A stretch of DNA of 64,000 bases from Rhodoplanes tepidamans (GTDB lineage Bacteria > Pseudomonadota > Alphaproteobacteria > Rhizobiales > Xanthobacteraceae). This document shows, piece after piece, positions 1-64,000 of the stretch (position 1 is its first letter; each line of letters opens with the position of its first letter). The stretch covers positions 124,001 to 188,000 of the forward strand of contig NZ_JAUSUJ010000011.1 of the NCBI RefSeq assembly GCF_030813915.1. Reading direction: 5' to 3'. A model generated the notes under the pieces. It had not been told where the DNA came from. It made no database searches and saw only the letters and a list, made by a program, of their open reading frames with translations. Both the position numbers and the translations under genes were made by a program.

Positions 1-45
1 GGCGGTCCGGCACGACGGTCGCGCGGGGCTCACGGGGGGCTCGGG

Positions 46-864
46 GTGAGACGGCTGATTCGGCTGATGCAGCGCCTGCTCGTCCTGGCGCTCGGCGTCC
101 TTACCGTCTGGCTTATCGTCTTCGTCGTGTTCGACACGGCGGACCAGCGGCTGCCGTGGATCGCCGCGGTCGCCGTCACCTATGCGGTCGCCGCCTACGT
201 GATTCTGCCGCGGGCCGTGCGCACCGGCCTGAAGATCCTGCAGCGCAAGAGCATCCCGAGCTTCACCGTGACCGGGGACGGCCTGCCCGCCGATCCGGTC
301 AATCTCGTGCTGGTCGGCACGCTGGCGGAGCTGCGCGAGGCCTTCTCGGCCGCCGGCTGGACCGAGGCCGAGCCGCTCACCCTGACGAGCTCCTGGCGCA
401 TGGCGCGGGCCTTCGTGCTGAACGAGCCCTATCCGGCGGCGCCGTTCAGCACCCTGCATCTGTTCGGCCGCGGCCAGGACATCGGCTTCCAGCGGCCGAT
501 CGGCGACAGCCCGCGCCAGCGCCATCACGTCCGCTTCTGGGCGCTCGGCCTCGAGCGTGCCGAGATGCCGCTGTCCACGCCGGAGTTCTGGCTCGGCACC
601 GACCGGCCGCCGGAGGGCGACCGCGTGCTCTGGGTCGGCGCCGCCACCCGCGACACCGGGCTGTCGCTGACCCGGCTGACCTTCCAGATCACCCACGCGA
701 CCGACGACGACACCAACGCGGAGCGCGACTTCATCGTCGCCGAGCTGACCGAGCGGCGGCTGATCGAGGACGTCACCTGGGTCCGCGCCGGCGAGGCACT
801 GCCGGTCCGCCGCGTCAACCACTACACGGCCGACGGCGAGATCACGGTGGCGCGGCTGGCGTGA
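46..864 (+). CDS. LssY C-terminal-domain membrane protein
   Basis: A 272-residue protein with two N-terminal membrane segments (about residues 8-30 and 36-56) followed by a soluble domain. The soluble part has the pattern of the LssY C-terminal family: a start resembling DPVNLVLVGT, then LHLFGRGQDIGFQRP and SPRQRHHVRFW. LssY-C domains are found alone or fused to PAP2 phosphatases and their biochemical role is not established. The GTG start overlaps a TGA in another frame (GTGA at 46-49), and that frame is open to the window edge, so an upstream gene may end here and be translationally coupled. Family assignment is by motif memory. Confidence 0.72.
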   Translation: MRRLIRLMQRLLVLALGVLTVWLIVFVVFDTADQRLPWIAAVAVTYAVAAYVILPRAVRTGLKILQRKSIPSFTVTGDGLPADPVNLVLVGTLAELREAFSAAGWTEAEPLTLTSSWRMARAFVLNEPYPAAPFSTLHLFGRGQDIGFQRPIGDSPRQRHHVRFWALGLERAEMPLSTPEFWLGTDRPPEGDRVLWVGAATRDTGLSLTRLTFQITHATDDDTNAERDFIVAELTERRLIEDVTWVRAGEALPVRRVNHYTADGEITVARLA

Positions 865-874
865 GCATGGCCAT

Positions 875-1016
875 CGTTCCGGGGCGGCGTCATCGGGGCA
901 GGCCTTCGCCCGGCCCGGCGACAGGCTCCGCGCCGAACCCGGACTCCAGCCCCACTCTCGGTGTGTGTCGCTGGAGTCCGGGTTCGCGCGCTGTCGCGCG
1001 CGTCCCGGAATGACCA
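875..1016. repeat. Intergenic palindromic repeat, copy A
   Basis: This lies between convergent genes. A perfect 16-nt inverted repeat is GAACCCGGACTCCAGC at 935-950 and its complement at 970-985, followed by a GC-rich arm ending CCCGGAATGACC. The same design (GGATTCCGGG arms, an outer ATTCC/GGAATGAC arm) recurs at 43282-43387 and 44738-44839, so it is a dispersed extragenic element of the type common in Hyphomicrobiales. It could serve as a bidirectional terminator for the flanking genes, although it lacks a T-run. Confidence 0.7.
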
Positions 1017-1040
1017 GAAACGGATCACGCGGCTCTCGCT

Positions 1041-2399
1041 TCACCTCGCGCCGGACGCGCTGAGGTTCTGGGCGGCGAAGTCGCGCAGAACGGCGTTGCC
1101 GCGGGCCACGGCGGACGTCAGTGCCGCGGCCGGGGTCTTGGTGCCGGCGAGCGCCTGCTCCATCTCCTCCTCGACGATGTCGCGGATCACCACGTAGGAG
1201 CCGAGCCGCAGCCCCTTGCGGCCGGCGGCGGGCGGCTCGAGGCCGAGCTGGCGGATGGCGATGTCGGCGCCCGGGTTCTTGCCGTAGAAGCCGCTCTTGC
1301 GGCTCGCCTCGTACGCCGCGCGGGTGATCGGCAGGTAGCCGGTCGTCTGGTGCCAGCGCGCCTGCACGGCCGGCTGCGACAGATAGGCGAAGAACTTCGC
1401 CACCCCGGCATATTCGGCGTCCGGCCGGCCGCGCAGCACCCACAGGCTGCCGCCGCCGATCAGCGGCGGGTGCGGGGCGCCGCGCACGTCCGGCCAGTAG
1501 GGCAGCGGGCCGAAGCCGACCTTGAAGGTGGCATTGTTCAGCATCTCGGCCCGCGAGGCCGACGAGCCGAGAAAGATCGGGCATTCGCGGCCGAGGAACT
1601 TGGCCTCCGCCTTGGTGGCGCGGCCGCCATAGGCGTAGAGGCCGGCCCTCTGCCACGCCACCAGCGCCTCCAGGTGGCGGAGCATCAGCGGGTTGTCGAG
1701 GGCGAGCTCGGCGTCGAGCCCGTCGAAGCCGTTGCCCCTGGTCGCCACCGGCAGGCCGTGGACGGCGGAGAAGTTCTCCACGTTGATCCACGACGGCCAG
1801 TCGGTGGTGAAGCCGCAGGTCTGGCCGGCGCCGCGCAGCCGCTTCGCCGCCGCCTCGACCTCCGGCCAGGTCTTCGGCGGCGCCTCGGGGTCGAGCCCGG
1901 CCGCCTGGAACTTGTCCTTGTTGTAGAAGAGGATCGGAACCGACGAGTTGAACGGGATGGAGAGCATCTTGCCGCTGCCGTCGGTGTAGTAGGCGGCGAC
2001 CGCCGGGATGTAGGCGGCGGGATCGAACGGCGCCTTCTCCTGGCGCATCAGCGCATCCACCTCCACGACGGCGTCGCGCCGCGTCATCATGGTGGCGGTG
2101 CCGACCTCGGCGATCTGCACGATCGCCGGCTGCTCGCCGATCCGGGTGGCGAACAGGGCGGCCAGCATGGTCTGGGTGTAGAGGCCCTTGAACACCGGCA
2201 CGATGCGATAGTCCGGCTGCGAGGCGTTGAAGCCGGCGACCAGGTCGTCGAGCGGATAGGCGAGCTCCCCCGGCATGCCGTGCCAGAACTGGATGTCGAG
2301 GGCGCGGGCCGGCCGCGTCGCCGCGGCGACGACGAGCAGGGGCCCGGCGAGCAGAAGCCCGGCGATCAGAAGGCCGAAGATCCGCTTCGACGACCGCAT
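1041..2399 (-). CDS. ugpB: UgpB-like ABC transporter substrate-binding protein
   Basis: A 452-residue extracytoplasmic binding protein of the family-1 (glycerol-3-phosphate/sugar) type. A basic N-terminus and hydrophobic stretch (about residues 8-34, ending ARALD) form a signal peptide. The mature start IQFWHGMPGELA is typical of UgpB, as are the later VPILFYNKDKF and IGGGSLWVL motifs. The known family binds sn-glycerol-3-phosphate or glycerophosphodiesters for the UgpAEC permease. The frame stays open upstream to 2534, but the residues before the ATG at 2399 are low-complexity and the signal peptide starts there; GGAGG lies 15 nt upstream. No ugpA, ugpE or ugpC is next to it, and the downstream neighbour is unrelated, so the transporter would need components encoded elsewhere. 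Confidence 0.85.
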   Translation of the reverse strand: MRSSKRIFGLLIAGLLLAGPLLVVAAATRPARALDIQFWHGMPGELAYPLDDLVAGFNASQPDYRIVPVFKGLYTQTMLAALFATRIGEQPAIVQIAEVGTATMMTRRDAVVEVDALMRQEKAPFDPAAYIPAVAAYYTDGSGKMLSIPFNSSVPILFYNKDKFQAAGLDPEAPPKTWPEVEAAAKRLRGAGQTCGFTTDWPSWINVENFSAVHGLPVATRGNGFDGLDAELALDNPLMLRHLEALVAWQRAGLYAYGGRATKAEAKFLGRECPIFLGSSASRAEMLNNATFKVGFGPLPYWPDVRGAPHPPLIGGGSLWVLRGRPDAEYAGVAKFFAYLSQPAVQARWHQTTGYLPITRAAYEASRKSGFYGKNPGADIAIRQLGLEPPAAGRKGLRLGSYVVIRDIVEEEMEQALAGTKTPAAALTSAVARGNAVLRDFAAQNLSASGAR

Positions 2400-2644
2400 C
2401 GGTCCCACAGGACGTCCTCCCCTTGCGCGCCGCGGCGGCGACGGCCTGGCCGTGGTCCGCGAGCGGGGCGATCCTACAGGAGACCGGGCCGGGACCGGAA
2501 CACCGCCGTTCGGGCGGCCGGCCGGGCTGCCCAAGATGATGGCATGCCAAGGGCGAGCCGGCTTGCTAGGATCGGCCGGTCATTCCCGGTCCGTTCCGGA
2601 CGTCGCGGGACGGACGTGCACGCGTTTCTGCAGGATCATTGCCC

Positions 2645-3886
2645 ATGTCGTTCCAATCCATCGCCCGGCCGAGCCGCCGCCGCGTGCTGGCCGGGGCCGC
2701 CGCGGCCGGTGCCGTTCTCGCCGCCCCCGCCGTCGTGCGGGCCCAGTCCAAGGCCCTCAAGGTCGCCGTCGTGCTGCCGCGCTCGGGCCTGTTCGCCGCC
2801 GCCGGCCAGGCCTGCCACCGCGGCGCCGTGGTGGCCCCGAAGGTGCTGGCCGACCTCGGCTTCGCGGTCGAGCTGATGCATGTCGATTCCGAGTCGAACG
2901 TCGACATCGCCCGCACCCAGGCCGAGCGGGCGATCTCGGAGGGCGCGCAGTGCGTGGTCGGCGCCTTCGAGTCCGGCGCGACGCTGGCGATCGCCCAGAT
3001 CTGCGAGCAGCGCAAGGTGCCGCTGATCGTCAACATCGGCTCGGTGCCGCAGCTCACCGAGCAGGGCTACACGTATCTGGTGCGCAACTTCCACACCAAC
3101 GTGATGGTGGTGACGAGCGGCCTCGCCCTCGTCAAGGCGCTGATCGCGGCGACCGGCGTGCAGTTCAAGACCGCCGTCTTCGTCCACGCCAACGACACCT
3201 TCGGCACCGCCCAGCGGGCCGCGATGGACAAGCTGTTCCCGGCCTCGGACATGCCGTTCCGCCTGCTCGAGTCGATCGCCTACGACCCGAAGGCGCAGGA
3301 CCTCGCCGTCGAGGTGACCAAGATCCGGGCGCTGGCGCCCGAGCTCGTGCTGTCGACGACGCGCTCCTCCGACGCCATCAAGCTCATCCGCGACATGGTG
3401 CGGCAGCGCTTCGAGCCGAAGGCGATCATCTCGCCCGGCTCGCCCGGCCTCTACGACGAGGAGTTCTACCAGGCGCTCGGCCCGCTCGCCGACTTCCACA
3501 TCACCAACCTGCCGTGGGCGAATCCCAAGTCGGCGGTGACCCGGGCCCTCGCCGCGGCCTTCAGGACGGCGCATCCGAGCAACCGCTTCGAGGTCGACTG
3601 CTTCAACGCCGGCTTCACGTTCGAGGCCATCATGGTGGCGGCGGACGCCTTCAAGCGCGCCGGCACGGCCGAAGGCCCGACCCTGATGAAGGCCGTGAAG
3701 GCGACCGACATCGCCGAGCACGTGATGACGGGCGGCCCGATCCGCTTCGACGAGAAGGGCCAGAACAACAACATCCAGGCCGCCGTGGTGCAGAACCGCA
3801 ACCGCACCCCGACCGTGGTGCTGCCGCCCGAGTTCGCCGTCGCCGCGCCCGTCGTGCCGATGCCGCCGTGGCAGGGCCGCGCCTGA
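2645..3886 (+). CDS. LivK-type branched-chain amino acid/amide ABC substrate-binding protein
   Basis: A 413-residue periplasmic binding protein. It begins with a twin-arginine-like signal (SRRRVLAGAAAAGAVLAAP, about residues 10-30) and an AQS cleavage region. The first domain starts LKVAVVLPRSGLF, the usual entry strand of type-I LivJ/LivK folds. Such proteins deliver amino acids, amides, urea or aromatic acids to LivHMGF permeases; the ligand cannot be told here. A TTG two codons earlier (2639) is also in frame, but the ATG at 2645 is preferred. The gene is divergent from the UgpB-like gene across a 245-bp gap and has no permease gene beside it. Confidence 0.85.
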   Translation: MSFQSIARPSRRRVLAGAAAAGAVLAAPAVVRAQSKALKVAVVLPRSGLFAAAGQACHRGAVVAPKVLADLGFAVELMHVDSESNVDIARTQAERAISEGAQCVVGAFESGATLAIAQICEQRKVPLIVNIGSVPQLTEQGYTYLVRNFHTNVMVVTSGLALVKALIAATGVQFKTAVFVHANDTFGTAQRAAMDKLFPASDMPFRLLESIAYDPKAQDLAVEVTKIRALAPELVLSTTRSSDAIKLIRDMVRQRFEPKAIISPGSPGLYDEEFYQALGPLADFHITNLPWANPKSAVTRALAAAFRTAHPSNRFEVDCFNAGFTFEAIMVAADAFKRAGTAEGPTLMKAVKATDIAEHVMTGGPIRFDEKGQNNNIQAAVVQNRNRTPTVVLPPEFAVAAPVVPMPPWQGRA

Positions 3887-4050
3887 CGCCGTCGGGCGCC
3901 GGCCGGCGCCCGACGCATGATGGTCGGCGGGCGCCCGCGACAGCGGCTCGCCGCCTGCGACCGTCCCGCGGGCGGCGGCGCGGCTCGGTCGGTCCCGCAG
4001 CGTGCCGGCTGCGCTTCGTCACGCCGTGACGGCGCGGGCCGGCCGCGCGG

Positions 4051-4848
4051 TCAGGGCGTGCGGGGCTTCTTCAGCACGAACACGTCCATGACCCAGCCGT
4101 GCGCGTCGCGGCAGGCCTGCCGCTCGCGCGCGATGGTGTCGATCACGTCGCCGACGCGGCCGGCGACCAGCCGCTCGTCGGCGGTGCCGAGGCAGGCGCC
4201 CCAGAACACCTCGTGATCCGGATCGACCGCCCGCAGGCCGTCGCCGCGGTCGAGCATCACCACCACGGTCTCGGCGCCCGCGGTTCCGGCGACATCGGCC
4301 GCGCCGGCGGCGAGGCGGCGACCCGTCGTGATCAGGATCGAGCCGCCGATCTCGGCGAGCGGGATGCGGTGCTTCGCGGCGAGCGCCTGCACGCTGCCGA
4401 TGCCGGGGACGACGTCGAAGGCGAGCGCGATCTCGCCCGCCGCTTCGACCCGGTTCAGCACCCGGATGGTGCTGTCGTAGAAGGCGGGATCGCCCCACAC
4501 CAGGAAGGCGCCGCGCTCGCCGTCGCCGAGCTCCTCGCGCAGCAGCCGCGTGAACGTCGCGGCGAGGCCGGTGTGCCAGTCGGCGACGGCGCTGCCGTAG
4601 TCGCCGGTGTCGCGCCGGGCCGGCACGGCATAGGCGACGGTGCGCAGCGGCCGGTCGCCGGCGAAGCGGGCGCAGATCGCCTGCCGCACCTGCGCGAGCT
4701 CGGCCTTGCCGGCGCCCTTCTCGGGAACGAACACCACGTCGGAGCGGCGGAGCGTGTCGATCGCCTGCAGGGTGATCTGGTCGGGATCGCCGGAGCCGAT
4801 GCCGACGACCGACACGGTGCGGACGGGGCGGGGAGGGGGTTGTGTCAT
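4051..4848 (-). CDS. cobF: Precorrin-6A synthase (deacetylating)
   Basis: A 265-residue SAM-dependent methyltransferase of the tetrapyrrole methylase fold. It begins VSVVGIGSGDPDQITLQAI, the characteristic CobF N-terminus, and contains FLVWGDPAFYDSTIRVL and a VVPGIGSVQALAA motif. CobF methylates C-1 and extrudes C-2 as acetate in aerobic cobalamin synthesis (precorrin-5 to precorrin-6A). The start codon overlaps the stop of the upstream gene (ATGA at 4845-4848), so it is the third gene of the riboswitch-headed operon. Length is normal for the family. No other cob genes lie in the window. Confidence 0.93.
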   Translation of the reverse strand: MTQPPPRPVRTVSVVGIGSGDPDQITLQAIDTLRRSDVVFVPEKGAGKAELAQVRQAICARFAGDRPLRTVAYAVPARRDTGDYGSAVADWHTGLAATFTRLLREELGDGERGAFLVWGDPAFYDSTIRVLNRVEAAGEIALAFDVVPGIGSVQALAAKHRIPLAEIGGSILITTGRRLAAGAADVAGTAGAETVVVMLDRGDGLRAVDPDHEVFWGACLGTADERLVAGRVGDVIDTIARERQACRDAHGWVMDVFVLKKPRTP

Positions 4849-5717
4849 GCGGCCGGGGTCTCCTCGAAGGGGCGCGCCGAAACCAGCGGGCCGAGCGCGG
4901 TCCAGACCTCCGCGGCCCACAGCTCCGCCGCGCGCTCGTCCGCCTCGGCCGTGTGGCCGGGGCGGGCCGGCGGACCGGGGCGCCACGTCACGCGCCGGCC
5001 GAGCCGGCGCGCCGTCTCGAAGTCGACGCTGCCGGGCAGCGGCGCGAGATCGACGATCACGGCGCGGTCCGGCAGGCGGGCGAGGATACGCCCGTCGACG
5101 AAACTTGTGAGATCGGTCGAGACGACCAGATCGAGCCGCGGCGCCAGCGCCGGCAGGTCGGCGAGGCGGTGCGGCACCGCGCCTTCCGCCTGCAGGCGTG
5201 CGTGATCCTCGGCGGTCGCGGCCGTGACATGGGTGCGGGCGCCGTGGGCGATGAGCCGGCGGACGAGTGCCGCGGCGTGCGCGTCCTCGCCGAGCACGCA
5301 GGCCTGCCGTCGCAGGTCGGCCGGGCCGCCGGCCTCGCGCCCGGCCGCGGGAGCGACCACCGGGATGCGGGGGCCCGGGCAGCCGTGCCCGAGCGTCATC
5401 GGCGGCGGGTCGGGTTCGGTCGTCAGCCCGGGCCCCGTGGCAGCACACCGGCCGGAGCGCCGCGCCGCGGCGTCCGGATGCGCGCCGCGCAGGACGATCC
5501 AGGTCGCCGCCGCCTCGAGCCAGCGCAGCACGGCACGGCCGAGCCGCTCCCGCAGGCCGGCCGCCCGGGTCCGCGGCCGCGGCGGTCGCGGCGCGATCGC
5601 CGCCGAACGCCGCGTGTGAAAGCCGGCGGCTCCGCCGGCGCGCGGCATCGCCGCCGGGGAGCCGGCCTCGCCGCCGCGGTCGGCGGCGCGGGCGGCGCGA
5701 TCGGGCACGGTGTCCAT
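4845..5717 (-). CDS. Unrecognised Rossmann-fold protein, resembles dipicolinate synthase subunit A C-terminal domain
   Basis: This 290-residue protein has a disordered-looking Arg/Ala/Pro-rich N-terminus (about 1-130). A compact domain follows, with a degenerate nucleotide-binding start (ACVLGEDAHAAALVRRLIAHG), then LVVSTDLTSFVDGRIL and VIVDLAPLPGSVDFETARR, and a late PGPPARPGHTAE. The order D-L-A-x-x-P-G-x-x-D-F followed by P-G-x-x-A-x-x-T-A is that of DpaA/SpoVFA-like dehydrogenases, but the glycine-rich loop is weak. It overlaps the upstream stop as TGATG (5715-5719) and cobF as ATGA, so it is made with them. A role in corrin metabolism or redox sensing is only inferred from position. Confidence 0.6.
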   Translation of the reverse strand: MDTVPDRAARAADRGGEAGSPAAMPRAGGAAGFHTRRSAAIAPRPPRPRTRAAGLRERLGRAVLRWLEAAATWIVLRGAHPDAAARRSGRCAATGPGLTTEPDPPPMTLGHGCPGPRIPVVAPAAGREAGGPADLRRQACVLGEDAHAAALVRRLIAHGARTHVTAATAEDHARLQAEGAVPHRLADLPALAPRLDLVVSTDLTSFVDGRILARLPDRAVIVDLAPLPGSVDFETARRLGRRVTWRPGPPARPGHTAEADERAAELWAAEVWTALGPLVSARPFEETPAA

Positions 5718-6970
5718 CAGCGCACCCAGAACCAGCCGGGTGGGATCTCCGCCGGACGGCGCGGCGGTTCGGTCTCGGATCGGCCGGCCGGGCGGCCTGC
5801 CGGAGACTGCCGCGCGGCCCGCCGCCCGAGCAGGTCGGCGGCCTTCTCGATCGCGTCGGGCGCCGTGGTGAAGGCGGCATCGGCGCCGACGATCGCGGCG
5901 AGGCTGTCCGGGCGGTCGAGCGCGATGCGGCCGCCGACCAGCACGACGAGATCGCGGGCGCCCGCCGCGGCGCGGGCGGCCCGGATGTGCGCGGCGACGC
6001 CGTCGAGCGCGGCCGGATGGCGGGCGATGTCGCCGAGCAGCAGCACGAGCACGTCGCAGGGCTCCGCCCGCACCGCCGCGCACAGATCCGCGGCGTCGTG
6101 CGGGAAGGCGACCTCGACGCACCAGCCGGCATCGCGGAAGACGTCGCCGACCAGCGTCACTCCGAGCACGCTCGGCTCCGCCCGGTGGGCGGCGACCAGC
6201 GCGGTGCGGGCGGCGGCCGCGGGCGATCCGTCCGGCGGCACCGCCGCGCCGAGCCGGCGGGCGCCCTGCTGCAGATGCGCGAGCGCCAGCGTCGTCTCCA
6301 TGTCGCAGCAGTGGTCCGCCTCGCGCCAGTCGCCGATCCGCCGCGCCGCCGGCTCGATGATCGCGCCGCGCAGCGTCCGCAGGTCACGGCCGGCGCGCAG
6401 CTCGCCGTCGAGCAGCGATTCCACGGCCCGGCCCGCGCCGGCCATCGCGCAGGCGGCGAGGTCGGCCACGATGGCGTCGAGGTCGCTGCCGCCCGCCTCC
6501 GGCGCGTCGGCGCCGCGGCCGAGGATCTGCAGGTCGCCGAACATCCGAACCGGCGTCGGGCTTTCGCCGAGCAGCTCGGCGGCCGCCAGCCGCGGATCGG
6601 TGCGCGCCGCGCGCCAGATCGCCCGCACCGCGTCGGGCGGTCCTTCGAGCCAGTGGAAGACGGTGCCGCGGTCGTGCAGCAGCAGCCCGCCGATGCCGAG
6701 GCCGCGGAGCCGCTCGCCCGTTGCCGCGAGCCCGGCCTGCAGGGCGGTCGCGTCGGCCGCCGCCGCCCGGGTGCGGAAGGCGAGCGAGAGCAGGGCGCCG
6801 GGCGGCGGCGGCTCCGGTTCCGCGGTCGGATGGAGTGGGGCGAGTGCGTCTTCGGCCCGCGGGCCCTCGGCGCGCGGGCGTCCGGCCCCGGTGCCGGGAG
6901 CGCCGGAGCCTCGCGGATCCGGGGCTCGCGCACCCGGTCCTTCGGTCGAATCGGTGGTGTCGGTCGGCAT
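5717..6970 (-). CDS. AppA/PpaA-like regulator: degenerate BLUF domain plus B12-binding (SCHIC-type) domain
   Basis: A 417-residue protein with a Pro/Gly/Glu-rich N-terminus (1-57). Residues about 58-150 follow the BLUF plan: SLAFRT, GIGGLLLHDRG, VFHWLEG, DPRLAAAELL, VRMFGD. Residues about 175-395 form a helical plus Rossmann B12-binding unit, with W in GDWREAD, VFRDAGWCVEV and LVVLVGGRI. In photoactive BLUF proteins the flavin contacts are Tyr, Asn, Gln and a late Trp/Met. Aligned by eye, here they read Phe, Leu, His (VFHWLEG for VFFQWLEG) and Asp. The usual E/D-x-H-x-x-G cobalamin ligand motif reads E-P-S-V-L-G, with no axial His. AppA and PpaA/AerR relatives control tetrapyrrole and photosynthesis genes. 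First gene after the cobalamin riboswitch. Confidence 0.75.
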   Translation of the reverse strand: MPTDTTDSTEGPGARAPDPRGSGAPGTGAGRPRAEGPRAEDALAPLHPTAEPEPPPPGALLSLAFRTRAAAADATALQAGLAATGERLRGLGIGGLLLHDRGTVFHWLEGPPDAVRAIWRAARTDPRLAAAELLGESPTPVRMFGDLQILGRGADAPEAGGSDLDAIVADLAACAMAGAGRAVESLLDGELRAGRDLRTLRGAIIEPAARRIGDWREADHCCDMETTLALAHLQQGARRLGAAVPPDGSPAAAARTALVAAHRAEPSVLGVTLVGDVFRDAGWCVEVAFPHDAADLCAAVRAEPCDVLVLLLGDIARHPAALDGVAAHIRAARAAAGARDLVVLVGGRIALDRPDSLAAIVGADAAFTTAPDAIEKAADLLGRRAARQSPAGRPAGRSETEPPRRPAEIPPGWFWVR

Positions 6971-7081
6971 CGAGATCCCCGCCTCGCTGCGGCGGGGAGA
7001 GGGCGGGCGCAGGGACGCGGACGCGCAGGACGGCGCCCACCCATGCGTTCCGCCGGTGCACCCCGCCCGTGAACGTCGTCC

Positions 7082-7261
7082 GTCGTGGCAGGTCTCCTGG
7101 CTCGCGGGTCGTCACCCCTGTCTCGCCTTCCCGACGGCATCCCGTCAGTGGCTTCGGTCGACAGCGGCTCGCCGCTCACAGTTGCGGGGGCAGCTCCGGA
7201 TTCGCGCGACGCTCACCGGATTCCCTCTTCGCCTCCGGGATCGCACCCGGAGGACCACGAC
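7082..7261 (-). promoter_or_regulatory. Cobalamin (AdoCbl-type) riboswitch
   Basis: Read on the minus strand, the element contains the B12-box core GCTGCCCCCGCAACTGT (complement of 7178-7194), the upstream AGGGAATCCGGTG (complement of 7214-7226) and the 3' GCCAGGAGACCTGCC (complement of 7087-7101), in the canonical order. The closing helix P1 is formed by 7255-7261 with 7082-7088 (GTCGTGG/CCACGAC). It lies 111 nt upstream of the BLUF/B12-domain gene and therefore should repress the whole three-gene operon, including cobF, when cobalamin is abundant. Confidence 0.96.
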
Positions 7262-7361
7262 CCGGCAATTCTCCACCCCCGGAGGCCGGCGTCAAGCCGG
7301 AGCGCGGCAATCTGCGGTGGTTCCGCGTCAGGGTTGGTAGCGAAGGCGGTGGCGCCTTCGG

Positions 7362-7376
7362 GAACATATTGCGAAC
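7362..7376 (+). promoter_or_regulatory. Alphaproteobacterial LexA (SOS) box of recA
   Basis: GAAC at 7362-7365 and GAAC at 7373-7376 are separated by exactly seven bases, matching the GAAC-N7-GAAC SOS box described for alphaproteobacterial LexA. It overlaps the -35 element of the recA promoter, so LexA binding would block polymerase. Confidence 0.9.
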
Positions 7377-7397
7377 GGAGAACAGATGGTGTACATA
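7369..7397 (+). promoter_or_regulatory. Predicted sigma-70-type promoter of recA
   Basis: TTGCGA (7369-7374), a 17-base spacer and TACATA (7392-7397) form a reasonable promoter. Transcription would start near 7404, giving an untranslated leader of about 56 nt. The SOS box overlaps the -35 hexamer. Confidence 0.7.
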
Positions 7398-7459
7398 GGG
7401 ACATGGAGGCGCGGCTTGCGTTGTCGACCCTCCGAATCCCGGGCATAGAGGAGGCGTTG

Positions 7460-8542
<1,083 letters not shown>

Positions 8543-8946
8543 GCCTCCCGCCTTCGAGCCGCCGCCTCGCGGGCGGCGCCGGTATGGACGACCGGAGCGC
8601 GATCCACCCGCAGCGGGACGGAGCGCGCTCCGTCCTGTCTTCGAGAGCTGAGCCTCCGTGGTGGGATGGCCAGCGGACGTCTCCGCCCGGCGGTCCCCGG
8701 ACCGTGGGCGGAGACGTTCGGACCCGCCGTGGTCCGGAGGCGGTCCCGCGATCCCGAGGTCCGCCCCGCGACGTGGTCGCGTTCTGATCCGCGGCGCGCG
8801 AGCCCGCGGCAGTCGATCCGGGCCCCGCTCCCCGCCCCCCAGGTCCCCCGTTGCCTCGGAGACCCGCCGCCTCGGCGCCGGGAGGCCGGGCGGGTGCCCG
8901 GCCCGTCGGGATTGCCCCGCGGACGCTCCTCCGCTAGGCCGGCGGC
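8543..8946 (+). other. Gene-free stretch after recA
   Basis: I see no convincing gene in these 404 bases. A perfect 20-base palindrome (8616-8635) lies 74 bases after recA and a GCCGCC/GGGCGGC hairpin lies at 8562-8580; either may help end recA transcription, though neither has a T-run. The remainder is GC-rich and has only short open frames with no ribosome binding site. Confidence 0.6.
8616..8635. repeat. Perfect 20-bp palindrome downstream of recA
   Basis: GGACGGAGCGCGCTCCGTCC is self-complementary over all 20 bases and is followed by TGTCTTC. It could form a stable hairpin in the recA transcript; lacking a run of T it is at best a weak terminator. A protein-binding role cannot be excluded. 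Confidence 0.6.
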
Positions 8947-11058
8947 ATGTGGACGACACCCCGAGCTTCGGCCGATCCGGCCGCCGTCCGGCCGGCCCGG
9001 CCGGCCGGCGTCTTCGGCGCCGGCGGGCCGGCGGCCGAGCCCCCGGTGCTCGGCGGGCTGTGGAGCACCGCGACCGCACGGCCCGGCGCGGCCCCGCCCG
9101 CCGGCCCGTCCCGGCTCGGCGCGCTCGGCTGGATCGCGGTCGCGGCCGTGGCGGCGATCGCCCTGGCCACGGCGGTCGCGACGTTTCTCGCCTATGCGGC
9201 CGCTCCCGACGCGCTGTGGGTCGACGTCCACCACGACCGCAACGGTCATTTCGGCTTCGGCCTCGACCTTGCCCTCGCGCTGCGCGGCGGCGACCCGGTC
9301 GCCTTCGTGTCCCACCTCGCCAAGGCGGTGGTGTGGCCGCCGGTGAACGGCCTCGTTCTCTCCGGCGTGCTGCTGGTCGGCGGCCTCGACCACCGGCTCG
9401 CCATCCTGCCGAGCCTCCTCGGCTGGAGCGCCACCGTGATCCTGACCGCGATGCTGGCGCGCCGGCTGCTCGACCCGCCCCGGACCGGATCGGCCGATCC
9501 GGCACCCGCCGCCGGCGCGTCCGCCGCCGTCGCGGCGGCGGTCGCCGGGGCGCTGGCGCTGTCGAGCCCGGCCTTCGCGCTGCTCGGTGCGGACGTCATG
9601 CTGGAGGGACTCGGCGCCGCGCTCTCGGCCCTGGCGCTGCTCTGTTTCGCCCGCGCCATGGACGCCCCCGCGGACCGGGCGCGCTGGCGCGCCCTCGGGA
9701 TCGTCCTCACCGTCCTGTTCTTCCACAAGGGCAACTACTGGGGCCTGGTGCTGGTCGCGCTCGCCGTGACGGCCGCGATCGGCGCCCGCGCGCCGCTCGG
9801 CCGGCTGCTCCGCGATGCTCTCGCCTGGGCCGCGGCGCGGCGGCCCGGCCGCGTGCTCGCGGGACTCGCCCGGGACCCGCTGCTGATCGCCGCGTTCGTC
9901 CTCGCGGTGGCGATCGCCGCCCTCTACCGCCGCGGCCCGACCAGCCTCGACCTCTTCGGCCGCAGCGTCTCCCTCTACCCGCCCGAAAACCTCGTCACGG
10001 TCGCCTATGCGTTGGTCTTCGCCCGGCTGGCGATCGCCTGGATCCGGCTCCGCCCGGCGCTCGCGCCGCGCCTCGGCGTGCCCGGCCTTTCGATTCTCGC
10101 CTGGCACGTGCTGCCGGTCGCGGTGTCGTTCCTGATCCCCAAGCGGCTGTCGGCCTTCCTGTGGTTCATCGGCCCGTCAAACGCGCCGGCCGGGTCCGGC
10201 TTCGACCCGCTGCAGGGCGCGACCTACTATGCCGGCGTCGCCGCGACCGCCTTTCACGCCAGCCCCGGCGCGGCGATCGCCGCGGCCGCCCTGTTCGTCG
10301 CCGGCCTGCTCGGCTGGCGCCGCTGGAGCCCGGGCGGTCGCGCCGCCTTCGTCCTCGCCCTGGTCGGCGCCGCCGGCGTGGCCGTCCATCCGTACCATCA
10401 GGGCCGCTTCCTCGCCTCCTGGTTGTTTGCCGTCTGGATCGGAGCCGGCGCGGGCGCCGGCCTCCTGGTCGGCCTCGCCGCCCGGCAGGCGCCGCTCCTC
10501 CTGCTGCGGGCCGGGCTGGCGGTGGGGCTCTCCACCACCGTCCTGGCCGCGGCGGTGCTGTGGCGGGCGCCGCCGACCACGGCCGTCCTGGCGGCGGCCA
10601 ACCGCTATCCGGGCCCCTCGGCCCTCGCGCTGGTGCGCGGTGCGCAGCCGGCGCTCGCCGGCGCCCGGCTGATCGGCGTCGCGTCGACCACCGGCCGCAC
10701 GCCCTTCTTCGCCTGGGCCCTGCATGTCGGCTGCCGCTGCGCCGTGCCGGTCGAGTCTCCCTGGCTGGTCGCCGGGGCGCCCCGTGACGCGGTCGCCCGC
10801 ACCGTCGCCGGCTGGCTCGCGACCACCCCGGCCGACCGGCTGCTGGTGGTCGACGTCCCGCTGTCCGCCCAGAGCCTGCCGGAGCCCGGCTTCCTCGGGG
10901 TGCTCGACGCGGTCGCGGCGCAGACCCGCTTCGTGCCGCGCGCCCGCCTCGCCGTTCCGGACCAGGCCGCCACCGTCACGGTGTGGGAGCGTCGCGATGC
11001 CGTTCCGGCGCCGTCCCCGACCCCCACGCCGTCCCCGGATTCCGCCCGGCGGGACTGA
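8947..11058 (+). CDS. Polytopic membrane protein, putative GT39/ArnT-like glycosyltransferase
   Basis: A 703-residue integral membrane protein. A Pro/Ala-rich cytoplasmic N-terminus (1-58) precedes a first helix near 60-83, then about ten more hydrophobic segments to about residue 540, and a 150-residue soluble C-terminus ending in a TPTPSP-rich tail. Just after the first helix is DVHHDRNGHFGFGLDLALALRGGDP, placed where the acidic first loop of GT-C enzymes sits. No full catalytic signature is clear, so glycosyl transfer is an inference from topology. It stands between recA and alaS but has its own gap on both sides (404 and 147 bp). Confidence 0.55.
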   Translation: MWTTPRASADPAAVRPARPAGVFGAGGPAAEPPVLGGLWSTATARPGAAPPAGPSRLGALGWIAVAAVAAIALATAVATFLAYAAAPDALWVDVHHDRNGHFGFGLDLALALRGGDPVAFVSHLAKAVVWPPVNGLVLSGVLLVGGLDHRLAILPSLLGWSATVILTAMLARRLLDPPRTGSADPAPAAGASAAVAAAVAGALALSSPAFALLGADVMLEGLGAALSALALLCFARAMDAPADRARWRALGIVLTVLFFHKGNYWGLVLVALAVTAAIGARAPLGRLLRDALAWAAARRPGRVLAGLARDPLLIAAFVLAVAIAALYRRGPTSLDLFGRSVSLYPPENLVTVAYALVFARLAIAWIRLRPALAPRLGVPGLSILAWHVLPVAVSFLIPKRLSAFLWFIGPSNAPAGSGFDPLQGATYYAGVAATAFHASPGAAIAAAALFVAGLLGWRRWSPGGRAAFVLALVGAAGVAVHPYHQGRFLASWLFAVWIGAGAGAGLLVGLAARQAPLLLLRAGLAVGLSTTVLAAAVLWRAPPTTAVLAAANRYPGPSALALVRGAQPALAGARLIGVASTTGRTPFFAWALHVGCRCAVPVESPWLVAGAPRDAVARTVAGWLATTPADRLLVVDVPLSAQSLPEPGFLGVLDAVAAQTRFVPRARLAVPDQAATVTVWERRDAVPAPSPTPTPSPDSARRD

Positions 11059-11205
11059 TCTGCGTGCCGCGCCGGCGGCGCCGGCGCCGCCGTCCTGGAC
11101 AGCCCCGAGCCGCACCGCTAAAACGACCGTGAATTGCAAAGGCAGGACCGTCGCTTAGCTCGCCCGGGGAGGCGCGGTCGCGCGTCACCAGGAACAGAGC
11201 TTTCG

Positions 11206-13857
11206 ATGAGCGGCGTCAACGACATCCGGTCTGCGTTCTTGAACTTCTTCGCGAAGAACGGCCACGAGATCGTGCCGTCCTCGCCGCTCGTCCCGCGCAA
11301 CGACCCGACCTTGATGTTCACCAATGCCGGGATGGTGCAGTTCAAGAACGTCTTCACCGGCCTCGAGAAGCGCCCCTACAGCCGCGCCGTGACGGCGCAG
11401 AAATGCGTGCGGGCGGGCGGCAAGCACAACGACCTCGACAATGTCGGGTACACGGCGCGCCACCATACCTTCTTCGAGATGCTGGGGAATTTCTCCTTCG
11501 GCGACTACTTCAAGGAGCGGGCTATCGAGCTCGCCTGGACCCTGGTCACCAAGGAGTACGGCCTGCCGGCCGACCGCCTCACCATCACGGTGTTCGCGGA
11601 CGACGACGACGCCTTCACTCTGTGGAAGAAGATCGCCGGCCTGCCGGATCGCCGCATCATCCGCATCGCCTCCTCGGACAATTTCTGGGCGATGGGCGAC
11701 ACCGGGCCGTGCGGCCCGTGCTCGGAGATCTTCTACGACCACGGCGACCACATCCCGGGCGGCCCGCCCGGCTCGCCCGACCAGGACGGCGACCGCTTCA
11801 TCGAGATCTGGAATCTCGTGTTCATGCAGTACGAGCAGCTGCCGGACCGGCGGCTCGACCTGCCGCGGCCGTCGATCGACACCGGCATGGGGCTGGAGCG
11901 CATCGCCGCGGTGCTGCAGGGCACCCACGACAACTACGCCATCGACCTGTTCGGGGCGCTGATCCAGGCCGTGGTCGACCGCACCGGCGTCGACGCCGAC
12001 GGCCCGATGAAAGCCTCGCACCGGGTCATCGCCGACCACCTGCGTGCGTCGTCGTTCCTGATCGCCGACGGCGTGCTGCCCTCCAACGAGGGCCGCGGCT
12101 ACGTGCTCCGTCGCATCATGCGCCGCGCCATGCGCCACGCCGAGCTGCTCGGCGCCCGCGAGCCGCTGATGTGGAAGCTCGTCCCGGTGCTGGTGCGCGA
12201 GATGGGCCAGGCCTATCCGGAGCTGGTGCGGGCCGAGGCGCTGATCACCGAGACGCTGCGCCTGGAGGAGACGCGTTTCCGCAAGACGCTGGAGCGCGGA
12301 CTCGCCATCCTGGAGGACGAGGCGCGCGATCTCGCGCGCGGCGACAAGCTCAAGGGCGAGGTCGCCTTCACGCTGTACGACACCTACGGCTTCCCGCTCG
12401 ACCTCACGCAGGACGCGCTCAAGTCGCGCGGCGTCGAGGTCGACACGGCCGGCTTCAACGCGGCGATGGAGCAGCAGCGCGCCAAGGCGCGCGCCTCGTG
12501 GGCCGGCTCCGGCGAGGCGGCGACCGAGACGGTCTGGTTCGCGCTGCGCGAGAATCTCGGGGCGACCGAGTTCCTCGGCTACGAGACCGAGACGGCCGAG
12601 GGCGAGGTGCTGGCGCTGGTCAGGGACGGCGTCCAGGCGACCGAGCTGAAGGCCGGCGAGACCGGTGCCGTCGTCCTCAACCAGACGCCGTTCTATGGCG
12701 AGTCCGGCGGCCAGGTCGGCGACACCGGGACGATGACGGGCGACGGCGTGCGCTTCCGCGTCACCGGCACCAACAAGAAGGCCGGCGACCTCTTCGTCCA
12801 TTCCGGCACCGTGGAGGAGGGGACCCTGAAGCCCGGCATGGCGCTCGCGCTCGAGGTCGACCACGCGCGCCGCTCCGACATCCGCCGCAACCATTCGGCG
12901 ACCCATCTGCTGCACGAGGCGCTGCGCCTCGTGCTCGGTGATCACGTCGCGCAGAAGGGCTCGATGGTGGCGCCCGACCGGCTGCGCTTCGACTTCTCGC
13001 ATCCCAAGAAGATGTCCGACGAGGAGATCGCCCGGGTCGAGGAGATCGCCAACGCCCAGGTGCTGGAGAACACGCCCGTCGTCACCCGCCTGATGGCGGT
13101 CGACGACGCCATCGCGTCCGGCGCCCGCGCCCTGTTCGGCGAGAAGTACGGCGACGAGGTGCGGGTGGTGGCGATGGGCGAGGCGTCCAACGCGCTCGGC
13201 TGGTCGGTCGAGCTGTGCGGCGGCACTCATGTGAAGCGCACCGGTGACATCGGCCTCGTCTATATCGACCAGGAGGCGGGCGTCGCCGCCGGCGTGCGCC
13301 GCATCGAGGCGATGACCGGCGCGGCCGCGCGCCGCCGCCTGAGCGAGGCCGACCGCCGCGTCGCCGCGCTCGGCCAGCTGATCCGGGTGCAGCCGGCCCA
13401 GGTCGAGGAGCAGGTGACCAAGCTGCTCGACGAGAAGAAGCTGCTCGAGCGCGAGCTCGCCGACGCCCGCCGCAAGCTCGCCATGGGCGGCGGCGGCAAG
13501 GCCGGGGCGGACGACGGCGTCCGCGACCTCGGTGGGGTCAAGTTCCTCGGGCGTGCCGTCTCCGGCATCGAGATCAAGGACCTCAAGAGCCTCGCCGACG
13601 ACGGCAAGAAGCAGGTCGGCTCCGGCGTGGTCGCCTTCGTCGGCGTCACGGCCGAGGGCAAGGCCGGCCTGGTGGTCGGCGTGACGGCCGATCTCACCGG
13701 CCGCTTCAGCGCCGTGGATCTGGTGAAGAAGGGCGCCGAGGCGCTGGGCGGCAAGGGCGGCGGCGGCCGGCCCGACATGGCCCAGGCCGGCGGTCCGGAC
13801 GGCGGCAAGGCCGACGCGGCGCTCGACGCGATCGCGGCGGCGATCGGGCAGGGGTGA
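11206..13857 (+). CDS. alaS: Alanyl-tRNA synthetase
   Basis: An 883-residue class II synthetase charging tRNA-Ala. The N-terminal catalytic part begins [21 protein letters not shown] and contains motif-2-like [17 protein letters not shown]. The editing domain shows the zinc-type [12 protein letters not shown] and the later [14 protein letters not shown] coiled-coil stretch (about 730-770) and a C-terminal C-Ala domain rich in glycine and lysine follow. The ATG at 11206 matches the family N-terminus; the open frame begins earlier without similarity. In many alphaproteobacteria alaS follows recA; here a membrane protein gene lies between them. Confidence 0.98.
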
Positions 13858-13933
13858 CGTCGCAGCTGTGACGGTGACGCCGCGGTAACGTCGCTCGGCC
13901 ATGATGATGGACGCTCCGCGGGAGGGGCGCACC

Positions 13934-15166
13934 ATGCGGGCGCGTGCCAGGCGTGCGAGCGAGCTGAGACGGCGGGTCGGCGAGATCCTCGACCACGGCG
14001 TCGGCGCCGACCGTGCCAGCGTCCTGGTCGACCGCACGCTGATTCTGCTGATCCTGCTCAACCTGATCGGCGTCGTGCTGGAGTCGGTGCCGGACATCGA
14101 CGCCCGCTGGCACCCGGCCTTCGTGACGATCGAGATCGTCTCCATCGTCGTGTTCACGGCCGAGTACGCGCTGCGCATCTGGAGCGCGCCCGAGCACGCG
14201 CTGACCCGCGCGCTGTCGCCCGGCCAGGCGCGCTGGCGCTACGCCACCAGCGCGGTCGGCATCGTCGACCTGCTCGCCATCCTGCCGTTCTGGTTCATCT
14301 TCGCGGTGCCGGAGGATCTGCGCGTCATCCTGGTCTTCCGGGTGGTGCGCTTCCTCAAGCTCGGCCGCTACTCGCCGGGCATGCGCTCGCTGCTCGACGC
14401 CCTCTACAACGAGCGCCGGGCGCTCGCCGCCTGCCTCGTCATCTTCTTCGGCACAACGCTGTTCGCCGCCGTGTTGATGTACCTGGCCGAGCGCCACGTC
14501 CAGCCGGACCGGCTCGGCACCATCCCGGACGCGATCTGGTGGGCCTTCGTGACGCTCGGCACCATCGGCTACGGCGACGTGGTGCCGGTGACGCCGATCG
14601 GCAAGGTGATCGCCGGCGCCACCATCCTGATGGCGATGGCCATGGTGGCGATGCCGGTCGGCATCATCGCGACCGCCTTCGCCGAGGAGATCCACCGCCG
14701 CGACTTCGTCGTCACCTGGGGCATGGTGGCGCGGGTGCCGCTGTTCGCCGGGCTCGACGCCGCCGCCATCGCCGACATCATGCGCTACCTGCGGGCCCAG
14801 ACCGTCGACGCCGGCGACGTCATCGTGCGGGTCGGCGATCCGGCCCACTCGATGTACTTCATCGCCCGCGGCGCCGTCGACATCGACCTCAAGGGCCGCC
14901 ATATCACGCTCGGGGTCGGCCACTTCTTCGGCGAGATCGCGCTCCTGCGCCGCGCCCACCGCTCCGCGACCGTCACGGCCCTCACCCGCGCCAACCTGCT
15001 GGTGCTCGACGGCGAGGACCTGCGCCGCCTGATGGAGCGCGACCCGCGCATCGCCGAGCGCATCCAGGAGGTGGTGCGCGAGCGGGTCGGCGCCGACATC
15101 GTCGGCAGGCGCGGCGATCTGGTCGGCGAGGAGATCGCCCAGGGGCGGGAGCACAAGGCAGACTGA
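13934..15166 (+). CDS. MlotiK1-like potassium channel with cyclic-nucleotide-binding domain
   Basis: A 410-residue channel with six membrane segments, an arginine-bearing S4 (VFRVVRFLKLGRYS), the selectivity filter TLGTIGYGDVVP (about 207-218) and a short linker to a cyclic-nucleotide-binding domain (about 265-385). That domain has the phosphate-binding cassette FFGEIALL followed by RSATVTA, as in MlotiK1 of Mesorhizobium. It should conduct K+ across the inner membrane when cAMP binds. Two ATG codons at 13901 and 13904 are possible, but GGAGGGG sits eight bases before the ATG at 13934. The gene is convergent with the LysR gene, 34 bp away. Confidence 0.88.
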   Translation: MRARARRASELRRRVGEILDHGVGADRASVLVDRTLILLILLNLIGVVLESVPDIDARWHPAFVTIEIVSIVVFTAEYALRIWSAPEHALTRALSPGQARWRYATSAVGIVDLLAILPFWFIFAVPEDLRVILVFRVVRFLKLGRYSPGMRSLLDALYNERRALAACLVIFFGTTLFAAVLMYLAERHVQPDRLGTIPDAIWWAFVTLGTIGYGDVVPVTPIGKVIAGATILMAMAMVAMPVGIIATAFAEEIHRRDFVVTWGMVARVPLFAGLDAAAIADIMRYLRAQTVDAGDVIVRVGDPAHSMYFIARGAVDIDLKGRHITLGVGHFFGEIALLRRAHRSATVTALTRANLLVLDGEDLRRLMERDPRIAERIQEVVRERVGADIVGRRGDLVGEEIAQGREHKAD

Positions 15167-15200
15167 ACCGACCTTCGGGTTCCGGCGTCGACTGGGCGGA

Positions 15201-16163
15201 TCACGCCGGCGAGCGGCCCCAGGCGTCGATGCCTTCGGCGAACCGCACGGCAACGACGTTGCGGACCGCCTGGGCGACCATCTGGACCGCCAGCGACGGC
15301 ACCATGTCGGTCCGGGTGGTGAAGCCGACCGGACCCATCGTGTCGGAGGTGTCGATCGGCAGGCGGACCAGCGTTCCCTGTTCGACGTCGCCGGCTGCAT
15401 TGCTCCACGAGATAATCCAGATCGCGTCCGTCATCCGGACGTAGCTCCGTGCGAACGCGGCCGACACCGTCTCGATCATGCTCGGGAACGGCCCGATCGC
15501 ATGCGCGGTGAGAAAGCGGTCGACGGTCGGCCGTACGATCGAGCCGGCCGGCGGCAGCAGCACCGGAAAGTCGCCGAGCGCCCCCACGTCGAGAAGAGGG
15601 GGTGTGAGGAGCGGATGGCCCGGCCGTACGACGACCGCGATCTCCTCGGAATACAGCGGCTCGAACGACAGTCCCCGCATCGAATCGGGCTCCGCCATGC
15701 GGCCGATCACGAGGTCGACATCCCCGTCCCGGAGCTGCGACACGAGAACCGACAACGGTCCGTCGACGACCCGCAGCGTCACCGCGAAGCCCTGCGTGCT
15801 GAACTGCCGGATCGCGGCCGGGAGGATGCTGCCCGAGACCGTGCCGGCAGCCCCGATCGCCGCCACCGGTTCGGTGCGGGTCAGCGATCGGACGCCCTGC
15901 TTCAGGGTCGCGAGGCTGGTTCCGGCGTATCGCAGGAACACCTCGCCGTAGCCGGTCGGAACCAGGGTTCGCCGGGTCCGGTCGAACAGCGGAACGCCCA
16001 GGATGTCCTCCAGCTCGTGCAGGGTCTTGGAGACGGCCGGCTGGGTCACGCCCAGCAGCTCGGCGGCGCGGCCGACGCTTTTGAGCCGGGTCACTTCGAG
16101 GAAACAGGTGAGGTGCCGCAGCCTGATCCGCGGGTCCAGAATGTCGTCGCGCCGGCGCATCAT
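15201..16163 (-). CDS. pcaQ: LysR-family regulator, PcaQ-like
   Basis: A 320-residue LysR regulator. The winged helix-turn-helix occupies about residues 15-75 (SVGRAAELLGVTQPAVSKTLHELE) and is followed by the co-inducer domain. The phrases LRHLTCFLEV, YGEVFLRYAG, LKQGVRSL and DTMGPVGFTTR are those of PcaQ, the beta-ketoadipate pathway activator of Rhizobiales. Two adjacent ATGs (16163 and 16160) are possible starts. A PcaQ-type operator lies directly at its 5' end, so autoregulation is likely. It is divergent from the DASS transporter operon, which is its presumed target. Binding of the true PcaQ inducer is not shown, as no pcaGH or pcaB is nearby. Confidence 0.82.
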   Translation of the reverse strand: MMRRRDDILDPRIRLRHLTCFLEVTRLKSVGRAAELLGVTQPAVSKTLHELEDILGVPLFDRTRRTLVPTGYGEVFLRYAGTSLATLKQGVRSLTRTEPVAAIGAAGTVSGSILPAAIRQFSTQGFAVTLRVVDGPLSVLVSQLRDGDVDLVIGRMAEPDSMRGLSFEPLYSEEIAVVVRPGHPLLTPPLLDVGALGDFPVLLPPAGSIVRPTVDRFLTAHAIGPFPSMIETVSAAFARSYVRMTDAIWIISWSNAAGDVEQGTLVRLPIDTSDTMGPVGFTTRTDMVPSLAVQMVAQAVRNVVAVRFAEGIDAWGRSPA

Positions 16164-16177
16164 AACCTCAGAGTTAT
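16162..16177. promoter_or_regulatory. PcaQ-type operator
   Basis: ATAACC-TCAG-AGTTAT at 16162-16177 matches the ATAACC-N4-GGTTA(A/T) box reported for rhizobial PcaQ except for one base, and has the T-N11-A spacing of LysR sites. It overlaps the start codon of the regulator and lies about 258-273 bp upstream of the transporter gene. It is followed by an AT-rich tract (16174-16215) unlike the surrounding DNA, where the divergent promoters probably lie. Confidence 0.72.
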
Positions 16178-16434
16178 ATAGACGGTCGAATAGCTCATTT
16201 TACATGAATTGCAAGAGCTCTTAAGCGTCCTCTCATCGCGATGGTGTCGCCGGTGAGAGTCGGGCGCCGTGACCAGCGTCTCGGCTCTCGACTCTCTCGG
16301 CAGCATTCCCGGCCATCCGTGTCCGCGTCGGTCGCTCCCCGGCCGCCGCTCCGATCACCCCCGACACCGCCATGGCGCCGGGATCGACCGCAAGGCGGTT
16401 CCGGCGTCCCACCTGTCCCCACACTGTCGAAGAC

Positions 16435-17979
16435 ATGGCCATGACGTTCACTGTCGGAACGGTTCCTCCGGGCGGCGCGGCGACGCAATCCCCGGCTGCG
16501 GCGACGCCCGCCCCCGGGACGTCGCTCTCCACCTCGTCGATGCTGTCGCTGGGCGCGGCCCTCGTCGTTCTCGTCGGCATCTGCATGCTGCCGCTGCCGG
16601 ACGGCCTGAGCCGCGCCGGCCTGCACATGATCGCGGTGCTCGCCTTCGCCATCGTGCTGTGGCTGACCGAGGCGGTCAGCTACGAGGTCAGCGCCTTGTT
16701 CATCTCGGTCGTGCTCACCTTCCTGGTCGGCATGGCCTCGGCCGGACCGGGCGGCACCGGCAGGGCGTTCGGCACCGCTAAGGCGCTCAACGCCGCGATG
16801 TCGGGCTTCTCCAACTCGGGCTTCATCATGGTGGCGGCGGCGCTGTTCATCTCCACCGCCATGATCATCACCGGCCTGGACAAACGGATCGCCTACACGA
16901 TCCTCTCGAAGGTCGGTGCCTCCAGCCGTCGCATCATCGTCGGCATCATCGTCGTCGTCGCGCTGCTCGCCTTCATGGTGCCGAGCGGCACGGCGCGCAC
17001 CGCCTGCATGCTGCCGATCGTCATCGGCCTCATCTCGGCCTTCGGCACCGGTCTCAACTCCAATCTCGCCGCCGCCCTGATGCTGGTGGTGCCGCACACC
17101 ACCCAGCTGTGGAACATCGCGGTGCAGACCGGCGCTGCCCAGAACCTCCTGATGGTCGGCTTCATGGACACGCTGCTGCACCAGCGCGTCACCTGGGCCG
17201 AATGGTTCGTCGCCGGCATCCCGTGGTCGCTCGGAATGTCGGTGGTGCTCTATCTGGTCGTCACCCGCCTTTTCCCGCCCGAGGTGGAGGAGCTGCCCGG
17301 CGGCCGGAGCGTCATCGCCAAGACGCTCGAGGAGATGGGGCCGATGACCGGCCCGCAGAAGCGCCTTCTCCTGGTGACCGTGGTGTTGCTCGGCTTCTGG
17401 ATGACGGAGAAGACGCTGCACAACTTCAACACGACGGCCACCACGCTCGCCGGTCTCGCCCTCCTGCTGGCACCGGGCTACGGCGTGATGACCTGGAAGG
17501 AGCTGCAGCAGCGCACGGCCTGGGGCACGATCGTGGTGTTCGGCGCCAGCCTCGGTCTCGGCTCCGCCCTCCTCGCGACCGGCGCCGGCCAATGGCTCGG
17601 CCACTGGCTCGCCACTGCCACCAATATCACGTCCTACGGGCCGTTCGGCGTGTTCATGATCGGCAGCCTGTTCCTCATCGTCGTCCACATCGGCTTCGCC
17701 AGCGTCACCAGCCTGACGGCCGCGTTCATGCCGATCATCATCGCGATGCTGCAGACGATCGACGGCATCAATCAGCTCGGGATGACGATGTTCCTCGGCT
17801 ACATCATGAGCTTCGGCTTCATTCTGCCGATCAACGGCGCCCCCAACATCGTGGCAATGGCGACCGGGGCGTTCAACAGCCGCCAGTTCATCATGTCGGG
17901 AGTCGCGATTACGATCGTCGGCTACGCCCTGATGATCCTGATGGCCCTGTTCTACTGGCCGATGCTCGGCTGGATGTGA
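16435..17979 (+). CDS. DASS (SLC13/CitT-type) anion:sodium symporter
   Basis: A 514-residue inner-membrane transporter with about twelve hydrophobic segments. It has the DASS hallmarks WLTEAVSYEVSALFISVVL near the N-terminus and, in each half, serine-rich re-entrant loops (MVPSGTARTACMLPIVIGL; FASVTSLTAAFMPI). The family moves dicarboxylates, tricarboxylates or sulfate with Na+. The start is taken at the ATG at 16435, with a second ATG at 16441; no strong Shine-Dalgarno sequence is visible. It leads the putative PcaQ-controlled operon and presumably imports the substrate handled by the following enzymes, an aromatic or dicarboxylic acid by inference. Confidence 0.85.
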   Translation: MAMTFTVGTVPPGGAATQSPAAATPAPGTSLSTSSMLSLGAALVVLVGICMLPLPDGLSRAGLHMIAVLAFAIVLWLTEAVSYEVSALFISVVLTFLVGMASAGPGGTGRAFGTAKALNAAMSGFSNSGFIMVAAALFISTAMIITGLDKRIAYTILSKVGASSRRIIVGIIVVVALLAFMVPSGTARTACMLPIVIGLISAFGTGLNSNLAAALMLVVPHTTQLWNIAVQTGAAQNLLMVGFMDTLLHQRVTWAEWFVAGIPWSLGMSVVLYLVVTRLFPPEVEELPGGRSVIAKTLEEMGPMTGPQKRLLLVTVVLLGFWMTEKTLHNFNTTATTLAGLALLLAPGYGVMTWKELQQRTAWGTIVVFGASLGLGSALLATGAGQWLGHWLATATNITSYGPFGVFMIGSLFLIVVHIGFASVTSLTAAFMPIIIAMLQTIDGINQLGMTMFLGYIMSFGFILPINGAPNIVAMATGAFNSRQFIMSGVAITIVGYALMILMALFYWPMLGWM

Positions 17980-18057
17980 GCGGATGCGACGGCGCGCCGC
18001 CCTCCGGCGGCCGCCTCCGATCCTGCACGGCTGTTCCGAGACAACACGGACTTTCTC

Positions 18058-18897
18058 ATGTCGACGATCGATTCCGGCTGCGAGGCCGACACAGGGGCGT
18101 CGCCGCGCGGCCTGCACTGGGTGCGGGCCGGCCGCGGTCCGCTGGTGGTCCTCGTCCACGAACTGGGCGGCTCGCTCGCCAGCCTCGACGGAGTGGCGGC
18201 GGCGCTACGCCCGATCTTCACCGTGCTGCGTTACGACCAGCGCGGTCACGGCCGCTCCGTCAGGGTGGCGGACGGCTACGACCTGGAGAACCAGATTCTC
18301 GATCTGCAGGACGTGCTCGCCGCCGCCGGGCATCGCGGGGCGTTCTGGCTCCTCACCGTGGCGGCGGCGTCCCCGATGGCGGTGACGCTGGCGTCGCGGT
18401 CCGCCGACGTGGGCGGGCTGGTGCTCTGCTCGCCTGCCGTCGCCATGGACGAGCAGCGCGCGGCCGGCCTGTGCGCCCGCGCCGACGAGGTCGAGCGCGA
18501 CGGCATGGCGGTCGTCGTCGACAGCAGTCTGGAGCGCTCGTATCCGCCCGAGGTCCGCGGCGACGGCGCGGCGTTCGCCCGCTACCGGTCGGCGATGCTG
18601 GAGAACGATCCGCGCTGCTACGCGCAGGCCAACCGCGCCCTGGCGGCGACCCGAACCGCCGAGACGGCCCGCCGTCTGCGCTGCCCGGTGCTCTGCATTG
18701 CCGGGCGCCACGACCGAGTGCGCCCGCCGGCGCTGATCCGCGAGCTCGCGGCCAGCATTCCCGACAGCCAGTTCGCCGAGATCGAGGGCGCCCATCTGCT
18801 GCCCTACCAGAATCCGACCACCGTCGCCGCGCTCGCCGGCGAGTTCATCGTCCGGCGGTCCAGTCCGCGGCTGTTCGCTCGAGGAGTCCTATCGTGA
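18058..18897 (+). CDS. Alpha/beta-hydrolase-fold protein lacking the nucleophile serine
   Basis: A 279-residue alpha/beta-hydrolase of the PcaD/haloperoxidase group. The oxyanion region VLVHELGGSLASLDGV, the LRYDQRGHGRS turn, the acid (GRHDRV) and the catalytic histidine (EGAHLLPYQNP) are present. The nucleophile elbow, normally G-x-S-x-G, reads T-V-A-A-A in WLLTVAAASPMAV, so Ser is replaced by Ala. The second hydrolase of the operon keeps GVSMG at this site. It may be a non-catalytic partner, or use the fold for a lyase or cofactor-free oxygenase reaction. It ends in a GTGA overlap with the next gene. Confidence 0.8.
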   Translation: MSTIDSGCEADTGASPRGLHWVRAGRGPLVVLVHELGGSLASLDGVAAALRPIFTVLRYDQRGHGRSVRVADGYDLENQILDLQDVLAAAGHRGAFWLLTVAAASPMAVTLASRSADVGGLVLCSPAVAMDEQRAAGLCARADEVERDGMAVVVDSSLERSYPPEVRGDGAAFARYRSAMLENDPRCYAQANRALAATRTAETARRLRCPVLCIAGRHDRVRPPALIRELAASIPDSQFAEIEGAHLLPYQNPTTVAALAGEFIVRRSSPRLFARGVLS

Positions 18898-19502
18898 CAC
18901 GTGCCCTGCTGATCGTGACCATGGAGCCGCCGCCCGGATTGGCGGAGGAGTTCGACGACTGGTACGATACCGAGCATTTTCCCCAGCGCGCCAGGCTGCC
19001 GGGCTTCGAATCGGCCTCGCGCTGGGTGTGCCTGGACGGCTGGCCGCGCTGGATCGCCGTCTACGACATGACGTCCGCGGCGGCCGTCACCACGCCCGAG
19101 TACAAGGCGGTGTCAGGCGCGAACTCGACGCCCTGGAGCAAGCGGGTGCTGGCCCGCACCATCGGCCGGCAGCGCCACGTCGCTGTGGCGGTGGGCGACC
19201 AGCCGTCCCTGCAGGCGCAGGGGCCGGCCGTGTCGCGTCTGCTCGCCGCCGAGTGGGCCTGCCCGCAGGGCGAGGTGGCCTCCTTCGCGCGGGCGCTCCG
19301 CCGGACAGCGGGCGATCTTCCGGGCGCCGTCCAGGTCCGCGTGTTCGCCGTTGACAAGGGCGAGACCGCGCTCGTCTGGCTGTTCGTGACGTTCGATGCG
19401 CCGGTGGTCCGCGCCGATCTCGGCCCGGTCGCCCGGGTGGAAGGCCGCGGCGCCCGGACCTTCAATCTCTATGCGCCGTATTTCCGCACGTCCGGGTACT
19501 GA
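18894..19502 (+). CDS. Dimeric alpha/beta-barrel (EthD/DUF4286-like) protein
   Basis: A 202-residue cytosolic protein beginning with GTG inside the previous stop (GTGA, 18894-18897), with GAGGAG seven bases upstream. The first half has the pattern LLIVTMEPP, EEFDDWYDTEHFPQRARLPGF and TPEYKAVSG, as in ferredoxin-like dimeric barrels of the EthD/DUF4286 group. The second half (about 105-200) looks like a divergent second copy of such a fold. No catalytic residues are assigned in the family members I know. Tight coupling to the two hydrolases suggests a role in the same pathway. Confidence 0.68.
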   Translation: MTRALLIVTMEPPPGLAEEFDDWYDTEHFPQRARLPGFESASRWVCLDGWPRWIAVYDMTSAAAVTTPEYKAVSGANSTPWSKRVLARTIGRQRHVAVAVGDQPSLQAQGPAVSRLLAAEWACPQGEVASFARALRRTAGDLPGAVQVRVFAVDKGETALVWLFVTFDAPVVRADLGPVARVEGRGARTFNLYAPYFRTSGY

Positions 19503-19515
19503 TCGGGGATTCGAG

Positions 19516-20352
19516 ATGCTCACGAGAGCAGATACGTTCACGGCCGCCGTGAACGGCACGTCGCTTCGCGTCCGGCTCGACGGTCCGGCCGGCGCCCCCT
19601 GGCTGGTACTCAGCAACTCGCTGGCCACGGATCTGCGGATGTGGAACCAGCAGGTGGACGCCCTGAAGGACCGCTTCCGGATCCTGCGCTACGACCAGCG
19701 TGGCCACGGCGGCTCGGCGCCGCCGCCGGCCGGCACCGACTTCTGCGCGCTGACCGCCGACCTCGTCGCGCTGCTCGACCATGTCGGCGTCGAGACCGCG
19801 GTCCTGGTCGGCGTCTCCATGGGCGCCGTCACGGTGCTGCGCTGCGCCGCCGTGGCGCCGTCGCGCTGTCGCGCCGTGGTCGCCTGTGACGGGCAGTGGA
19901 CCGCGCCGCCGACCGCGATGGCGGCCTGGGGCGAGCGGATCGCGCTGGCCGAGACGAGCGGCATGGCCGCGCTGGTCGAGCCCACGGTCTCGCGCTGGTT
20001 CCTGCCGGACTTTCCGCTGCGGCAGCCCGCCAACGCGGCGCTCGTCGCCGAGATGATCGCGGCGACGCCGGTTACCGGCTATGTCGGATGCGCCCGCGCC
20101 CTGCAGTCCTACGATTTCCGCGCTGACTATCCTGGGCTGACGGTTCCGGTTCACTACGTCGTCGGGGAGAAGGACGGGCTGTTGCCGTCCGTGATGGCCG
20201 AGATGGCGCGAGTCACCCCCGGCAGCCGCTTCGTCACGGTGCCGGCGGCCGGGCACCTGCCGAACCTGGAGCGTCCGGATGAGTACCAGGCGGTGCTCGA
20301 CGCCATTCTGTCAGGGCTGCCGACGGCCGCTCCGGTGCGGACGGAGATTTGA
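19516..20352 (+). CDS. pcaD: 3-oxoadipate enol-lactonase-like hydrolase
   Basis: A 278-residue alpha/beta hydrolase with a complete triad: nucleophile elbow VGVSMGAV, acid in VVGEKDGLLPS and histidine in PAAGHLPNLERPDEY. LRYDQRGHGGSAPP and LSNSLATDLRMWNQQ are typical of PcaD (3-oxoadipate enol-lactone hydrolase). The ATG at 19516 is chosen because the family N-terminus starts there, 13 bp after the preceding stop. With the following CMD-family gene it recalls the pcaDC pair, but the exact lactone substrate is unknown. Confidence 0.8.
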   Translation: MLTRADTFTAAVNGTSLRVRLDGPAGAPWLVLSNSLATDLRMWNQQVDALKDRFRILRYDQRGHGGSAPPPAGTDFCALTADLVALLDHVGVETAVLVGVSMGAVTVLRCAAVAPSRCRAVVACDGQWTAPPTAMAAWGERIALAETSGMAALVEPTVSRWFLPDFPLRQPANAALVAEMIAATPVTGYVGCARALQSYDFRADYPGLTVPVHYVVGEKDGLLPSVMAEMARVTPGSRFVTVPAAGHLPNLERPDEYQAVLDAILSGLPTAAPVRTEI

Positions 20353-20354
20353 CC

Positions 20355-20924
20355 ATGCGGCTCGGCCCGCTCGATCCGGCGACACTCGATCCTCATCAGA
20401 AGGCCGTCTACGAAACGGTCGCCGGCGGCCCACGCAAGGGGGTGCGGGGGCCGATCGCCGTCTGGCTGCGCCGCGCCGCCCTCGCCGAGCCGGCCCAGGC
20501 GCTGGGCCGCTACTGCCGCTACGAGACCTGCCTGCCGCCGCGGCTCTCGGAGCTCGCCATCCTGCTGACCGGCCGCCACTGGCGTGCCGCCTACGAATGG
20601 GCCGCGCACGCGCCGGTCGCGATCGCCGCCGGCCTCGACCAGGCGGTCGTCGAGGCGATCCGGGTCGGCGCGACGCCCTGCTTCGAACGCGACGACGAGG
20701 CGCTGGTGCACGCATTCGTCACCACCCTCTACGCCGCCGGAAGGATCGACGACGCCCTCTACGCCCGTGCCGTCGGGACGCTGGGCGAAGACGGCGTCGT
20801 CGATCTGACCGGCCTGCTCGGCTACTACGCGTTGATCTCGATGACCATCAACGTGTTCGACATTCCCGCCGCCGGAGGCGCGGCGGGAGTCGATCCGTTC
20901 GGGCCGGCCGCGCCGGCGTCGTGA
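20355..20924 (+). CDS. Carboxymuconolactone decarboxylase (AhpD-fold) family protein
   Basis: A 189-residue all-helical protein of the CMD/AhpD fold. The core SELAILLTGRHWRAAYEWAAHAPVA is the family signature with the conserved E, YEW and H. It lacks the CxxC of AhpD peroxidase reductants. It is longer than PcaC (about 130 residues), so it is a family relative rather than an evident 4-carboxymuconolactone decarboxylase. GGAGA lies nine bases before the ATG, two bases after the hydrolase stop. A paralogue with the same core lies at 50781-51530. Confidence 0.82.
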   Translation: MRLGPLDPATLDPHQKAVYETVAGGPRKGVRGPIAVWLRRAALAEPAQALGRYCRYETCLPPRLSELAILLTGRHWRAAYEWAAHAPVAIAAGLDQAVVEAIRVGATPCFERDDEALVHAFVTTLYAAGRIDDALYARAVGTLGEDGVVDLTGLLGYYALISMTINVFDIPAAGGAAGVDPFGPAAPAS

Positions 20925-20936
20925 CCCCGCGGGGCG

Positions 20937-21434
20937 TCACGGCGCCTTGCGCAGGAAGACGTAGTCGGCCGTGTAGGCGGCGCCCTGCACGGCGCCGGGC
21001 GTCTCGCACGCTCCCTGCAGCACGCCGCCGCGCGTGTTGATCCGCTGCACCTGGACGACGTCCGCCAGGACGCCGGCGCCGCGCTTCTCCACCGCGTCGG
21101 CCTTCAGCCAGGGGATCGCACCGTCCGGCGACGGGGCGCTGGCCACCGCCTTGATCACCACGGCGCTGCCGTCCTGGTGCTCGAAGGTCGGGCCACGATA
21201 GTGCCGGCCGACCGTGGCGCCGTCGCGCATCAGCGATGCCACCGGCTCGCGGAACGTCCAGGCGAGCTTGCCGTCCTGGCCGGATTTGCACTCGTAGATC
21301 TGGGCGCCGGCGGCGCCGACGGTGAGAACCGGGCTCAGGCCGGGCGCTTCGATCGCCGCCGGCAACTCGGCGCGCGCCGCGCCGGCGAGCGTCGCGACGA
21401 CGAGGGCAGGGATCACGGATCGGATCGGCGGCAT
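20937..21434 (-). CDS. DUF3455 secreted protein
   Basis: A 165-residue protein with a signal peptide (about 1-22, cleavage after ARA). The body has the DUF3455 pattern: GAQIYECKSGQDGKLAWTF, EPVASLMRDG, GPTFEHQDGSAV, AIPWLKADA and VQRINTRGGV. Its function is unknown in bacteria; the domain also occurs in fungal secreted proteins. It is convergent with the CMD-family gene (12-bp gap) and shares nothing obvious with it. Confidence 0.82.
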   Translation of the reverse strand: MPPIRSVIPALVVATLAGAARAELPAAIEAPGLSPVLTVGAAGAQIYECKSGQDGKLAWTFREPVASLMRDGATVGRHYRGPTFEHQDGSAVVIKAVASAPSPDGAIPWLKADAVEKRGAGVLADVVQVQRINTRGGVLQGACETPGAVQGAAYTADYVFLRKAP

Positions 21435-21629
21435 CGGGGGGACTCCTCCAGCGATGGTGCCGGGAAGAGATCACCCGGTTTCGTTGCGGGCAAGTCGCGC
21501 TGTCGTGATCGCGAGCCGCCGGTCCGGCGGATCAGGGGCCGGTGCCTCGCGCCGGCCGGAACGACCGGCCGGCGATCGGGCGCGTCAGCAAGGACCGGCC
21601 ATTGCCGTTTGGTGCCGCGACGACGGCGC

Positions 21630-21660
21630 AAAAAAAAGGGCGCGCCGGAGCGCGCCCTTT
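21630..21660 (-). terminator. Rho-independent terminator of icd
   Basis: An 11-bp stem (21635-21645 with 21650-21660, sequence AAAGGGCGCGC and complement) around a CGGA loop is followed, on the minus strand, by a run of eight T (21630-21637 in complement). It lies 31 bases past the stop codon of the isocitrate dehydrogenase gene. Confidence 0.93.
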
Positions 21661-21691
21661 CGACCCGACAGGCGGTCGTGCCGCCCGCCCC

Positions 21692-24788
<3,097 letters not shown>

Positions 24789-24866
24789 TCCGACGCGTCG
24801 ACCCGCCGGCCAGCCCCTCGCGGGCGGCCGGAGGGGCTCGACCCATGGCTCGCACGAGCCGAGAGA

Positions 24867-24888
24867 AGCCGCCTTCCGGGCGGCTTTT
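24867..24888 (+). terminator. Rho-independent terminator after the cold-shock gene
   Basis: AGCCGCC (24867-24873) pairs with GGCGGCT (24879-24885) around a TTCCG loop and runs into TTTT. It lies 79 bases past the stop. Confidence 0.88.
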
Positions 24889-24909
24889 CACGTTTTCGGG
24901 GCTCGCGCC

Positions 24910-25260
24910 GTGATCGACCCGAACGACGATGGCCCGGCACACCGGCCGGAGTGGTCGTGCCAGGCCTGCGGGGCCTGCTGCGCCACCTCGGCCGAATGGC
25001 CGCGCTTCTCGCTGGAAACCGAAGCGGACCTCGCCCGCATCCCGGCCGCCCATGTCGACGACGGCGCCGGCCGGATGCGCTGCGAGGGCGACCGCTGCAC
25101 GGCGCTCGCCGGCGAGGTCGGCAAGGCCACGGCCTGCTCGGTCTACGCGGTGCGGCCCCTGGTGTGCCGCGAGTGCGAGCCCGGCGACCCCGAATGCCTG
25201 ATCGCGCGCGCGCGCTGGGGGCTGCCGACCGCGGTCGACACCCGGGGCGCGATCGGCTAG
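24910..25260 (+). CDS. YkgJ-family cysteine-cluster protein
   Basis: A 116-residue cytosolic protein of the YkgJ/CxxCxxCC family, probably binding zinc or an iron-sulfur centre. The cysteine cluster CQACGACC (about 17-24) is followed by further cysteines in MRCEGDRCTAL, TACSVYAVRPLVCRECEPG and PECL. The start is GTG without a strong Shine-Dalgarno sequence. The gene sits between the csp terminator and trmJ, 43 bp before the latter, and may be cotranscribed with it. Function is unknown. Confidence 0.8.
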   Translation: MIDPNDDGPAHRPEWSCQACGACCATSAEWPRFSLETEADLARIPAAHVDDGAGRMRCEGDRCTALAGEVGKATACSVYAVRPLVCRECEPGDPECLIARARWGLPTAVDTRGAIG

Positions 25261-25303
25261 GGGAACGCGCCCCCGCGAGCCCCTGTTCGAGAATCCCGAG
25301 ACG

Positions 25304-26500
25304 ATGCCCGGCGCCGGAACCGACAAGACCAAGACCTGGGTGGTCGCCCCGGGCCCCGTGATCGTGCTGGTCGAGCCGCAGATCGGCGAGAACATCGGCG
25401 CGGCGGCGCGCGTGATGGCGAATTTCGGCCTGTCGCGGCTGCGCCTCGTCGCGCCCAGGCAGGGCTGGCCGAACGACAAGGCCCGGATGATGGCGGCCGG
25501 CGCCGACCGGGTGCTCGAGGACGCCGTGCTGTTTCCCGACCTGAAGGCGGCGATCGCCGACTGCACCTTCGTCGCCGCCTGCACGGCGCGCGGCCACGAC
25601 CAGGCGAAGCCGGTCGTCTCGCCCGAGGCCGCGGCGCAGCGCTTGGTGCCATTGGTCGCCGGCGGCGAGACCACGGCCGTGGTGTTCGGCCGCGAGCGCA
25701 ACGGCCTGGAGAACGACGAGGTCGGGCTCGCCGACGCCATCGTCACGTTTCCGGTCAATCCCGCCTTCGCGTCGCTCAATCTCGCCCAGGCGGTGGCGCT
25801 GGTCGCCTACGAGTGGTTCAAGCACGCCGGCACCGGCCTGCCGTTCGGCATGCCGGTGCGCTCCGGTCCGGCCCCGAAGGAGCAGATTCACGCTTTCTTC
25901 ACCAATCTCGAGCGCGAGCTCGAGAAGGTCGAGTTCTTCCGGCCGCCGGAGAAGCGCGAGACCATGACGGTCAACCTGCGCAACATCTTCTCCCGCATGC
26001 AGCCGACCCGGCAGGACATCCAGACGCTGCACGGCGTCGTCATGGCGATCGCCGAAGGCCGCAAGGGCCCGGCGCGGGGCGGGGTCCTGGACGGCGACGA
26101 GGCGGCGCTGCTGCGCCGGCTGCTGGCCGAGCACGGCGACGGACGCGTGCCGTCCGAGCGCGGCCCGGTGCGCGGGCTGTCGCGGCTCCTGCGCCGCAAC
26201 CCGACCGAGGCGGAGCGTGCCCTGTGGGCCGTGCTCGTCGCCGACCGCCGCTTCGCCGGCCGCGGCTTCAAGCGGCAGGTGCCGGTCGGCCCGCACATCG
26301 CCGACCTGGTCTCTTTCCCGCTGCGTGTCGTCATCGACATCGCGCCCGCCGACGAGGCGGTGGAGGCGGCGCAGGCCCGCACGGAGAAGCGCGCCTGGCT
26401 CGCCGCGCGCGACTATCGCGTGGTGCCGCTCGACGCCGCCACGGTCGAGGCGGACGCCGCGGCCGCGCTGGAGAACCTCGCGGCCGCGCTCGGCCTGTGA
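25304..26500 (+). CDS. trmJ: TrmJ-like tRNA 2'-O-methyltransferase fused to a DUF559 domain
   Basis: A 398-residue protein. Residues about 15-170 are a SPOUT methyltransferase with IVLVEPQIGENIGAAARVMANFG, VVFGRERNGLENDE and PAFASLNLAQAVALVAYEW (the knot motifs 1-3), and the helical TrmJ C-terminal part runs to about 255. TrmJ methylates the ribose at position 32 of tRNA. From about residue 290 a Vsr/DUF559-like domain follows (RLLRRNPTEAERALWAVL, FKRQVPVGPHIADLVSFP). In DUF559 the next strand usually reads VEVDGxxH; here it is VVIDIAPADE, so a nuclease centre looks degraded. Confidence 0.85.
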   Translation: MPGAGTDKTKTWVVAPGPVIVLVEPQIGENIGAAARVMANFGLSRLRLVAPRQGWPNDKARMMAAGADRVLEDAVLFPDLKAAIADCTFVAACTARGHDQAKPVVSPEAAAQRLVPLVAGGETTAVVFGRERNGLENDEVGLADAIVTFPVNPAFASLNLAQAVALVAYEWFKHAGTGLPFGMPVRSGPAPKEQIHAFFTNLERELEKVEFFRPPEKRETMTVNLRNIFSRMQPTRQDIQTLHGVVMAIAEGRKGPARGGVLDGDEAALLRRLLAEHGDGRVPSERGPVRGLSRLLRRNPTEAERALWAVLVADRRFAGRGFKRQVPVGPHIADLVSFPLRVVIDIAPADEAVEAAQARTEKRAWLAARDYRVVPLDAATVEADAAAALENLAAALGL

Positions 26501-26628
26501 CGCCTCGCCGCGGCGCGTCGCCGCCCGCCTTGCTCTGAATCAAGGCGATCGCGGCGCCGCCGGCCCATACGTATTCACTTCCTGCTATCCATTCCGGAAC
26601 GGGTTGTCCGGACACGAGGTCGATTGCG

Positions 26629-27189
26629 ATGGCTCTGCGCAATTCTTACGAGGCTTACGGCGCGATGGCGCGCCTGTTCCACTGGCTCACGGTGGTCCTG
26701 GTGATCGCCGCGTGGGCGATCGGCATGTTCCGTGGCGGGCTTCCGGACGGAGCGGCGCGGGCGACCGCCATGTTCCTGCACTTCAATTTCGGCCTGGCGA
26801 TCCTGGCGCTCCTGGCCGCCCGCATCCTCTGGCGGCTCGCCGATCCGGCGCCGCCGATGCCGAAGACCCCGCTCGGCCGGCTCGGCGAGATCGCCGCCGC
26901 CTCGGCCCACGGCCTCAGCTATCTGCTGCTGCTCGCCGTCCCGCTGATCGGCATCGCCATCGTGTTCGCGCGCGGCCGACCGCTGCCGGTGTTCGGGCTC
27001 GCCGAGATCGCCTCGCCGTGGGCGCCCGACCGCGACTTCGCCAACATGCTGAAGCCGTGGCACGGGCTGCTGGCGAACGCCCTGATGCTGATCGCCTTCC
27101 TGCATGCGGTGGCGGCGCTCGTGCACCACTTCGTGTTCCACGATCCCACGCTGCGGCGGATGATCGGCCCGGCGCCCGAGCGGCCCTGA
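26629..27189 (+). CDS. Cytochrome b561
   Basis: A 186-residue inner-membrane dihaem cytochrome with four membrane helices. Histidines suited to haem ligation lie in ARLFHWLTV, FLHFNFGL, PWHGLLANAL and FLHAVAALVHHF, the arrangement of the bacterial b561 (YodB/CybB) group, which passes electrons between quinol and periplasmic acceptors or superoxide. It is preceded by 128 bp after trmJ and appears to be transcribed alone. Confidence 0.88.
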   Translation: MALRNSYEAYGAMARLFHWLTVVLVIAAWAIGMFRGGLPDGAARATAMFLHFNFGLAILALLAARILWRLADPAPPMPKTPLGRLGEIAAASAHGLSYLLLLAVPLIGIAIVFARGRPLPVFGLAEIASPWAPDRDFANMLKPWHGLLANALMLIAFLHAVAALVHHFVFHDPTLRRMIGPAPERP

Positions 27190-27279
27190 GCCCGGCCGTC
27201 GGCGAGAGAGGCCGCGGGACGCCGCCGGTCGGCGTCCTGCGGAGGCGGGGCGCGGCCGTCCGCCGCGCCCGGAACCAGC

Positions 27280-27603
27280 CTATTTCGAGGCCTTCACGGA
27301 CTCCACGGCTTGGTCCATCAGCTCCAGCATGGTGCGGCGGATCTGGTGGTCGGACTGGCTGACGCCCTTGGCGTCGAAATCCTGCCGCAGCTTCTGGAAG
27401 ACGTCGTCCTCGCCGGGCGTGTCGAAGTCGGCGACCACCACCTCCTTGGCGTAGGCTTCGGCCTCGGCGCCGGTCAGTCCCAGCTTCTCGGCCGCCCACA
27501 GGCCGAGCATCTTGTTGCGCCGGGCCGTCGCCTTGAAACGAAGTTCCTCGTCGTGGGCGAACTTCTTCTCGTGGGTCTTCTCGCGGTCGTCGAAAGTATT
27601 CAT
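27280..27603 (-). CDS. F1-ATPase inhibitor zeta-subunit family (DUF1476)
   Basis: A 107-residue helical protein starting MNTFDDREKTHEKKFAHDEE, with ATARRNKMLGLWAAEKLG and VVVADFDTPGEDDVFQKL, as in the zeta subunit of the Paracoccus F1-ATPase. That protein blocks ATP hydrolysis by the synthase and is restricted to alphaproteobacteria. GAGGGA lies five bases before the ATG. It is divergent from purC across a 342-bp gap. Confidence 0.9.
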   Translation of the reverse strand: MNTFDDREKTHEKKFAHDEELRFKATARRNKMLGLWAAEKLGLTGAEAEAYAKEVVVADFDTPGEDDVFQKLRQDFDAKGVSQSDHQIRRTMLELMDQAVESVKASK

Positions 27604-27945
27604 GGCGTCCCTCGTAACGTCATCTGCTCTCGGTCGTGCTCGCAGTCGTTCTTGCAGTCGTTGCTGCCGTGCTTTCGCCCGGCAGAAATCTCGCCGGATT
27701 TTGGTCGCAAACGCGCCTTGCACACCGTCCGGATACGGTCAAGGGCGCCTCGACGCTCGCACAAGTCCTCATTGCACGGGCCGCCCCGGCGGTCTATGTC
27801 GATTGTGCTCGCCGCCCCCTTCGGATACGGTCCGCAGGAATCGTGACGAGCGTGTCTCGCGTATGCTCGAAGACGCCGCGGGCCTTGAACCCGGAACTCG
27901 GAGCCACGGCACCCTATGGATTTTCTCAAGCCACGGTACACCCCC
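27604..27945. other. Divergent region between the zeta inhibitor and purC
   Basis: No gene is visible in this stretch. It contains two copies of CGGATACGGTC (in 27730-27745 and 27824-27837), about 95 bp apart and upstream of purC, and a moderately AT-rich zone around 27690-27720. I found no clear promoter hexamers or riboswitch. Confidence 0.5.
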
Positions 27946-28713
27946 ATGAGCCGCCGCCGCCGCATCTACGAAGGCAAGGCGAAGGTCCTGTACGAGGGCC
28001 CGGAGCCGGGAACGTTGATCCAGCACTTCAAGGACGACGCCACCGCCTTCAACGCCAAGAAGCATCAGGTGATCGAAGGGAAGGGTGTGCTGAACAACCG
28101 CATCTCCGAGTACCTGTTCCAGCACCTGAACGACATCGGCGTGCCGACGCACTTCATCCGCCGGCTGAACATGCGCGAGCAGCTCATCCGCGAGGTGGAG
28201 ATCATTCCGCTCGAGGTGGTGGTGCGCAACGTCGCCGCCGGCTCGCTGTCGCAGCGCCTCGGCATCGAGGAAGGCACCCAGCTGCCGCGCTCGATCATCG
28301 AATTCTACTACAAGAACGACGCGCTCGGCGACCCGATGGTGTCGGAGGAGCACATCACGGCGTTCGGCTGGGCGACGCCCCAGGAGATCGACGACATCAT
28401 GGCGCTGGCCATCCGGGTCAACGACTTCCTGTGCGGCCTCTTCCTCGGCGTCGGCATCCGTCTGGTCGACTTCAAGATGGAATGCGGCCGGCTGTGGGAG
28501 AACGACATGATGCGGATCGTCGTCGCCGACGAGATCTCGCCCGACTCCTGCCGGCTGTGGGACATCAAGTCGAACGAGAAGCTCGACAAGGACCGCTTCC
28601 GCCGCGACCTCGGCGGCCTTCTGGAGGCCTACACCGAGGTGGCGCGCCGGCTCGGCATCATGAGCGAGAACGAGCGGCCGATCGGCAACGGCCCGGTGCT
28701 GGTGAAGGGCTGA
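27946..28713 (+). CDS. purC: Phosphoribosylaminoimidazole-succinocarboxamide synthase
   Basis: A 255-residue SAICAR synthetase that condenses CAIR with aspartate in purine synthesis. It starts [20 protein letters not shown] and contains [23 protein letters not shown] and [20 protein letters not shown], all family signatures. The frame also has an ATG at 27916 (MDFLKP), but relatives start at the second ATG. A strong terminator follows at 28754, which separates it from purS and purQ. Confidence 0.96.
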
Positions 28714-28753
28714 TACGGTTTTCGCCGGGCGTTTCGCCCGATGCCCAGGCTGA

Positions 28754-28785
28754 AAACGCCGCGCGAACCCTCGCGCGGCGTTTTT
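28754..28785 (+). terminator. Rho-independent terminator of purC
   Basis: AAACGCCGCGCGA (28754-28766) pairs with TCGCGCGGCGTTT (28771-28783) around ACCC and ends in TTTTT. This is a very stable hairpin 40 bases past the purC stop. Confidence 0.95.
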
Positions 28786-28848
28786 CGTTTTACGGGCCGG
28801 TGTCGGGGCGCGTGCCCGGACGCCTGTCCGGGCCGGTCGCGCCCGGGT

Positions 28849-28905
28849 CGTTCGTGCCCGGGCTAATCGTGGCTGGACCGTTCGTGCCCGGGCTGGTCGT
28901 GGCTG
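28849..28905 (+). repeat. Two tandem copies of a 27-nt unit (period 30)
   Basis: The unit at 28849-28875 begins CGTTCGTGCCCGGGCT and ends TCGTGGCTG; the copy at 28879-28905 differs at two bases (AA to GG). A weaker related motif precedes it at 28805-28848. It lies between purC and the Uma2 gene and has no assigned function. Confidence 0.65.
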
Positions 28906-29129
28906 CGGCGAACCCATCGTGTGACCCCCAAAAGGCCGTCGCTCACCCCGATGTGGGGATCCTGCCACCGCCCGTCGAGGGGACGGCGCCGCGACACGGC
29001 GTCCGGGTGTGCCGGAGGGGAGGGTGGGCCCGGCCCGAGGCCCCCGGCTGGAGGTTCGTCCGCCGAGGCCCTATCTTCACGCGAGGCGAGGCGGTGACGC
29101 CGTCGGCCCGGGACGTCGGAGGAGCCGCG

Positions 29130-29705
29130 ATGGGTGTTCCGAGAATCAGCGCCGCGCCGCAGACCATCGAGGAGTTCTACGACTTCACCGACCGCCAGCC
29201 GGACGAGGAGAAGTGGGAGCTGATCGAGGGGGAGTTCGTCCTGCAGGCGTCGCCCGGTTTTCAGCATCAGTTGATCGTCATGAACCTTTCCGTGGCGCTC
29301 AAGAATCGGCAGCGCGAGCACGACGCCTCGTGGGAGGTGCTGCCCGGCCTCGGGGTGCGCATCTCGACCACCAGCCGACCCGAGCCGGACGTGCTGATCC
29401 TGCCCAAGCTGCCGCCGCCGCTCGATCCGACGCTGCGCGACCGGGATGACGTCCTCGTCGTCTTCGAGGTCCTGTCGCCCTCGACGGCCGAGCGGGATCT
29501 GCGATGGAAGCGTGAGGCCTACACGTCGCTCGCCTCGCTCACCCACTATGTCGTGATCGCCCAGAACGCCTGGGATGTCGTGGTGTTCGCCCGCGACACC
29601 GACTTCGCCGAGCTGCGGCTTTCGGGGCGCGACGATGCGCTCGCCTTCCCGGCGCTCGGTGTCACCCTGCCGCTGTCGGAGATTTACCGCGACACCGGCC
29701 TGTAG
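29130..29705 (+). CDS. Uma2-family (DUF820) PD-(D/E)xK endonuclease-like protein
   Basis: A 191-residue protein of the Uma2 family. It has the family opening TIEEFYDFTDRQPDEEKWEL and an apparently intact nuclease centre: D in SRPEPDVLIL, E in VVFEVLSPST and K in RDLRWKREAY. Uma2 genes are abundant in cyanobacteria and scattered in other phyla, often linked to mobile DNA; their biological role is not established. GGAGGAG lies six to eight bases before the ATG. It interrupts the purine gene order between purC and purS. Confidence 0.85.
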   Translation: MGVPRISAAPQTIEEFYDFTDRQPDEEKWELIEGEFVLQASPGFQHQLIVMNLSVALKNRQREHDASWEVLPGLGVRISTTSRPEPDVLILPKLPPPLDPTLRDRDDVLVVFEVLSPSTAERDLRWKREAYTSLASLTHYVVIAQNAWDVVVFARDTDFAELRLSGRDDALAFPALGVTLPLSEIYRDTGL

Positions 29706-29843
29706 GCGATCCGGCCGTCCGGCGACGGCCGGGATCCGCTCGAAAGACGTCCGCGGTTGACCTCGGCGACGCCGGACCCTAAGCACCCTCTGTCCGGCCG
29801 GACCGGCCCGGCCAGGACCGTTGCGATAGTCCCGAGGCGACCC

Positions 29844-30086
29844 ATGAAAGCCCGCGTCACCGTCACCCTGAAGCAAGGCGTCCTCGACCCGCAGGGCAAG
29901 GCCATCGAGGGCGCCCTGAAGTCGCTGGGGATCGACGGCGTGGCGAGCGTCCGCCAGGGCAAGGTGTTCGACGTCGAGGTGCCGGGCGGCGACCGCGGCC
30001 GGGCCGAGGCGGCCCTGAAGGAGGCGGCCGAGCGGCTGCTCGCCAACACCGTCATCGAGGACTACCGGGTGGAGATCGTCGGTTGA
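29844..30086 (+). CDS. purS: Phosphoribosylformylglycinamidine synthase subunit PurS
   Basis: An 80-residue PurS ([25 protein letters not shown] at its start, [25 protein letters not shown] at its end). It bridges PurQ and the small-type PurL in the FGAM synthase complex. It is followed by purQ after 31 bp. The 138-bp gap before it separates it from the Uma2 gene. Confidence 0.96.
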
Positions 30087-30117
30087 CGCCGGCGCGTCAC
30101 CCGCGGCGAGGCACGTC

Positions 30118-30813
30118 ATGAAATCCGCCATCCTGGTCTTCCCGGGCATCAACCGCGAGCACGACATGGCCCGCGCGCTGCGCCTGTGCGCCGGCAGCGA
30201 CACCGCCATGGTCTGGCACACCGAGACGGCGCTGCCGGACGGCACCGACCTGGTCGTGCTGCCGGGCGGCTTCTCCTACGGCGACTATCTGCGCTGCGGT
30301 GCCATCGCGGCGCGCGCCCCGGTGATGGATGCGGTGCGGGCCTTCGCGGCCAAGGGCGGCCTCGTGCTGGGCGTCTGCAACGGCTTCCAGATCCTGTGCG
30401 AAGCGGGGCTGCTGCCGGGCGTGCTGATGCGCAATGCCGGCCTCAAGTTCATCTGCAAGGACGCGTATATCCGGGTCGAGCGGGCCGACACGCCGTTCAC
30501 CCGCGGCTACAATGCCGGCCAGGTGATCCGGGTGCCGGTCGCCCACGGCGAGGGCAACTACATGGCCGATTCGGAGACCATCGCCCGGCTGGAGGGCGAG
30601 GGCCGGATCGTGTTCCGCTACACGGCGCCGGACGGCACCCCGTCACCGGAATGGAACATGAACGGCTCGATCTACGCGATCGCCGGCATCCTCAACGACC
30701 GCGGCAACGTGCTGGGCATGATGCCGCACCCCGAAAACCACGTCGAAGACCTGATGGGCTGCACCGACGGCCGCGGCCTGTTCGCCGGGCTGGGAGGGCA
30801 TTTCGCCGCCTGA
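30118..30813 (+). CDS. purQ: Phosphoribosylformylglycinamidine synthase subunit PurQ
   Basis: A 231-residue class I glutamine amidotransferase giving ammonia for FGAM formation. The nucleophile Cys is in [13 protein letters not shown] and the His-Glu pair is in [24 protein letters not shown] is the family oxyanion segment. The small-type purL that must complete the complex does not follow; the next gene is on the opposite strand. Confidence 0.97.
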
Positions 30814-30869
30814 GCCGGGCAGGGCGGCCCTGGCCGCCCCCCGGCTCGTCGCGGGGCGCCGCCCGGCCG

Positions 30870-31514
30870 TCACCGCTTGAGCGGATGGCCCGGCATCAGC
30901 TCGTAGGGGGGCGCCCACCCCGGGAGGGCCTTCAGCCGCTCCAGCCAGGCGCCGATGTGCGGATACGCCGCCGGGATGTCGAAGCCGAACTCTTCGGCCG
31001 GGTAGTACAGGTAGCCGCACATCGACACGTCCGCGATGGTGGGCGCCTCGCCGAGCAGCCAGGGCCGGTCGGCGAGCCGCTTGTCGACGATGGCGAGCGC
31101 CCCCTTGGCGCGGCCCTCGAGGAAGCCGAGCACGGCCGGGTCGCCCGGCGTCTTGGCGAGCGTGCGCAGGAACCGGAACGGCCCCAGCATGCCGTTCACC
31201 TTCTGGTTGTCGAAGACGATCCAGCGCCACGCCTCCAGCTCCTGCTCCTCGCCCTGCGGCAGGTACTGGCCGGAGATGCGCGAAAGGTATGCCAGGCAGA
31301 CGCTCGACTGGCTGAGTCGCCGGTCGCCGTGCCGCAGCACCGGCACCTCGCCCATCTCGTTGACCTCTCCGCGGAACTCCGGGCTGCGCGTCTCGCCGGC
31401 CTCGAAGAAGTCGACCCACACGGGCGCCCAGTCGGCGCCGATCAGGTTCAGCATCAGCGCCACCCGGTAGGCATTGCCGGATTGGGCGAAGCAGTAGAGC
31501 TCGTAGTCGGCCAT
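30870..31514 (-). CDS. Glutathione S-transferase family protein
   Basis: A 214-residue GST. The thioredoxin-like N-domain begins ELYCFAQSGNAYRVALMLNLIG (Ser in QSGNAYR is the likely thiol-activating residue), with GEVPVLRHGDRRLSQSSVCLAYL as the glutathione-binding cis-Pro and Gln-Ser region. The helical C-domain ends with GEAPTIADVSMCGYLYY. It probably conjugates or reduces electrophiles in the cytosol; substrate unknown. It is convergent with purQ. Confidence 0.9.
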   Translation of the reverse strand: MADYELYCFAQSGNAYRVALMLNLIGADWAPVWVDFFEAGETRSPEFRGEVNEMGEVPVLRHGDRRLSQSSVCLAYLSRISGQYLPQGEEQELEAWRWIVFDNQKVNGMLGPFRFLRTLAKTPGDPAVLGFLEGRAKGALAIVDKRLADRPWLLGEAPTIADVSMCGYLYYPAEEFGFDIPAAYPHIGAWLERLKALPGWAPPYELMPGHPLKR

Positions 31515-31774
31515 GTCGGTTCCCCTCGCGGCGTGCCGCGGTCTGCTCCTGAGGCCCGGTCCGCCCGCCTCCGCGGCCTTCGGCGCGGCGCGGCCGCGGT
31601 CGCCGGACCGCGTCGAGCCGTTGCGCCCAAGTTGCCGAGGATGAACGAAGATCGTCCCGTGCCCCTACCCTTTTACGCTTTTTAGACGCCTTGCTCCTAG
31701 AGTTCGTTAGGCGTCCGGCGGGTATGCATCGGCCGGGGCGGGCGCGTCCGAAGCGTCATGTGCTGGAGTATCGT

Positions 31775-32548
31775 ATGGACATCTCGACCGCGCTCGGCCT
31801 GATCTCCGGCCTGATCGTGCTCGTCACCCTGATCATGATGGGTGGCGATCTGCGGATGTTCCTCGACATCCACGCCTTCATCGTGATCTTCGGCGGTGCC
31901 TTCGCGGCGACCCTGATCCGCTTCCCGCTGTCCTCGATCTTCCACGGCCTGCCGCTCGGTCTCAAGTTCGCGTTCACGCTTCGCCGCATGACCCAGCGCG
32001 AGCTGATCGACGAGATCTCCAACCTCGCCGAGATCGCCCGCAAGCAGGGGCCGATCGGGCTGGAGAAGGTCGAGGTCGAGGACACGTTCCTGGCCAAGGG
32101 CGTCCGGCTGGTCGCCGACGGCTACGACGTCGACTTCATCCGCGACAATCTCGAGCGCGACCGCGACAACTTCCTGACCCATCTCGACGAGGGTCAGAAG
32201 ATCTACCGCGCCATCGGCGACTGCGCCCCGGCCTTCGGCATGGTCGGCACGCTCATCGGCATGGTGCAGATGTTCGCCAACATGACGGACCCGTCCAAGC
32301 TCGGTCCCTACATGGCGGTCGCGCTGCTCGCCACCTTCTACGGCGCGGCGGTCGCCAACCTGTTCTGCCTGCCGATCGCCGACAAGCTGCACGGCAAGCT
32401 GGTCGACGAGGAGATCAACCGCACCCTGATCATCGACGGCGTGCTGATGATCCGCGACTCCAAGAGCCCGTCGGTGGTCCGCGAGATGCTGCTCGCCTAC
32501 GTGCCCGAGAAGAACCGCGACGAGATGGCCGAGGCGGCCGCGGCCTGA
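31775..32548 (+). CDS. motA: MotA/PomA-type proton or sodium channel subunit
   Basis: A 257-residue protein of the MotA/TolQ/ExbB family, closer to PomA. It has four membrane segments, a cytoplasmic loop with charged residues (RRMTQRELIDEISNLAEIARKQGPIGLE) and the terminal helices ending in IGDCAPAFGMVGTLIGMVQMFANM and YGAAVANLFCLPIADKL. GGAG lies seven bases before the ATG at 31775. It forms an operon with the MotB-like gene after 33 bp. No flagellar gene is nearby. Confidence 0.9.
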   Translation: MDISTALGLISGLIVLVTLIMMGGDLRMFLDIHAFIVIFGGAFAATLIRFPLSSIFHGLPLGLKFAFTLRRMTQRELIDEISNLAEIARKQGPIGLEKVEVEDTFLAKGVRLVADGYDVDFIRDNLERDRDNFLTHLDEGQKIYRAIGDCAPAFGMVGTLIGMVQMFANMTDPSKLGPYMAVALLATFYGAAVANLFCLPIADKLHGKLVDEEINRTLIIDGVLMIRDSKSPSVVREMLLAYVPEKNRDEMAEAAAA

Positions 32549-32581
32549 CCGGGCCGGAGCGAGGATCGGGGAAGTCGAGAC

Positions 32582-33409
32582 ATGGCGCGCCGCAAGGACG
32601 GAGGGCACGGCGGAGGGCACGGGTGGTTCGTCACCTTCGCCGACCTCATGGGCCTGCTGGTGGCCTTCTTCGTGATGCTGTGCGCCTTCTCGACGCAGGA
32701 TCAGCAGAAGCTGCAGATCGTCGCAGGCTCGATGCGCGACGCCTTCGGCGTGCAGGCGAACATCCGCTACTCCGGCATCATCGAGATCCCCGGCCTGCCG
32801 ACCCGCCCGAAGCTGAAGAACGCCGCCCACATCCCGCCCGAAGAGGCGTCCGCCAGCCCGAGCCCCGACCAGCACGACCGGCAGCGCAGCTCCGGCGCCC
32901 GGCTGAAGCAGGACAAGGCCTTCGCGCTCGCCGCCGCCTCGCTGCGACAGGCCCTGCAGGACATGCCGGAGCTGACCGAGGTCTCGAAGCACATCATGAT
33001 CGAGGAGACCCGGGAGGGCCTCAACGTCGAGATCGTCGACCAGGACGGCCGCTCGATGTTCCCGGAAGGCTCGCGCGAACCCTACGAGCGGACCCGCCGG
33101 CTGATCGAGAAGCTCAGCGTGCCGCTGAAGTCGACCCCGTTCCGCATCTCGATCACCGGCCACACCTCGGCCACCCGGACGCCGTTCCGGCCGGGCTTCG
33201 GCCCCTGGGAGCTCTCCGCCGACAGGGCCAATGCGGTGCGCCGCATCCTGGAGGAGGAGGGGGTGCCGAGCGCCAACTTCTTCATGGTGGCGGGAAAGTC
33301 CGACAACCAGCCGCTGTTCCCGGACGATCCCTACATTGCGGCAAACCGACGCGTCACCATCACCCTGATGCGGGAGGAGCCGCCGATCCCCCTCGACTTC
33401 AATCCCTGA
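32582..33409 (+). CDS. motB: MotB-like OmpA-domain motor subunit
   Basis: A 275-residue single-pass protein. The N-terminus WFVTFADLMGLLVAFFVMLCAFS carries the ion-binding Asp of MotB/PomB inside the only membrane helix. The plug/linker region (60-130) is followed by an OmpA/MotB peptidoglycan-binding domain (SITGHTSATRTPF, WELSADRANAVRRILEE, NRRVTITLM). With the preceding gene it should form an ion-driven stator anchored to the cell wall, for flagella or another motor. Confidence 0.9.
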   Translation: MARRKDGGHGGGHGWFVTFADLMGLLVAFFVMLCAFSTQDQQKLQIVAGSMRDAFGVQANIRYSGIIEIPGLPTRPKLKNAAHIPPEEASASPSPDQHDRQRSSGARLKQDKAFALAAASLRQALQDMPELTEVSKHIMIEETREGLNVEIVDQDGRSMFPEGSREPYERTRRLIEKLSVPLKSTPFRISITGHTSATRTPFRPGFGPWELSADRANAVRRILEEEGVPSANFFMVAGKSDNQPLFPDDPYIAANRRVTITLMREEPPIPLDFNP

Positions 33410-33631
33410 CGGGTTCGCGCCGGTTTCCGGGCCCGCCCGGGCCGCCGCGCCCCGGTTCCATCGCACCGCACGCCGGTCATCCCCCGGTGGCGGCATAGCC
33501 CGTCCAACCCCGGGGCGGTTGTGCCGGCCCCCGGGCGTGCTATTGGCGTGACGAGGCGGCATGCCCGGACGTCCGACGGACGGACCGGCGGCCGCGGTGC
33601 GGCGCGATGGCGGGGACCGATCGGCGATACC

Positions 33632-35557
33632 ATGAACGAGGCGACCCGCGTCACCGAGTCCCAGGACCGGCACGACCATTCCGCGCGCAGTGCCCACCAT
33701 GACTCGTCGAGCTTCTGGGCGCTGACGCTCGGCAGCGTCGGCGTGGTCTACGGGGACATCGGCACCAGCCCGCTCTACGCGTTCCGCGAGGCGCTGCGCT
33801 CGGCGGTCGGCGACGGCCCGATCACCCAGACGGCGGTGCTCGGCGTGCTCTCGCTGATCCTCTGGGCCCTGACCCTGGTGGTCACGGTCAAGTACGTGCT
33901 GCTGCTGCTGCGCGCCGACAATCACGGGGAGGGCGGCACCCTGTCGCTGACCGCGCTCGCCTCGCGGGCGCTCGGCCGGCGCACGATGCCGGTCGTCACC
34001 CTCGGCATCATCGGGGCGGCCATGTTCTACGGCGACTCGGTGATCACGCCGGCCATCTCGGTGCTGTCGGCGGTCGAGGGACTGACCATCGTCACGCCCG
34101 CCTTCGAGCACGCGGTGCTGCCCCTGACGGTCGGCATCCTGGTCGTCCTGTTCGCCGTCCAGTCGCGCGGCACCGCGCGGGTCGCCGCCTTCTTCGGGCC
34201 CGTGATGGTGGTGTGGTTCGTGGCCCTGGCGGGGCTCGGCCTTCTCCACATCGCCGACGATCCGCACATCTTCTGGGCCGCGAACCCGCTGTACGGGATC
34301 TCCTTCGTGGTCGAGCATCCGCTGATCGGGCTGGTGACGCTCGGCCTCGTCTTCCTGGCCGTCACCGGCGGAGAGGCGCTCTACGCCGACCTCGGCCATT
34401 TCGGCTGCAAGCCGATCCGGACCGCCTGGTTCGGCCTCGTCTTCCCGGCGCTGGTCATCAACTATTTCGGCCAGGGCGCCATGGTGCTGGCCAATCCGGG
34501 AGCGCTGGAGAACCCGTTCTACCGCATGGTTCCGGAGCCCTTCCTGCTGCCCATGGTGATCCTCGCGACCGCCGCGACCGTGATCGCCAGCCAGGCCGTG
34601 ATCACCGGCGCCTACTCGATCACCCGGCAGGCGATCCAGCTCGGCCTCATCCCGCGGCTGGCGATCCGCCACACCTCCGAGATCCATTCGGGCCAGATCT
34701 ACATCCCGCGGGTCAACACGGCCCTGCTGGTCGGCGTGCTGCTGCTGGTCGGCATGTTCAAGACCTCGAGCGCCCTCGCCTCGGCCTACGGCATCGCCGT
34801 CACCACCACCATGGTGGTGGACGCGCTGCTCGCCTTCGTGGTGATCTGGAAGCTGTGGGGCTGGAAGCCGTGGTCGGCGGCGGCCCTCATCGTGCCGTTC
34901 GTGCTGATCGACGGCACCTTCTTCATCGCCAATCTGCTGAAGCTGTTCGAGGGTGCCTGGGTGCCGCTGCTGTTCGCCGGCGTCATCGTGCTGCTGATCA
35001 TGACCTGGCGGCGCGGCTCGCGCCTGCTCGCCGCCAAGACGCGGCATCTCGAAATTCCGCTGGAAACGCTCGTCCAGACGCTCACCAAGAAGCCGCCCCA
35101 CATCGTGCCGGGCACCGCCGTCTTCCTCACCGGCGATCCCGATTCGGCGCCCACGGCGCTGCTCCACAACCTCAAGCACAACAAGGTGCTGCATCAGCAC
35201 AACGTGGTGCTGACCATCGAGAGCGCCGACACGCCGCGGGTGACCGAGGAGGACCGGGTGCGCATCACCCGCCTGTCGCCGCTGTTCAGCAAGGTTGTGC
35301 TGCGCTTCGGCTTCATGGAGACGCCGAACGTCCCCAAGGCGCTGGCGATCGCCCGCAAGCAGGGCTGGCACTTCGACATCATGTCGACGTCGTTCTTCCT
35401 GTCGCGGCGCCTGCTCAAGCCGGCCGCCCAGTCCGGCATGCCGAAGTGGCAGGACAATCTGTTCATCCGTCTCGCCAAGTCGGCGAGCGACGCGACCGAC
35501 TTCTTCCAGATCCCGACCGGCCGCGTCGTCGAGGTGGGGACCCAGGTCACCGTGTGA
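33632..35557 (+). CDS. kup: Kup potassium transporter (first of two)
   Basis: A 641-residue KUP/HAK/KT K+:H+ symporter. It has the conserved [21 protein letters not shown] near the N-terminus, about twelve membrane segments, [43 protein letters not shown] and the C-terminal cytosolic domain. The ATG at 33632 fits the family length; upstream in-frame codons lack similarity. The start of the second kup follows 222 bp after its stop. Kup proteins import K+ at low external concentration or low pH. Confidence 0.96.
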
Positions 35558-35779
35558 TCACGGGCGCTCGGCCGCGTCGTGGCGGCCGATCGCGGATGCG
35601 CGCCGTCGCGACGGCCCGCGACGCCCGCCGCCGACGGACCCGCGGCCGGTGCCGCCCCGCCGCGGCGCGAGCGGACCGGTCTCCACGGCCTCATGCGATC
35701 GCTGCAATGCCGCTACGCTCTGTCGCGTCCGCGGCGCGGTGCTATAAGCCCGCGCCGTGTCGGAAGAGGCGCGAGGCGC

Positions 35780-37711
35780 ATGATGACCGAACGTATCGCG
35801 AGTGACGAGCCGTCCGAAGCGGTCGTCGCGGTCGACGCCCGCGGCCCCGGCGGCCGGGCTCCCGGCTCGCCCTTCGTCGCCCTGACGGTGGGCAGCATCG
35901 GCGTCGTCTACGGCGACATCGGCACCAGCCCGCTCTACGCCTTCCGCGAAGCCGTGACGGCGGCGGGCGGCGGGGTGGCGGATCGGGCCGCCGTGCTCGG
36001 CGTGCTGTCGCTGATCCTGTGGGCGCTGGTCCTGATCGTGACCTGCAAGTACGTGCTGATCCTGCTGCGCGCCGACAACAACGGGGAGGGGGGCACCCTC
36101 ACCCTGATGGCCCTCGCCAGGCGTGCGGCCGGGCACGGGCCGGTGATGCTGGTCTTCGGCATCGCCGGGGCGTCGCTGTTCTTCGGCGACGCGCTGATCA
36201 CGCCGGCGATCTCGGTGCTGTCCGCCGTCGAGGGCCTGAAGATCGTCACCCCCGCCTTCGACCACGCCGTCGTGCCGCTCACCGTCGCCGTCCTGGTCGT
36301 GCTGTTCGCGGTGCAGTCGCACGGCACCGCCCGTGTGGCGGCGCTGTTCGGGCCGATCATGACGGTGTGGTTCGTGGTCATCGCGGCGGCCGGTCTGGCC
36401 CACGTCGCCGACGATCCGGAGGTCTTCTTCGCGCTCGATCCGCGCTGGGCCGTGGCCTTCCTGTGGACGCACGGCCATGTCGGCTTCGTCACCCTCGGCG
36501 CCGTGTTCCTGGCGGTCACGGGAGCCGAGGCGCTCTACGCCGATCTCGGTCATTTCGGCCGGCGGCCCATCCAGACGGCGTGGCTGGTTCTCGTCCTGCC
36601 GGCGCTGGCGCTGAACTATCTCGGCCAGGCGGCGCTGGTGCTGGCCCGTCCCGAGGCGATCGAGAACCCGTTCTACCTGATGGTGCCGGACTGGGCGCTG
36701 ATCCCGATGGTGCTGCTCGCCACCGTCGCCACCGTGATCGCCAGCCAGGCCGTGATCACCGGGGCCTTCTCGCTGACCCGGCAGGCGATCCAGCTCGGCC
36801 TGCTGCCGCGGCTCGAGGTGCGCCACACCTCCGATGCGCAGGAGGGGCAGATCTACATGCCGCGCGTCAACCACGCGCTGGTGCTCGGCGTGCTGTTCCT
36901 GGTCGCGCTGTTCCGCTCGTCGAGTGCGCTGGCCGGCGCCTACGGCATCTCGGTGACCGGCACCATGGTGGTCACCGCCGCCATGGCCTTCGTGGTGATC
37001 TGGAAGGGGTGGGGCTGGTCGCCGCTCGCCGCCGCCGCGCTGATGGCGCCGTTCTTCGCCATCGATCTCGGCTTCCTCTCCGCCAACCTGCTCAAGGTCG
37101 CCGACGGAGGCTGGGTGCCGCTGGTCTTCGCGATCTGCGTCGCCGTCGTGATGTTCACGTGGCGGCGCGGCACGCAGCTCCTGTTCGAGAAGACGCGCCG
37201 GCTGGAGACGCCGCTGGAGGCCCTGGTCGCCATGCTGGAGCGCAAGCCGCCCCAGCGGGTGCCCGGCACCGCGGTGTTTCTCACCGCCGACCCGGCGAGC
37301 GCTCCGACCGCGCTGATGCACAGTCTCAAGCACTACAAGGTGCTGCACGAGAAGAACGTGATCCTTCACGTCCTCACCCTGCACACGCCGCGGGTGAAGC
37401 CGTCGGATCGCGTCACCATCGAGCCGATCGGTCCGACCTTCTCGCGGGTGACGCTGCGCTTCGGCTACTCCGAGAGCCCGAACGTGCCGCGCGCGCTGGC
37501 CGTCGCCCGAAAGCTCGGCTGGCAGTTCGACATCATGTCGACCTCGTTCTTCCTGTCGCGCCGCCTGCTTAAGCCGGCCGCCCGCTCGGCGATGCCGCGC
37601 TGGCAGGACCGCCTGTTCATCACGCTCGCCCGCACCGCCAACGACGCCACCGAGTACTTCCAGATTCCGACCGGCCGGGTGGTCGAGATCGGAACCCAGG
37701 TGACGATCTGA
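35780..37711 (+). CDS. kup: Kup potassium transporter (second of two)
   Basis: A 643-residue KUP transporter, collinear with the preceding gene over nearly the whole length (shared [61 protein letters not shown] and the final GTQVT). The two differ most at the N-terminus and in the loops, so they are an old tandem duplication and not recent. Starts at 35780 and 35783 are both possible. The stop is followed by a 220-bp gap. Confidence 0.96.
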
Positions 37712-37931
37712 GACGTGGTCTTGCGGATCGGCTCGGCACCGCCCCGAAACCACCGCCGGGGCGAACGGCCGGACACGGCAGGACCGGGGCGGGTGGCGCC
37801 AGCCGGCCCGCGGAACCCGGCCCGCTCTTGAAAGTGTCTCGCCGGTGCCCAAATCTGGCGGGCCGGAGGGGGGATCGCCGATTCGGCGCCCGGACCGGGC
37901 GTCGCCGCCGGATCTCGTGCTGGGAGGGCTC

Positions 37932-38267
37932 ATGTTCGGACTGTTCGGACGCAGCGTGGTGCGCGATCTGAGCGCGGAGGAGGTTGCGGCCGAGCTCGCT
38001 GCCGACCGGGTGATGCTGGTCGACGTCCGCGAGCCGGGCGAGACCGCGCGCGAGCGCATTCCCGGCGCGGTGCTGATGCCGCTGTCGATGTTCGACCCCG
38101 CCGAGCTGCCCGATCCGGCCGGCCGCGAGGTAGTGTTCTCCTGCGCCTCCGGCATCCGCTCCGTGAAGGCGGCCGAGATGGCCCAGGCCGCCGGTCTGCC
38201 GTACCGGTCGCACCTCGCCGGCGGCATCGCCGCCTGGCGGCGGGCCGGCCTGCCGACCGAGCCGTGA
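37932..38267 (+). CDS. Rhodanese-domain protein
   Basis: A 111-residue single-domain rhodanese. MLVDVREPGETARERIPGAV is the CH2A-like region and FSCASGIRSVKAAEM contains the active-site Cys loop (C-A-S-G-I-R). Such proteins carry persulfide sulfur to thiol acceptors. GGGAGGG precedes the ATG by five bases. The loop of six residues fits thiosulfate-type rather than phosphatase-type members. Confidence 0.9.
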   Translation: MFGLFGRSVVRDLSAEEVAAELAADRVMLVDVREPGETARERIPGAVLMPLSMFDPAELPDPAGREVVFSCASGIRSVKAAEMAQAAGLPYRSHLAGGIAAWRRAGLPTEP

Positions 38268-38408
38268 ACGGCCGCGGCGACGAAATCTTCGGAAACGAGG
38301 CCGCGGTCGTGCCCCGATGGACGGCGCGTGCCGGCGCGCCTATGAAGGGTGTCGTCTGAACAGTGTCCGCCCGGCCGTGGCCGGGACGCGACGTCGCGAG
38401 GAGGCGAG

Positions 38409-38696
38409 ATGCGCGCGCTGCTGCTGGGAGCCGTCGTGGCCGTGACGCTGGCCGCCGGGGCCGGTCGGGCCGAGGCCGATCCCTTCGGGATCTGGTCGCC
38501 GCCGTCCTGGGCCACCTGGTATCCGTGGTGCGCCAAGCTCAACATCGGCTTCGAGCAGGTGAGCTGCGCCTACACCTCGTTCGAGCAGTGCATGGCGACC
38601 GTTCGGGGTGTCGGCGGGTTCTGCGACCGCAACCTCTATCCGCCGCCGCCCGGCCCGCCGCCGCGGGCCAAGCGCTCGCGCAAGCGCAGCCGCTGA
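38409..38696 (+). CDS. DUF3551 small secreted protein
   Basis: A 95-residue exported protein. The signal peptide covers about residues 1-22. The mature part has the DUF3551 pattern WYPWCAKL, CAYTSFEQCMATVRGVGGFCDRN with four cysteines. It ends in a proline-rich and then arginine/lysine-rich tail. DUF3551 proteins are numerous in Bradyrhizobium and relatives; no function is known. It lies 31 bp before the PotF-like gene and may be coexpressed. Confidence 0.85.
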   Translation: MRALLLGAVVAVTLAAGAGRAEADPFGIWSPPSWATWYPWCAKLNIGFEQVSCAYTSFEQCMATVRGVGGFCDRNLYPPPPGPPPRAKRSRKRSR

Positions 38697-38727
38697 GCGC
38701 GGCCGCGACGACCCCGAGGCGACCCCG

Positions 38728-39849
38728 ATGCGCCCCGCCGCCGCCGCACCCCGTTCCGCCATTCTCGGCGTCCTCGCCGCCGTCCTGGCCGTACTCGCGC
38801 CGGTTCCGTCGGCGGTCGCCCAGGACCGCGTCGTCAACGTCTACAACTGGTCGGACTACATCGCGCCCGACGTCGTCGAGGCGTTCTCGCGCGAGACCGG
38901 CATCAAGGTCCGCTACGACACCTTCGATTCCAACGACACGCTGGAGACCAAGCTGCTGGCCGGCCGTTCCGGCTACGACGTGGTGGTGCCGAGCGCCTTC
39001 TTCCTGGAGCGGCAGATCAAGGCCGGCGTGTTCCTGCCGCTCGACACGGCGAAGCTGCCGAACCTGAAGAACGTCTGGCCCGAGATCGCGACGCGCGTCG
39101 CCACCCACGACCCCGGCAACCGCTACTCGGTCAACTATCTCTGGGGCACGGTCGGCATCGGCTACAACGTCGCCAAGGCGCGCGAGATCCTGGGGCCCGA
39201 CGCCAGGATCGACTCCTGGGACGTCGTCTTCAAGCCGGAGAACCTGCAGAAGTTCAAGGCGTGCGGCGTCCATATGCTGGACTCGGCCGACGACATCATG
39301 CCGGCGGCGCTGCACTGGCTCGGCCTCGATCCCAACTCCACCGACCCGAAGGATCTGGAGCGTGCCGCCGAGGTCCTGGCCAAGATCCGCCCGTCGGTGC
39401 GCAAGTTCCACTCGTCCGAGTATCTGAACGCGCTCGCCGGCGGCGAGATCTGCCTCGTCGTCGGCTTCTCCGGCGACATCATGCAGTCGCGCAAGCGCGC
39501 CGCGGAGGCGAAGACCGGGATCGAGATCGGCTACGCGATCCCGAAGGAAGGCGCGCAGATGTTCTTCGACCAGCTCGCCATCCCGAAGGATGCCGAGCAT
39601 GTCGCCGAGGCGCACGCCTTCATCGACTATCTGCTGCGGCCCGACGTGGCGGCCCGGACCTCGAGCGCCCTCTCTTACGCCAACGGCAATCTCGCCAGCC
39701 AGCCGTTGATCGACAAGGCCGTGCTCGAAGACCGGACCATCTATCCGGATCCCGCCACCATGGCGCGGCTCTACACCAACAAGGCGCGCGACGCGCGGAC
39801 CACGCGGCTGATGAACCGCCTGTGGACCCGCATCAAGACCGGGCGGTGA
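38728..39849 (+). CDS. potF: PotF-like polyamine ABC transporter substrate-binding protein
   Basis: A 373-residue periplasmic binding protein with a signal peptide (about 1-32). VVNVYNWSDYIAPDVVEAFSRETG and FDSNDTLETKLLAGRSGYDVVVPS are typical of PotF/SpuD-type putrescine receptors, and SALSYANGNLASQPLID of their C-lobe. It should bind putrescine or a related amine for a PotGHI permease, which is not encoded next to it. The open frame begins upstream at 38608 but the signal peptide begins at the ATG at 38728. Confidence 0.9.
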   Translation: MRPAAAAPRSAILGVLAAVLAVLAPVPSAVAQDRVVNVYNWSDYIAPDVVEAFSRETGIKVRYDTFDSNDTLETKLLAGRSGYDVVVPSAFFLERQIKAGVFLPLDTAKLPNLKNVWPEIATRVATHDPGNRYSVNYLWGTVGIGYNVAKAREILGPDARIDSWDVVFKPENLQKFKACGVHMLDSADDIMPAALHWLGLDPNSTDPKDLERAAEVLAKIRPSVRKFHSSEYLNALAGGEICLVVGFSGDIMQSRKRAAEAKTGIEIGYAIPKEGAQMFFDQLAIPKDAEHVAEAHAFIDYLLRPDVAARTSSALSYANGNLASQPLIDKAVLEDRTIYPDPATMARLYTNKARDARTTRLMNRLWTRIKTGR

Positions 39850-39969
39850 GGGGTGCGGAGCAGAGAGCCGCGCTCGCATCCTTAAATGTTTAGCGGTCGC
39901 CACAAGCCGGATTTAGGCGCTCCGGGTCATGATGTTCCCGTCCTGCGTGCATGCGCTCGGGAGTTGACC

Positions 39970-40434
39970 ATGGTGCGCTCGGGTTTCGATCCTGTCCTGG
40001 CCGGCCGCATCGCTGCGGCGGCCGCCGCTCTGCTGCTCGGCCTCGCCGCCGTCTCCACCCCGGCCGAGGCGCGCAAGCTGCGCCTCCCGGTCTGGCGGTC
40101 GAGCGCCACGCCGGCACCCCGCCCGGTTCCGGTCCAGTCGACGCCGGTGCGGCCGCACGCGACCGTCTACGTGACGTCGGGAACTCGTCCGGTCGCTCCG
40201 ACCCGTGCCTCCGCCGCGGGCGAGGGCGACCTCGCCCGGCTCGCCGGCCCCGATGTCGCGAGCGCGGCAGCGAGCCCGGCGCTCGCCGGCGAGAAGACCC
40301 ACGCCGAGGAGAAGAACGCCCATCGCAAGGCTTGGCTCGACTTCTGCCAGCCGAAGCTGTCGGCCCCCGATCGCTACGGCATCGAGCGCTGGGTCTACGC
40401 GCACGAGGGCTGCCAGTTCGGCCGCACCGAGTGA
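39970..40434 (+). CDS. Hypothetical secreted protein
   Basis: A 154-residue protein I do not recognise. A signal peptide (about 1-33, ending TPAEA) is followed by a Pro/Ser/Thr-rich stretch (35-85). A C-terminal block follows, KAWLDFCQPKLSAPDRYGIERWVYAHEGCQFGRTE, in which two cysteines may form a disulfide. This C-terminal block looks conserved-type sequence (compare DUF3551-like short secreted proteins), while the middle is low-complexity. It is convergent with the lipid A operon, 42 bp away. Confidence 0.7.
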   Translation: MVRSGFDPVLAGRIAAAAAALLLGLAAVSTPAEARKLRLPVWRSSATPAPRPVPVQSTPVRPHATVYVTSGTRPVAPTRASAAGEGDLARLAGPDVASAAASPALAGEKTHAEEKNAHRKAWLDFCQPKLSAPDRYGIERWVYAHEGCQFGRTE

Positions 40435-40476
40435 CGCCGGCCATGGCAAGGCTCGTCGGGAAGGCCGGCGCGCGGC

Positions 40477-41415
40477 TCACCGCCAGCGGCGGTGCAGCCA
40501 CAGCCATTGCTCCGGGTGCTCGCGCACCCAGGTCTCGACCACGTCGGTGATCGCCTGCATGGTGCCGGCGACGTCGATGCGGCCGTCGGCGTCGCGCACC
40601 GGGGCGACCGCGTCCGTGATCTCGCCCGTGAAGCAGCCCGCCGGCAGGCGGATGATGCGCACCCCGTGGATCGGGCACTCGTACTCGCGCGCCAGCTTGG
40701 CGATCAGCGGGCTCACCCGGCAGGGCCGGCCGAAGAACGTCACGACGACGCCCTTGGAGTCGTGCTGGTCGACCAGCATGCCGACGTGATGGCCGGTCTC
40801 CAGGCCGCGGGCCAGTCGCATCGGGGCGCCGAAGCCGGACGGCACCAGCGTGCCCATCAGGGGCTCGCGCATCTCGATCAGCACGTCGGCGACCGAGCGC
40901 ATGTTGGGACGCCGGTAGAGCGCCATCGAGCGCAGGCCCTCGATGCCGGCGACCACGGCCGGCAGCTCCCAGTTGGCGAGATGCGCCGTGAAGATCACGG
41001 CCGGCCTCTCGGCGTCGCGCAGCGCCTCGAACTTCTTCAGCTCGCGCTCGCCGTAGGTGATGAACTGGCGCTCGCCGCGCGCCCCCTGGGCGGCGATGCG
41101 GTCGAGATTGATCACCTCGACGGCGACGCGGCCGAGATTGTCCCAGACGCCGGAGAGGATTCTCTCGATCTCCTGGTCCGACTTCTCCGGGAACGCCGCT
41201 TTCAGGTTGGCGCGGCCGATCCTGTGCTCGCGCAGCAACGGGCCGATCCGGCGCATCACGGCGCCGGCCTTGTCGCTCGCGCGCACGCGGTCGAGCCGGC
41301 GCAGCAGCCCGATCAGCGGCCGCACGGCGCCGCGCAGCAGCCGGTCGAAGCCGCGCTTGACCACCAGGCCGGAGCGCCAGGTCCAGTATTTCCAGTAGTG
41401 CAGGGGCGAGTGCAT
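40477..41415 (-). CDS. lpxXL: Lipid A very-long-chain acyltransferase
   Basis: A 312-residue lysophospholipid-type acyltransferase of the LpxL/HtrB family with one N-terminal membrane anchor. The catalytic H-x4-E is HLANWE, followed by RPNMRSVADVL and DQHDSKGVVVTFFGRP. As the last gene of the acpXL operon it should transfer the 27-hydroxyoctacosanoate-type acyl chain from AcpXL to lipid A at the inner membrane. It follows the dehydrogenase gene by 10 bp. Confidence 0.92.
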   Translation of the reverse strand: MHSPLHYWKYWTWRSGLVVKRGFDRLLRGAVRPLIGLLRRLDRVRASDKAGAVMRRIGPLLREHRIGRANLKAAFPEKSDQEIERILSGVWDNLGRVAVEVINLDRIAAQGARGERQFITYGERELKKFEALRDAERPAVIFTAHLANWELPAVVAGIEGLRSMALYRRPNMRSVADVLIEMREPLMGTLVPSGFGAPMRLARGLETGHHVGMLVDQHDSKGVVVTFFGRPCRVSPLIAKLAREYECPIHGVRIIRLPAGCFTGEITDAVAPVRDADGRIDVAGTMQAITDVVETWVREHPEQWLWLHRRWR

Positions 41416-41425
41416 CGAACCGCGA

Positions 41426-42448
41426 TCAGAAGGTGACGACCACCTTGCCGAACACCTGTCGGCCGGCGAGGCGATCGAGCCCGCGCTCGAACTCGGCGAG
41501 CGGCACCTCGGTGTCGATCACGGGCTTCAGGCCGGCGGCCATCTTGTCGAGCGACTGGGCGATGTTCCTCATCGTCGCGCCGAACGAGCCGATGATGCGG
41601 TACTGCTGCTGGAACAGCTGCATCAGGTTGAGCGTGATGCTCGGGCCCGAGGTGGCGCCGCAGGTGACGAGGCGGCCGCCGCGCTTGAGGCAGAGCAGCG
41701 AGCCGTTGAACGTGTCGGCGCCGACGTGCTCGAACACCACGTCGACGCCCTTCTTCTGCGTCAGCTTGCGGGTGACGCCCTCGAAGCGGTCGGTCTTGTA
41801 GTTGATCACGTGGTCGGCCCCGAGCGCCTTCGCCTTCTCGGCCTTGGCGTCGTCGCCCACCGTGGTGATCACGGTGCAGCCGATCTGCTTCGCCATCAGG
41901 ATCGCGGCGGTGCCGATGCCGGAGCCGCCGGCATGCACCAGCACGGTCTCGCCGGGCTCGAGCTTCGCGTTGTCGAACAGCATGTGCTGCACGGTGGCGA
42001 AGCCGATCGGCGCGCAGGCGGCGTCGGCGAGCGACACGCCGGCCGGCACCGGGACGACGAGGCGCGCCGGCAGGTTGATCAGGTCGCGGGCGAAGCCGTC
42101 GATGTGGAAGCCCATGATGCCGCCGACGTTCTCGCACAGATTGTCGCGGCCCTCGCGGCAGGCCTTGCAGGTGCCGCAGGTGAGCGCGCCGTACATCACC
42201 ACGCCCTGGCCGGGCGTGAAGCCGGTCACCCCGGAGCCGACGGCGGCGATCTCGCCCGACGCCTCGACACCGACCACGAGCGGCATCTTGCGCTTGGCGA
42301 AGGCCATCCCGCGATAGCCCCAAACGTCGAGATAGTTCAGCGCGACGGCCTTGACCCGCACCTGCACCTCGCCGCTCGCGGGCGGCGGCGGCGGATCGAT
42401 CTCGGTCAGCTCGAGCTGTTTGTCGCCGAGCAGCATCAGGGCGCGCAT
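41426..42448 (-). CDS. fabXL: Zinc-type alcohol dehydrogenase/quinone-reductase-like protein of the VLCFA operon
   Basis: A 340-residue medium-chain dehydrogenase. It has a four-cysteine structural-zinc loop (CGTCKACREGRDNLC), the Rossmann motif VLVHAGGSGIGTAAI and NYLDVWGYRG. In Rhizobium the equivalent gene sits between fabF1XL and lpxXL and is required for the 27-hydroxy-C28 fatty acid. It probably reduces an enoyl or keto intermediate, but the exact step is not established. Confidence 0.85.
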   Translation of the reverse strand: MRALMLLGDKQLELTEIDPPPPPASGEVQVRVKAVALNYLDVWGYRGMAFAKRKMPLVVGVEASGEIAAVGSGVTGFTPGQGVVMYGALTCGTCKACREGRDNLCENVGGIMGFHIDGFARDLINLPARLVVPVPAGVSLADAACAPIGFATVQHMLFDNAKLEPGETVLVHAGGSGIGTAAILMAKQIGCTVITTVGDDAKAEKAKALGADHVINYKTDRFEGVTRKLTQKKGVDVVFEHVGADTFNGSLLCLKRGGRLVTCGATSGPSITLNLMQLFQQQYRIIGSFGATMRNIAQSLDKMAAGLKPVIDTEVPLAEFERGLDRLAGRQVFGKVVVTF

Positions 42449-42493
42449 GGAGAGAACCTCTGAGGACGGGCCGCGCCGCGGGGCGCTGGACGA

Positions 42494-43255
42494 TCAGCGA
42501 TGGACACCGATGGCGGCGGAGAGGCCGCCGTCGATCGGCAGCACGGCGCCGGTCAGGTAGGCGGCGGCCGGCGACAGCAGGAAGGCGACCAGGGCGGCGA
42601 TCTCGTCGGGCCTGGCGAAGCGCCGCGCCGGGATCTGGCCTTCCATCTGGGCCCGGTACTTCTCGTAAGGCGCCATCATGGCGGTGTCGATGAAGCCGGG
42701 CGCGACGTAGTTGACGGTGACGCCGTTGCGGGCCGTCTCGATCGCCAGCGTGCGCACATAGGCGAGCAGGGCGGCCTTCGAGGCCGCGTAGGCGGCGTTG
42801 CCCTGGTTGGCCTGCAGGGCCGTGATCGAGCCGATGGCGACGATCCGCCCGGTCTTGGCGCGCATCATCGGCCGTGTCAGTGCGCCCACGAGACGGGTGA
42901 ACGACCAGAAGTTCACCTGCATGGCCGCTTCGGCCTTCGCCTGGTCGAGCATCATGGCGAGCGCGTCGTAGCTCTGCCCGGCATTGTGGACGAAGCCGGC
43001 GAAGGCCGGCATGTCCGCGAGCGTCCCGGCGAAGCTTTCGACGGCGGCGCGGTCCGACAGGTCGAGCCTCTCCACGGCGACCTTGCGGTCCGGCGCGGCG
43101 GCGGACAGCTCGGCGATCAGCGCCTCGGCCTCGGCCGTGGCGGACCGCACCGTGAAGCTGACGTCGAAGCCGGCCGCGACGACGGCCCGCACGATGGCGG
43201 CCCCGAGCCCGCGGCCGCCGCCGGTGACGAGGACGTGTCCGCAAGAGGTGGTCAT
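42494..43255 (-). CDS. SDR-family 3-oxoacyl-ACP reductase-like protein
   Basis: A 253-residue short-chain dehydrogenase with the NADP motif VLVTGGGRGLGAAI, NNAG-like FVHNAGQSYD and the catalytic Ser, Tyr and Lys in IGSITALQANQGNAAYAASKAAL. By position it supplies the ketoreduction of each elongation cycle on AcpXL. The described Rhizobium locus is not always reported with a dedicated FabG, so this is an extra module. It is separated from fabF1XL by a palindromic repeat (43282-43387). Confidence 0.85.
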   Translation of the reverse strand: MTTSCGHVLVTGGGRGLGAAIVRAVVAAGFDVSFTVRSATAEAEALIAELSAAAPDRKVAVERLDLSDRAAVESFAGTLADMPAFAGFVHNAGQSYDALAMMLDQAKAEAAMQVNFWSFTRLVGALTRPMMRAKTGRIVAIGSITALQANQGNAAYAASKAALLAYVRTLAIETARNGVTVNYVAPGFIDTAMMAPYEKYRAQMEGQIPARRFARPDEIAALVAFLLSPAAAYLTGAVLPIDGGLSAAIGVHR

Positions 43256-43281
43256 CGTGACTCCAGTCGAACCGTTCCGAC

Positions 43282-43387
43282 GTCATTCCGGGCCGCGCGC
43301 CCGAGCGCGCGGACCCGGAATCCAGCCACCGCCTCCGAGCAGGCCGCTGGATTCCGGGTTCGCCGCTGCGCGGCGCCCCGGAATGAC
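43282..43387. repeat. Intergenic palindromic repeat, copy B
   Basis: Outer arms GTCATTCCGG (43282-43291) and CCGGAATGAC (43378-43387) enclose an inner inverted repeat, ACCCGGAATCCAGC (43313-43326) with GCTGGATTCCGGGT (43346-43359). It lies inside the lipid A operon between two same-strand genes, so it may stabilise or cut the polycistronic mRNA. Same family as the elements at 875-1016 and 44738-44839. Confidence 0.8.
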
Positions 43388-43406
43388 CGCGAGGAGCTGT
43401 CCGCCA

Positions 43407-44684
43407 TCACGCCGGCTCCAGGCCCATCACCAGGGTGACGTTCTGGCCGCCGAAGCCGAAGGAGTTGGAGAGCGCGTGCGTGACCCGGGCGTCGCGTGCC
43501 ACGTTCGGCACGACGTCGAGCGGGATCGCCGGGTCCGGAATCTGGTGGTTGATGGTCGGCGGGATGCGCTGGTTCATCAGCGTCATCACGGTGAACACCG
43601 CCTCCACGGCGCCGGCCGCCGACAGCGTGTGGCCGACCATCGACTTGTTGGACGAGATCGGGACCAGGGGGGCGCGCTCGCCGAACACGGCGGTGACGCC
43701 CAGGCACTCCATCTTGTCGTTCTCGGGCGTCGAGGTGCCGTGCGCGTTGATGTAGTCGATGTCGGCGATGGTGAGCCCGGCGTCGGCGATCGCCTGGTTC
43801 ATGCAGCCGATGATCGGCTTGCCGTCCGGGCTGGTGCGGGTGCGGTGGAACGAGTCCGACAGCTCGCCGCAGCCCTCGACCACGCCGAGGATCTTCGCAC
43901 CGCGCGCCTTCGCCGATTCGTAGCTCTCCAGCACCAGGGCGCCGGCGCCCTCGGCCATGACGAAGCCGTCGCGGTTCTTGGAGAAGGGCTTCGCCGCCTC
44001 CTCGGGGACGTCGTTGGCGGTGGTCAGCGCCGACAGGAGCGAGAAGCGCACCAGGCTCTCGGTGTTGACCGAGCCGTCGGTGCCGACGCACAGCGCCGCG
44101 TCGGTCTCGCCGCGGCGGATCGCCTCGACCCCGAGCTGGATGGCGCTGGCGCCGGTTGCGCAGGCGGTCGACAGCGAGATCGGCATGCCCTGGGTGCCGA
44201 AGCGGGCGGCCAGGTGATCGGCCACCGAGGCGAACTGGAAGCGCTCGTGATGGGCCTTGAAGCGGCCCGTGGCGGCGGCCCGCAGCATGTCGTCGTAGGT
44301 GGCATGGCCGGCGGCGCCGGCGGCTTCGGCGAGCTCCACGCGCTGCGGCCATTCGATCTCGACCGGGGCGACGCCGAGGAACAGCGGCCCGGGGAAATGC
44401 CCGGGCGTGCCGATGCCCGATTCGGCGATCGCCTCGTCGACGGCGAGCTCGGCGAGCCGCTCCGAGAGCAGGGGGGCGCTGAACGGCTCGGCGGCGACGA
44501 AGTCGACGCAGCCGGCGATGCGGGTCTTGAGCCCCTCGGTCGGGAACCGGGTGATGGCGCGGATGCCCGACCGGCCCGCCGTCAGCTTCGACCAGTTCTC
44601 GCTCTTGCCGGCGCCCAGCGAGGTGACGATGCCCATGCCCGTCACCACCACCACGGGGCGGCCGGCCTTGTCGCGCACTGCCAT
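43407..44684 (-). CDS. fabF1XL: Beta-ketoacyl-ACP synthase of the VLCFA operon (catalytic)
   Basis: A 425-residue KASII-type condensing enzyme. The triad is complete: Cys in STACATGAS, His in NAHGTSTPEND and His in KSMVGHTLSAAG. GAGGAG stands seven bases before the ATG at 44684. It should elongate acyl-AcpXL to C28, paired with the degenerate synthase upstream. Confidence 0.93.
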   Translation of the reverse strand: MAVRDKAGRPVVVVTGMGIVTSLGAGKSENWSKLTAGRSGIRAITRFPTEGLKTRIAGCVDFVAAEPFSAPLLSERLAELAVDEAIAESGIGTPGHFPGPLFLGVAPVEIEWPQRVELAEAAGAAGHATYDDMLRAAATGRFKAHHERFQFASVADHLAARFGTQGMPISLSTACATGASAIQLGVEAIRRGETDAALCVGTDGSVNTESLVRFSLLSALTTANDVPEEAAKPFSKNRDGFVMAEGAGALVLESYESAKARGAKILGVVEGCGELSDSFHRTRTSPDGKPIIGCMNQAIADAGLTIADIDYINAHGTSTPENDKMECLGVTAVFGERAPLVPISSNKSMVGHTLSAAGAVEAVFTVMTLMNQRIPPTINHQIPDPAIPLDVVPNVARDARVTHALSNSFGFGGQNVTLVMGLEPA

Positions 44685-44737
44685 GTCGGGTCTCCTCACA
44701 GTGGAGCGCGGCAGGACCTCTGCCCGGCTCCCAGCCT

Positions 44738-44839
44738 CGTCATTCCCGAGGTCTCGCGACGCGGGTTGTCCGGAATCCGCGACCCCTGCTGGTGTTCATG
44801 GATTCCGGGCTCGCTGCGGCGCGGCGCCCGGGAACGACG
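44738..44839. repeat. Intergenic palindromic repeat, copy C
   Basis: Outer arms CGTCATTCCCG (44738-44748) and CGGGAACGACG (44829-44839) enclose an imperfect inner repeat (GTCCGGAATCC against GGATTCCGGGC at 44800-44810). It lies between the two synthase genes of the operon. Same family as copies A and B, with more mismatches. Confidence 0.75.
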
Positions 44840-44851
44840 GAGTGCCTAGTC

Positions 44852-46042
44852 CTAGCGCACCGCCTCGACCAGGGCGAGGCCCTCGCCGCGCCAGTGGCCG
44901 ACGCCGGTCACCACCACCCGGTCGAGCGGACCGGCCACGGGCTGCTCGAAGCCGGTGGTGTCGCACGGGCCGAACAGCCGGCCGTGGCCGAGCGCCAGGA
45001 CGGCAAGCGCGATGTTGAACACGAATTGCGGCTCGATCGAGTGGCCGGCGACGCTGCCGGTCGCCCGCACCGGCAGGCCGCGGGCGGCCAGCAGCTCGCG
45101 CTCCTCGTCGGTCGCTCCGGCGGCCCCGGTGGCGCCCGACAGCACGGCGGCCCGATCGGCCGCGACGGCCGGCAGGCGGCCCCACAGCCGGTCCAGCGAG
45201 GCCTTGACGGCACCGGGCTCGGTCCGCGCCGCGCGGTCGCTGACGACGGCCGTCAGCTTCGCCAGCGGTGTCGCCCCGCGCGCCTCGGCGTGGGTCCGCT
45301 CCTCGATCACCAGGAAGGCACCGAGCGAGCCGGTGGCGAAGCCCGGCTGCCCCGCCCGGTCCCACACGGTCCGGTACGGCGCCTTGAGAGCGTGGCCGCC
45401 GAACTCGAACAGCATCAGCAGGTCCTTGCGCTCGCCGTTCTGCGAGCCGCCCACCAGGGTGACGTCGCTCTGGCCCGCCGCGATGCGGGCGGCGGCGATG
45501 CGCACCGCCTCGATGCCCGAGCCTTCCTCGCCCATGAAGGTGCGCGAGGAGCCGGTGACGCCGTGCACGATCGAGATGTTGCCGGCCAGCAGGTTGGAGA
45601 GCTGGGCCAGGAACAGGGTTGGCCGCAGGTCGCTGGTGAGCCGCTCGTTGAGATAGGCGCCGGGATCGTTGGCGCCGGCCAGGCCCGACACGATGGCGCT
45701 GTCCACGGCCCAGTCGCGCTCGCCGCCGCCGGCCGCGACGATCATGTCGGTGCGGCCGAGGATCTCGGCCCGGCCCTTCAGCCCGGCCGAATCGAGGGCG
45801 AGCCCGGCCGCATAGGTGCCGGTGCGCTGCCACTGCTCCATCTGGCGCTGATCGCCCTTCTTGGGGATCTGCGCATCGAAGGAGGGGAGGGCGAGCGGGT
45901 GGACCACGTAGGGCGCGAAGGTGGTCTCGTCGTAGACGGCCTTGCCGGCGTCCAGCGCCTGCCAGTGGGCATCGGCGCCTTCGCCGAGGCAGGACACGAG
46001 CCCGACCCCGGTGATCCAGGCCTCGCGGGGCGCGTCAGCCAT
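44852..46042 (-). CDS. fabF2XL: Beta-ketoacyl synthase-like protein without catalytic Cys (chain-length-factor-like)
   Basis: A 396-residue thiolase-fold KAS homologue. The site of the active Cys reads VTGSSRTFMGEE, the first His motif (NAHGTxT) reads GATGAAGATDEE, and only the second region (VAGHSIEPQF) keeps a His. It therefore cannot condense by the usual route. In type II polyketide systems such a KS-beta partner sets chain length; I infer that it forms a heterodimer with FabF1XL to reach C26-C28. The start overlaps the fabZ stop by eight bases. Confidence 0.85.
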   Translation of the reverse strand: MADAPREAWITGVGLVSCLGEGADAHWQALDAGKAVYDETTFAPYVVHPLALPSFDAQIPKKGDQRQMEQWQRTGTYAAGLALDSAGLKGRAEILGRTDMIVAAGGGERDWAVDSAIVSGLAGANDPGAYLNERLTSDLRPTLFLAQLSNLLAGNISIVHGVTGSSRTFMGEEGSGIEAVRIAAARIAAGQSDVTLVGGSQNGERKDLLMLFEFGGHALKAPYRTVWDRAGQPGFATGSLGAFLVIEERTHAEARGATPLAKLTAVVSDRAARTEPGAVKASLDRLWGRLPAVAADRAAVLSGATGAAGATDEERELLAARGLPVRATGSVAGHSIEPQFVFNIALAVLALGHGRLFGPCDTTGFEQPVAGPLDRVVVTGVGHWRGEGLALVEAVR

Positions 46043-46508
46043 GGGCGGTGATCTCCAGGGGGTATCCGATCCGCCGCGCCACCTCTTCCATGTTGGTCCG
46101 GAAGTCCGGGTGCGGGAACGGCACGATGCGGAAGGTGAGGTCGGCCTCGCAGACGGTCTTGCCCTCGACCCTGACGCTCGCATGCGTCACGGCGAAGCCG
46201 GAGCCGTCGTGCTCGAGTCGGCCGGTGATCGACAGTGCCTGCCCGGGGGTCACGAAGGTGCGGAGCTTGGCCTCCTTGACGGCGGCCAGGAAAGGCATCC
46301 GGGCGAGGCCGTTGAGGCCGAGCAGAAGCCAGCCGCAGGTCTGCGCCATGGCCTCGATCAGCAGCACCCCGGGCATCAGCGGATGGCCGGGGAAGTGGCC
46401 TTCGAAGATCGTGCTCGTCTCGGGGACCTGCGCATGCATCTCGATCGTTCGCGCGTCGAGGTCGAGTGCGACGATCCGGTCGATGAGCTGGAAATACTCG
46501 AGACGCAT
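46035..46508 (-). CDS. fabZXL: 3-hydroxyacyl-ACP dehydratase
   Basis: A 157-residue hot-dog-fold dehydratase. The active-site helix and loop FEGHFPGHPLMPGVLLIEAMAQ contains the catalytic His and the following Glu. The length and the second-half sequence differ from housekeeping FabZ. It removes water from hydroxyacyl-AcpXL in the elongation cycle. It follows acpXL after nine bases. Confidence 0.92.
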   Translation of the reverse strand: MRLEYFQLIDRIVALDLDARTIEMHAQVPETSTIFEGHFPGHPLMPGVLLIEAMAQTCGWLLLGLNGLARMPFLAAVKEAKLRTFVTPGQALSITGRLEHDGSGFAVTHASVRVEGKTVCEADLTFRIVPFPHPDFRTNMEEVARRIGYPLEITAHG

Positions 46509-46517
46509 CGGGGGCGC

Positions 46518-46799
46518 TCAGGCGCCCTTGGCGGCGACGAGCTGGTCGATGCGAGTACAGAGGTTGCCGAGCACGAAGTACTGCTCGGTGGTCGCCTTGC
46601 CGTCGTTGACCTCCTGGGTCCACTGCTCGAGCGGCAGCTTGATCCCGAAGGCCTTGTCGATCGCGAAGGCGATGTCGAGGAAGTCGAGGCTGTCGATGCC
46701 GAGATCGTCGATGGCGTGGCTCTCCGGCGTGATCTTCTCACGCGGAATGTCGCATGTTTCCGAGATGATATTGGCGACGGTATCGAACGTCGAGGACAT
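46518..46799 (-). CDS. acpXL: Acyl carrier protein AcpXL
   Basis: A 93-residue ACP, longer than the housekeeping 78-residue form, with the phosphopantetheine site GIDSLDFLD (Ser about 41). Features of AcpXL are [23 protein letters not shown] and the C-terminal extension [17 protein letters not shown]. It carries the growing very-long-chain fatty acid for lipid A. First gene of the operon. Confidence 0.95.
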
Positions 46800-47033
46800 C
46801 GGTGACTCTCTGAATGCCGTGAATCCTGCCCGGCACGCGCAAGCGCATGCCCCCCAATACGGCGGCGATGGGTCGCTCTTTCGTTCCGGTCCGTATAGCC
46901 AAGACCCTGCGGGAGCGCAATGCGCGCCGCCGGCTGTCCCCCGCTGGACCGCAATGTCTTGCCGGGCCGCCCGAATCGGCCGCCGGCCGCAGCCGCGCGG
47001 CGGGGCTCGCGCGACCCCTCGTCCGGGGGCCCC

Positions 47034-47441
47034 TCACGGCCCCGGCGGCGTCTTGGGCAGCGGGACCGGGGTACAGCCGGGCCGGCCGCTGAGCACGCAA
47101 TCCTGGCTTTTCCGCTGATCCGCCATGGTGGCGGCGATCCACAGGCCGCCGCCGATCAGGAGCGTGAGCACGACCAGGGCGGCGATGTTGGTGAGCACGC
47201 GGTGGCGGTAGTCGTCCGGCTCCTCGCCGGCCTCGTAATGCGAAAGGTCGGCCACCACGGTCGCGGGAGGCGGGGCCGACCGGCCGGAGCGGGGGCCCGG
47301 TGCGCCCGGGCGGGGCACGAAGGGGATCACCCGGCCGCGCTCCTCGCTCGGCTCGGCGTCGCCGCGGGGGCGGTCGCCGGGACCGAGGCCGCGCCGGCGC
47401 TCTCCGCCTCCGATCCGTCCCCGGGTGGGTCCGCCCGCCAT
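47034..47441 (-). CDS. Small membrane protein of unknown function
   Basis: A 135-residue protein with an Arg/Gly/Pro-rich N-terminal half (1-65) and one membrane helix at about 90-108 (LTNIAALVVLTLLIGGGLW). A short tail ends DQRKSQDCVLSGRPGCTPV, with two cysteines. This tail pattern recurs, to my memory, in many small Hyphomicrobiales proteins without known function. AGGTGAG precedes the ATG at 47441. It is divergent from the PCu(A)C-like gene. Confidence 0.72.
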   Translation of the reverse strand: MAGGPTRGRIGGGERRRGLGPGDRPRGDAEPSEERGRVIPFVPRPGAPGPRSGRSAPPPATVVADLSHYEAGEEPDDYRHRVLTNIAALVVLTLLIGGGLWIAATMADQRKSQDCVLSGRPGCTPVPLPKTPPGP

Positions 47442-47658
47442 GCTTCGCTCACCTGCCGGTTCGATGATGGTGGAATCCCGGGCCGGCCATGGACATTCGG
47501 CACCGGTTCGACCCGAAGCGACCGGCGCAGCGATCGAGTGCCATTGTATCACTCCGGCGGCCGTCGTGACCAAGCCCGTGTGGGGCTTCGCGTCAACGTT
47601 ACATCAACACCTCCTGCCGCATAAGTGTTGCGATGCCGATCCTTCACAGCGTGGTCCG

Positions 47659-48150
47659 ATGCGCCCTCTCGTGACGCTCCTCGCCGTCGTTCTCGCCGTC
47701 CTGGCCCTGTCCGGCCCGCCGGCGGCGGCCCAGACCTATCGGACGGGCGCCATCGAGATCGAGAACCCGTGGGCCCGCGCGACGCCGGCCGGCGCCACCG
47801 TCACGGCCGGCTACATGCGGATCACCAACACGGGCGCGGTGCCGGATCGCCTGCTCGCGATCCGCTCGGCCGCGGCCGGCAGCGTCGATCTCCAGGAGCT
47901 GTCGCTCGACGACAACGTCATGCGCCTGCGCACCCTCGCCCGCGGCCTCGCCATCGCGCCCGGCCAGACCATCGAGCTGCGCCCCGGCTTTCCCTGGCAG
48001 GCCGTGTTCGCCAGCCTGGTGAGCCAGCTCCGGCCCGGCGACCGGGTTCCGGCCACGCTGGTGTTCGAGCAGGCCGGCAGCGTCGAGGTCGACCTCGCCG
48101 TCCATCCGATCGGCACCGGCCTGCGCCGCGCCAGCGCAGCCGGCGGCTGA
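47659..48150 (+). CDS. PCu(A)C-like protein lacking copper ligands
   Basis: A 163-residue exported protein with a signal peptide (about 1-24, cleavage AAAQ). The cupredoxin-like fold follows the PCu(A)C family: IEIENPWARATPAGATVTAGYMRITNTG. In the family, copper(I) is held by H-M-x(10)-M-x(21)-H-x-M. Here the matching positions read Q-E-L (VDLQELSLDD), M (NVMRL) and P-W-Q (GFPWQAVF), so both His and most Met ligands are missing. It may be a scaffold or have another ligand. Confidence 0.8.
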   Translation: MRPLVTLLAVVLAVLALSGPPAAAQTYRTGAIEIENPWARATPAGATVTAGYMRITNTGAVPDRLLAIRSAAAGSVDLQELSLDDNVMRLRTLARGLAIAPGQTIELRPGFPWQAVFASLVSQLRPGDRVPATLVFEQAGSVEVDLAVHPIGTGLRRASAAGG

Positions 48151-48181
48151 GCCGGCCGGCCTGAGGCGATTCGGCTCCGCC

Positions 48182-48213
48182 ATACGTTTGATTAAGGATA
48201 CGTTTGATTAAGG
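48182..48213 (+). repeat. Perfect 16-bp tandem duplication upstream of the EAL gene
   Basis: ATACGTTTGATTAAGG occurs twice without a gap (48182-48197 and 48198-48213). It is AT-rich against its surroundings and ends 47 bases before the EAL start codon, within the probable promoter. It could hold paired regulator sites. Confidence 0.85.
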
Positions 48214-48260
48214 GACCTCGGTTATTCGGTGAGGGTCCAGGATCGCGATCCGGGGAGCCC

Positions 48261-49124
48261 ATGACGAGCGAGCCGACCCAGACAGGCGCCCGCGGCGGGA
48301 CGGGCGGAGCGGCGACGGCCGGCAGGATCGGGGTCGCCGAGGCGCTGCGCGAGACCTGGCTCGAGCTCTGGTACCAGCCCAAGATCGACCTGCGGAAGAA
48401 GTGCCTGGCCGGCGCCGAGGCGCTCGCCCGCATCCGTCATCCCGAGCTCGGCGTCCTGCTGCCCGGCCGCTTCCTGCCCGGCCTCGACGAGGCCGGCCTC
48501 GTCGAGCTCGCCGAGTACGCCCTCGTCTCGGCGCTCGCCGACTGGTCGGTGTTCCGGGCCGCCGGCTTCAACCTGCGGCTCGCCGTCAACGTGCCCGTGC
48601 ACGTGCTCGGCCGGCTGCCGATCGCAGCGATCGTCGCCGCGCATCGCCCCGACGGCGCCGACTGGCCCGGCCTGATGGTCGAGGTCACCGAGGACCAGAT
48701 CGTCCGCGACATCCGGCGGGCCCAGGCGATTGCCGCGGAGCTGCGCGACAGCGGCATCACGGTCTCGATCGACGATTTCGGCGCCGGCTACTCGTCCTTC
48801 TCCAGCCTGCGCGAGCTCGCCTTCGCCGAGATCAAGCTCAACCACTCCTTCGTCAAGGACTGCGCCACCGACGCCACCAACGCGGCGATCTGCCAGACCG
48901 CCATCGATCTCGCGCACCGCTTCGGCAGCGCCGCCGTAGCCGAGGGCATCGAGAGCCTCGCCGACCTCCAGGCGCTGCAGATCATGGGGTGCGACTACGG
49001 GCAGGGCGTGCTGCTGGCGCCGCCGATGCCGAAGGACAGGTTCCTCGGCCTGCTGCAGCAGCGCTCGAACCGGCCTCAGGGCGGCGCCGACCATCCGGAC
49101 GGCCTCGCCGCCGCTTCGGCTTGA
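48261..49124 (+). CDS. EAL-domain protein (c-di-GMP phosphodiesterase-like)
   Basis: A 287-residue stand-alone EAL domain with no GGDEF or sensor part. The motifs are largely kept: QPK, GAEALAR (EAL with the following R), N in AVNVPVH, EVTED, SIDDFGAGYSS, IKLNHSFVKD and AEGIES. The enzyme is therefore probably active on cyclic di-GMP. The residues 1-32 are Gly/Ala/Thr-rich. GGGGAG lies five bases before the ATG. A tandem repeat marks the promoter region. Confidence 0.9.
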   Translation: MTSEPTQTGARGGTGGAATAGRIGVAEALRETWLELWYQPKIDLRKKCLAGAEALARIRHPELGVLLPGRFLPGLDEAGLVELAEYALVSALADWSVFRAAGFNLRLAVNVPVHVLGRLPIAAIVAAHRPDGADWPGLMVEVTEDQIVRDIRRAQAIAAELRDSGITVSIDDFGAGYSSFSSLRELAFAEIKLNHSFVKDCATDATNAAICQTAIDLAHRFGSAAVAEGIESLADLQALQIMGCDYGQGVLLAPPMPKDRFLGLLQQRSNRPQGGADHPDGLAAASA

Positions 49125-49525
49125 GGATCGTCCGGGCGCCGACACCTGTCGCATCTGTCGCCGTCGTTCCGGCGGGCCCGACCGGGCTGCGGCACCGCTG
49201 CCGCCGGCCCTCGCGCGCCGCGCGTGCTGTGGTCCTGGATCAATGTACGAAATGTATTCCTGTAGTTGCATGTCGCGTGAGATGAAATCTTTCGTGGCTT
49301 CCGCAGTCCAATTTACATGAAGCGTAAGATTATACCACAGGATGGACACAATTCGAATTCACTGGACCTGAGATTGGTCGATGCCGGGCCCTCCAATACT
49401 GCCGAGCGGCAGTCGGAGGCCGTTCGGCGCCGTGCATGTCGCATCACTCGTCGATCGCGGACCCGACCGACCGGTCCGGGAGCCGAGCGGCGCCCGTGTC
49501 CGGCCGCGTTTCGGAGGATGCCATC
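49125..49525 (+). other. Gene-free, partly AT-rich stretch before the TAXI gene
   Basis: The 401 bases between the EAL gene and the TAXI gene hold no gene that I can support. The part at 49236-49365 is unusually AT-rich for this genome and contains GATTATACC and ATTCGAATTC, so the promoter of the next gene is likely here. The frame of the TAXI protein is open from 49436, but the early part is not signal-like. Confidence 0.6.
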
Positions 49526-50728
49526 GTGCACAGGGTCTTCGGTCTCGTCCTGGCCGCCTGGGTTTCGGTCCTGGTCGCTCTGCCGGCCGCGGGGCAGGGA
49601 AGCCGGCAGCCACCCGCCGCCGCCGTCCCGACGGCGGCGACGCCGCTGCGGAGCGGCGGCGCGGCGACACAGGTCTGGCACTTCCCCGATCGCGACAAGG
49701 TCAACGAAGGCACGGTGACGATCATGACCGGCCCGGTCGGCGGACTGACGCCGATCATGGGGTCGGATCTGGCGCGCGTGCTCGACGACGGCGAGGCGCT
49801 TCGCGTCCTGCCGGTGGCCGGCAAGGGCTCGGTTCAGAACATCATCGACATGCTGTTCCTGAAGAGCGTCGACATGGGCTTCGTCGCCTCCGACGTGGTC
49901 GAGTTCTTTCGGCTGCAGTACAACGTTCCGGACATCTCGCATCGGCTGCGCTACATCGCCAAGCTGTACAACAACGAGATCCACATCATCGCGCCGACCT
50001 CGATCCGCTCGGTCTTCGACCTCGCCGGAAAGACCATCATGGCGCCGAAAGATCTCGGCCTGTTCTCGACCCGGATCATTCTGTCCCGGCTCGGCATCGA
50101 CGCCACCATCGACTACGCGACCGACGACACCCTGGCGCTGCAGAAGGTGATCGACGGCAAGGCGGACGCCTTCATCGTCAGCGTCGGCAAGGTGTTCCCC
50201 ATCGCCCGCGGCATCGAGAACGCGAGCCGGCGGCTGCATCTCGTCTCGATCCCCTACGACAAGCGCCTGTGGGATCTGTACATGCCGTCGACCTTCTCCA
50301 GCGACGAGTATCCGAACCTGGTGGCGCCGGGCGAGATCGTCGAGACGCTCGCCACCAGCAACATCCTGGCGAGCTTCAACTGGCCGGAGAACACCGACCG
50401 CTACCGCAAGGTGGCGCGGTTCACCGAGGCGTTCTTCGCCAAGAGCGGCGAGTTCTATCGGCCGCCGCGGAATCCGAAGTGGAAGGAGATGGCGATCGGG
50501 GCCGACGTGAAGGGCTGGACGCGGTTCAAGGCGGCGCAGGACTGGCTCGATCGCAACGGCGTGAACGCCCGCACCCGGCCGGCGGCGCTGCCGGCCGGCG
50601 AGAACCCCGCGACGGCCGAGCAGTTCGAGGCGTTCCTCCGCCGGCGGCAGAGCGGCAACCATTCGCCGGAAGACGTCCAGCGGCTGTTCCGGGAGTTCAC
50701 CGAGTGGTCCCGCAGCCGCGGCAGGTGA
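49526..50728 (+). CDS. TAXI-family TRAP transporter solute-binding protein
   Basis: A 400-residue exported binding protein. A GTG at 49526 follows GGAGG by eight bases and directly begins a signal peptide (VFGLVLAAWVSVLVALPAAG); an ATG at 49436 would put this signal inside the protein. The TAXI pattern is seen in VTIMTGPVGGLTPIMGSDLARVL, LPVAGKGSVQNIIDMLFLKSVDMGFV and DYATDDTLALQKVIDGKADAFI. These proteins feed fused DctQM permeases with glutamate or other acids. No permease is adjacent. Confidence 0.85.
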   Translation: MHRVFGLVLAAWVSVLVALPAAGQGSRQPPAAAVPTAATPLRSGGAATQVWHFPDRDKVNEGTVTIMTGPVGGLTPIMGSDLARVLDDGEALRVLPVAGKGSVQNIIDMLFLKSVDMGFVASDVVEFFRLQYNVPDISHRLRYIAKLYNNEIHIIAPTSIRSVFDLAGKTIMAPKDLGLFSTRIILSRLGIDATIDYATDDTLALQKVIDGKADAFIVSVGKVFPIARGIENASRRLHLVSIPYDKRLWDLYMPSTFSSDEYPNLVAPGEIVETLATSNILASFNWPENTDRYRKVARFTEAFFAKSGEFYRPPRNPKWKEMAIGADVKGWTRFKAAQDWLDRNGVNARTRPAALPAGENPATAEQFEAFLRRRQSGNHSPEDVQRLFREFTEWSRSRGR

Positions 50729-50780
50729 GTCCGGCAACCCTGGAGCCGCGCTACGGCCGGCACGCGCCGCGGCCGGGCGC

Positions 50781-51530
50781 TCAGAGCTTCGGTTCGGGGA
50801 AGGGCAGGGGCGCGTCGCCGGGCACCGGCACCCGGAAGGCGTCGAGCGTCATCGCGACGAGCGCGTAGTAGCCGAGGATGCCGAGGAACTCGACCATGCC
50901 GGCGTCGCCGAACAACTTGTGCAGCCGCCCGTAGGTGCGGTCCGAGACGCGCCGCTTCGCGTAGAGCTCGGTGACGAAGGCATGGACCGCCTTCTCGTCC
51001 GCCGCGGCGCGGGCGGGGGCCCGGCCGGCCTTGAGATCCGCGATGGTCGCCGGCTTGACGCCGGCCTTCTGGGCGATCGGCGCGTGCACGTGCCACTCGT
51101 AATGGGCCCGCCACAGCCGCGCCGTCACCAGGATGGCGAACTCCGACAGCCGCGGCGGGATCGACGTGCCGAACCGGCAATGGGCGCCGAGCTCCTGCGC
51201 CAGCGCCCCGAAGGCGGGCGCGTGCAGGAACACGCCGAACGGCCCGCGCAGGCCGAGGCCGGCGCCGCGCGGGCCGGCCCGCATGGCGGCGAGGAGGTCC
51301 CGCTGCGCCGGGGCGAGCGTCGCCTCGTCGAGGTCGGGAAGGCGATAGGCCGGCGGCGCGGCGGCCCGGCTCCGCGTCTTGGCTGGCGTCTTGGCGGGCG
51401 TGGTGACGGTCTTCTTGGCGGCCCCCGCGGTCGTGCGGCCGGGCGCGCGGGCCGGCGACTTGCGTACTGCGGACTTACGAGATGCCGGCTTGCGGGCCGG
51501 CGTGGCGGCGGGGCGGGGCGATCGGGCCAT
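50781..51530 (-). CDS. CMD-family protein with a basic Ala/Lys/Arg-rich tail
   Basis: A 249-residue protein. Residues about 1-62 are a basic, histone-H1-like tail with repeated Thr-Pro-Ala-Lys units and many Ala, Lys and Arg. Residues about 63-249 are a carboxymuconolactone-decarboxylase-type helical domain (RLSEFAILVTARLWRAHYEWHVHAPIA, then LGILGYYALVAMTLDAFRV). It is a paralogue of the protein at 20355-20924 (shared PPRLSE-AIL-T-R-WRA-YEW and GYYAL-MT). GGAGA lies six bases before the ATG at 51530. The tail suggests nucleic acid or polyanion binding, which is inference. Confidence 0.82.
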   Translation of the reverse strand: MARSPRPAATPARKPASRKSAVRKSPARAPGRTTAGAAKKTVTTPAKTPAKTRSRAAAPPAYRLPDLDEATLAPAQRDLLAAMRAGPRGAGLGLRGPFGVFLHAPAFGALAQELGAHCRFGTSIPPRLSEFAILVTARLWRAHYEWHVHAPIAQKAGVKPATIADLKAGRAPARAAADEKAVHAFVTELYAKRRVSDRTYGRLHKLFGDAGMVEFLGILGYYALVAMTLDAFRVPVPGDAPLPFPEPKL

Positions 51531-51717
51531 GGAGGTCTCCGGACAGGGACGCGGCGGATCGCGCCGAACGTCGCCAGCGTTGTCCGATTCCACCGGTCCT
51601 GACAACGCCGCGCGACCTCCCGGGGCCGGTCGCTAAAATTGTCCGGACCGGCTGAACCGGGCCGAAAAGCCTCCGTGTCATGGTGCTTCCCGTGAGCGCG
51701 TGACGGGGGACGAGGCG

Positions 51718-52080
51718 ATGTGGGCCACGGTGATCGCGATCATCGTACTGGTGACGGCCATGCTGAACGGCACCGGCGAGCCGAGCGAGAGCGCGATGCG
51801 CAACGCCTTCGCGCAGACGTTGTCGGACGAGGTGCGCGCCGTGCTCGACTTCGTCGCCGAGACCGAGGGCACGGTCGGGATCGCCCGCATCCGCCGCGCC
51901 GGCACGGCGCTGTTCGAGCTGCGCCGCTTCACCAAGCACGACTGCAGCCGCACCTCCGACGGCGACCACGACTGCGCCTTCGCGGTCGAGATCGGCACCG
52001 TCGCCGGGCCGCTGCAGCATGCCGGCCGCGGCCGCTTCCGCGCCGGGCCGCGCGGGCTCGTCTTTCTGCGCGACGCCTGA
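51718..52080 (+). CDS. Hypothetical protein with N-terminal membrane anchor or signal
   Basis: A 120-residue protein I do not recognise. Residues 1-17 form a hydrophobic stretch (MWATVIAIIVLVTAML). The rest has two cysteines in KHDCSRTSDGDHDCAF and a charged body. The ATG at 51718 with GGGGA seven bases upstream is chosen over the in-frame GTG at 51700. It lies 160 bp before a glycosyltransferase-like pair; a link is not shown. Confidence 0.65.
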   Translation: MWATVIAIIVLVTAMLNGTGEPSESAMRNAFAQTLSDEVRAVLDFVAETEGTVGIARIRRAGTALFELRRFTKHDCSRTSDGDHDCAFAVEIGTVAGPLQHAGRGRFRAGPRGLVFLRDA

Positions 52081-52240
52081 CGGCGCCCTGCACGGCGCAG
52101 GGATGTGTCGAACAGGACGTGCCAAGCGGGACGTGCCAAGCCGGGCCGACGCATGTTATAGCCGATCAGTGGATCGGATCGCGCGACGCCTCGGGTCGTG
52201 TCCGGTCGCCGCGCGCGAGGACGGAGCCGCAGGACAGACC

Positions 52241-53329
52241 ATGAAGGCCGCCCTGGTGTTCGCGGGTCCGACAGCCGCCACGGCGACGTTCCGGCCGTAC
52301 CGGTCGCGCGCCTTCCTCGATGCCCTCGCGGCGGACGGCATCGAGATCGTGGTGATCGATCTCGACCTCGATACGGAGCGGCGCTTCGAAACCCCGCCGA
52401 TCGAGGCGCCGGGCCTCGTCAGCTACCGCAACCAGGTCGACCGCCTCGCCCTGATCGTCGCCCAGGAGCGGCCCGCGCTGGTGCAGACCTTCGGGGCGAC
52501 CGCCGCGCTCGGCCCGGTCTGGCGGAGCGCGGCGCGCGCCGACAGGCCGGTCGTCCATTTCGTCTCCTCCGAAGGCGCGCTCGCCGATCCGCCGGCCGGG
52601 ACGCCGCGCGGCCTCGCCGACCTGTCGCGGCGCAGCCGCGGGCTCGCTCATTGGCGGGCCCGCAGCGCCTCGCGCCACGTCGCCGCGGTGCTCGGCTCGA
52701 ACCGCGCCGACATGGGCCGCCACTTCCGGCACGGCTTCTTCTCGCGGGCCCGCTTCTCGGTGGTGGCCCCGCCGGCAGTCCCGCGCGCCGCCGACGCGCC
52801 GCAGGCGAACGGGCGCGAGCGCTATGCCGTGCCGGTGTTCGGCGTCTTCGATCCGGACGCGACCGTCGAGGCTCTGGAGCGGCTGGTGCGCGCCGTCGCG
52901 CTCACCGGCCAGAGCGGCCTGTTCGACCTGCGCGTCGCCCCGGCCGCGCTGGCGCGGCGGATCGACCTGCCGGCCGGCGTGACGGCGGTCGACGCCGCCG
53001 ACCCGGCGGCCTTCCTGCGCGACCTCGATGTCCTGGTGGTGCCGGCCGCCGACGATCGCGCCGCGGCGGTGGTGCTCGCCGCGCTCGCCGCCCGCCGCAG
53101 CGTCGTCGTGCCCGACACGGGCGCGCTGGCCGAGATCGTCGACTACGGCCGCCGCGGCCTCCTCTACACGGCCGGCAGCGCCTATCACCTCGCCATGGCC
53201 ATGAACGTGATGGCGCAGTCCTGGACCAACCGGCCGTTCTCGTTCGACGGCGTCGCGGAGGCGATCGACCGGGCCGCCCCCGACGCGGTGGCGCGCGTGT
53301 TCGCGCAGGCGTGGCGGCGGCTCGCGTGA
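52241..53329 (+). CDS. Putative GT4-type glycosyltransferase
   Basis: A 362-residue protein with two Rossmann-like halves, as in GT-B glycosyltransferases. The N-half has a divergent start (ALVFAGPTAATATFRPYRSRAFLDAL); the C-half has [47 protein letters not shown], which corresponds to the nucleotide-sugar-binding region with Asp in place of the more usual E-x7-E. The assignment is by fold only. It is followed by the next gene after one base, so they are coexpressed. Confidence 0.62.
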   Translation: MKAALVFAGPTAATATFRPYRSRAFLDALAADGIEIVVIDLDLDTERRFETPPIEAPGLVSYRNQVDRLALIVAQERPALVQTFGATAALGPVWRSAARADRPVVHFVSSEGALADPPAGTPRGLADLSRRSRGLAHWRARSASRHVAAVLGSNRADMGRHFRHGFFSRARFSVVAPPAVPRAADAPQANGRERYAVPVFGVFDPDATVEALERLVRAVALTGQSGLFDLRVAPAALARRIDLPAGVTAVDAADPAAFLRDLDVLVVPAADDRAAAVVLAALAARRSVVVPDTGALAEIVDYGRRGLLYTAGSAYHLAMAMNVMAQSWTNRPFSFDGVAEAIDRAAPDAVARVFAQAWRRLA

Positions 53330-53330
53330 C

Positions 53331-54266
53331 ATGACCCGCATCGCCCCCGGCATCGCACCCCGCTTCGGCCTGATCGTGATCGGGCGCGGCGATCCGCGGC
53401 TCGCCGCCGCGACGCTCGCCGCGACGCGGGCGTGGCCGTATCCGCCGGTCCGTGCCGTGCTCGCCGTGCCGAAGGGCCGCGAGCACGCCTTCGCGGCGGT
53501 CGCCGCATCGGCGGCCGCGGCCGTGGTCGCCGTGGCGGAACCCGACCTCGTCGCCGCCGCCGTGGCGGCGCTCGCCGGCGACGTCGACGTGGTGATCGCG
53601 GCGCCGGAGGGCGTGGTGCTGGATGCGGCCTGGCTCGCCCGCCTGCGCGACCACGTGATCCTGTTCGAGGACTCGATCGCCGGCGTCGATCTCGTCCATC
53701 AGGTCGTGAAGATCGCCACCGACGGCGCCGCTGCCGACCTCGCGGTCGCCGACCGGCCGCGCGAGCCGGCCGTGCTGTCGTGGCTGCGCGGGCTGATCCG
53801 GGCCCGCAGCCTGCTCGGCGCGGTGTTCTGGGCGCGCGTCGACACCCTGCGTCAGGTGAAGCTCGCGACCGCCGGCGAGGGCGGCGACGCCGTCACGTTC
53901 CTGCTGGCGCTCGATCAGCTCCGCCCGCGCGGCCGCACCACGCTCGGCTTCACCCGGCATGCCCGCCACGTGACCTTGCTGCCGGAGCGGCGCACCGGCT
54001 TCGATGCCGGCTACGGGCTCTACCGGCGGCTCGAGCAGCTCGCCGAGGCCCGCCGCGCGGCGGCCGCGGTGGGCGCCGCCGCGGCGAGCCACATCGATCT
54101 TCGCCTCGAGCGGCTGCGCCTGATGACCGAGCAGACGGTGCGCTCGCTGCTCGGCCGGGCCGGACGCCACAACGCGGCGACCTTCCTGAAGGGGGCGCTC
54201 GCCGCCCGCCGCGACGCCCTCGCGGTGCGCCGCACGATGGTGCGGGATCTGCGCGAGCTGAGGTGA
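53331..54266 (+). CDS. Protein of unknown function paired with the glycosyltransferase
   Basis: A 311-residue Ala-rich protein. The beginning (FGLIVIGRGDPRLAAATLAATRAWP) recalls the first strand of GT-A (family 2) transferases and DVDVVIAAPEGVVLDAAWL the second, with no clear DxD. The C-terminal 90 residues are an Arg/Ala-rich helical segment (coiled-coil-like). It starts one base after the previous stop. Its own stop abuts the DUF1810 stop on the other strand (TGATCA at 54264-54269). Confidence 0.5.
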   Translation: MTRIAPGIAPRFGLIVIGRGDPRLAAATLAATRAWPYPPVRAVLAVPKGREHAFAAVAASAAAAVVAVAEPDLVAAAVAALAGDVDVVIAAPEGVVLDAAWLARLRDHVILFEDSIAGVDLVHQVVKIATDGAAADLAVADRPREPAVLSWLRGLIRARSLLGAVFWARVDTLRQVKLATAGEGGDAVTFLLALDQLRPRGRTTLGFTRHARHVTLLPERRTGFDAGYGLYRRLEQLAEARRAAAAVGAAAASHIDLRLERLRLMTEQTVRSLLGRAGRHNAATFLKGALAARRDALAVRRTMVRDLRELR

Positions 54267-54725
54267 TCAGGTCGATCCGGCGGCGGGCGGTGCGGCGCCT
54301 TCGGCGGCGATCAGGTCGAGCGTGAGGTCGTCGCGCACGCCGCCGCACCAGCGGTCGAGTGCCTGGGCGAACACCGGCTCCTGCGCCGCGGCGGCCTCGA
54401 ACAGCGTCATCGACGAGCGGAACTTGAGGTCGTCGGGCGAGCCGAAGATCGCGTGCAGCGACGGCGCCTCCGCTGACAGCACGGCGCGGGTGCTGTCGAT
54501 CAGCCGCGGCCCGAGCAGCGGGTGTGCCAGATAGGCGCGCGCCTCGGCGAGCGAGCCGATCCCGTAGGCCTTGGCGGTCGGCGAGCGGCCGAGCGCCCGG
54601 TGCTGCGGGAACACGAACCACATCCAGTGGCTCCGCTTGCGGCCGGCCTTCAGCTCGGCCAGCGCCGTCGCGTGGACGGGCGCCTGCGCCGCGACGAAGC
54701 GGGCGAGATCGAACGGATCGGACAT
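54267..54725 (-). CDS. DUF1810 protein
   Basis: A 152-residue cytosolic protein of the DUF1810 family, with DPFDLARFVAAQ, RKRSHWMWFVFPQ (the hallmark), LGPRLIDSTRAVL and DDLKFRSSMTLFEAAA. Function is unknown; related proteins look calpastatin-like in annotation only. GGAGG lies five bases before the ATG at 54725. Confidence 0.9.
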   Translation of the reverse strand: MSDPFDLARFVAAQAPVHATALAELKAGRKRSHWMWFVFPQHRALGRSPTAKAYGIGSLAEARAYLAHPLLGPRLIDSTRAVLSAEAPSLHAIFGSPDDLKFRSSMTLFEAAAAQEPVFAQALDRWCGGVRDDLTLDLIAAEGAAPPAAGST

Positions 54726-54932
54726 CGGCCCTCCGCCTCCGGATCGTGGACGCCGCCGCCGGCCCGCCGCGGGCCGGCGCGGCGAGCCTGCCGAAAATAT
54801 GAACAGCTGCGCACCGTTCCGCCAGTCCCGCCGGCGCGACGGGCGCCCGCCGCCGCGGAGGGAGCCGCGCCGGGCCGGGCCACTGTCGGTGCGGACCGCC
54901 GGACGATGCGGCGGCGCAGCGTCTCGAAGTCG

Positions 54933-54951
54933 TGTACCGAATAACGGCACA
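54933..54951 (+). promoter_or_regulatory. Operator-like palindrome, copy 1 (M20 gene)
   Basis: TGTACCGAATAACGGCACA is a 19-bp imperfect palindrome directly upstream of the -35 of the M20 gene. It matches copy 2 (59857-59875) at 16 of 19 positions and copy 3 (59985-60003, reverse strand) at 15 of 19. The regulator is not in the window. Confidence 0.75.
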
Positions 54952-54980
54952 TTGTTCTGAATTCTGGCATGATTTATGAA
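54952..54980 (+). promoter_or_regulatory. Predicted promoter of the M20 gene
   Basis: TTGTTC (54952-54957), 17 bases and TATGAA (54975-54980) form a good sigma-70-type promoter. It abuts the 19-bp palindrome. A start near 54987 gives a 31-nt leader. Confidence 0.75.
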
Positions 54981-55017
54981 TGGGCGTCCCGGTCGCACTG
55001 CGAGCCCGAGGTGACGC

Positions 55018-56295
55018 ATGGCCGAGCTGCCGATCGACCCCGACGAGCTGGTCGCGTTGACGCTCGCGCTGTGCAACATCGAGAGCCCCGCCGGGCAGGA
55101 GGCCGAGGTCGGCGCCTACATCCACGACTGGATGGCGCGCGAAGGCTTCGCGCCGCGCCGCATCGGCATGTTCCCCGACCGCTTCAACGTGCTCGGCATC
55201 CTGCCGGGCCGCGGCGACGGGCTCAGCCTGATCTTCAACAGCCACATGGACACGGGCCGCAGCAAGGCTGACCGCTGGAGCCGCCGCGCCCCCGACGCAG
55301 CGATCGATCACGGCGCCTGGGTGGAGGACGGCGCGCTGCACGGCGAGGGCGTCGTCAACGACAAGGGGCCGATGGCCGCCTTCCTGATCGCCGCCAAGGC
55401 GATCAAGCGGGCCGGCATCCCGCTGCGCGGCGATCTCCTGCTCTCCGCCGTGCCGGGCGAGATCGGCTACGAGGCGGTCGACGAGTTCGAGGCGCCGCAA
55501 TACCTCAGCAAGGAGGTCGGCACCCGGTATCTGATCCAGCACGGCGGCGTCGCCGACTTCGCGCTGGTCGCCGAGGGCACCGACTTCCGCTACGCCGGGA
55601 TCGAGGCCGGCAAGGCGTTCTTCGAGATCACGGTGTTCGGCGAGCCGCAGTTCTACACGCCGTTCGTGCCCGACGCCGAGGTCGACGCGGAGCATCCCAA
55701 CGCGATCGTGCGGGCCGGGCTGCTGATCCCGGCCCTGCAGCGATGGGCGCGCGACTACGAGAAGCGCGAGGTCTATGCCTGCGAGCACGGCACCATCGTG
55801 CCCAAGGCGGTGATCGGCGCGATCCGGGGCGGCAATCCGTATCACGTCACCCGCACCTCCGAGCTGTGCGCCCTCTATCTCGACTGCCGGCTCACGCCCG
55901 ACTCCGATCCGCTCGACATCCGCCGCGAGCTGCGCGAGCTCCTCGCCTCGTTGAACCTGCCCGGCACCGTGGAGCTGTTCCTCTACCGCCGCTCGTACGG
56001 GGCGGGCGACACCGGCGCGCTGCTCGACGGACTGAAGACGGCGCACCGCGCCGTGCACGGCGAGGCGCTCGCGCTCGCCGCGCCGGTCTATTCCAGCATG
56101 TGGCGCGACGTGCTGATCTTCAACGAGATGGGCATTCCGTCGATCACCTACGGCCCGCCGCGCAGCTTCCGCAGGCAGGCGGTCGCCATCGCCGACCTGG
56201 TGCGCTGCGCCGAGGTCTATGCGCGGCTGGCGATCGACGTCTGCAGTCGCGAGAAGCCGCCGCGCACCGTCCGCGCCCGGCCCGCCGTGCCCTGA
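55018..56295 (+). CDS. M20-family metallopeptidase/amidohydrolase
   Basis: A 425-residue enzyme of the M20/ArgE/DapE type. Metal and catalytic residues are in FNSHMDTG (His, Asp), VNDKGPMAAFL (Asp), PGEIGYE (Glu pair region, atypical order) and LVAEGTDFRYAG (Glu); the dimerisation lobe follows. It could act on an N-acyl amino acid, carbamoyl compound or dipeptide. It is preceded by a promoter and a palindromic operator shared with other genes of this block. The next gene is a TctC-type binding protein after 96 bp. Confidence 0.87.
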   Translation: MAELPIDPDELVALTLALCNIESPAGQEAEVGAYIHDWMAREGFAPRRIGMFPDRFNVLGILPGRGDGLSLIFNSHMDTGRSKADRWSRRAPDAAIDHGAWVEDGALHGEGVVNDKGPMAAFLIAAKAIKRAGIPLRGDLLLSAVPGEIGYEAVDEFEAPQYLSKEVGTRYLIQHGGVADFALVAEGTDFRYAGIEAGKAFFEITVFGEPQFYTPFVPDAEVDAEHPNAIVRAGLLIPALQRWARDYEKREVYACEHGTIVPKAVIGAIRGGNPYHVTRTSELCALYLDCRLTPDSDPLDIRRELRELLASLNLPGTVELFLYRRSYGAGDTGALLDGLKTAHRAVHGEALALAAPVYSSMWRDVLIFNEMGIPSITYGPPRSFRRQAVAIADLVRCAEVYARLAIDVCSREKPPRTVRARPAVP

Positions 56296-56391
56296 CGGTT
56301 CCGTGTGCCGGGCGTTTCCGCGACCCGTTCGTTCCTGCGCCGTTCGTTCCCTGCCCCGAGCGTCTTCGTGCATCACAAGGAGAGACCGTCG

Positions 56392-57432
56392 ATGCGACCA
56401 GCCGCCCCCCTGCCGCACCGCGTCCCGCGGACCCCGACGCGCCGGCGCGCCGCCGCAGTGCTGTCCGCCGTCCTGTCCGGTCTCGCCCTCGTCGGCTTCG
56501 GCCCGGGCGCGCCGGCCGGCGCCGCCGACTTCCCCAGGCAGCCGATCCAGATCGTGGTGCCGTTCACGCCGGGCGGCAACACCGATCTGCTCGCCCGCAT
56601 CCTGGGCGAGAAGCTGCAGGCGAAGTTCGGCGAGACCGTCACGGTGGTCAACCGGCCGGGCGGCGGCACCAATATCGGCGCCGCCGCGGTCGCCTCGGCG
56701 CGGCCGGACGGCTACACGCTGCTGATCGGACCGCCCGCCTCCTACGTGGTGAACCAGTTCATCTATCCCTCGATGCCGTTCAACCAGGACACGGCGTTCG
56801 AGCCCATCTCGCTGATCGCCAAGTTCCCCAACGTGATGGTGACGGCGCCGTCGACCGGGATCACGTCGATCCAGGATCTGATCACCAAGGCCAAGGCCGA
56901 TCCGGGCAAGCTCAACTACGCCTCCGCCGGCATCGGCGCCGCGAGCCACCTGTCCGGTGCGCTGTTCAACCAGATGGCCGGCATCGACACGGTGCACGTG
57001 CCCTACAAGGGCACGTCGCAGTCGCTGCAGGATCTGGTCGCCGGCCGGGTCTCCTACACGATCGACAATCTCGGCCCCATCTATCCGTTCATCCAGTCCG
57101 GCCAGCTGATCGCGCTCGGCGTCTCGACCAAGGAGCCGGTCGGCATCATCCCGAAGGTGCCGCCGATCGCCACCGTGCTGCCGGGCTACGAGCTCTCCTC
57201 GTGGAACGTGCTCGCCGCGCCGGCCGGCACCCCGAAGGAGATCGTCGCGCTGCTCAGCCGCGAATGCGCCGCGATCCTGAAGATGCCGGACGTCGCCGAG
57301 AAGATGCGCGCCTTCGGCTCCGAGCCGGTCGGCGGCACGCCGGCGGAGACGGCGGCGTTCCTGAAGAGCGAGCGCACCCGCTGGGAAGCCGCCGTCAAGG
57401 CGGCCAGGATCAAGCCGGAGGATTTCAAGTAG
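56392..57432 (+). CDS. TctC/Bug-type tripartite tricarboxylate transporter receptor
   Basis: A 346-residue exported receptor. AAGGAGA lies before the ATG at 56392; a signal peptide (about 14-50) ends AGAADFP. Family motifs are PIQIVVPFTPGGNTDLLARIL, VNRPGGGTNIGAAAVA, GKLNYASAGIGAASHLSGALF and VPYKGTSQSLQDLVAG. Bug receptors bind carboxylates, amides or aromatic acids. No TctA/TctB membrane pair is in the window. It is probably cotranscribed with the M20 gene, which suggests an amide or N-acyl substrate. Confidence 0.9.
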   Translation: MRPAAPLPHRVPRTPTRRRAAAVLSAVLSGLALVGFGPGAPAGAADFPRQPIQIVVPFTPGGNTDLLARILGEKLQAKFGETVTVVNRPGGGTNIGAAAVASARPDGYTLLIGPPASYVVNQFIYPSMPFNQDTAFEPISLIAKFPNVMVTAPSTGITSIQDLITKAKADPGKLNYASAGIGAASHLSGALFNQMAGIDTVHVPYKGTSQSLQDLVAGRVSYTIDNLGPIYPFIQSGQLIALGVSTKEPVGIIPKVPPIATVLPGYELSSWNVLAAPAGTPKEIVALLSRECAAILKMPDVAEKMRAFGSEPVGGTPAETAAFLKSERTRWEAAVKAARIKPEDFK

Positions 57433-57476
57433 GACGGTCACTCCGTCCCCCGGGGCACGGCCGCACCCCGGGCACC

Positions 57477-57571
57477 GTCATGCCCGGCCTCGTGCCGGGC
57501 ATCCACGGACGGCCGAAGCCCGTCAAGACCGGTGTGAAGACGTGGATGGCCGGGACGAGCCCGGCCATGCG
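57477..57571. repeat. Intergenic palindromic repeat, second type
   Basis: The arm at 57477-57507 (GTCATGCCCGGCC to GGGCATCCACG) is complementary to the arm at 57541-57571 (CGTGGATGGCC to GCCCGGCCATGCG), with each arm itself a small hairpin. It lies between convergent genes. The design (CATGCCCGG arms) differs from the GGATTCCGGG elements elsewhere in the window. Confidence 0.75.
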
Positions 57572-57608
57572 CGTGACGCCGACGATCGTGCCGGATACGC
57601 CCCCGGCC

Positions 57609-58610
57609 TCACCGGCAGTGGGGCATGATCTCCTCGGCGAACCAGTGGATCTGCTCGAGGTACTCGGACTGCGAGTTCACGGCGAGCGCCATGGCGGAGC
57701 AGTGGTCGACGCCCATCGCCTTCAGCTGGTGGATCTTGTCGATGATGAGCTGCGGCGAGCCGACCAGGTTGCCGGTGACCTGGTGGGCCGGGTCGCGGCC
57801 CGTATAGGCGAGGGATTTCCGGTGTGCGACGAGGCCGCTCTCCATGTAGGTCGCCTCGGCCGCCTCGTCGGTCTTGCCGATCAGCAGGGAGAACTGCGGC
57901 GCCACCTCGATCGACATCGGGTCGCGGCCGAGCTCCTCGGCGCGCCGGCGCAGGATCTGCACCCGCTCGGCGATCTCGTGGAACGGCCGCCAGCCGGGCA
58001 GCCAGCCGGCGCCGAGCCGGGCGGCACGCTCGATCGCCTCCATGTTGTGGCCGCCGATGTAGAGCGCGAACGGCTTCTGCTTCGGCTTGGGAAACATCTC
58101 GAGATCGGTGAACGAGTAGTACTTGCCCTCGAAGGTCGAGACCTTGTCCTCGGTCAGCGTCTTGAAGCAGGCGAGGCCCTCGTCCAGCATGTCGCCGCGC
58201 CGCGCGCCCAGATAGCGCTTGCCGGCCCAGGCCTCGAATTCCTCCCGGTAGGCGCCGAGGCCCACCGCGAGGATCATCCGGCCGTTCGTCATCTGGTCGA
58301 TGGTCGCGACCTGCTTGGCGAGGTAGACCGGCTCGCGCATCGGCATGACGAGCAGCGAGGTGCCGAGCCGGATGCGGCTCGTCGCCTGGCCGATCATGGC
58401 GAGCGTGATCAGCACGTCGTAGAAGTTCGGCGGCTCGGGGAAGATCTCGCGCACGTAGTGCTGCGTGGTGATGTGGTCGTTGCCGAACACCGCGTCGTAG
58501 CCGAGCTGCTCGCACAGCACGCCGGTCTTGATCAGGTCCTGCGGCTCGCAGAACGGGATCGGATAGACGAGGCCCTCGTATCCGGTCGCCAGGCACACCG
58601 AGAATTTCAT
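57609..58610 (-). CDS. LLM-class flavin-dependent oxidoreductase
   Basis: A 333-residue bacterial-luciferase-like (F420/FMN) monooxygenase. Typical segments are CEQLGYDAVFGNDHI, SRIRLGTSLLVMPMREPVYLAKQVATID, NGRMILAVGLGAYREEFEA and PFALYIGGHNMEAIERAARLGAGWLPG. It starts at the ATG at 58610; a GTG nine bases earlier is less likely. It presumably hydroxylates or cleaves a substrate with reduced flavin. It follows the M24 gene after 45 bp and shares its operator-bearing upstream region. Confidence 0.9.
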   Translation of the reverse strand: MKFSVCLATGYEGLVYPIPFCEPQDLIKTGVLCEQLGYDAVFGNDHITTQHYVREIFPEPPNFYDVLITLAMIGQATSRIRLGTSLLVMPMREPVYLAKQVATIDQMTNGRMILAVGLGAYREEFEAWAGKRYLGARRGDMLDEGLACFKTLTEDKVSTFEGKYYSFTDLEMFPKPKQKPFALYIGGHNMEAIERAARLGAGWLPGWRPFHEIAERVQILRRRAEELGRDPMSIEVAPQFSLLIGKTDEAAEATYMESGLVAHRKSLAYTGRDPAHQVTGNLVGSPQLIIDKIHQLKAMGVDHCSAMALAVNSQSEYLEQIHWFAEEIMPHCR

Positions 58611-58655
58611 CCGCTTCACTCCGATCCGACCCTTGATCTCACACGCATGCCAGGC

Positions 58656-59837
58656 TCAGAGACGGCGCAGCGCCGTGTCGAGCGTCATCAGCGACTCGGC
58701 GCCGTCGCGTGTCACCCGCACCATGTCCTCGACCTGGATGCCGGCGAAGCCGAGCTCGTAGTAGGGCGTCTCGACGCAGATCACCATGTCCTCCTCCAGC
58801 ACGCTCGTCGTGGAGGCGGCGATGTTGGGCGGGTCGTAGCCGTCCACGCCGATGCCGTGGCCGACATGGCTGCGGTCGAAATGCGGGATGCCCTCGCGCC
58901 GCACAGTCTCGACCACCTGCGCGAACAGGTCGCGCACCTTCAGGCCCGGCCGGACGATGTCGTAGGCGCGCTTGACGCCCTTCTCGACCGCCGCGTAGTA
59001 GCGCGCCACCTTGGGGTCGGGCTCGCCGAGCACGGCGCCGCGCGACATGTCGGAGCGATAGTTGCGATAGCGGCCGCCGACGTCGAAGCGGATCAGGTCG
59101 CCGCGCTTCAGGGCGCGGTCGGAGGGCTGGACGTTGATCATCGCGCTGCGCGTGCCGAAGCCGATGCAGCCGACCACCGGGGCGGCGTCGTTGGTGACCA
59201 GATGGGCGTTGAAGGCGCGCAGCATCTCGCGCTCGGTGACGCCCTCGGCGGCGATCGCGAGCGCCGCGTCGATGGCACCTTCGGTGATGCGGGCGGCCTT
59301 GCGCAGGATCGCGATCTCGTCGGCCGTCTTCACCGAGCGGACGTGCTCGAACAGCGCGAAGGCGCGCACGAAGGTGGCGTCGGGCAGCATCGCGACGAGC
59401 TGGTCCATGCACTGCGGCGTGATGCCCATCTCGTCGAGCCCGAAGCGGCCGCGGGCGAGGCCCTTCTCCTGGATGGCGGCGACCAGCGCCTCGACCGGGC
59501 CCTTGGCGGCCGGGCTCGCGAACAGGTCGCGCTGGAGCGTGTCGGCGGCGTCGAGCGTCGCCGTCGCGTCGACGTTCATCTCGAAATAGCCGTAGCGCCG
59601 GATCTCGGTCACCCGCAGATCCTGGTCGGGCACCAGGTCGAGAATGCCGGAATTGGCGACGATGCAGGGTGTCTCGTCCTTCGGCTGCAGGACGTAGGCC
59701 TGCGGGCCGCGGCGCACCCACTGCGACATTGCCCAGAAGCCGCTCAGATAGGTGACGTTCTCGGGGCAGGTGGCGATCACGGCGTCGAGCCTCTCGCGCG
59801 CCATCACGGCCTGCAGGCGGGGAAGGTTGGTGAGCAT
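58656..59837 (-). CDS. M24-family (Xaa-Pro/creatinase-like) peptidase
   Basis: A 393-residue pita-bread-fold enzyme. The N-terminal creatinase domain (1-150, ending with RFGLDEMGI) precedes the metal-binding domain. Ligands are Asp in IRFDVGGRYRNYRSDMSR (two), His in HVGHGIGVDGYD and Glu in VETPYYE and VEDMVRV. It is either an aminopeptidase P-like enzyme or a C-N hydrolase of the creatinase type. The start lies 20 bases past a 19-bp palindrome. Confidence 0.9.
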   Translation of the reverse strand: MLTNLPRLQAVMARERLDAVIATCPENVTYLSGFWAMSQWVRRGPQAYVLQPKDETPCIVANSGILDLVPDQDLRVTEIRRYGYFEMNVDATATLDAADTLQRDLFASPAAKGPVEALVAAIQEKGLARGRFGLDEMGITPQCMDQLVAMLPDATFVRAFALFEHVRSVKTADEIAILRKAARITEGAIDAALAIAAEGVTEREMLRAFNAHLVTNDAAPVVGCIGFGTRSAMINVQPSDRALKRGDLIRFDVGGRYRNYRSDMSRGAVLGEPDPKVARYYAAVEKGVKRAYDIVRPGLKVRDLFAQVVETVRREGIPHFDRSHVGHGIGVDGYDPPNIAASTTSVLEEDMVICVETPYYELGFAGIQVEDMVRVTRDGAESLMTLDTALRRL

Positions 59838-59856
59838 CCGCGATCTCGATCTGCTG

Positions 59857-59875
59857 TGTACCGAAAATCGGTACA
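59857..59875. promoter_or_regulatory. Operator-like palindrome, copy 2
   Basis: TGTACCGAAAATCGGTACA is a perfect palindrome of two eight-base arms around AAA. It lies 19 bases before the M24 start codon. On the minus strand TTGAAA (complement of 59880-59885) stands about 17 bases from GTACAG, so the palindrome would sit between -35 and -10. Confidence 0.85.
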
Positions 59876-59984
59876 GTGTTTCAAAATAGTGTGGCCGGGC
59901 CCGCCCGCGAAGTCAATCGGCGGCCGTCCGGGGCGCGGAGCAAATTGACAACGACGGCGGCGCGATGCGACTGTCCTGGAACAG

Positions 59985-60003
59985 TGTCCCGTTATCAGGT
60001 GCA
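59985..60003 (-). promoter_or_regulatory. Operator-like palindrome, copy 3
   Basis: On the minus strand it reads TGCACCTGATAACGGGACA, followed by CTGTTCCAGG. It matches copy 1 at 15 of 19 bases, and all three copies are followed by a similar TGTTC/T stretch. It lies 65 bp before the molybdenum-hydroxylase operon. Confidence 0.68.
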
Positions 60004-60068
60004 CGTTCCGGACGACGTCCGGGCGCGCACCCGCGGGACGCGCCGGTCCCGCCGCTCCGGAGCTCTCG

Positions 60069-60938
60069 GTGAAGCCGCCGCCCTTCGACTACGCCTGCCC
60101 GACGTCGCTCGCCGAGGCGATCGATCTCATCGCCCGCCACGACGGCGACGCCAAGCCGATCGCCGGCGGCCAGAGCCTGATGCCGATGCTCGCCTTCCGG
60201 CTCGCGGCGCCGACGCTGCTGGTCGACCTGCGCCGCGTGCCCGGCCTCGACGGCATCACGGTGGACGACGACGGCGTCATGCTCGGAGCGCGGGTGCGCT
60301 GGTGCGACATCGAGGCCGATGCGCGGCTCGCCGCCGCCTGTCCGCTGCTCGCCGCCGCGATCCCGCACGTCGCCCATTATCAGATCCGCAACCGCGGCAC
60401 CGTCGGCGGCAGCCTCGCACACGCCGATCCGGCCGCCGAGCTGCCGGCCGTGGCGCTCGCCTGCGCGGCCGAGATCGTCGCGCAGGGGCCCGAGGGTCGC
60501 CGCACGATCGCCGCCGACGACTTCCTGGTCGGTCCGCTCACCACGGCGCTCGAGCCGACCGAGCTGATCGTCGCGGTGCGGTTTCCGCCGTGGCCGGCCG
60601 GGCGCCACCACGGCTTCGCCGAGTTCTCCCGGCGCAAGGGCGACTTCGCCATCGTCGGGGTCGCGCTGTTCTTCGACGACGCGGACGGGGCGATCGCCGG
60701 TGCGACCGTCGTCGCCTTCGGCATCGGCGACCGGCCGCAGCGCCTCGCCGCCGCCGAGGAGGTGCTGAACGGCGCCGCCCCGTCGGCCGAGCTGTTCGCC
60801 CGAGCCGCCGCGGCGGCGGCCGACTCGGTCGAGCCGCAGACCGACATCCACGCCGACGGCGACTATCGCCGGGCGCTGCTCGCCACCCTCCTCGAACGCA
60901 CGCTCGCGCAGAGCGCAGGTCTGGCCTCCGCATCATGA
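60069..60938 (+). CDS. Molybdenum hydroxylase FAD-binding subunit (CoxM-like)
   Basis: A 289-residue FAD subunit of a xanthine-dehydrogenase-family hydroxylase. FAD motifs are AGGQSLMPMLAFRLA and TVGGSLAHADPAAELP. It starts with GTG at 60069, without a strong Shine-Dalgarno sequence. The stop overlaps the next start (ATGA). It passes electrons from the iron-sulfur subunit to an acceptor. Confidence 0.93.
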   Translation: MKPPPFDYACPTSLAEAIDLIARHDGDAKPIAGGQSLMPMLAFRLAAPTLLVDLRRVPGLDGITVDDDGVMLGARVRWCDIEADARLAAACPLLAAAIPHVAHYQIRNRGTVGGSLAHADPAAELPAVALACAAEIVAQGPEGRRTIAADDFLVGPLTTALEPTELIVAVRFPPWPAGRHHGFAEFSRRKGDFAIVGVALFFDDADGAIAGATVVAFGIGDRPQRLAAAEEVLNGAAPSAELFARAAAAAADSVEPQTDIHADGDYRRALLATLLERTLAQSAGLASAS

Positions 60939-61435
60939 CCACGGCCCGCATCACCCTGACGATCAACGGCACCGCGACGACGCTCGACGTGCCGGTCCGC
61001 ATGACTCTCGCCGACGCCCTGCGGGAGAAGGCGCGGCTCACCGGCACCCATGTCGCCTGCGAGCACGGCGTCTGCGGCGCCTGCACGGTGCTGGTCGACG
61101 GGCTCGCGGTGCGCTCCTGCCTGATGCTCGCCGTGCAGGCGGACGGCGCCGCCGTCACCACGGTCGAGGGCCTCGCCCGCGACGGTGCGCTGTCGCCCCT
61201 GCAGGCGGCGTTCCGCGACCACCACGCGCTCCAGTGCGGCTTCTGCACGCCCGGCATCCTCACCACCATGCACGCGCTGCTGACGGCGGAGCCGGACGCC
61301 GACGAGGCGCGCATCCGCGACGTGCTGTCGGGCAATCTGTGCCGCTGCACCGGCTATCTGCCGATCGTCGAGGCGGTGCTGGCGGCGCGCGACGCCTACC
61401 GGGCGCCGGACGGCGGGCCGGAGGCCGCGCGATGA
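60935..61435 (+). CDS. Molybdenum hydroxylase [2Fe-2S] subunit (CoxS-like)
   Basis: A 166-residue iron-sulfur subunit with the plant-ferredoxin cluster CEHGVCGACTVLVDGLAVRSC and the helical-domain cluster CGFCTPG and CRCTGYLPIVEA. It links the molybdenum and FAD subunits. Both ends overlap neighbours as ATGA, so the three subunits are translationally coupled. Confidence 0.96.
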   Translation: MTTARITLTINGTATTLDVPVRMTLADALREKARLTGTHVACEHGVCGACTVLVDGLAVRSCLMLAVQADGAAVTTVEGLARDGALSPLQAAFRDHHALQCGFCTPGILTTMHALLTAEPDADEARIRDVLSGNLCRCTGYLPIVEAVLAARDAYRAPDGGPEAAR

Positions 61436-63747
61436 GCCGGCCGAACGCCTGGATCGGCAGCCCGGTCCCGCGGGTCGAGGACGAGCGGCTCGTCACCGGG
61501 CGCGGCCGCTTCGTCGGCGACCTCGTGCCCGAGCGGCTGCTGCACGCCGTGATGCTGCGCAGTCCGCAGGCGCACGGGAGTCTGCGCAGCATCGATGCGG
61601 GCGCCGCGCGCGACCTGCCCGGCGTCGTCGCCGTGTTCACGGCCGCCGACGTCGGGGCGGCCGGCGCCGTGCCGCTGATCCCGCAGCGCCAGCACGCGCT
61701 GCCGGAGGGCGAGGCCTACCGTCAGCCGGTGATCGCGGTCGACAAGGTCCGCTATGTCGGCGAGCCGGTCGCCGTGGTCATCGCCGAGGACCCGGCGATC
61801 GCCGAGGACGCGCTGGAGCTGATCGAGGTCGACATCGACCCGCTGCCGCCGGTCGCCGACCATGTCGCGGCGGACTCCGATGCCGCGCTGCTGTTCGAGG
61901 CGGCCGGCTCGAACCGCATCGCCGTGCTGCGGGCCCGCGCCGGCGACGCCGACGCCGCCTTCGCGGCGGCCGACTACACCCGCCGCGCGCAGTTCGGCAT
62001 CCAGCGGCACACGGCGCTGCCGATGGAGCCGCGCGGCCTGTGCGCCACCTTCGACCCCGCGAGCGGCCGGCTGGTCCTCTACGGCGCCACCAAGGTGCCG
62101 TACTACAACCGCCGCGCGCTCGCCGGCATGCTCGGCCTCGACATCGCCGCCGTCGACCTGATCGAGGTCGATGTCGGCGGCGGCTTCGGCGCCCGCGGCG
62201 AGATCTATCCCGAGGACTTCCTGGTCCCGTTCGCCGCCATGCGGCTCGGCGCCGCGGTGCGCTGGATCGAGGACCGCCGCGAGCACCTGTCCGCCTGCAA
62301 TCACGCCCGCGAGTTCCACGCCGACCTGGAGATCGCCTGCCGGCGCGACGGCACCGTGCTGGCGCTGCGCGGCCGCGTCGACGCCGACCTCGGCGCCTAT
62401 GCGCGCACCAACGGCTTCACGCCGCCCCGCAACGTCGTGCAGTTCATGCCCGGTCCGTACCGGATCGATCATGTCGCGATCGACGGCCATCTGCTCGTCA
62501 CCAACAAGACGCCGGCCGGCACCTATCGCGGGCCCGGGCGGTTCGAGACCAGCTTCTTCTGCGAGCGGCTGTTCGACATGGCGGCGCACGACCTCGGCAT
62601 CGACCCGGTCGCGTTCCGCCGCCGCAACCTGCTGCGCAAGGACGAGCTGCCGCGGCCGTTCCCCGGGATCGTCGGCGTCGACGCCGCGACCGAGCTCGAC
62701 AACGGCGACTACGCCTTCGTCTTCCAGCGCTGCCTCGACGACTTCGGCTGGACCGAGAAGGCGGCGCTGCAGGGCCGGCTGATCGACGGCCGCTACCATG
62801 GCATCGCGGTGGCGAGCTTCATCGAGGGCGGCGGCGGCGCGCCGCGCGAGAACGCCCGCATCACGGTCGAGGCCGACGGCGGCGTCGCCGTGGACGTCGG
62901 CTCGTCGGCGATCGGGCAGGGGCTCGCGACCGTGCTGTCGCAGATCGCCGCCGACGCGCTCGGCCTGCCGATGAGCGCGGTGACGCTGCGCCACGGCTCG
63001 ACCACGCTGGTGACCGAGGGCTTCGGCTCCAACCATTCGCGCTCCACCGTGATGGGCGGCTCGGCGATCCTGGTCGCCGCCGAGGCGCTGCTGGCGGAGC
63101 TGCGCACCGTCGCGGCGGCCGAGCTCGGCGGCGCCGCGACGGACGTCCGCATCGCCGACGGCGTCGTGCACGGGGCGGCGGGACAGCGGCCGCTGTCGGC
63201 GTTCGCCGGCCTGTCGGTCGAGCGCACCTATCACAACACGAAGTACACCTACAGCTACGGCACCCACGCCGCTCACGTGGCGGTCGACCCGCGCACCGGC
63301 CACGTCGAGGTGATCGACTACGTGACGGTCGAGGACGTCGGCCGCGTGATCAATCCGGCGACCCTGCACGGCCAGGTGATCGGCGCCGTCGTACAGGGGC
63401 TCGGCAGCGTGTTCCTCGAGCATCTCGTCTACGACGAGACCGGCCAGCTCCTCACCGGCTCGCTCGCCGACTATCTGGTGCCGACCGCCACCGACGTGCC
63501 GCGCATCCGCGGCGTCTCGCTCGGCCTGGAACGCTGCCCCAACAATCCGCTCGGTGCCAAGGGCGCCGGCGAGGGCGGCCTGATCGCCACCGGCGGCGTG
63601 ATCGCCAACGCGGTCGCGGCGGCGTTGCGCTCCTTCGGGGTCGAGCCCAATCACCTGCCGCTGTCGCCGCCGCGCGTCTGGCGGCTGATCCAAGAGGCCC
63701 GCCGGCGGCAGGCCACACCACACGAGACCGGTCAGGGGGCCGCATGA
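61432..63747 (+). CDS. Molybdenum hydroxylase large subunit (CoxL/XdhB-like)
   Basis: A 771-residue molybdopterin-cytosine-dinucleotide subunit. Motifs include VRYVGEPVAVVIAED, VDVGGGFGARGEIYPED, the site TYRGPGRFETSF and, near the end, LGAKGAGEGGLIATGG, whose Glu is the catalytic base of the family. AYRCSFR of true CO dehydrogenase is absent, so it is not CoxL of that type. It should hydroxylate an N-heterocycle or aldehyde. The stop overlaps the next start. Confidence 0.94.
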   Translation: MSRPNAWIGSPVPRVEDERLVTGRGRFVGDLVPERLLHAVMLRSPQAHGSLRSIDAGAARDLPGVVAVFTAADVGAAGAVPLIPQRQHALPEGEAYRQPVIAVDKVRYVGEPVAVVIAEDPAIAEDALELIEVDIDPLPPVADHVAADSDAALLFEAAGSNRIAVLRARAGDADAAFAAADYTRRAQFGIQRHTALPMEPRGLCATFDPASGRLVLYGATKVPYYNRRALAGMLGLDIAAVDLIEVDVGGGFGARGEIYPEDFLVPFAAMRLGAAVRWIEDRREHLSACNHAREFHADLEIACRRDGTVLALRGRVDADLGAYARTNGFTPPRNVVQFMPGPYRIDHVAIDGHLLVTNKTPAGTYRGPGRFETSFFCERLFDMAAHDLGIDPVAFRRRNLLRKDELPRPFPGIVGVDAATELDNGDYAFVFQRCLDDFGWTEKAALQGRLIDGRYHGIAVASFIEGGGGAPRENARITVEADGGVAVDVGSSAIGQGLATVLSQIAADALGLPMSAVTLRHGSTTLVTEGFGSNHSRSTVMGGSAILVAAEALLAELRTVAAAELGGAATDVRIADGVVHGAAGQRPLSAFAGLSVERTYHNTKYTYSYGTHAAHVAVDPRTGHVEVIDYVTVEDVGRVINPATLHGQVIGAVVQGLGSVFLEHLVYDETGQLLTGSLADYLVPTATDVPRIRGVSLGLERCPNNPLGAKGAGEGGLIATGGVIANAVAAALRSFGVEPNHLPLSPPRVWRLIQEARRRQATPHETGQGAA

Positions 63748-64000
63748 CGTCGCTGCCGCAACTCGGGATCCGCCTGCATGGCGGCCAGACGCCGGGCGCC
63801 TGCGTGGCGCTCGCCACCGCCGCCGACGCGGCCGGCCTCTCCGGCCTGTGGTTCGCCGAGAACGCCTTCGCCCGCGGCATCCTGCCGGCCGCCGCGGCCT
63901 GCGCGCTGGCGACGCGGCGGGTGGCCATCAATGCCGGCGTGTTCAATCCGTTCAGCCGGCACCCGACCATGATGGCGATGGAGATCGGCGCGATCGACGA
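63744..64000 (+). CDS. LLM-class oxidoreductase (partial, runs off the window)
   Basis: The first 85 residues of a luciferase-like monooxygenase (LGIRLHGGQTPGACVALA, ADAAGLSGLWFAENAFARG, RRVAINAGVFNPFSRHP). It starts by an ATGA overlap with the hydroxylase large subunit, so it is the fourth gene of the operon. It is a different subgroup from the LLM protein at 57609-58610. The 3' end lies beyond base 64000. Confidence 0.85.
   Translation, partial: MTSLPQLGIRLHGGQTPGACVALATAADAAGLSGLWFAENAFARGILPAAAACALATRRVAINAGVFNPFSRHPTMMAMEIGAID

Follow-up and report, generated by a model that had tools for sequence, protein, structure and literature searches.

Purple bacteria control their photosystem in a B12-dependent manner via AerR, and bacteriochlorophyll synthesis uses the B12-dependent enzyme BchE. 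Cobalamin riboswitches precede nrdAB and metE, and in such systems a B12-independent isozyme is made when B12 is low. Two types of regulator are closest to the locus described here: AppA of Cereibacter/Rhodobacter sphaeroides, a PpsR antirepressor with the domain order BLUF, linker, four-helix cap, SCHIC, and the AerR/PpaA proteins, which are cobalamin-binding CrtJ/PpsR co-regulators. The photochemical residue set of BLUF domains includes Asn. Roles in photochemistry are described for Tyr and Gln (excerpt of PMC10799861) and, in the BLUF protein BlsA, for Tyr, Gln, and Trp (excerpt of PMC6695109). The cobalamin motif of AerR is ExHxxG, with His as the lower cobalamin ligand (excerpt of PMC6199135), and the heme ligand of AppA is His284, AppA showing that heme can be held at a shifted ligand position (excerpt of PMC9144470). 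HP1 (Rru_A0625) of Rhodospirillum rubrum is PpaA/AerR-like, lacks the cobalamin motif, and still controls photosynthesis (excerpt of PMC10734443); the terms BLUF and riboswitch each occur 0 times in that paper. MetE is described as a B12-independent substitute under low B12 (excerpt of PMC11260477). No AppA/AerR-type regulator under riboswitch control was found in the literature searched.

The window, i.e., the whole 64,000-nucleotide stretch of DNA from the purple phototroph Rhodoplanes tepidamans that was analyzed, contains a cobalamin riboswitch followed by three genes, with the following features.

7070..7274, minus strand: cobalamin (AdoCbl-type) riboswitch aptamer, RF00174 (cmscan, 122.6 bits, E 2.9e-30, model positions 1-189 of 189)
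7045..7077, minus strand: post-aptamer element that forms a hairpin and probably belongs to the expression platform (32/33 bases common to the riboswitch of genome G412)
5717..6970, minus strand: gene 1, AppA-type BLUF-SCHIC protein, 417 aa (Pfam, phmmer, AF2 model with Foldseek)
6530..6763, minus strand: BLUF domain of gene 1 (Pfam, residues 70-147)
5801..6508, minus strand: four-helix cap and SCHIC/B12-binding Rossmann region of gene 1 (about residues 155-390)
6161..6178, minus strand: E265-P-S267-V-L-G270, site of AerR ExHxxG, His replaced by Ser (alignment)
4845..5717, minus strand: gene 2, short DpaA-like Rossmann protein, 290 aa (NCBIfam, phmmer, family alignment)
5370..5390, minus strand: GHGC(P/S)GP motif of gene 2 (family alignment)
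4051..4848, minus strand: gene 3, cobF, precorrin-6A synthase (deacetylating), 265 aa (TIGR02434, 290.6 bits)

The riboswitch is the sole Rfam match above the gathering score (31.5 bits) within the window and covers the full length of the model; its span is slightly wider than the 7082-7261 recognized in the first-pass annotation. The stop/start overlaps described there were also found, as TGATG at 5719-5715 (genes 1 and 2) and ATGA at 4848-4845 (genes 2 and 3). The position of the riboswitch suggests that it controls all three genes, which are probably co-transcribed, the overlaps suggesting that gene 1 shares a transcript with cobF; AdoCbl would switch this operon off. Whereas the isozyme systems (nrdAB and metE) place an isozyme under such a switch, this riboswitch leads a regulator. 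We favor, with a probability of about 0.5, the reading of a B12-scarcity operon: B12 would be sensed by the RNA, and the protein of AppA type would be a dose-controlled partner of PpsR. The observations behind this reading are the riboswitch, the gene layout, the domain architecture, the residue losses, and the recurrence of each pairwise link.

Gene 1 had been annotated as a protein with a B12-binding fold. This domain is present at scores below the Pfam cut-offs, and an N-terminal BLUF domain had been overlooked (PF04940, 34.7 bits, above the cut-off of 25). The B12-binding/AppA_SCHIC domain scores 23.6 and 23.3 bits, the latter against a SCHIC cut-off of 28.6, which the ortholog in G412 also misses at 26.8. 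Its location C-terminal to BLUF is supported by phmmer (4e-14) and Foldseek matches to AppA. With the AF2 model of gene 1 (pLDDT 70.6, fairly confident in both domains), the top four Foldseek matches were AppA without its Cys-rich region (4.5e-18 to 1.1e-16), and AppA, which has the same domain order, is the best PDB match across nearly the whole length. Whole-chain superposition on AppA is poor (TM 0.41-0.43, rmsd about 20), so that support extends to the order of the domains and to each domain by itself, not to the interdomain arrangement. The SCHIC domain is homologous to that of AerR (7te2).

In a tree with 83 SCHIC domains, drawn from 89 loci and four further sequences (duplicate rows L115, L152, and L168 dropped; BLUF-only matches L013, L014, and L019 gave no usable SCHIC stretch), gene 1 groups with AppA (95/86), but this join is not trusted because the AppA branch is very long and the composition of gene 1 is unusual. 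The five BLUF-bearing rows form no closed group of their own. A plasmid collection yielded 153 records matching gene 1, none of which (0/153) covers 80% of the query, i.e., no full-length BLUF-SCHIC relative. Some gene 1 matches extend partly into the BLUF range, starting at residue 99 (G133), 107 (G423), 113 (G390 and G354), or 122 (G548); the G133 and G423 frames, read by eye, contain no BLUF domain.

Gene 1 differs from both regulator types at the residues that hold their cofactors. In alignments, the BLUF positions show Tyr replaced by Phe (residue 65, which sits just ahead of the Pfam BLUF stretch), Asn by Leu, and Gln by His, with Trp lost, while the photochemical residues are intact in 3/3 BLUF relatives aligned. 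ExHxxG is kept in all five aligned relatives, including the PpaA/AerR encoded beside ppsR in the same genome, whereas gene 1 has Ser267 in place of the ligand His. Glu265 aligns with the heme ligand His284 of AppA, leaving that His absent, and, unlike the Cys-rich region of AppA, residues 392-417 of the translation contain no Cys. Gene 1 is also unlike AppA in having a B12 riboswitch ahead of it and a DpaA-like gene and cobF behind, and unlike AerR/PpaA in its additional BLUF domain and in not adjoining ppsR. HP1 shares the loss of the cobalamin motif but adjoins ppsR. With BLUF Tyr, Asn, Gln, and Trp and the AerR ligand His all lost, light or B12 sensing by the window protein itself is doubtful, and its activity would be cofactor independent.

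The association of riboswitch and regulator is not confined to the window. G412, a genome of another family, encodes a BLUF-SCHIC ortholog of gene 1 (39% identity, 8.0e-51), located roughly 106 nt downstream of a cobalamin riboswitch of 84.2 bits. The two riboswitches share the post-aptamer element, and the other 22 riboswitches compared reach a best match of only 16-24 of its 33 bases. The G412 ortholog retains all four BLUF residues and ExHxxG, and cofactor loss is thus not general among riboswitch-linked members. A core motif that recovers 17/18 known riboswitches matched 6 of the 67 loci retrieved with gene 1 and scanned, of which cmscan confirmed G412 only; no riboswitch motif lies within about 1.5 kb of flank of the BLUF-B12 proteins L150 and L151, and a family-centered search around G412 (3 genomes) found G412 alone. 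The genome sets of the separate searches overlap, and their counts are not additive. The complete three-gene order was seen only in the window genome, although each pairwise link recurs. The composition originally singled out, a B12 riboswitch leading an AppA/AerR-class gene and cobF, holds for the window, and its riboswitch-regulator part recurs in G412.

The first-pass annotation proposed nested sensing of B12 by protein and RNA. In a reading of this kind, the riboswitch would determine how much gene 1 protein is made, and that protein would still sense cobalamin or heme and/or light before acting on photosystem or B12 genes. The fold of the SCHIC region resembles AerR, AppA SCHIC, and other cobalamin photoreceptors (Foldseek), AppA offers the precedent of heme held from a shifted position (excerpt of PMC9144470), and nesting is plausible in G412, with its ligand and BLUF residues intact. 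For the window protein, Ser267, Glu265, and the four substituted or lost BLUF positions argue against the proposal, which we consider unlikely here.

Gene 2 had been called DpaA-like, a description that suits only its NAD(P)-binding half. Residues 138-250 match the NCBIfam models of DpaA/SpoVFA (dipicolinate synthase subunit A), far below the family cut-offs (TIGR02853/NF006162, 53.5 versus 319.65 and 55.1 versus 261 bits), and phmmer finds 2rir at 2.3e-08. Unlike DpaA, the N-terminal half consists of a helix and a GHGC(P/S)GP linker, whose G, H, G, C, G, and P are invariant across the 7/7 aligned members of a short family; the NAD(P) glycine motif is weak (VLGEDAHA). Each of the seven members belongs to a unit headed by a riboswitch, in two cases following nrdAB, and no riboswitch motif occurs within about 1.5 kb of the 15 other DpaA-like matches (0/15). 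In Rhodopseudomonas, nrdAB and nrdD lie behind cobalamin riboswitches. The plasmid collection contained no gene 2 relative. An AF2 model of gene 2 (7 sequences, pLDDT 52.5) was too poor for structure searching and was dropped. A role as a CobK replacement is unneeded, as the main cob cluster already contains a gene for a CobK-like protein (L145 13294-12491, recognized in the sequence by eye rather than by HMM).

The assignment of gene 3 as cobF stands, with a TIGR02434 score well above the cut-off of 195.8. CbiD and CobF are both encoded in G000, and CobF would serve as a second C1-methylase alongside the CbiD encoded in the main cob cluster. A longer DpaA-like gene adjoins cobF in 4/4 matches of genus g77 (four genomes, in another family), with bchE-like and B12-transport-like genes nearby; three DpaA-like matches of other genera (G479, G494, and G515) do not adjoin cobF at the loci examined. 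A riboswitch serving cobF only was rejected as the whole story, since riboswitches recur with BLUF-SCHIC genes and with gene 2 at loci where cobF is not adjacent.

These associations bear on the possibility that the operon serves B12 supply only, with genes 2 and 3 (a corrin-synthesis helper and CobF) as its core and gene 1 a decaying or recruited passenger without a role in photosynthesis. Elsewhere, a DpaA-like gene and cobF stay adjacent with no gene 1 present, 6/7 riboswitch-linked members of the short gene 2 family also lack gene 1, and the known cofactor residues of gene 1 are gone. Nevertheless, the reading frame of gene 1 stays open along all 417 codons, its model is fairly confident in both domains, and its riboswitch link, down to the post-aptamer bases, is common to a genome of another family; we consider the B12-supply reading unlikely. 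That gene 1 regulates cob or transport genes rather than partnering PpsR is less probable still: the overlaps suggesting co-transcription with cobF and the other riboswitches of the genome, which precede cobQ, cobW, BtuC-like, and TonB-receptor-like genes (the BtuC and two of three TonB matches score under curated cut-offs), would suit such a regulator, but Pfam finds no DNA-binding domain in gene 1, and the structurally characterized proteins most closely related to it are PpsR/CrtJ co-regulators.

In the favored B12-scarcity operon, plentiful adenosylcobalamin would keep the three genes off, and low adenosylcobalamin would allow all three proteins to be produced. The gene 1 protein would then act on PpsR, which the window genome encodes (523.2 bits) along with the separate canonical PpaA/AerR. 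Because its chromophore and ligand residues are lost, its activity may be set mainly by its amount, with B12 sensing shifted from protein to RNA. Gene 2, as a member of a B12-starvation family behind cobalamin riboswitches, may have a related role, and CobF would raise corrin synthesis. The putative link to photosynthesis is the B12 requirement of BchE (788.5 bits in this genome). More tentatively, an ancestral riboswitch-BLUF-SCHIC unit, intact in G412, may gate a light/tetrapyrrole-sensing antirepressor by B12 supply, and the window protein may have shed its sensors to become a B12-independent AerR substitute produced solely during B12 shortage, in parallel with the B12-independent ribonucleotide reductases that stand behind switches of this kind.

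The locus suggests that B12 supply feeds directly into the control of photosynthesis. If true, an AppA-type regulator under riboswitch control would connect that process to intracellular B12 by a direct genetic route, and the window and G412 form a natural comparison of an apparently sensor-less version with an intact one. The Rossmann family associated with B12 starvation, found with nrdAB and, in its longer form, with cobF near bchE, offers a lead to a new B12-related function.

The first-pass annotation, made from the sequence alone, placed a cobalamin riboswitch ahead of three overlapping genes, the third of them cobF, and both points are borne out by the following features:

7274-7070, minus strand: full-length cobalamin riboswitch (Rfam, 122.6 bits, E 2.9e-30)
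6970-5717, minus strand: gene 1, BLUF plus B12-binding/SCHIC protein (Pfam)
5717-4845, minus strand: gene 2, DpaA-like, NAD(P)-binding half (profile and phmmer matches far below family cut-offs)
4848-4051, minus strand: gene 3, CobF (290.6 bits; cut-off, 195.8)

The riboswitch is the sole Rfam match above the gathering score in the whole window. Gene 1 starts ~100 nt downstream, and stop and start codons overlap between genes 1 and 2 and between genes 2 and 3. The DpaA-like assignment of gene 2 holds for the NAD(P)-binding half of dipicolinate synthase A, at scores far short of family membership. In gene 1, the B12-type fold (B12-binding/SCHIC, below the Pfam cut-off) had been recognized, but the BLUF domain, which exceeds its cut-off, had been overlooked.

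Comparison of gene 1 with PDB sequences (phmmer) ranks AppA first (4e-14), with AerR at 1.5e-05. Foldseek searches with an AF2 model (mean pLDDT of 70.6, built on a six-row alignment) place AppA at ranks 1 to 4 (4.5e-18 to 1.1e-16) and AerR fifth (7.4e-11); the AppA structures matched comprise BLUF and SCHIC, crystallized without the Cys-rich region. Because whole-chain superposition on AppA is poor (TM, 0.41-0.43; rmsd, about 20), the match supports the single domains and the sequence in which they follow one another, but not how they are packed together. The architecture of gene 1 is thus that of AppA.

The sensing residues differ. BLUF photochemistry is attributed to a conserved Tyr and Gln in the abstract of PMC10799861. 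In an alignment with the ortholog in G412, a genome of another family, and two BLUF-B12 proteins of another family, gene 1 replaces Tyr with Phe, Asn with Leu and Gln with His and lacks the Trp, while the other three proteins keep all four residues. AerR binds cobalamin through the motif ExHxxG, in which His145 is the lower ligand (passages of PMC6199135 and PMC9144470); gene 1 has ExSxxG (E265-P-S267-V-L-G270), whereas the His is kept in all five aligned relatives (the G412 ortholog, both BLUF-B12 proteins, and one PpaA/AerR-like protein each from G412 and the window genome). In AppA, heme is ligated by His284, which aligns with Glu265 of gene 1. Because of these changes, gene 1 is classed neither as an AppA photoreceptor, whose BLUF-SCHIC architecture it shares but whose BLUF residues are substituted or absent and whose His284 is replaced, nor as a cobalamin-binding AerR, the motif His being Ser267. 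Gene 1 has the architecture of AppA but apparently neither of its sensing sites.

Full-length relatives of gene 1 are rare. Matches in 60 relatives and 296 family genomes are mostly to SCHIC, with a few to BLUF, and none of these genomes yielded a second match spanning both domains; among 297 genomes of the order, one further full-length relative was found, in G412 (39% identity over residues 13-414). This ortholog (start, 8246) lies directly behind a cobalamin riboswitch (8571-8353 of its locus, L142; 84.2 bits), and tblastn of the 16.8-kb G412 contig found neither CobF nor a relative of gene 2. The 33 bases following the aptamer are identical at 32 positions between the two leaders, compared with best matches of 16 to 24 in 22 other riboswitches, and both proteins end in a similar PGWxxV tail. 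This element contains a GTG (window, about 7061-7059; L142, 8345), followed in both leaders by HRRNA codons, in gene 1's own frame in L142 and a different frame in the window; the stretch is possibly a chance product of conserved RNA or an upstream ORF.

A control scan used a riboswitch core motif that recovers 17 of 18 known riboswitches and covered 67 loci obtained by searching with gene 1, including ~1.5 kb of flank (less where a contig ended). Six loci matched, and cmscan of 20 loci, including all six, confirmed a riboswitch at the G412 locus only. A search of 385 genomes of the class had yielded the two BLUF-B12 proteins, and their flanks lack the motif. Given the cmscan confirmation and these motif-free flanks, the riboswitch link covers two of four BLUF-B12/SCHIC loci and no SCHIC-only locus among those scanned. 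In the literature searched, most subscription journals lying outside it, no description of an AppA/AerR-type regulator under riboswitch control was found. Among the matches listed, AerR-centred papers contained no riboswitch mention and “B12 riboswitch” was absent from PpsR, AppA, BLUF and Rhodoplanes literature; the sole match for BLUF with cobalamin riboswitch concerns riboswitch identification.

Gene 2 matched 22 places in 296 genomes of the family. Seven (E of 3.0e-29 or better, with a GHGC(P/S)GP motif) form a short family found in riboswitch-led units in 7/7 cases, a grouping that was not blind, being defined once riboswitches beside five members had shown. Four members lie directly behind the riboswitch (G002, G115, G213 and G165), two follow in the order riboswitch-nrdA-nrdB-gene 2 (G204 and G165; NrdA and NrdB confirmed by HMM in one, L069), and the seventh is that of the window. 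The next match, in the congener G001 (2.8e-27), is close in score yet, by eye, a full-length DpaA-like protein. No riboswitch motif occurs within ~1.5 kb of the other 15 places, and 14 of these have no RF00174 match. Two peptide patterns derived from the short-family alignment, a scan that could miss more divergent members, found six loci in 84,980 species genomes, the same six as the nonwindow members: Rhodopseudomonas palustris JSC-3b and XCP, R. pseudopalustris DSM 123 (two), R. faecalis JCM 11668 and “Rhodovulum” sp. PH10. PH10 belongs to the genus of the window genome, which we take to be Rhodoplanes.

In Rhodopseudomonas, cobalamin riboswitches lead genes for B12-independent ribonucleotide reductases, nrdAB and nrdD, at L066 (G204; called by eye) and L069 (G165; called by HMM). 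Full-length DpaA-like proteins at five loci (L070, L071, L072, L074 and L075) make up a distinct subgroup, with no riboswitch found; judged by eye, their neighbors include amidohydrolase-like genes and others that look catabolic. A SECIS_3 element (L064, 13835-13893; 83.7 bits) probably lies within a G002 gene that was identified by eye as encoding a selenoprotein formate dehydrogenase.

The short-family alignment matched in 8 of 297 genomes of the order. The DpaA-like proteins of g77, a genus of another family, are encoded directly upstream of cobF (4/4), with cobF products 46.5-47.5% identical to window CobF; they are of the longer DpaA form, outside the short family. Within the loci examined, cobF does not adjoin the DpaA-like matches of G479, G494 and G515. 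Loci L182 to L185 place genes for B12 import next to ones for corrin synthesis and for a bacteriochlorophyll enzyme that depends on B12. The L182 neighborhood encodes BchE (767 bits) and, led by a riboswitch, a BtuC-like permease that scores below its cut-offs; in L185 the riboswitch and the btuCDF-like, bchE-like, DpaA-like and cobF genes all run in one direction, and in L182 to L184 a gene on the opposite strand lies between the bchE-like and the DpaA-like gene (neighbor genes of L183 to L185 identified by eye, not HMM). Rhodopseudomonas G115 has a riboswitch, then cobT, then cobF, so a riboswitch ahead of cobF is nothing unusual. The suggested co-occurrence of all three genes behind a riboswitch was found only in the window genome; its parts recur as riboswitch-gene 1 in G412, riboswitch-gene 2 in the short family and DpaA-like-cobF in g77.

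CobF and CbiD both act at C1 of the corrin ring. Because the window genome also encodes CbiD (399 bits; main cob cluster, C8:227321-228367), its CobF is a second predicted C1-methylase. Each of the four congeners examined for both families has just one of the two enzymes: CbiD, with no CobF over the cut-off, in G001, G003 and G004, and CobF without CbiD in G002. The main cob cluster also has a weak, short cobalamin riboswitch match (L145, 785-890, about 106 bases; 35.3 bits), possibly degenerate.

In the window genome, PpsR/CrtJ (523.2 bits) is encoded next to a canonical PpaA/AerR; the genome also encodes BchE (788.5 bits) and a B12-dependent ribonucleotide reductase, and it has eight cobalamin riboswitches, one of them weak. 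Such riboswitches usually reduce expression at high AdoCbl, and the operon is therefore expected to be on when B12 is short. We propose that B12 shortage would turn the operon on through the riboswitch and that the gene 1 protein would bind PpsR in the manner of AppA and AerR; with its own cofactor sites seemingly lost, the signal would lie in the amount of protein that the RNA allows. Gene 2 would be a B12-starvation protein, and CobF would raise corrin synthesis. HP1 of R. rubrum, which controls photosynthesis despite having no cobalamin motif (abstract and passages of PMC10734443), is a precedent for a sensor-less member, as gene 1 appears to be. Nested RNA and protein sensing of B12, as first read from the sequence, is half right: the sites of the window protein are apparently lost, but a riboswitch does precede an AppA/AerR-type regulator and recurs in G412. 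The earlier observation is correct and of greater interest than it claimed, and the G412 ortholog, with its residues intact, would be the true nested sensor.
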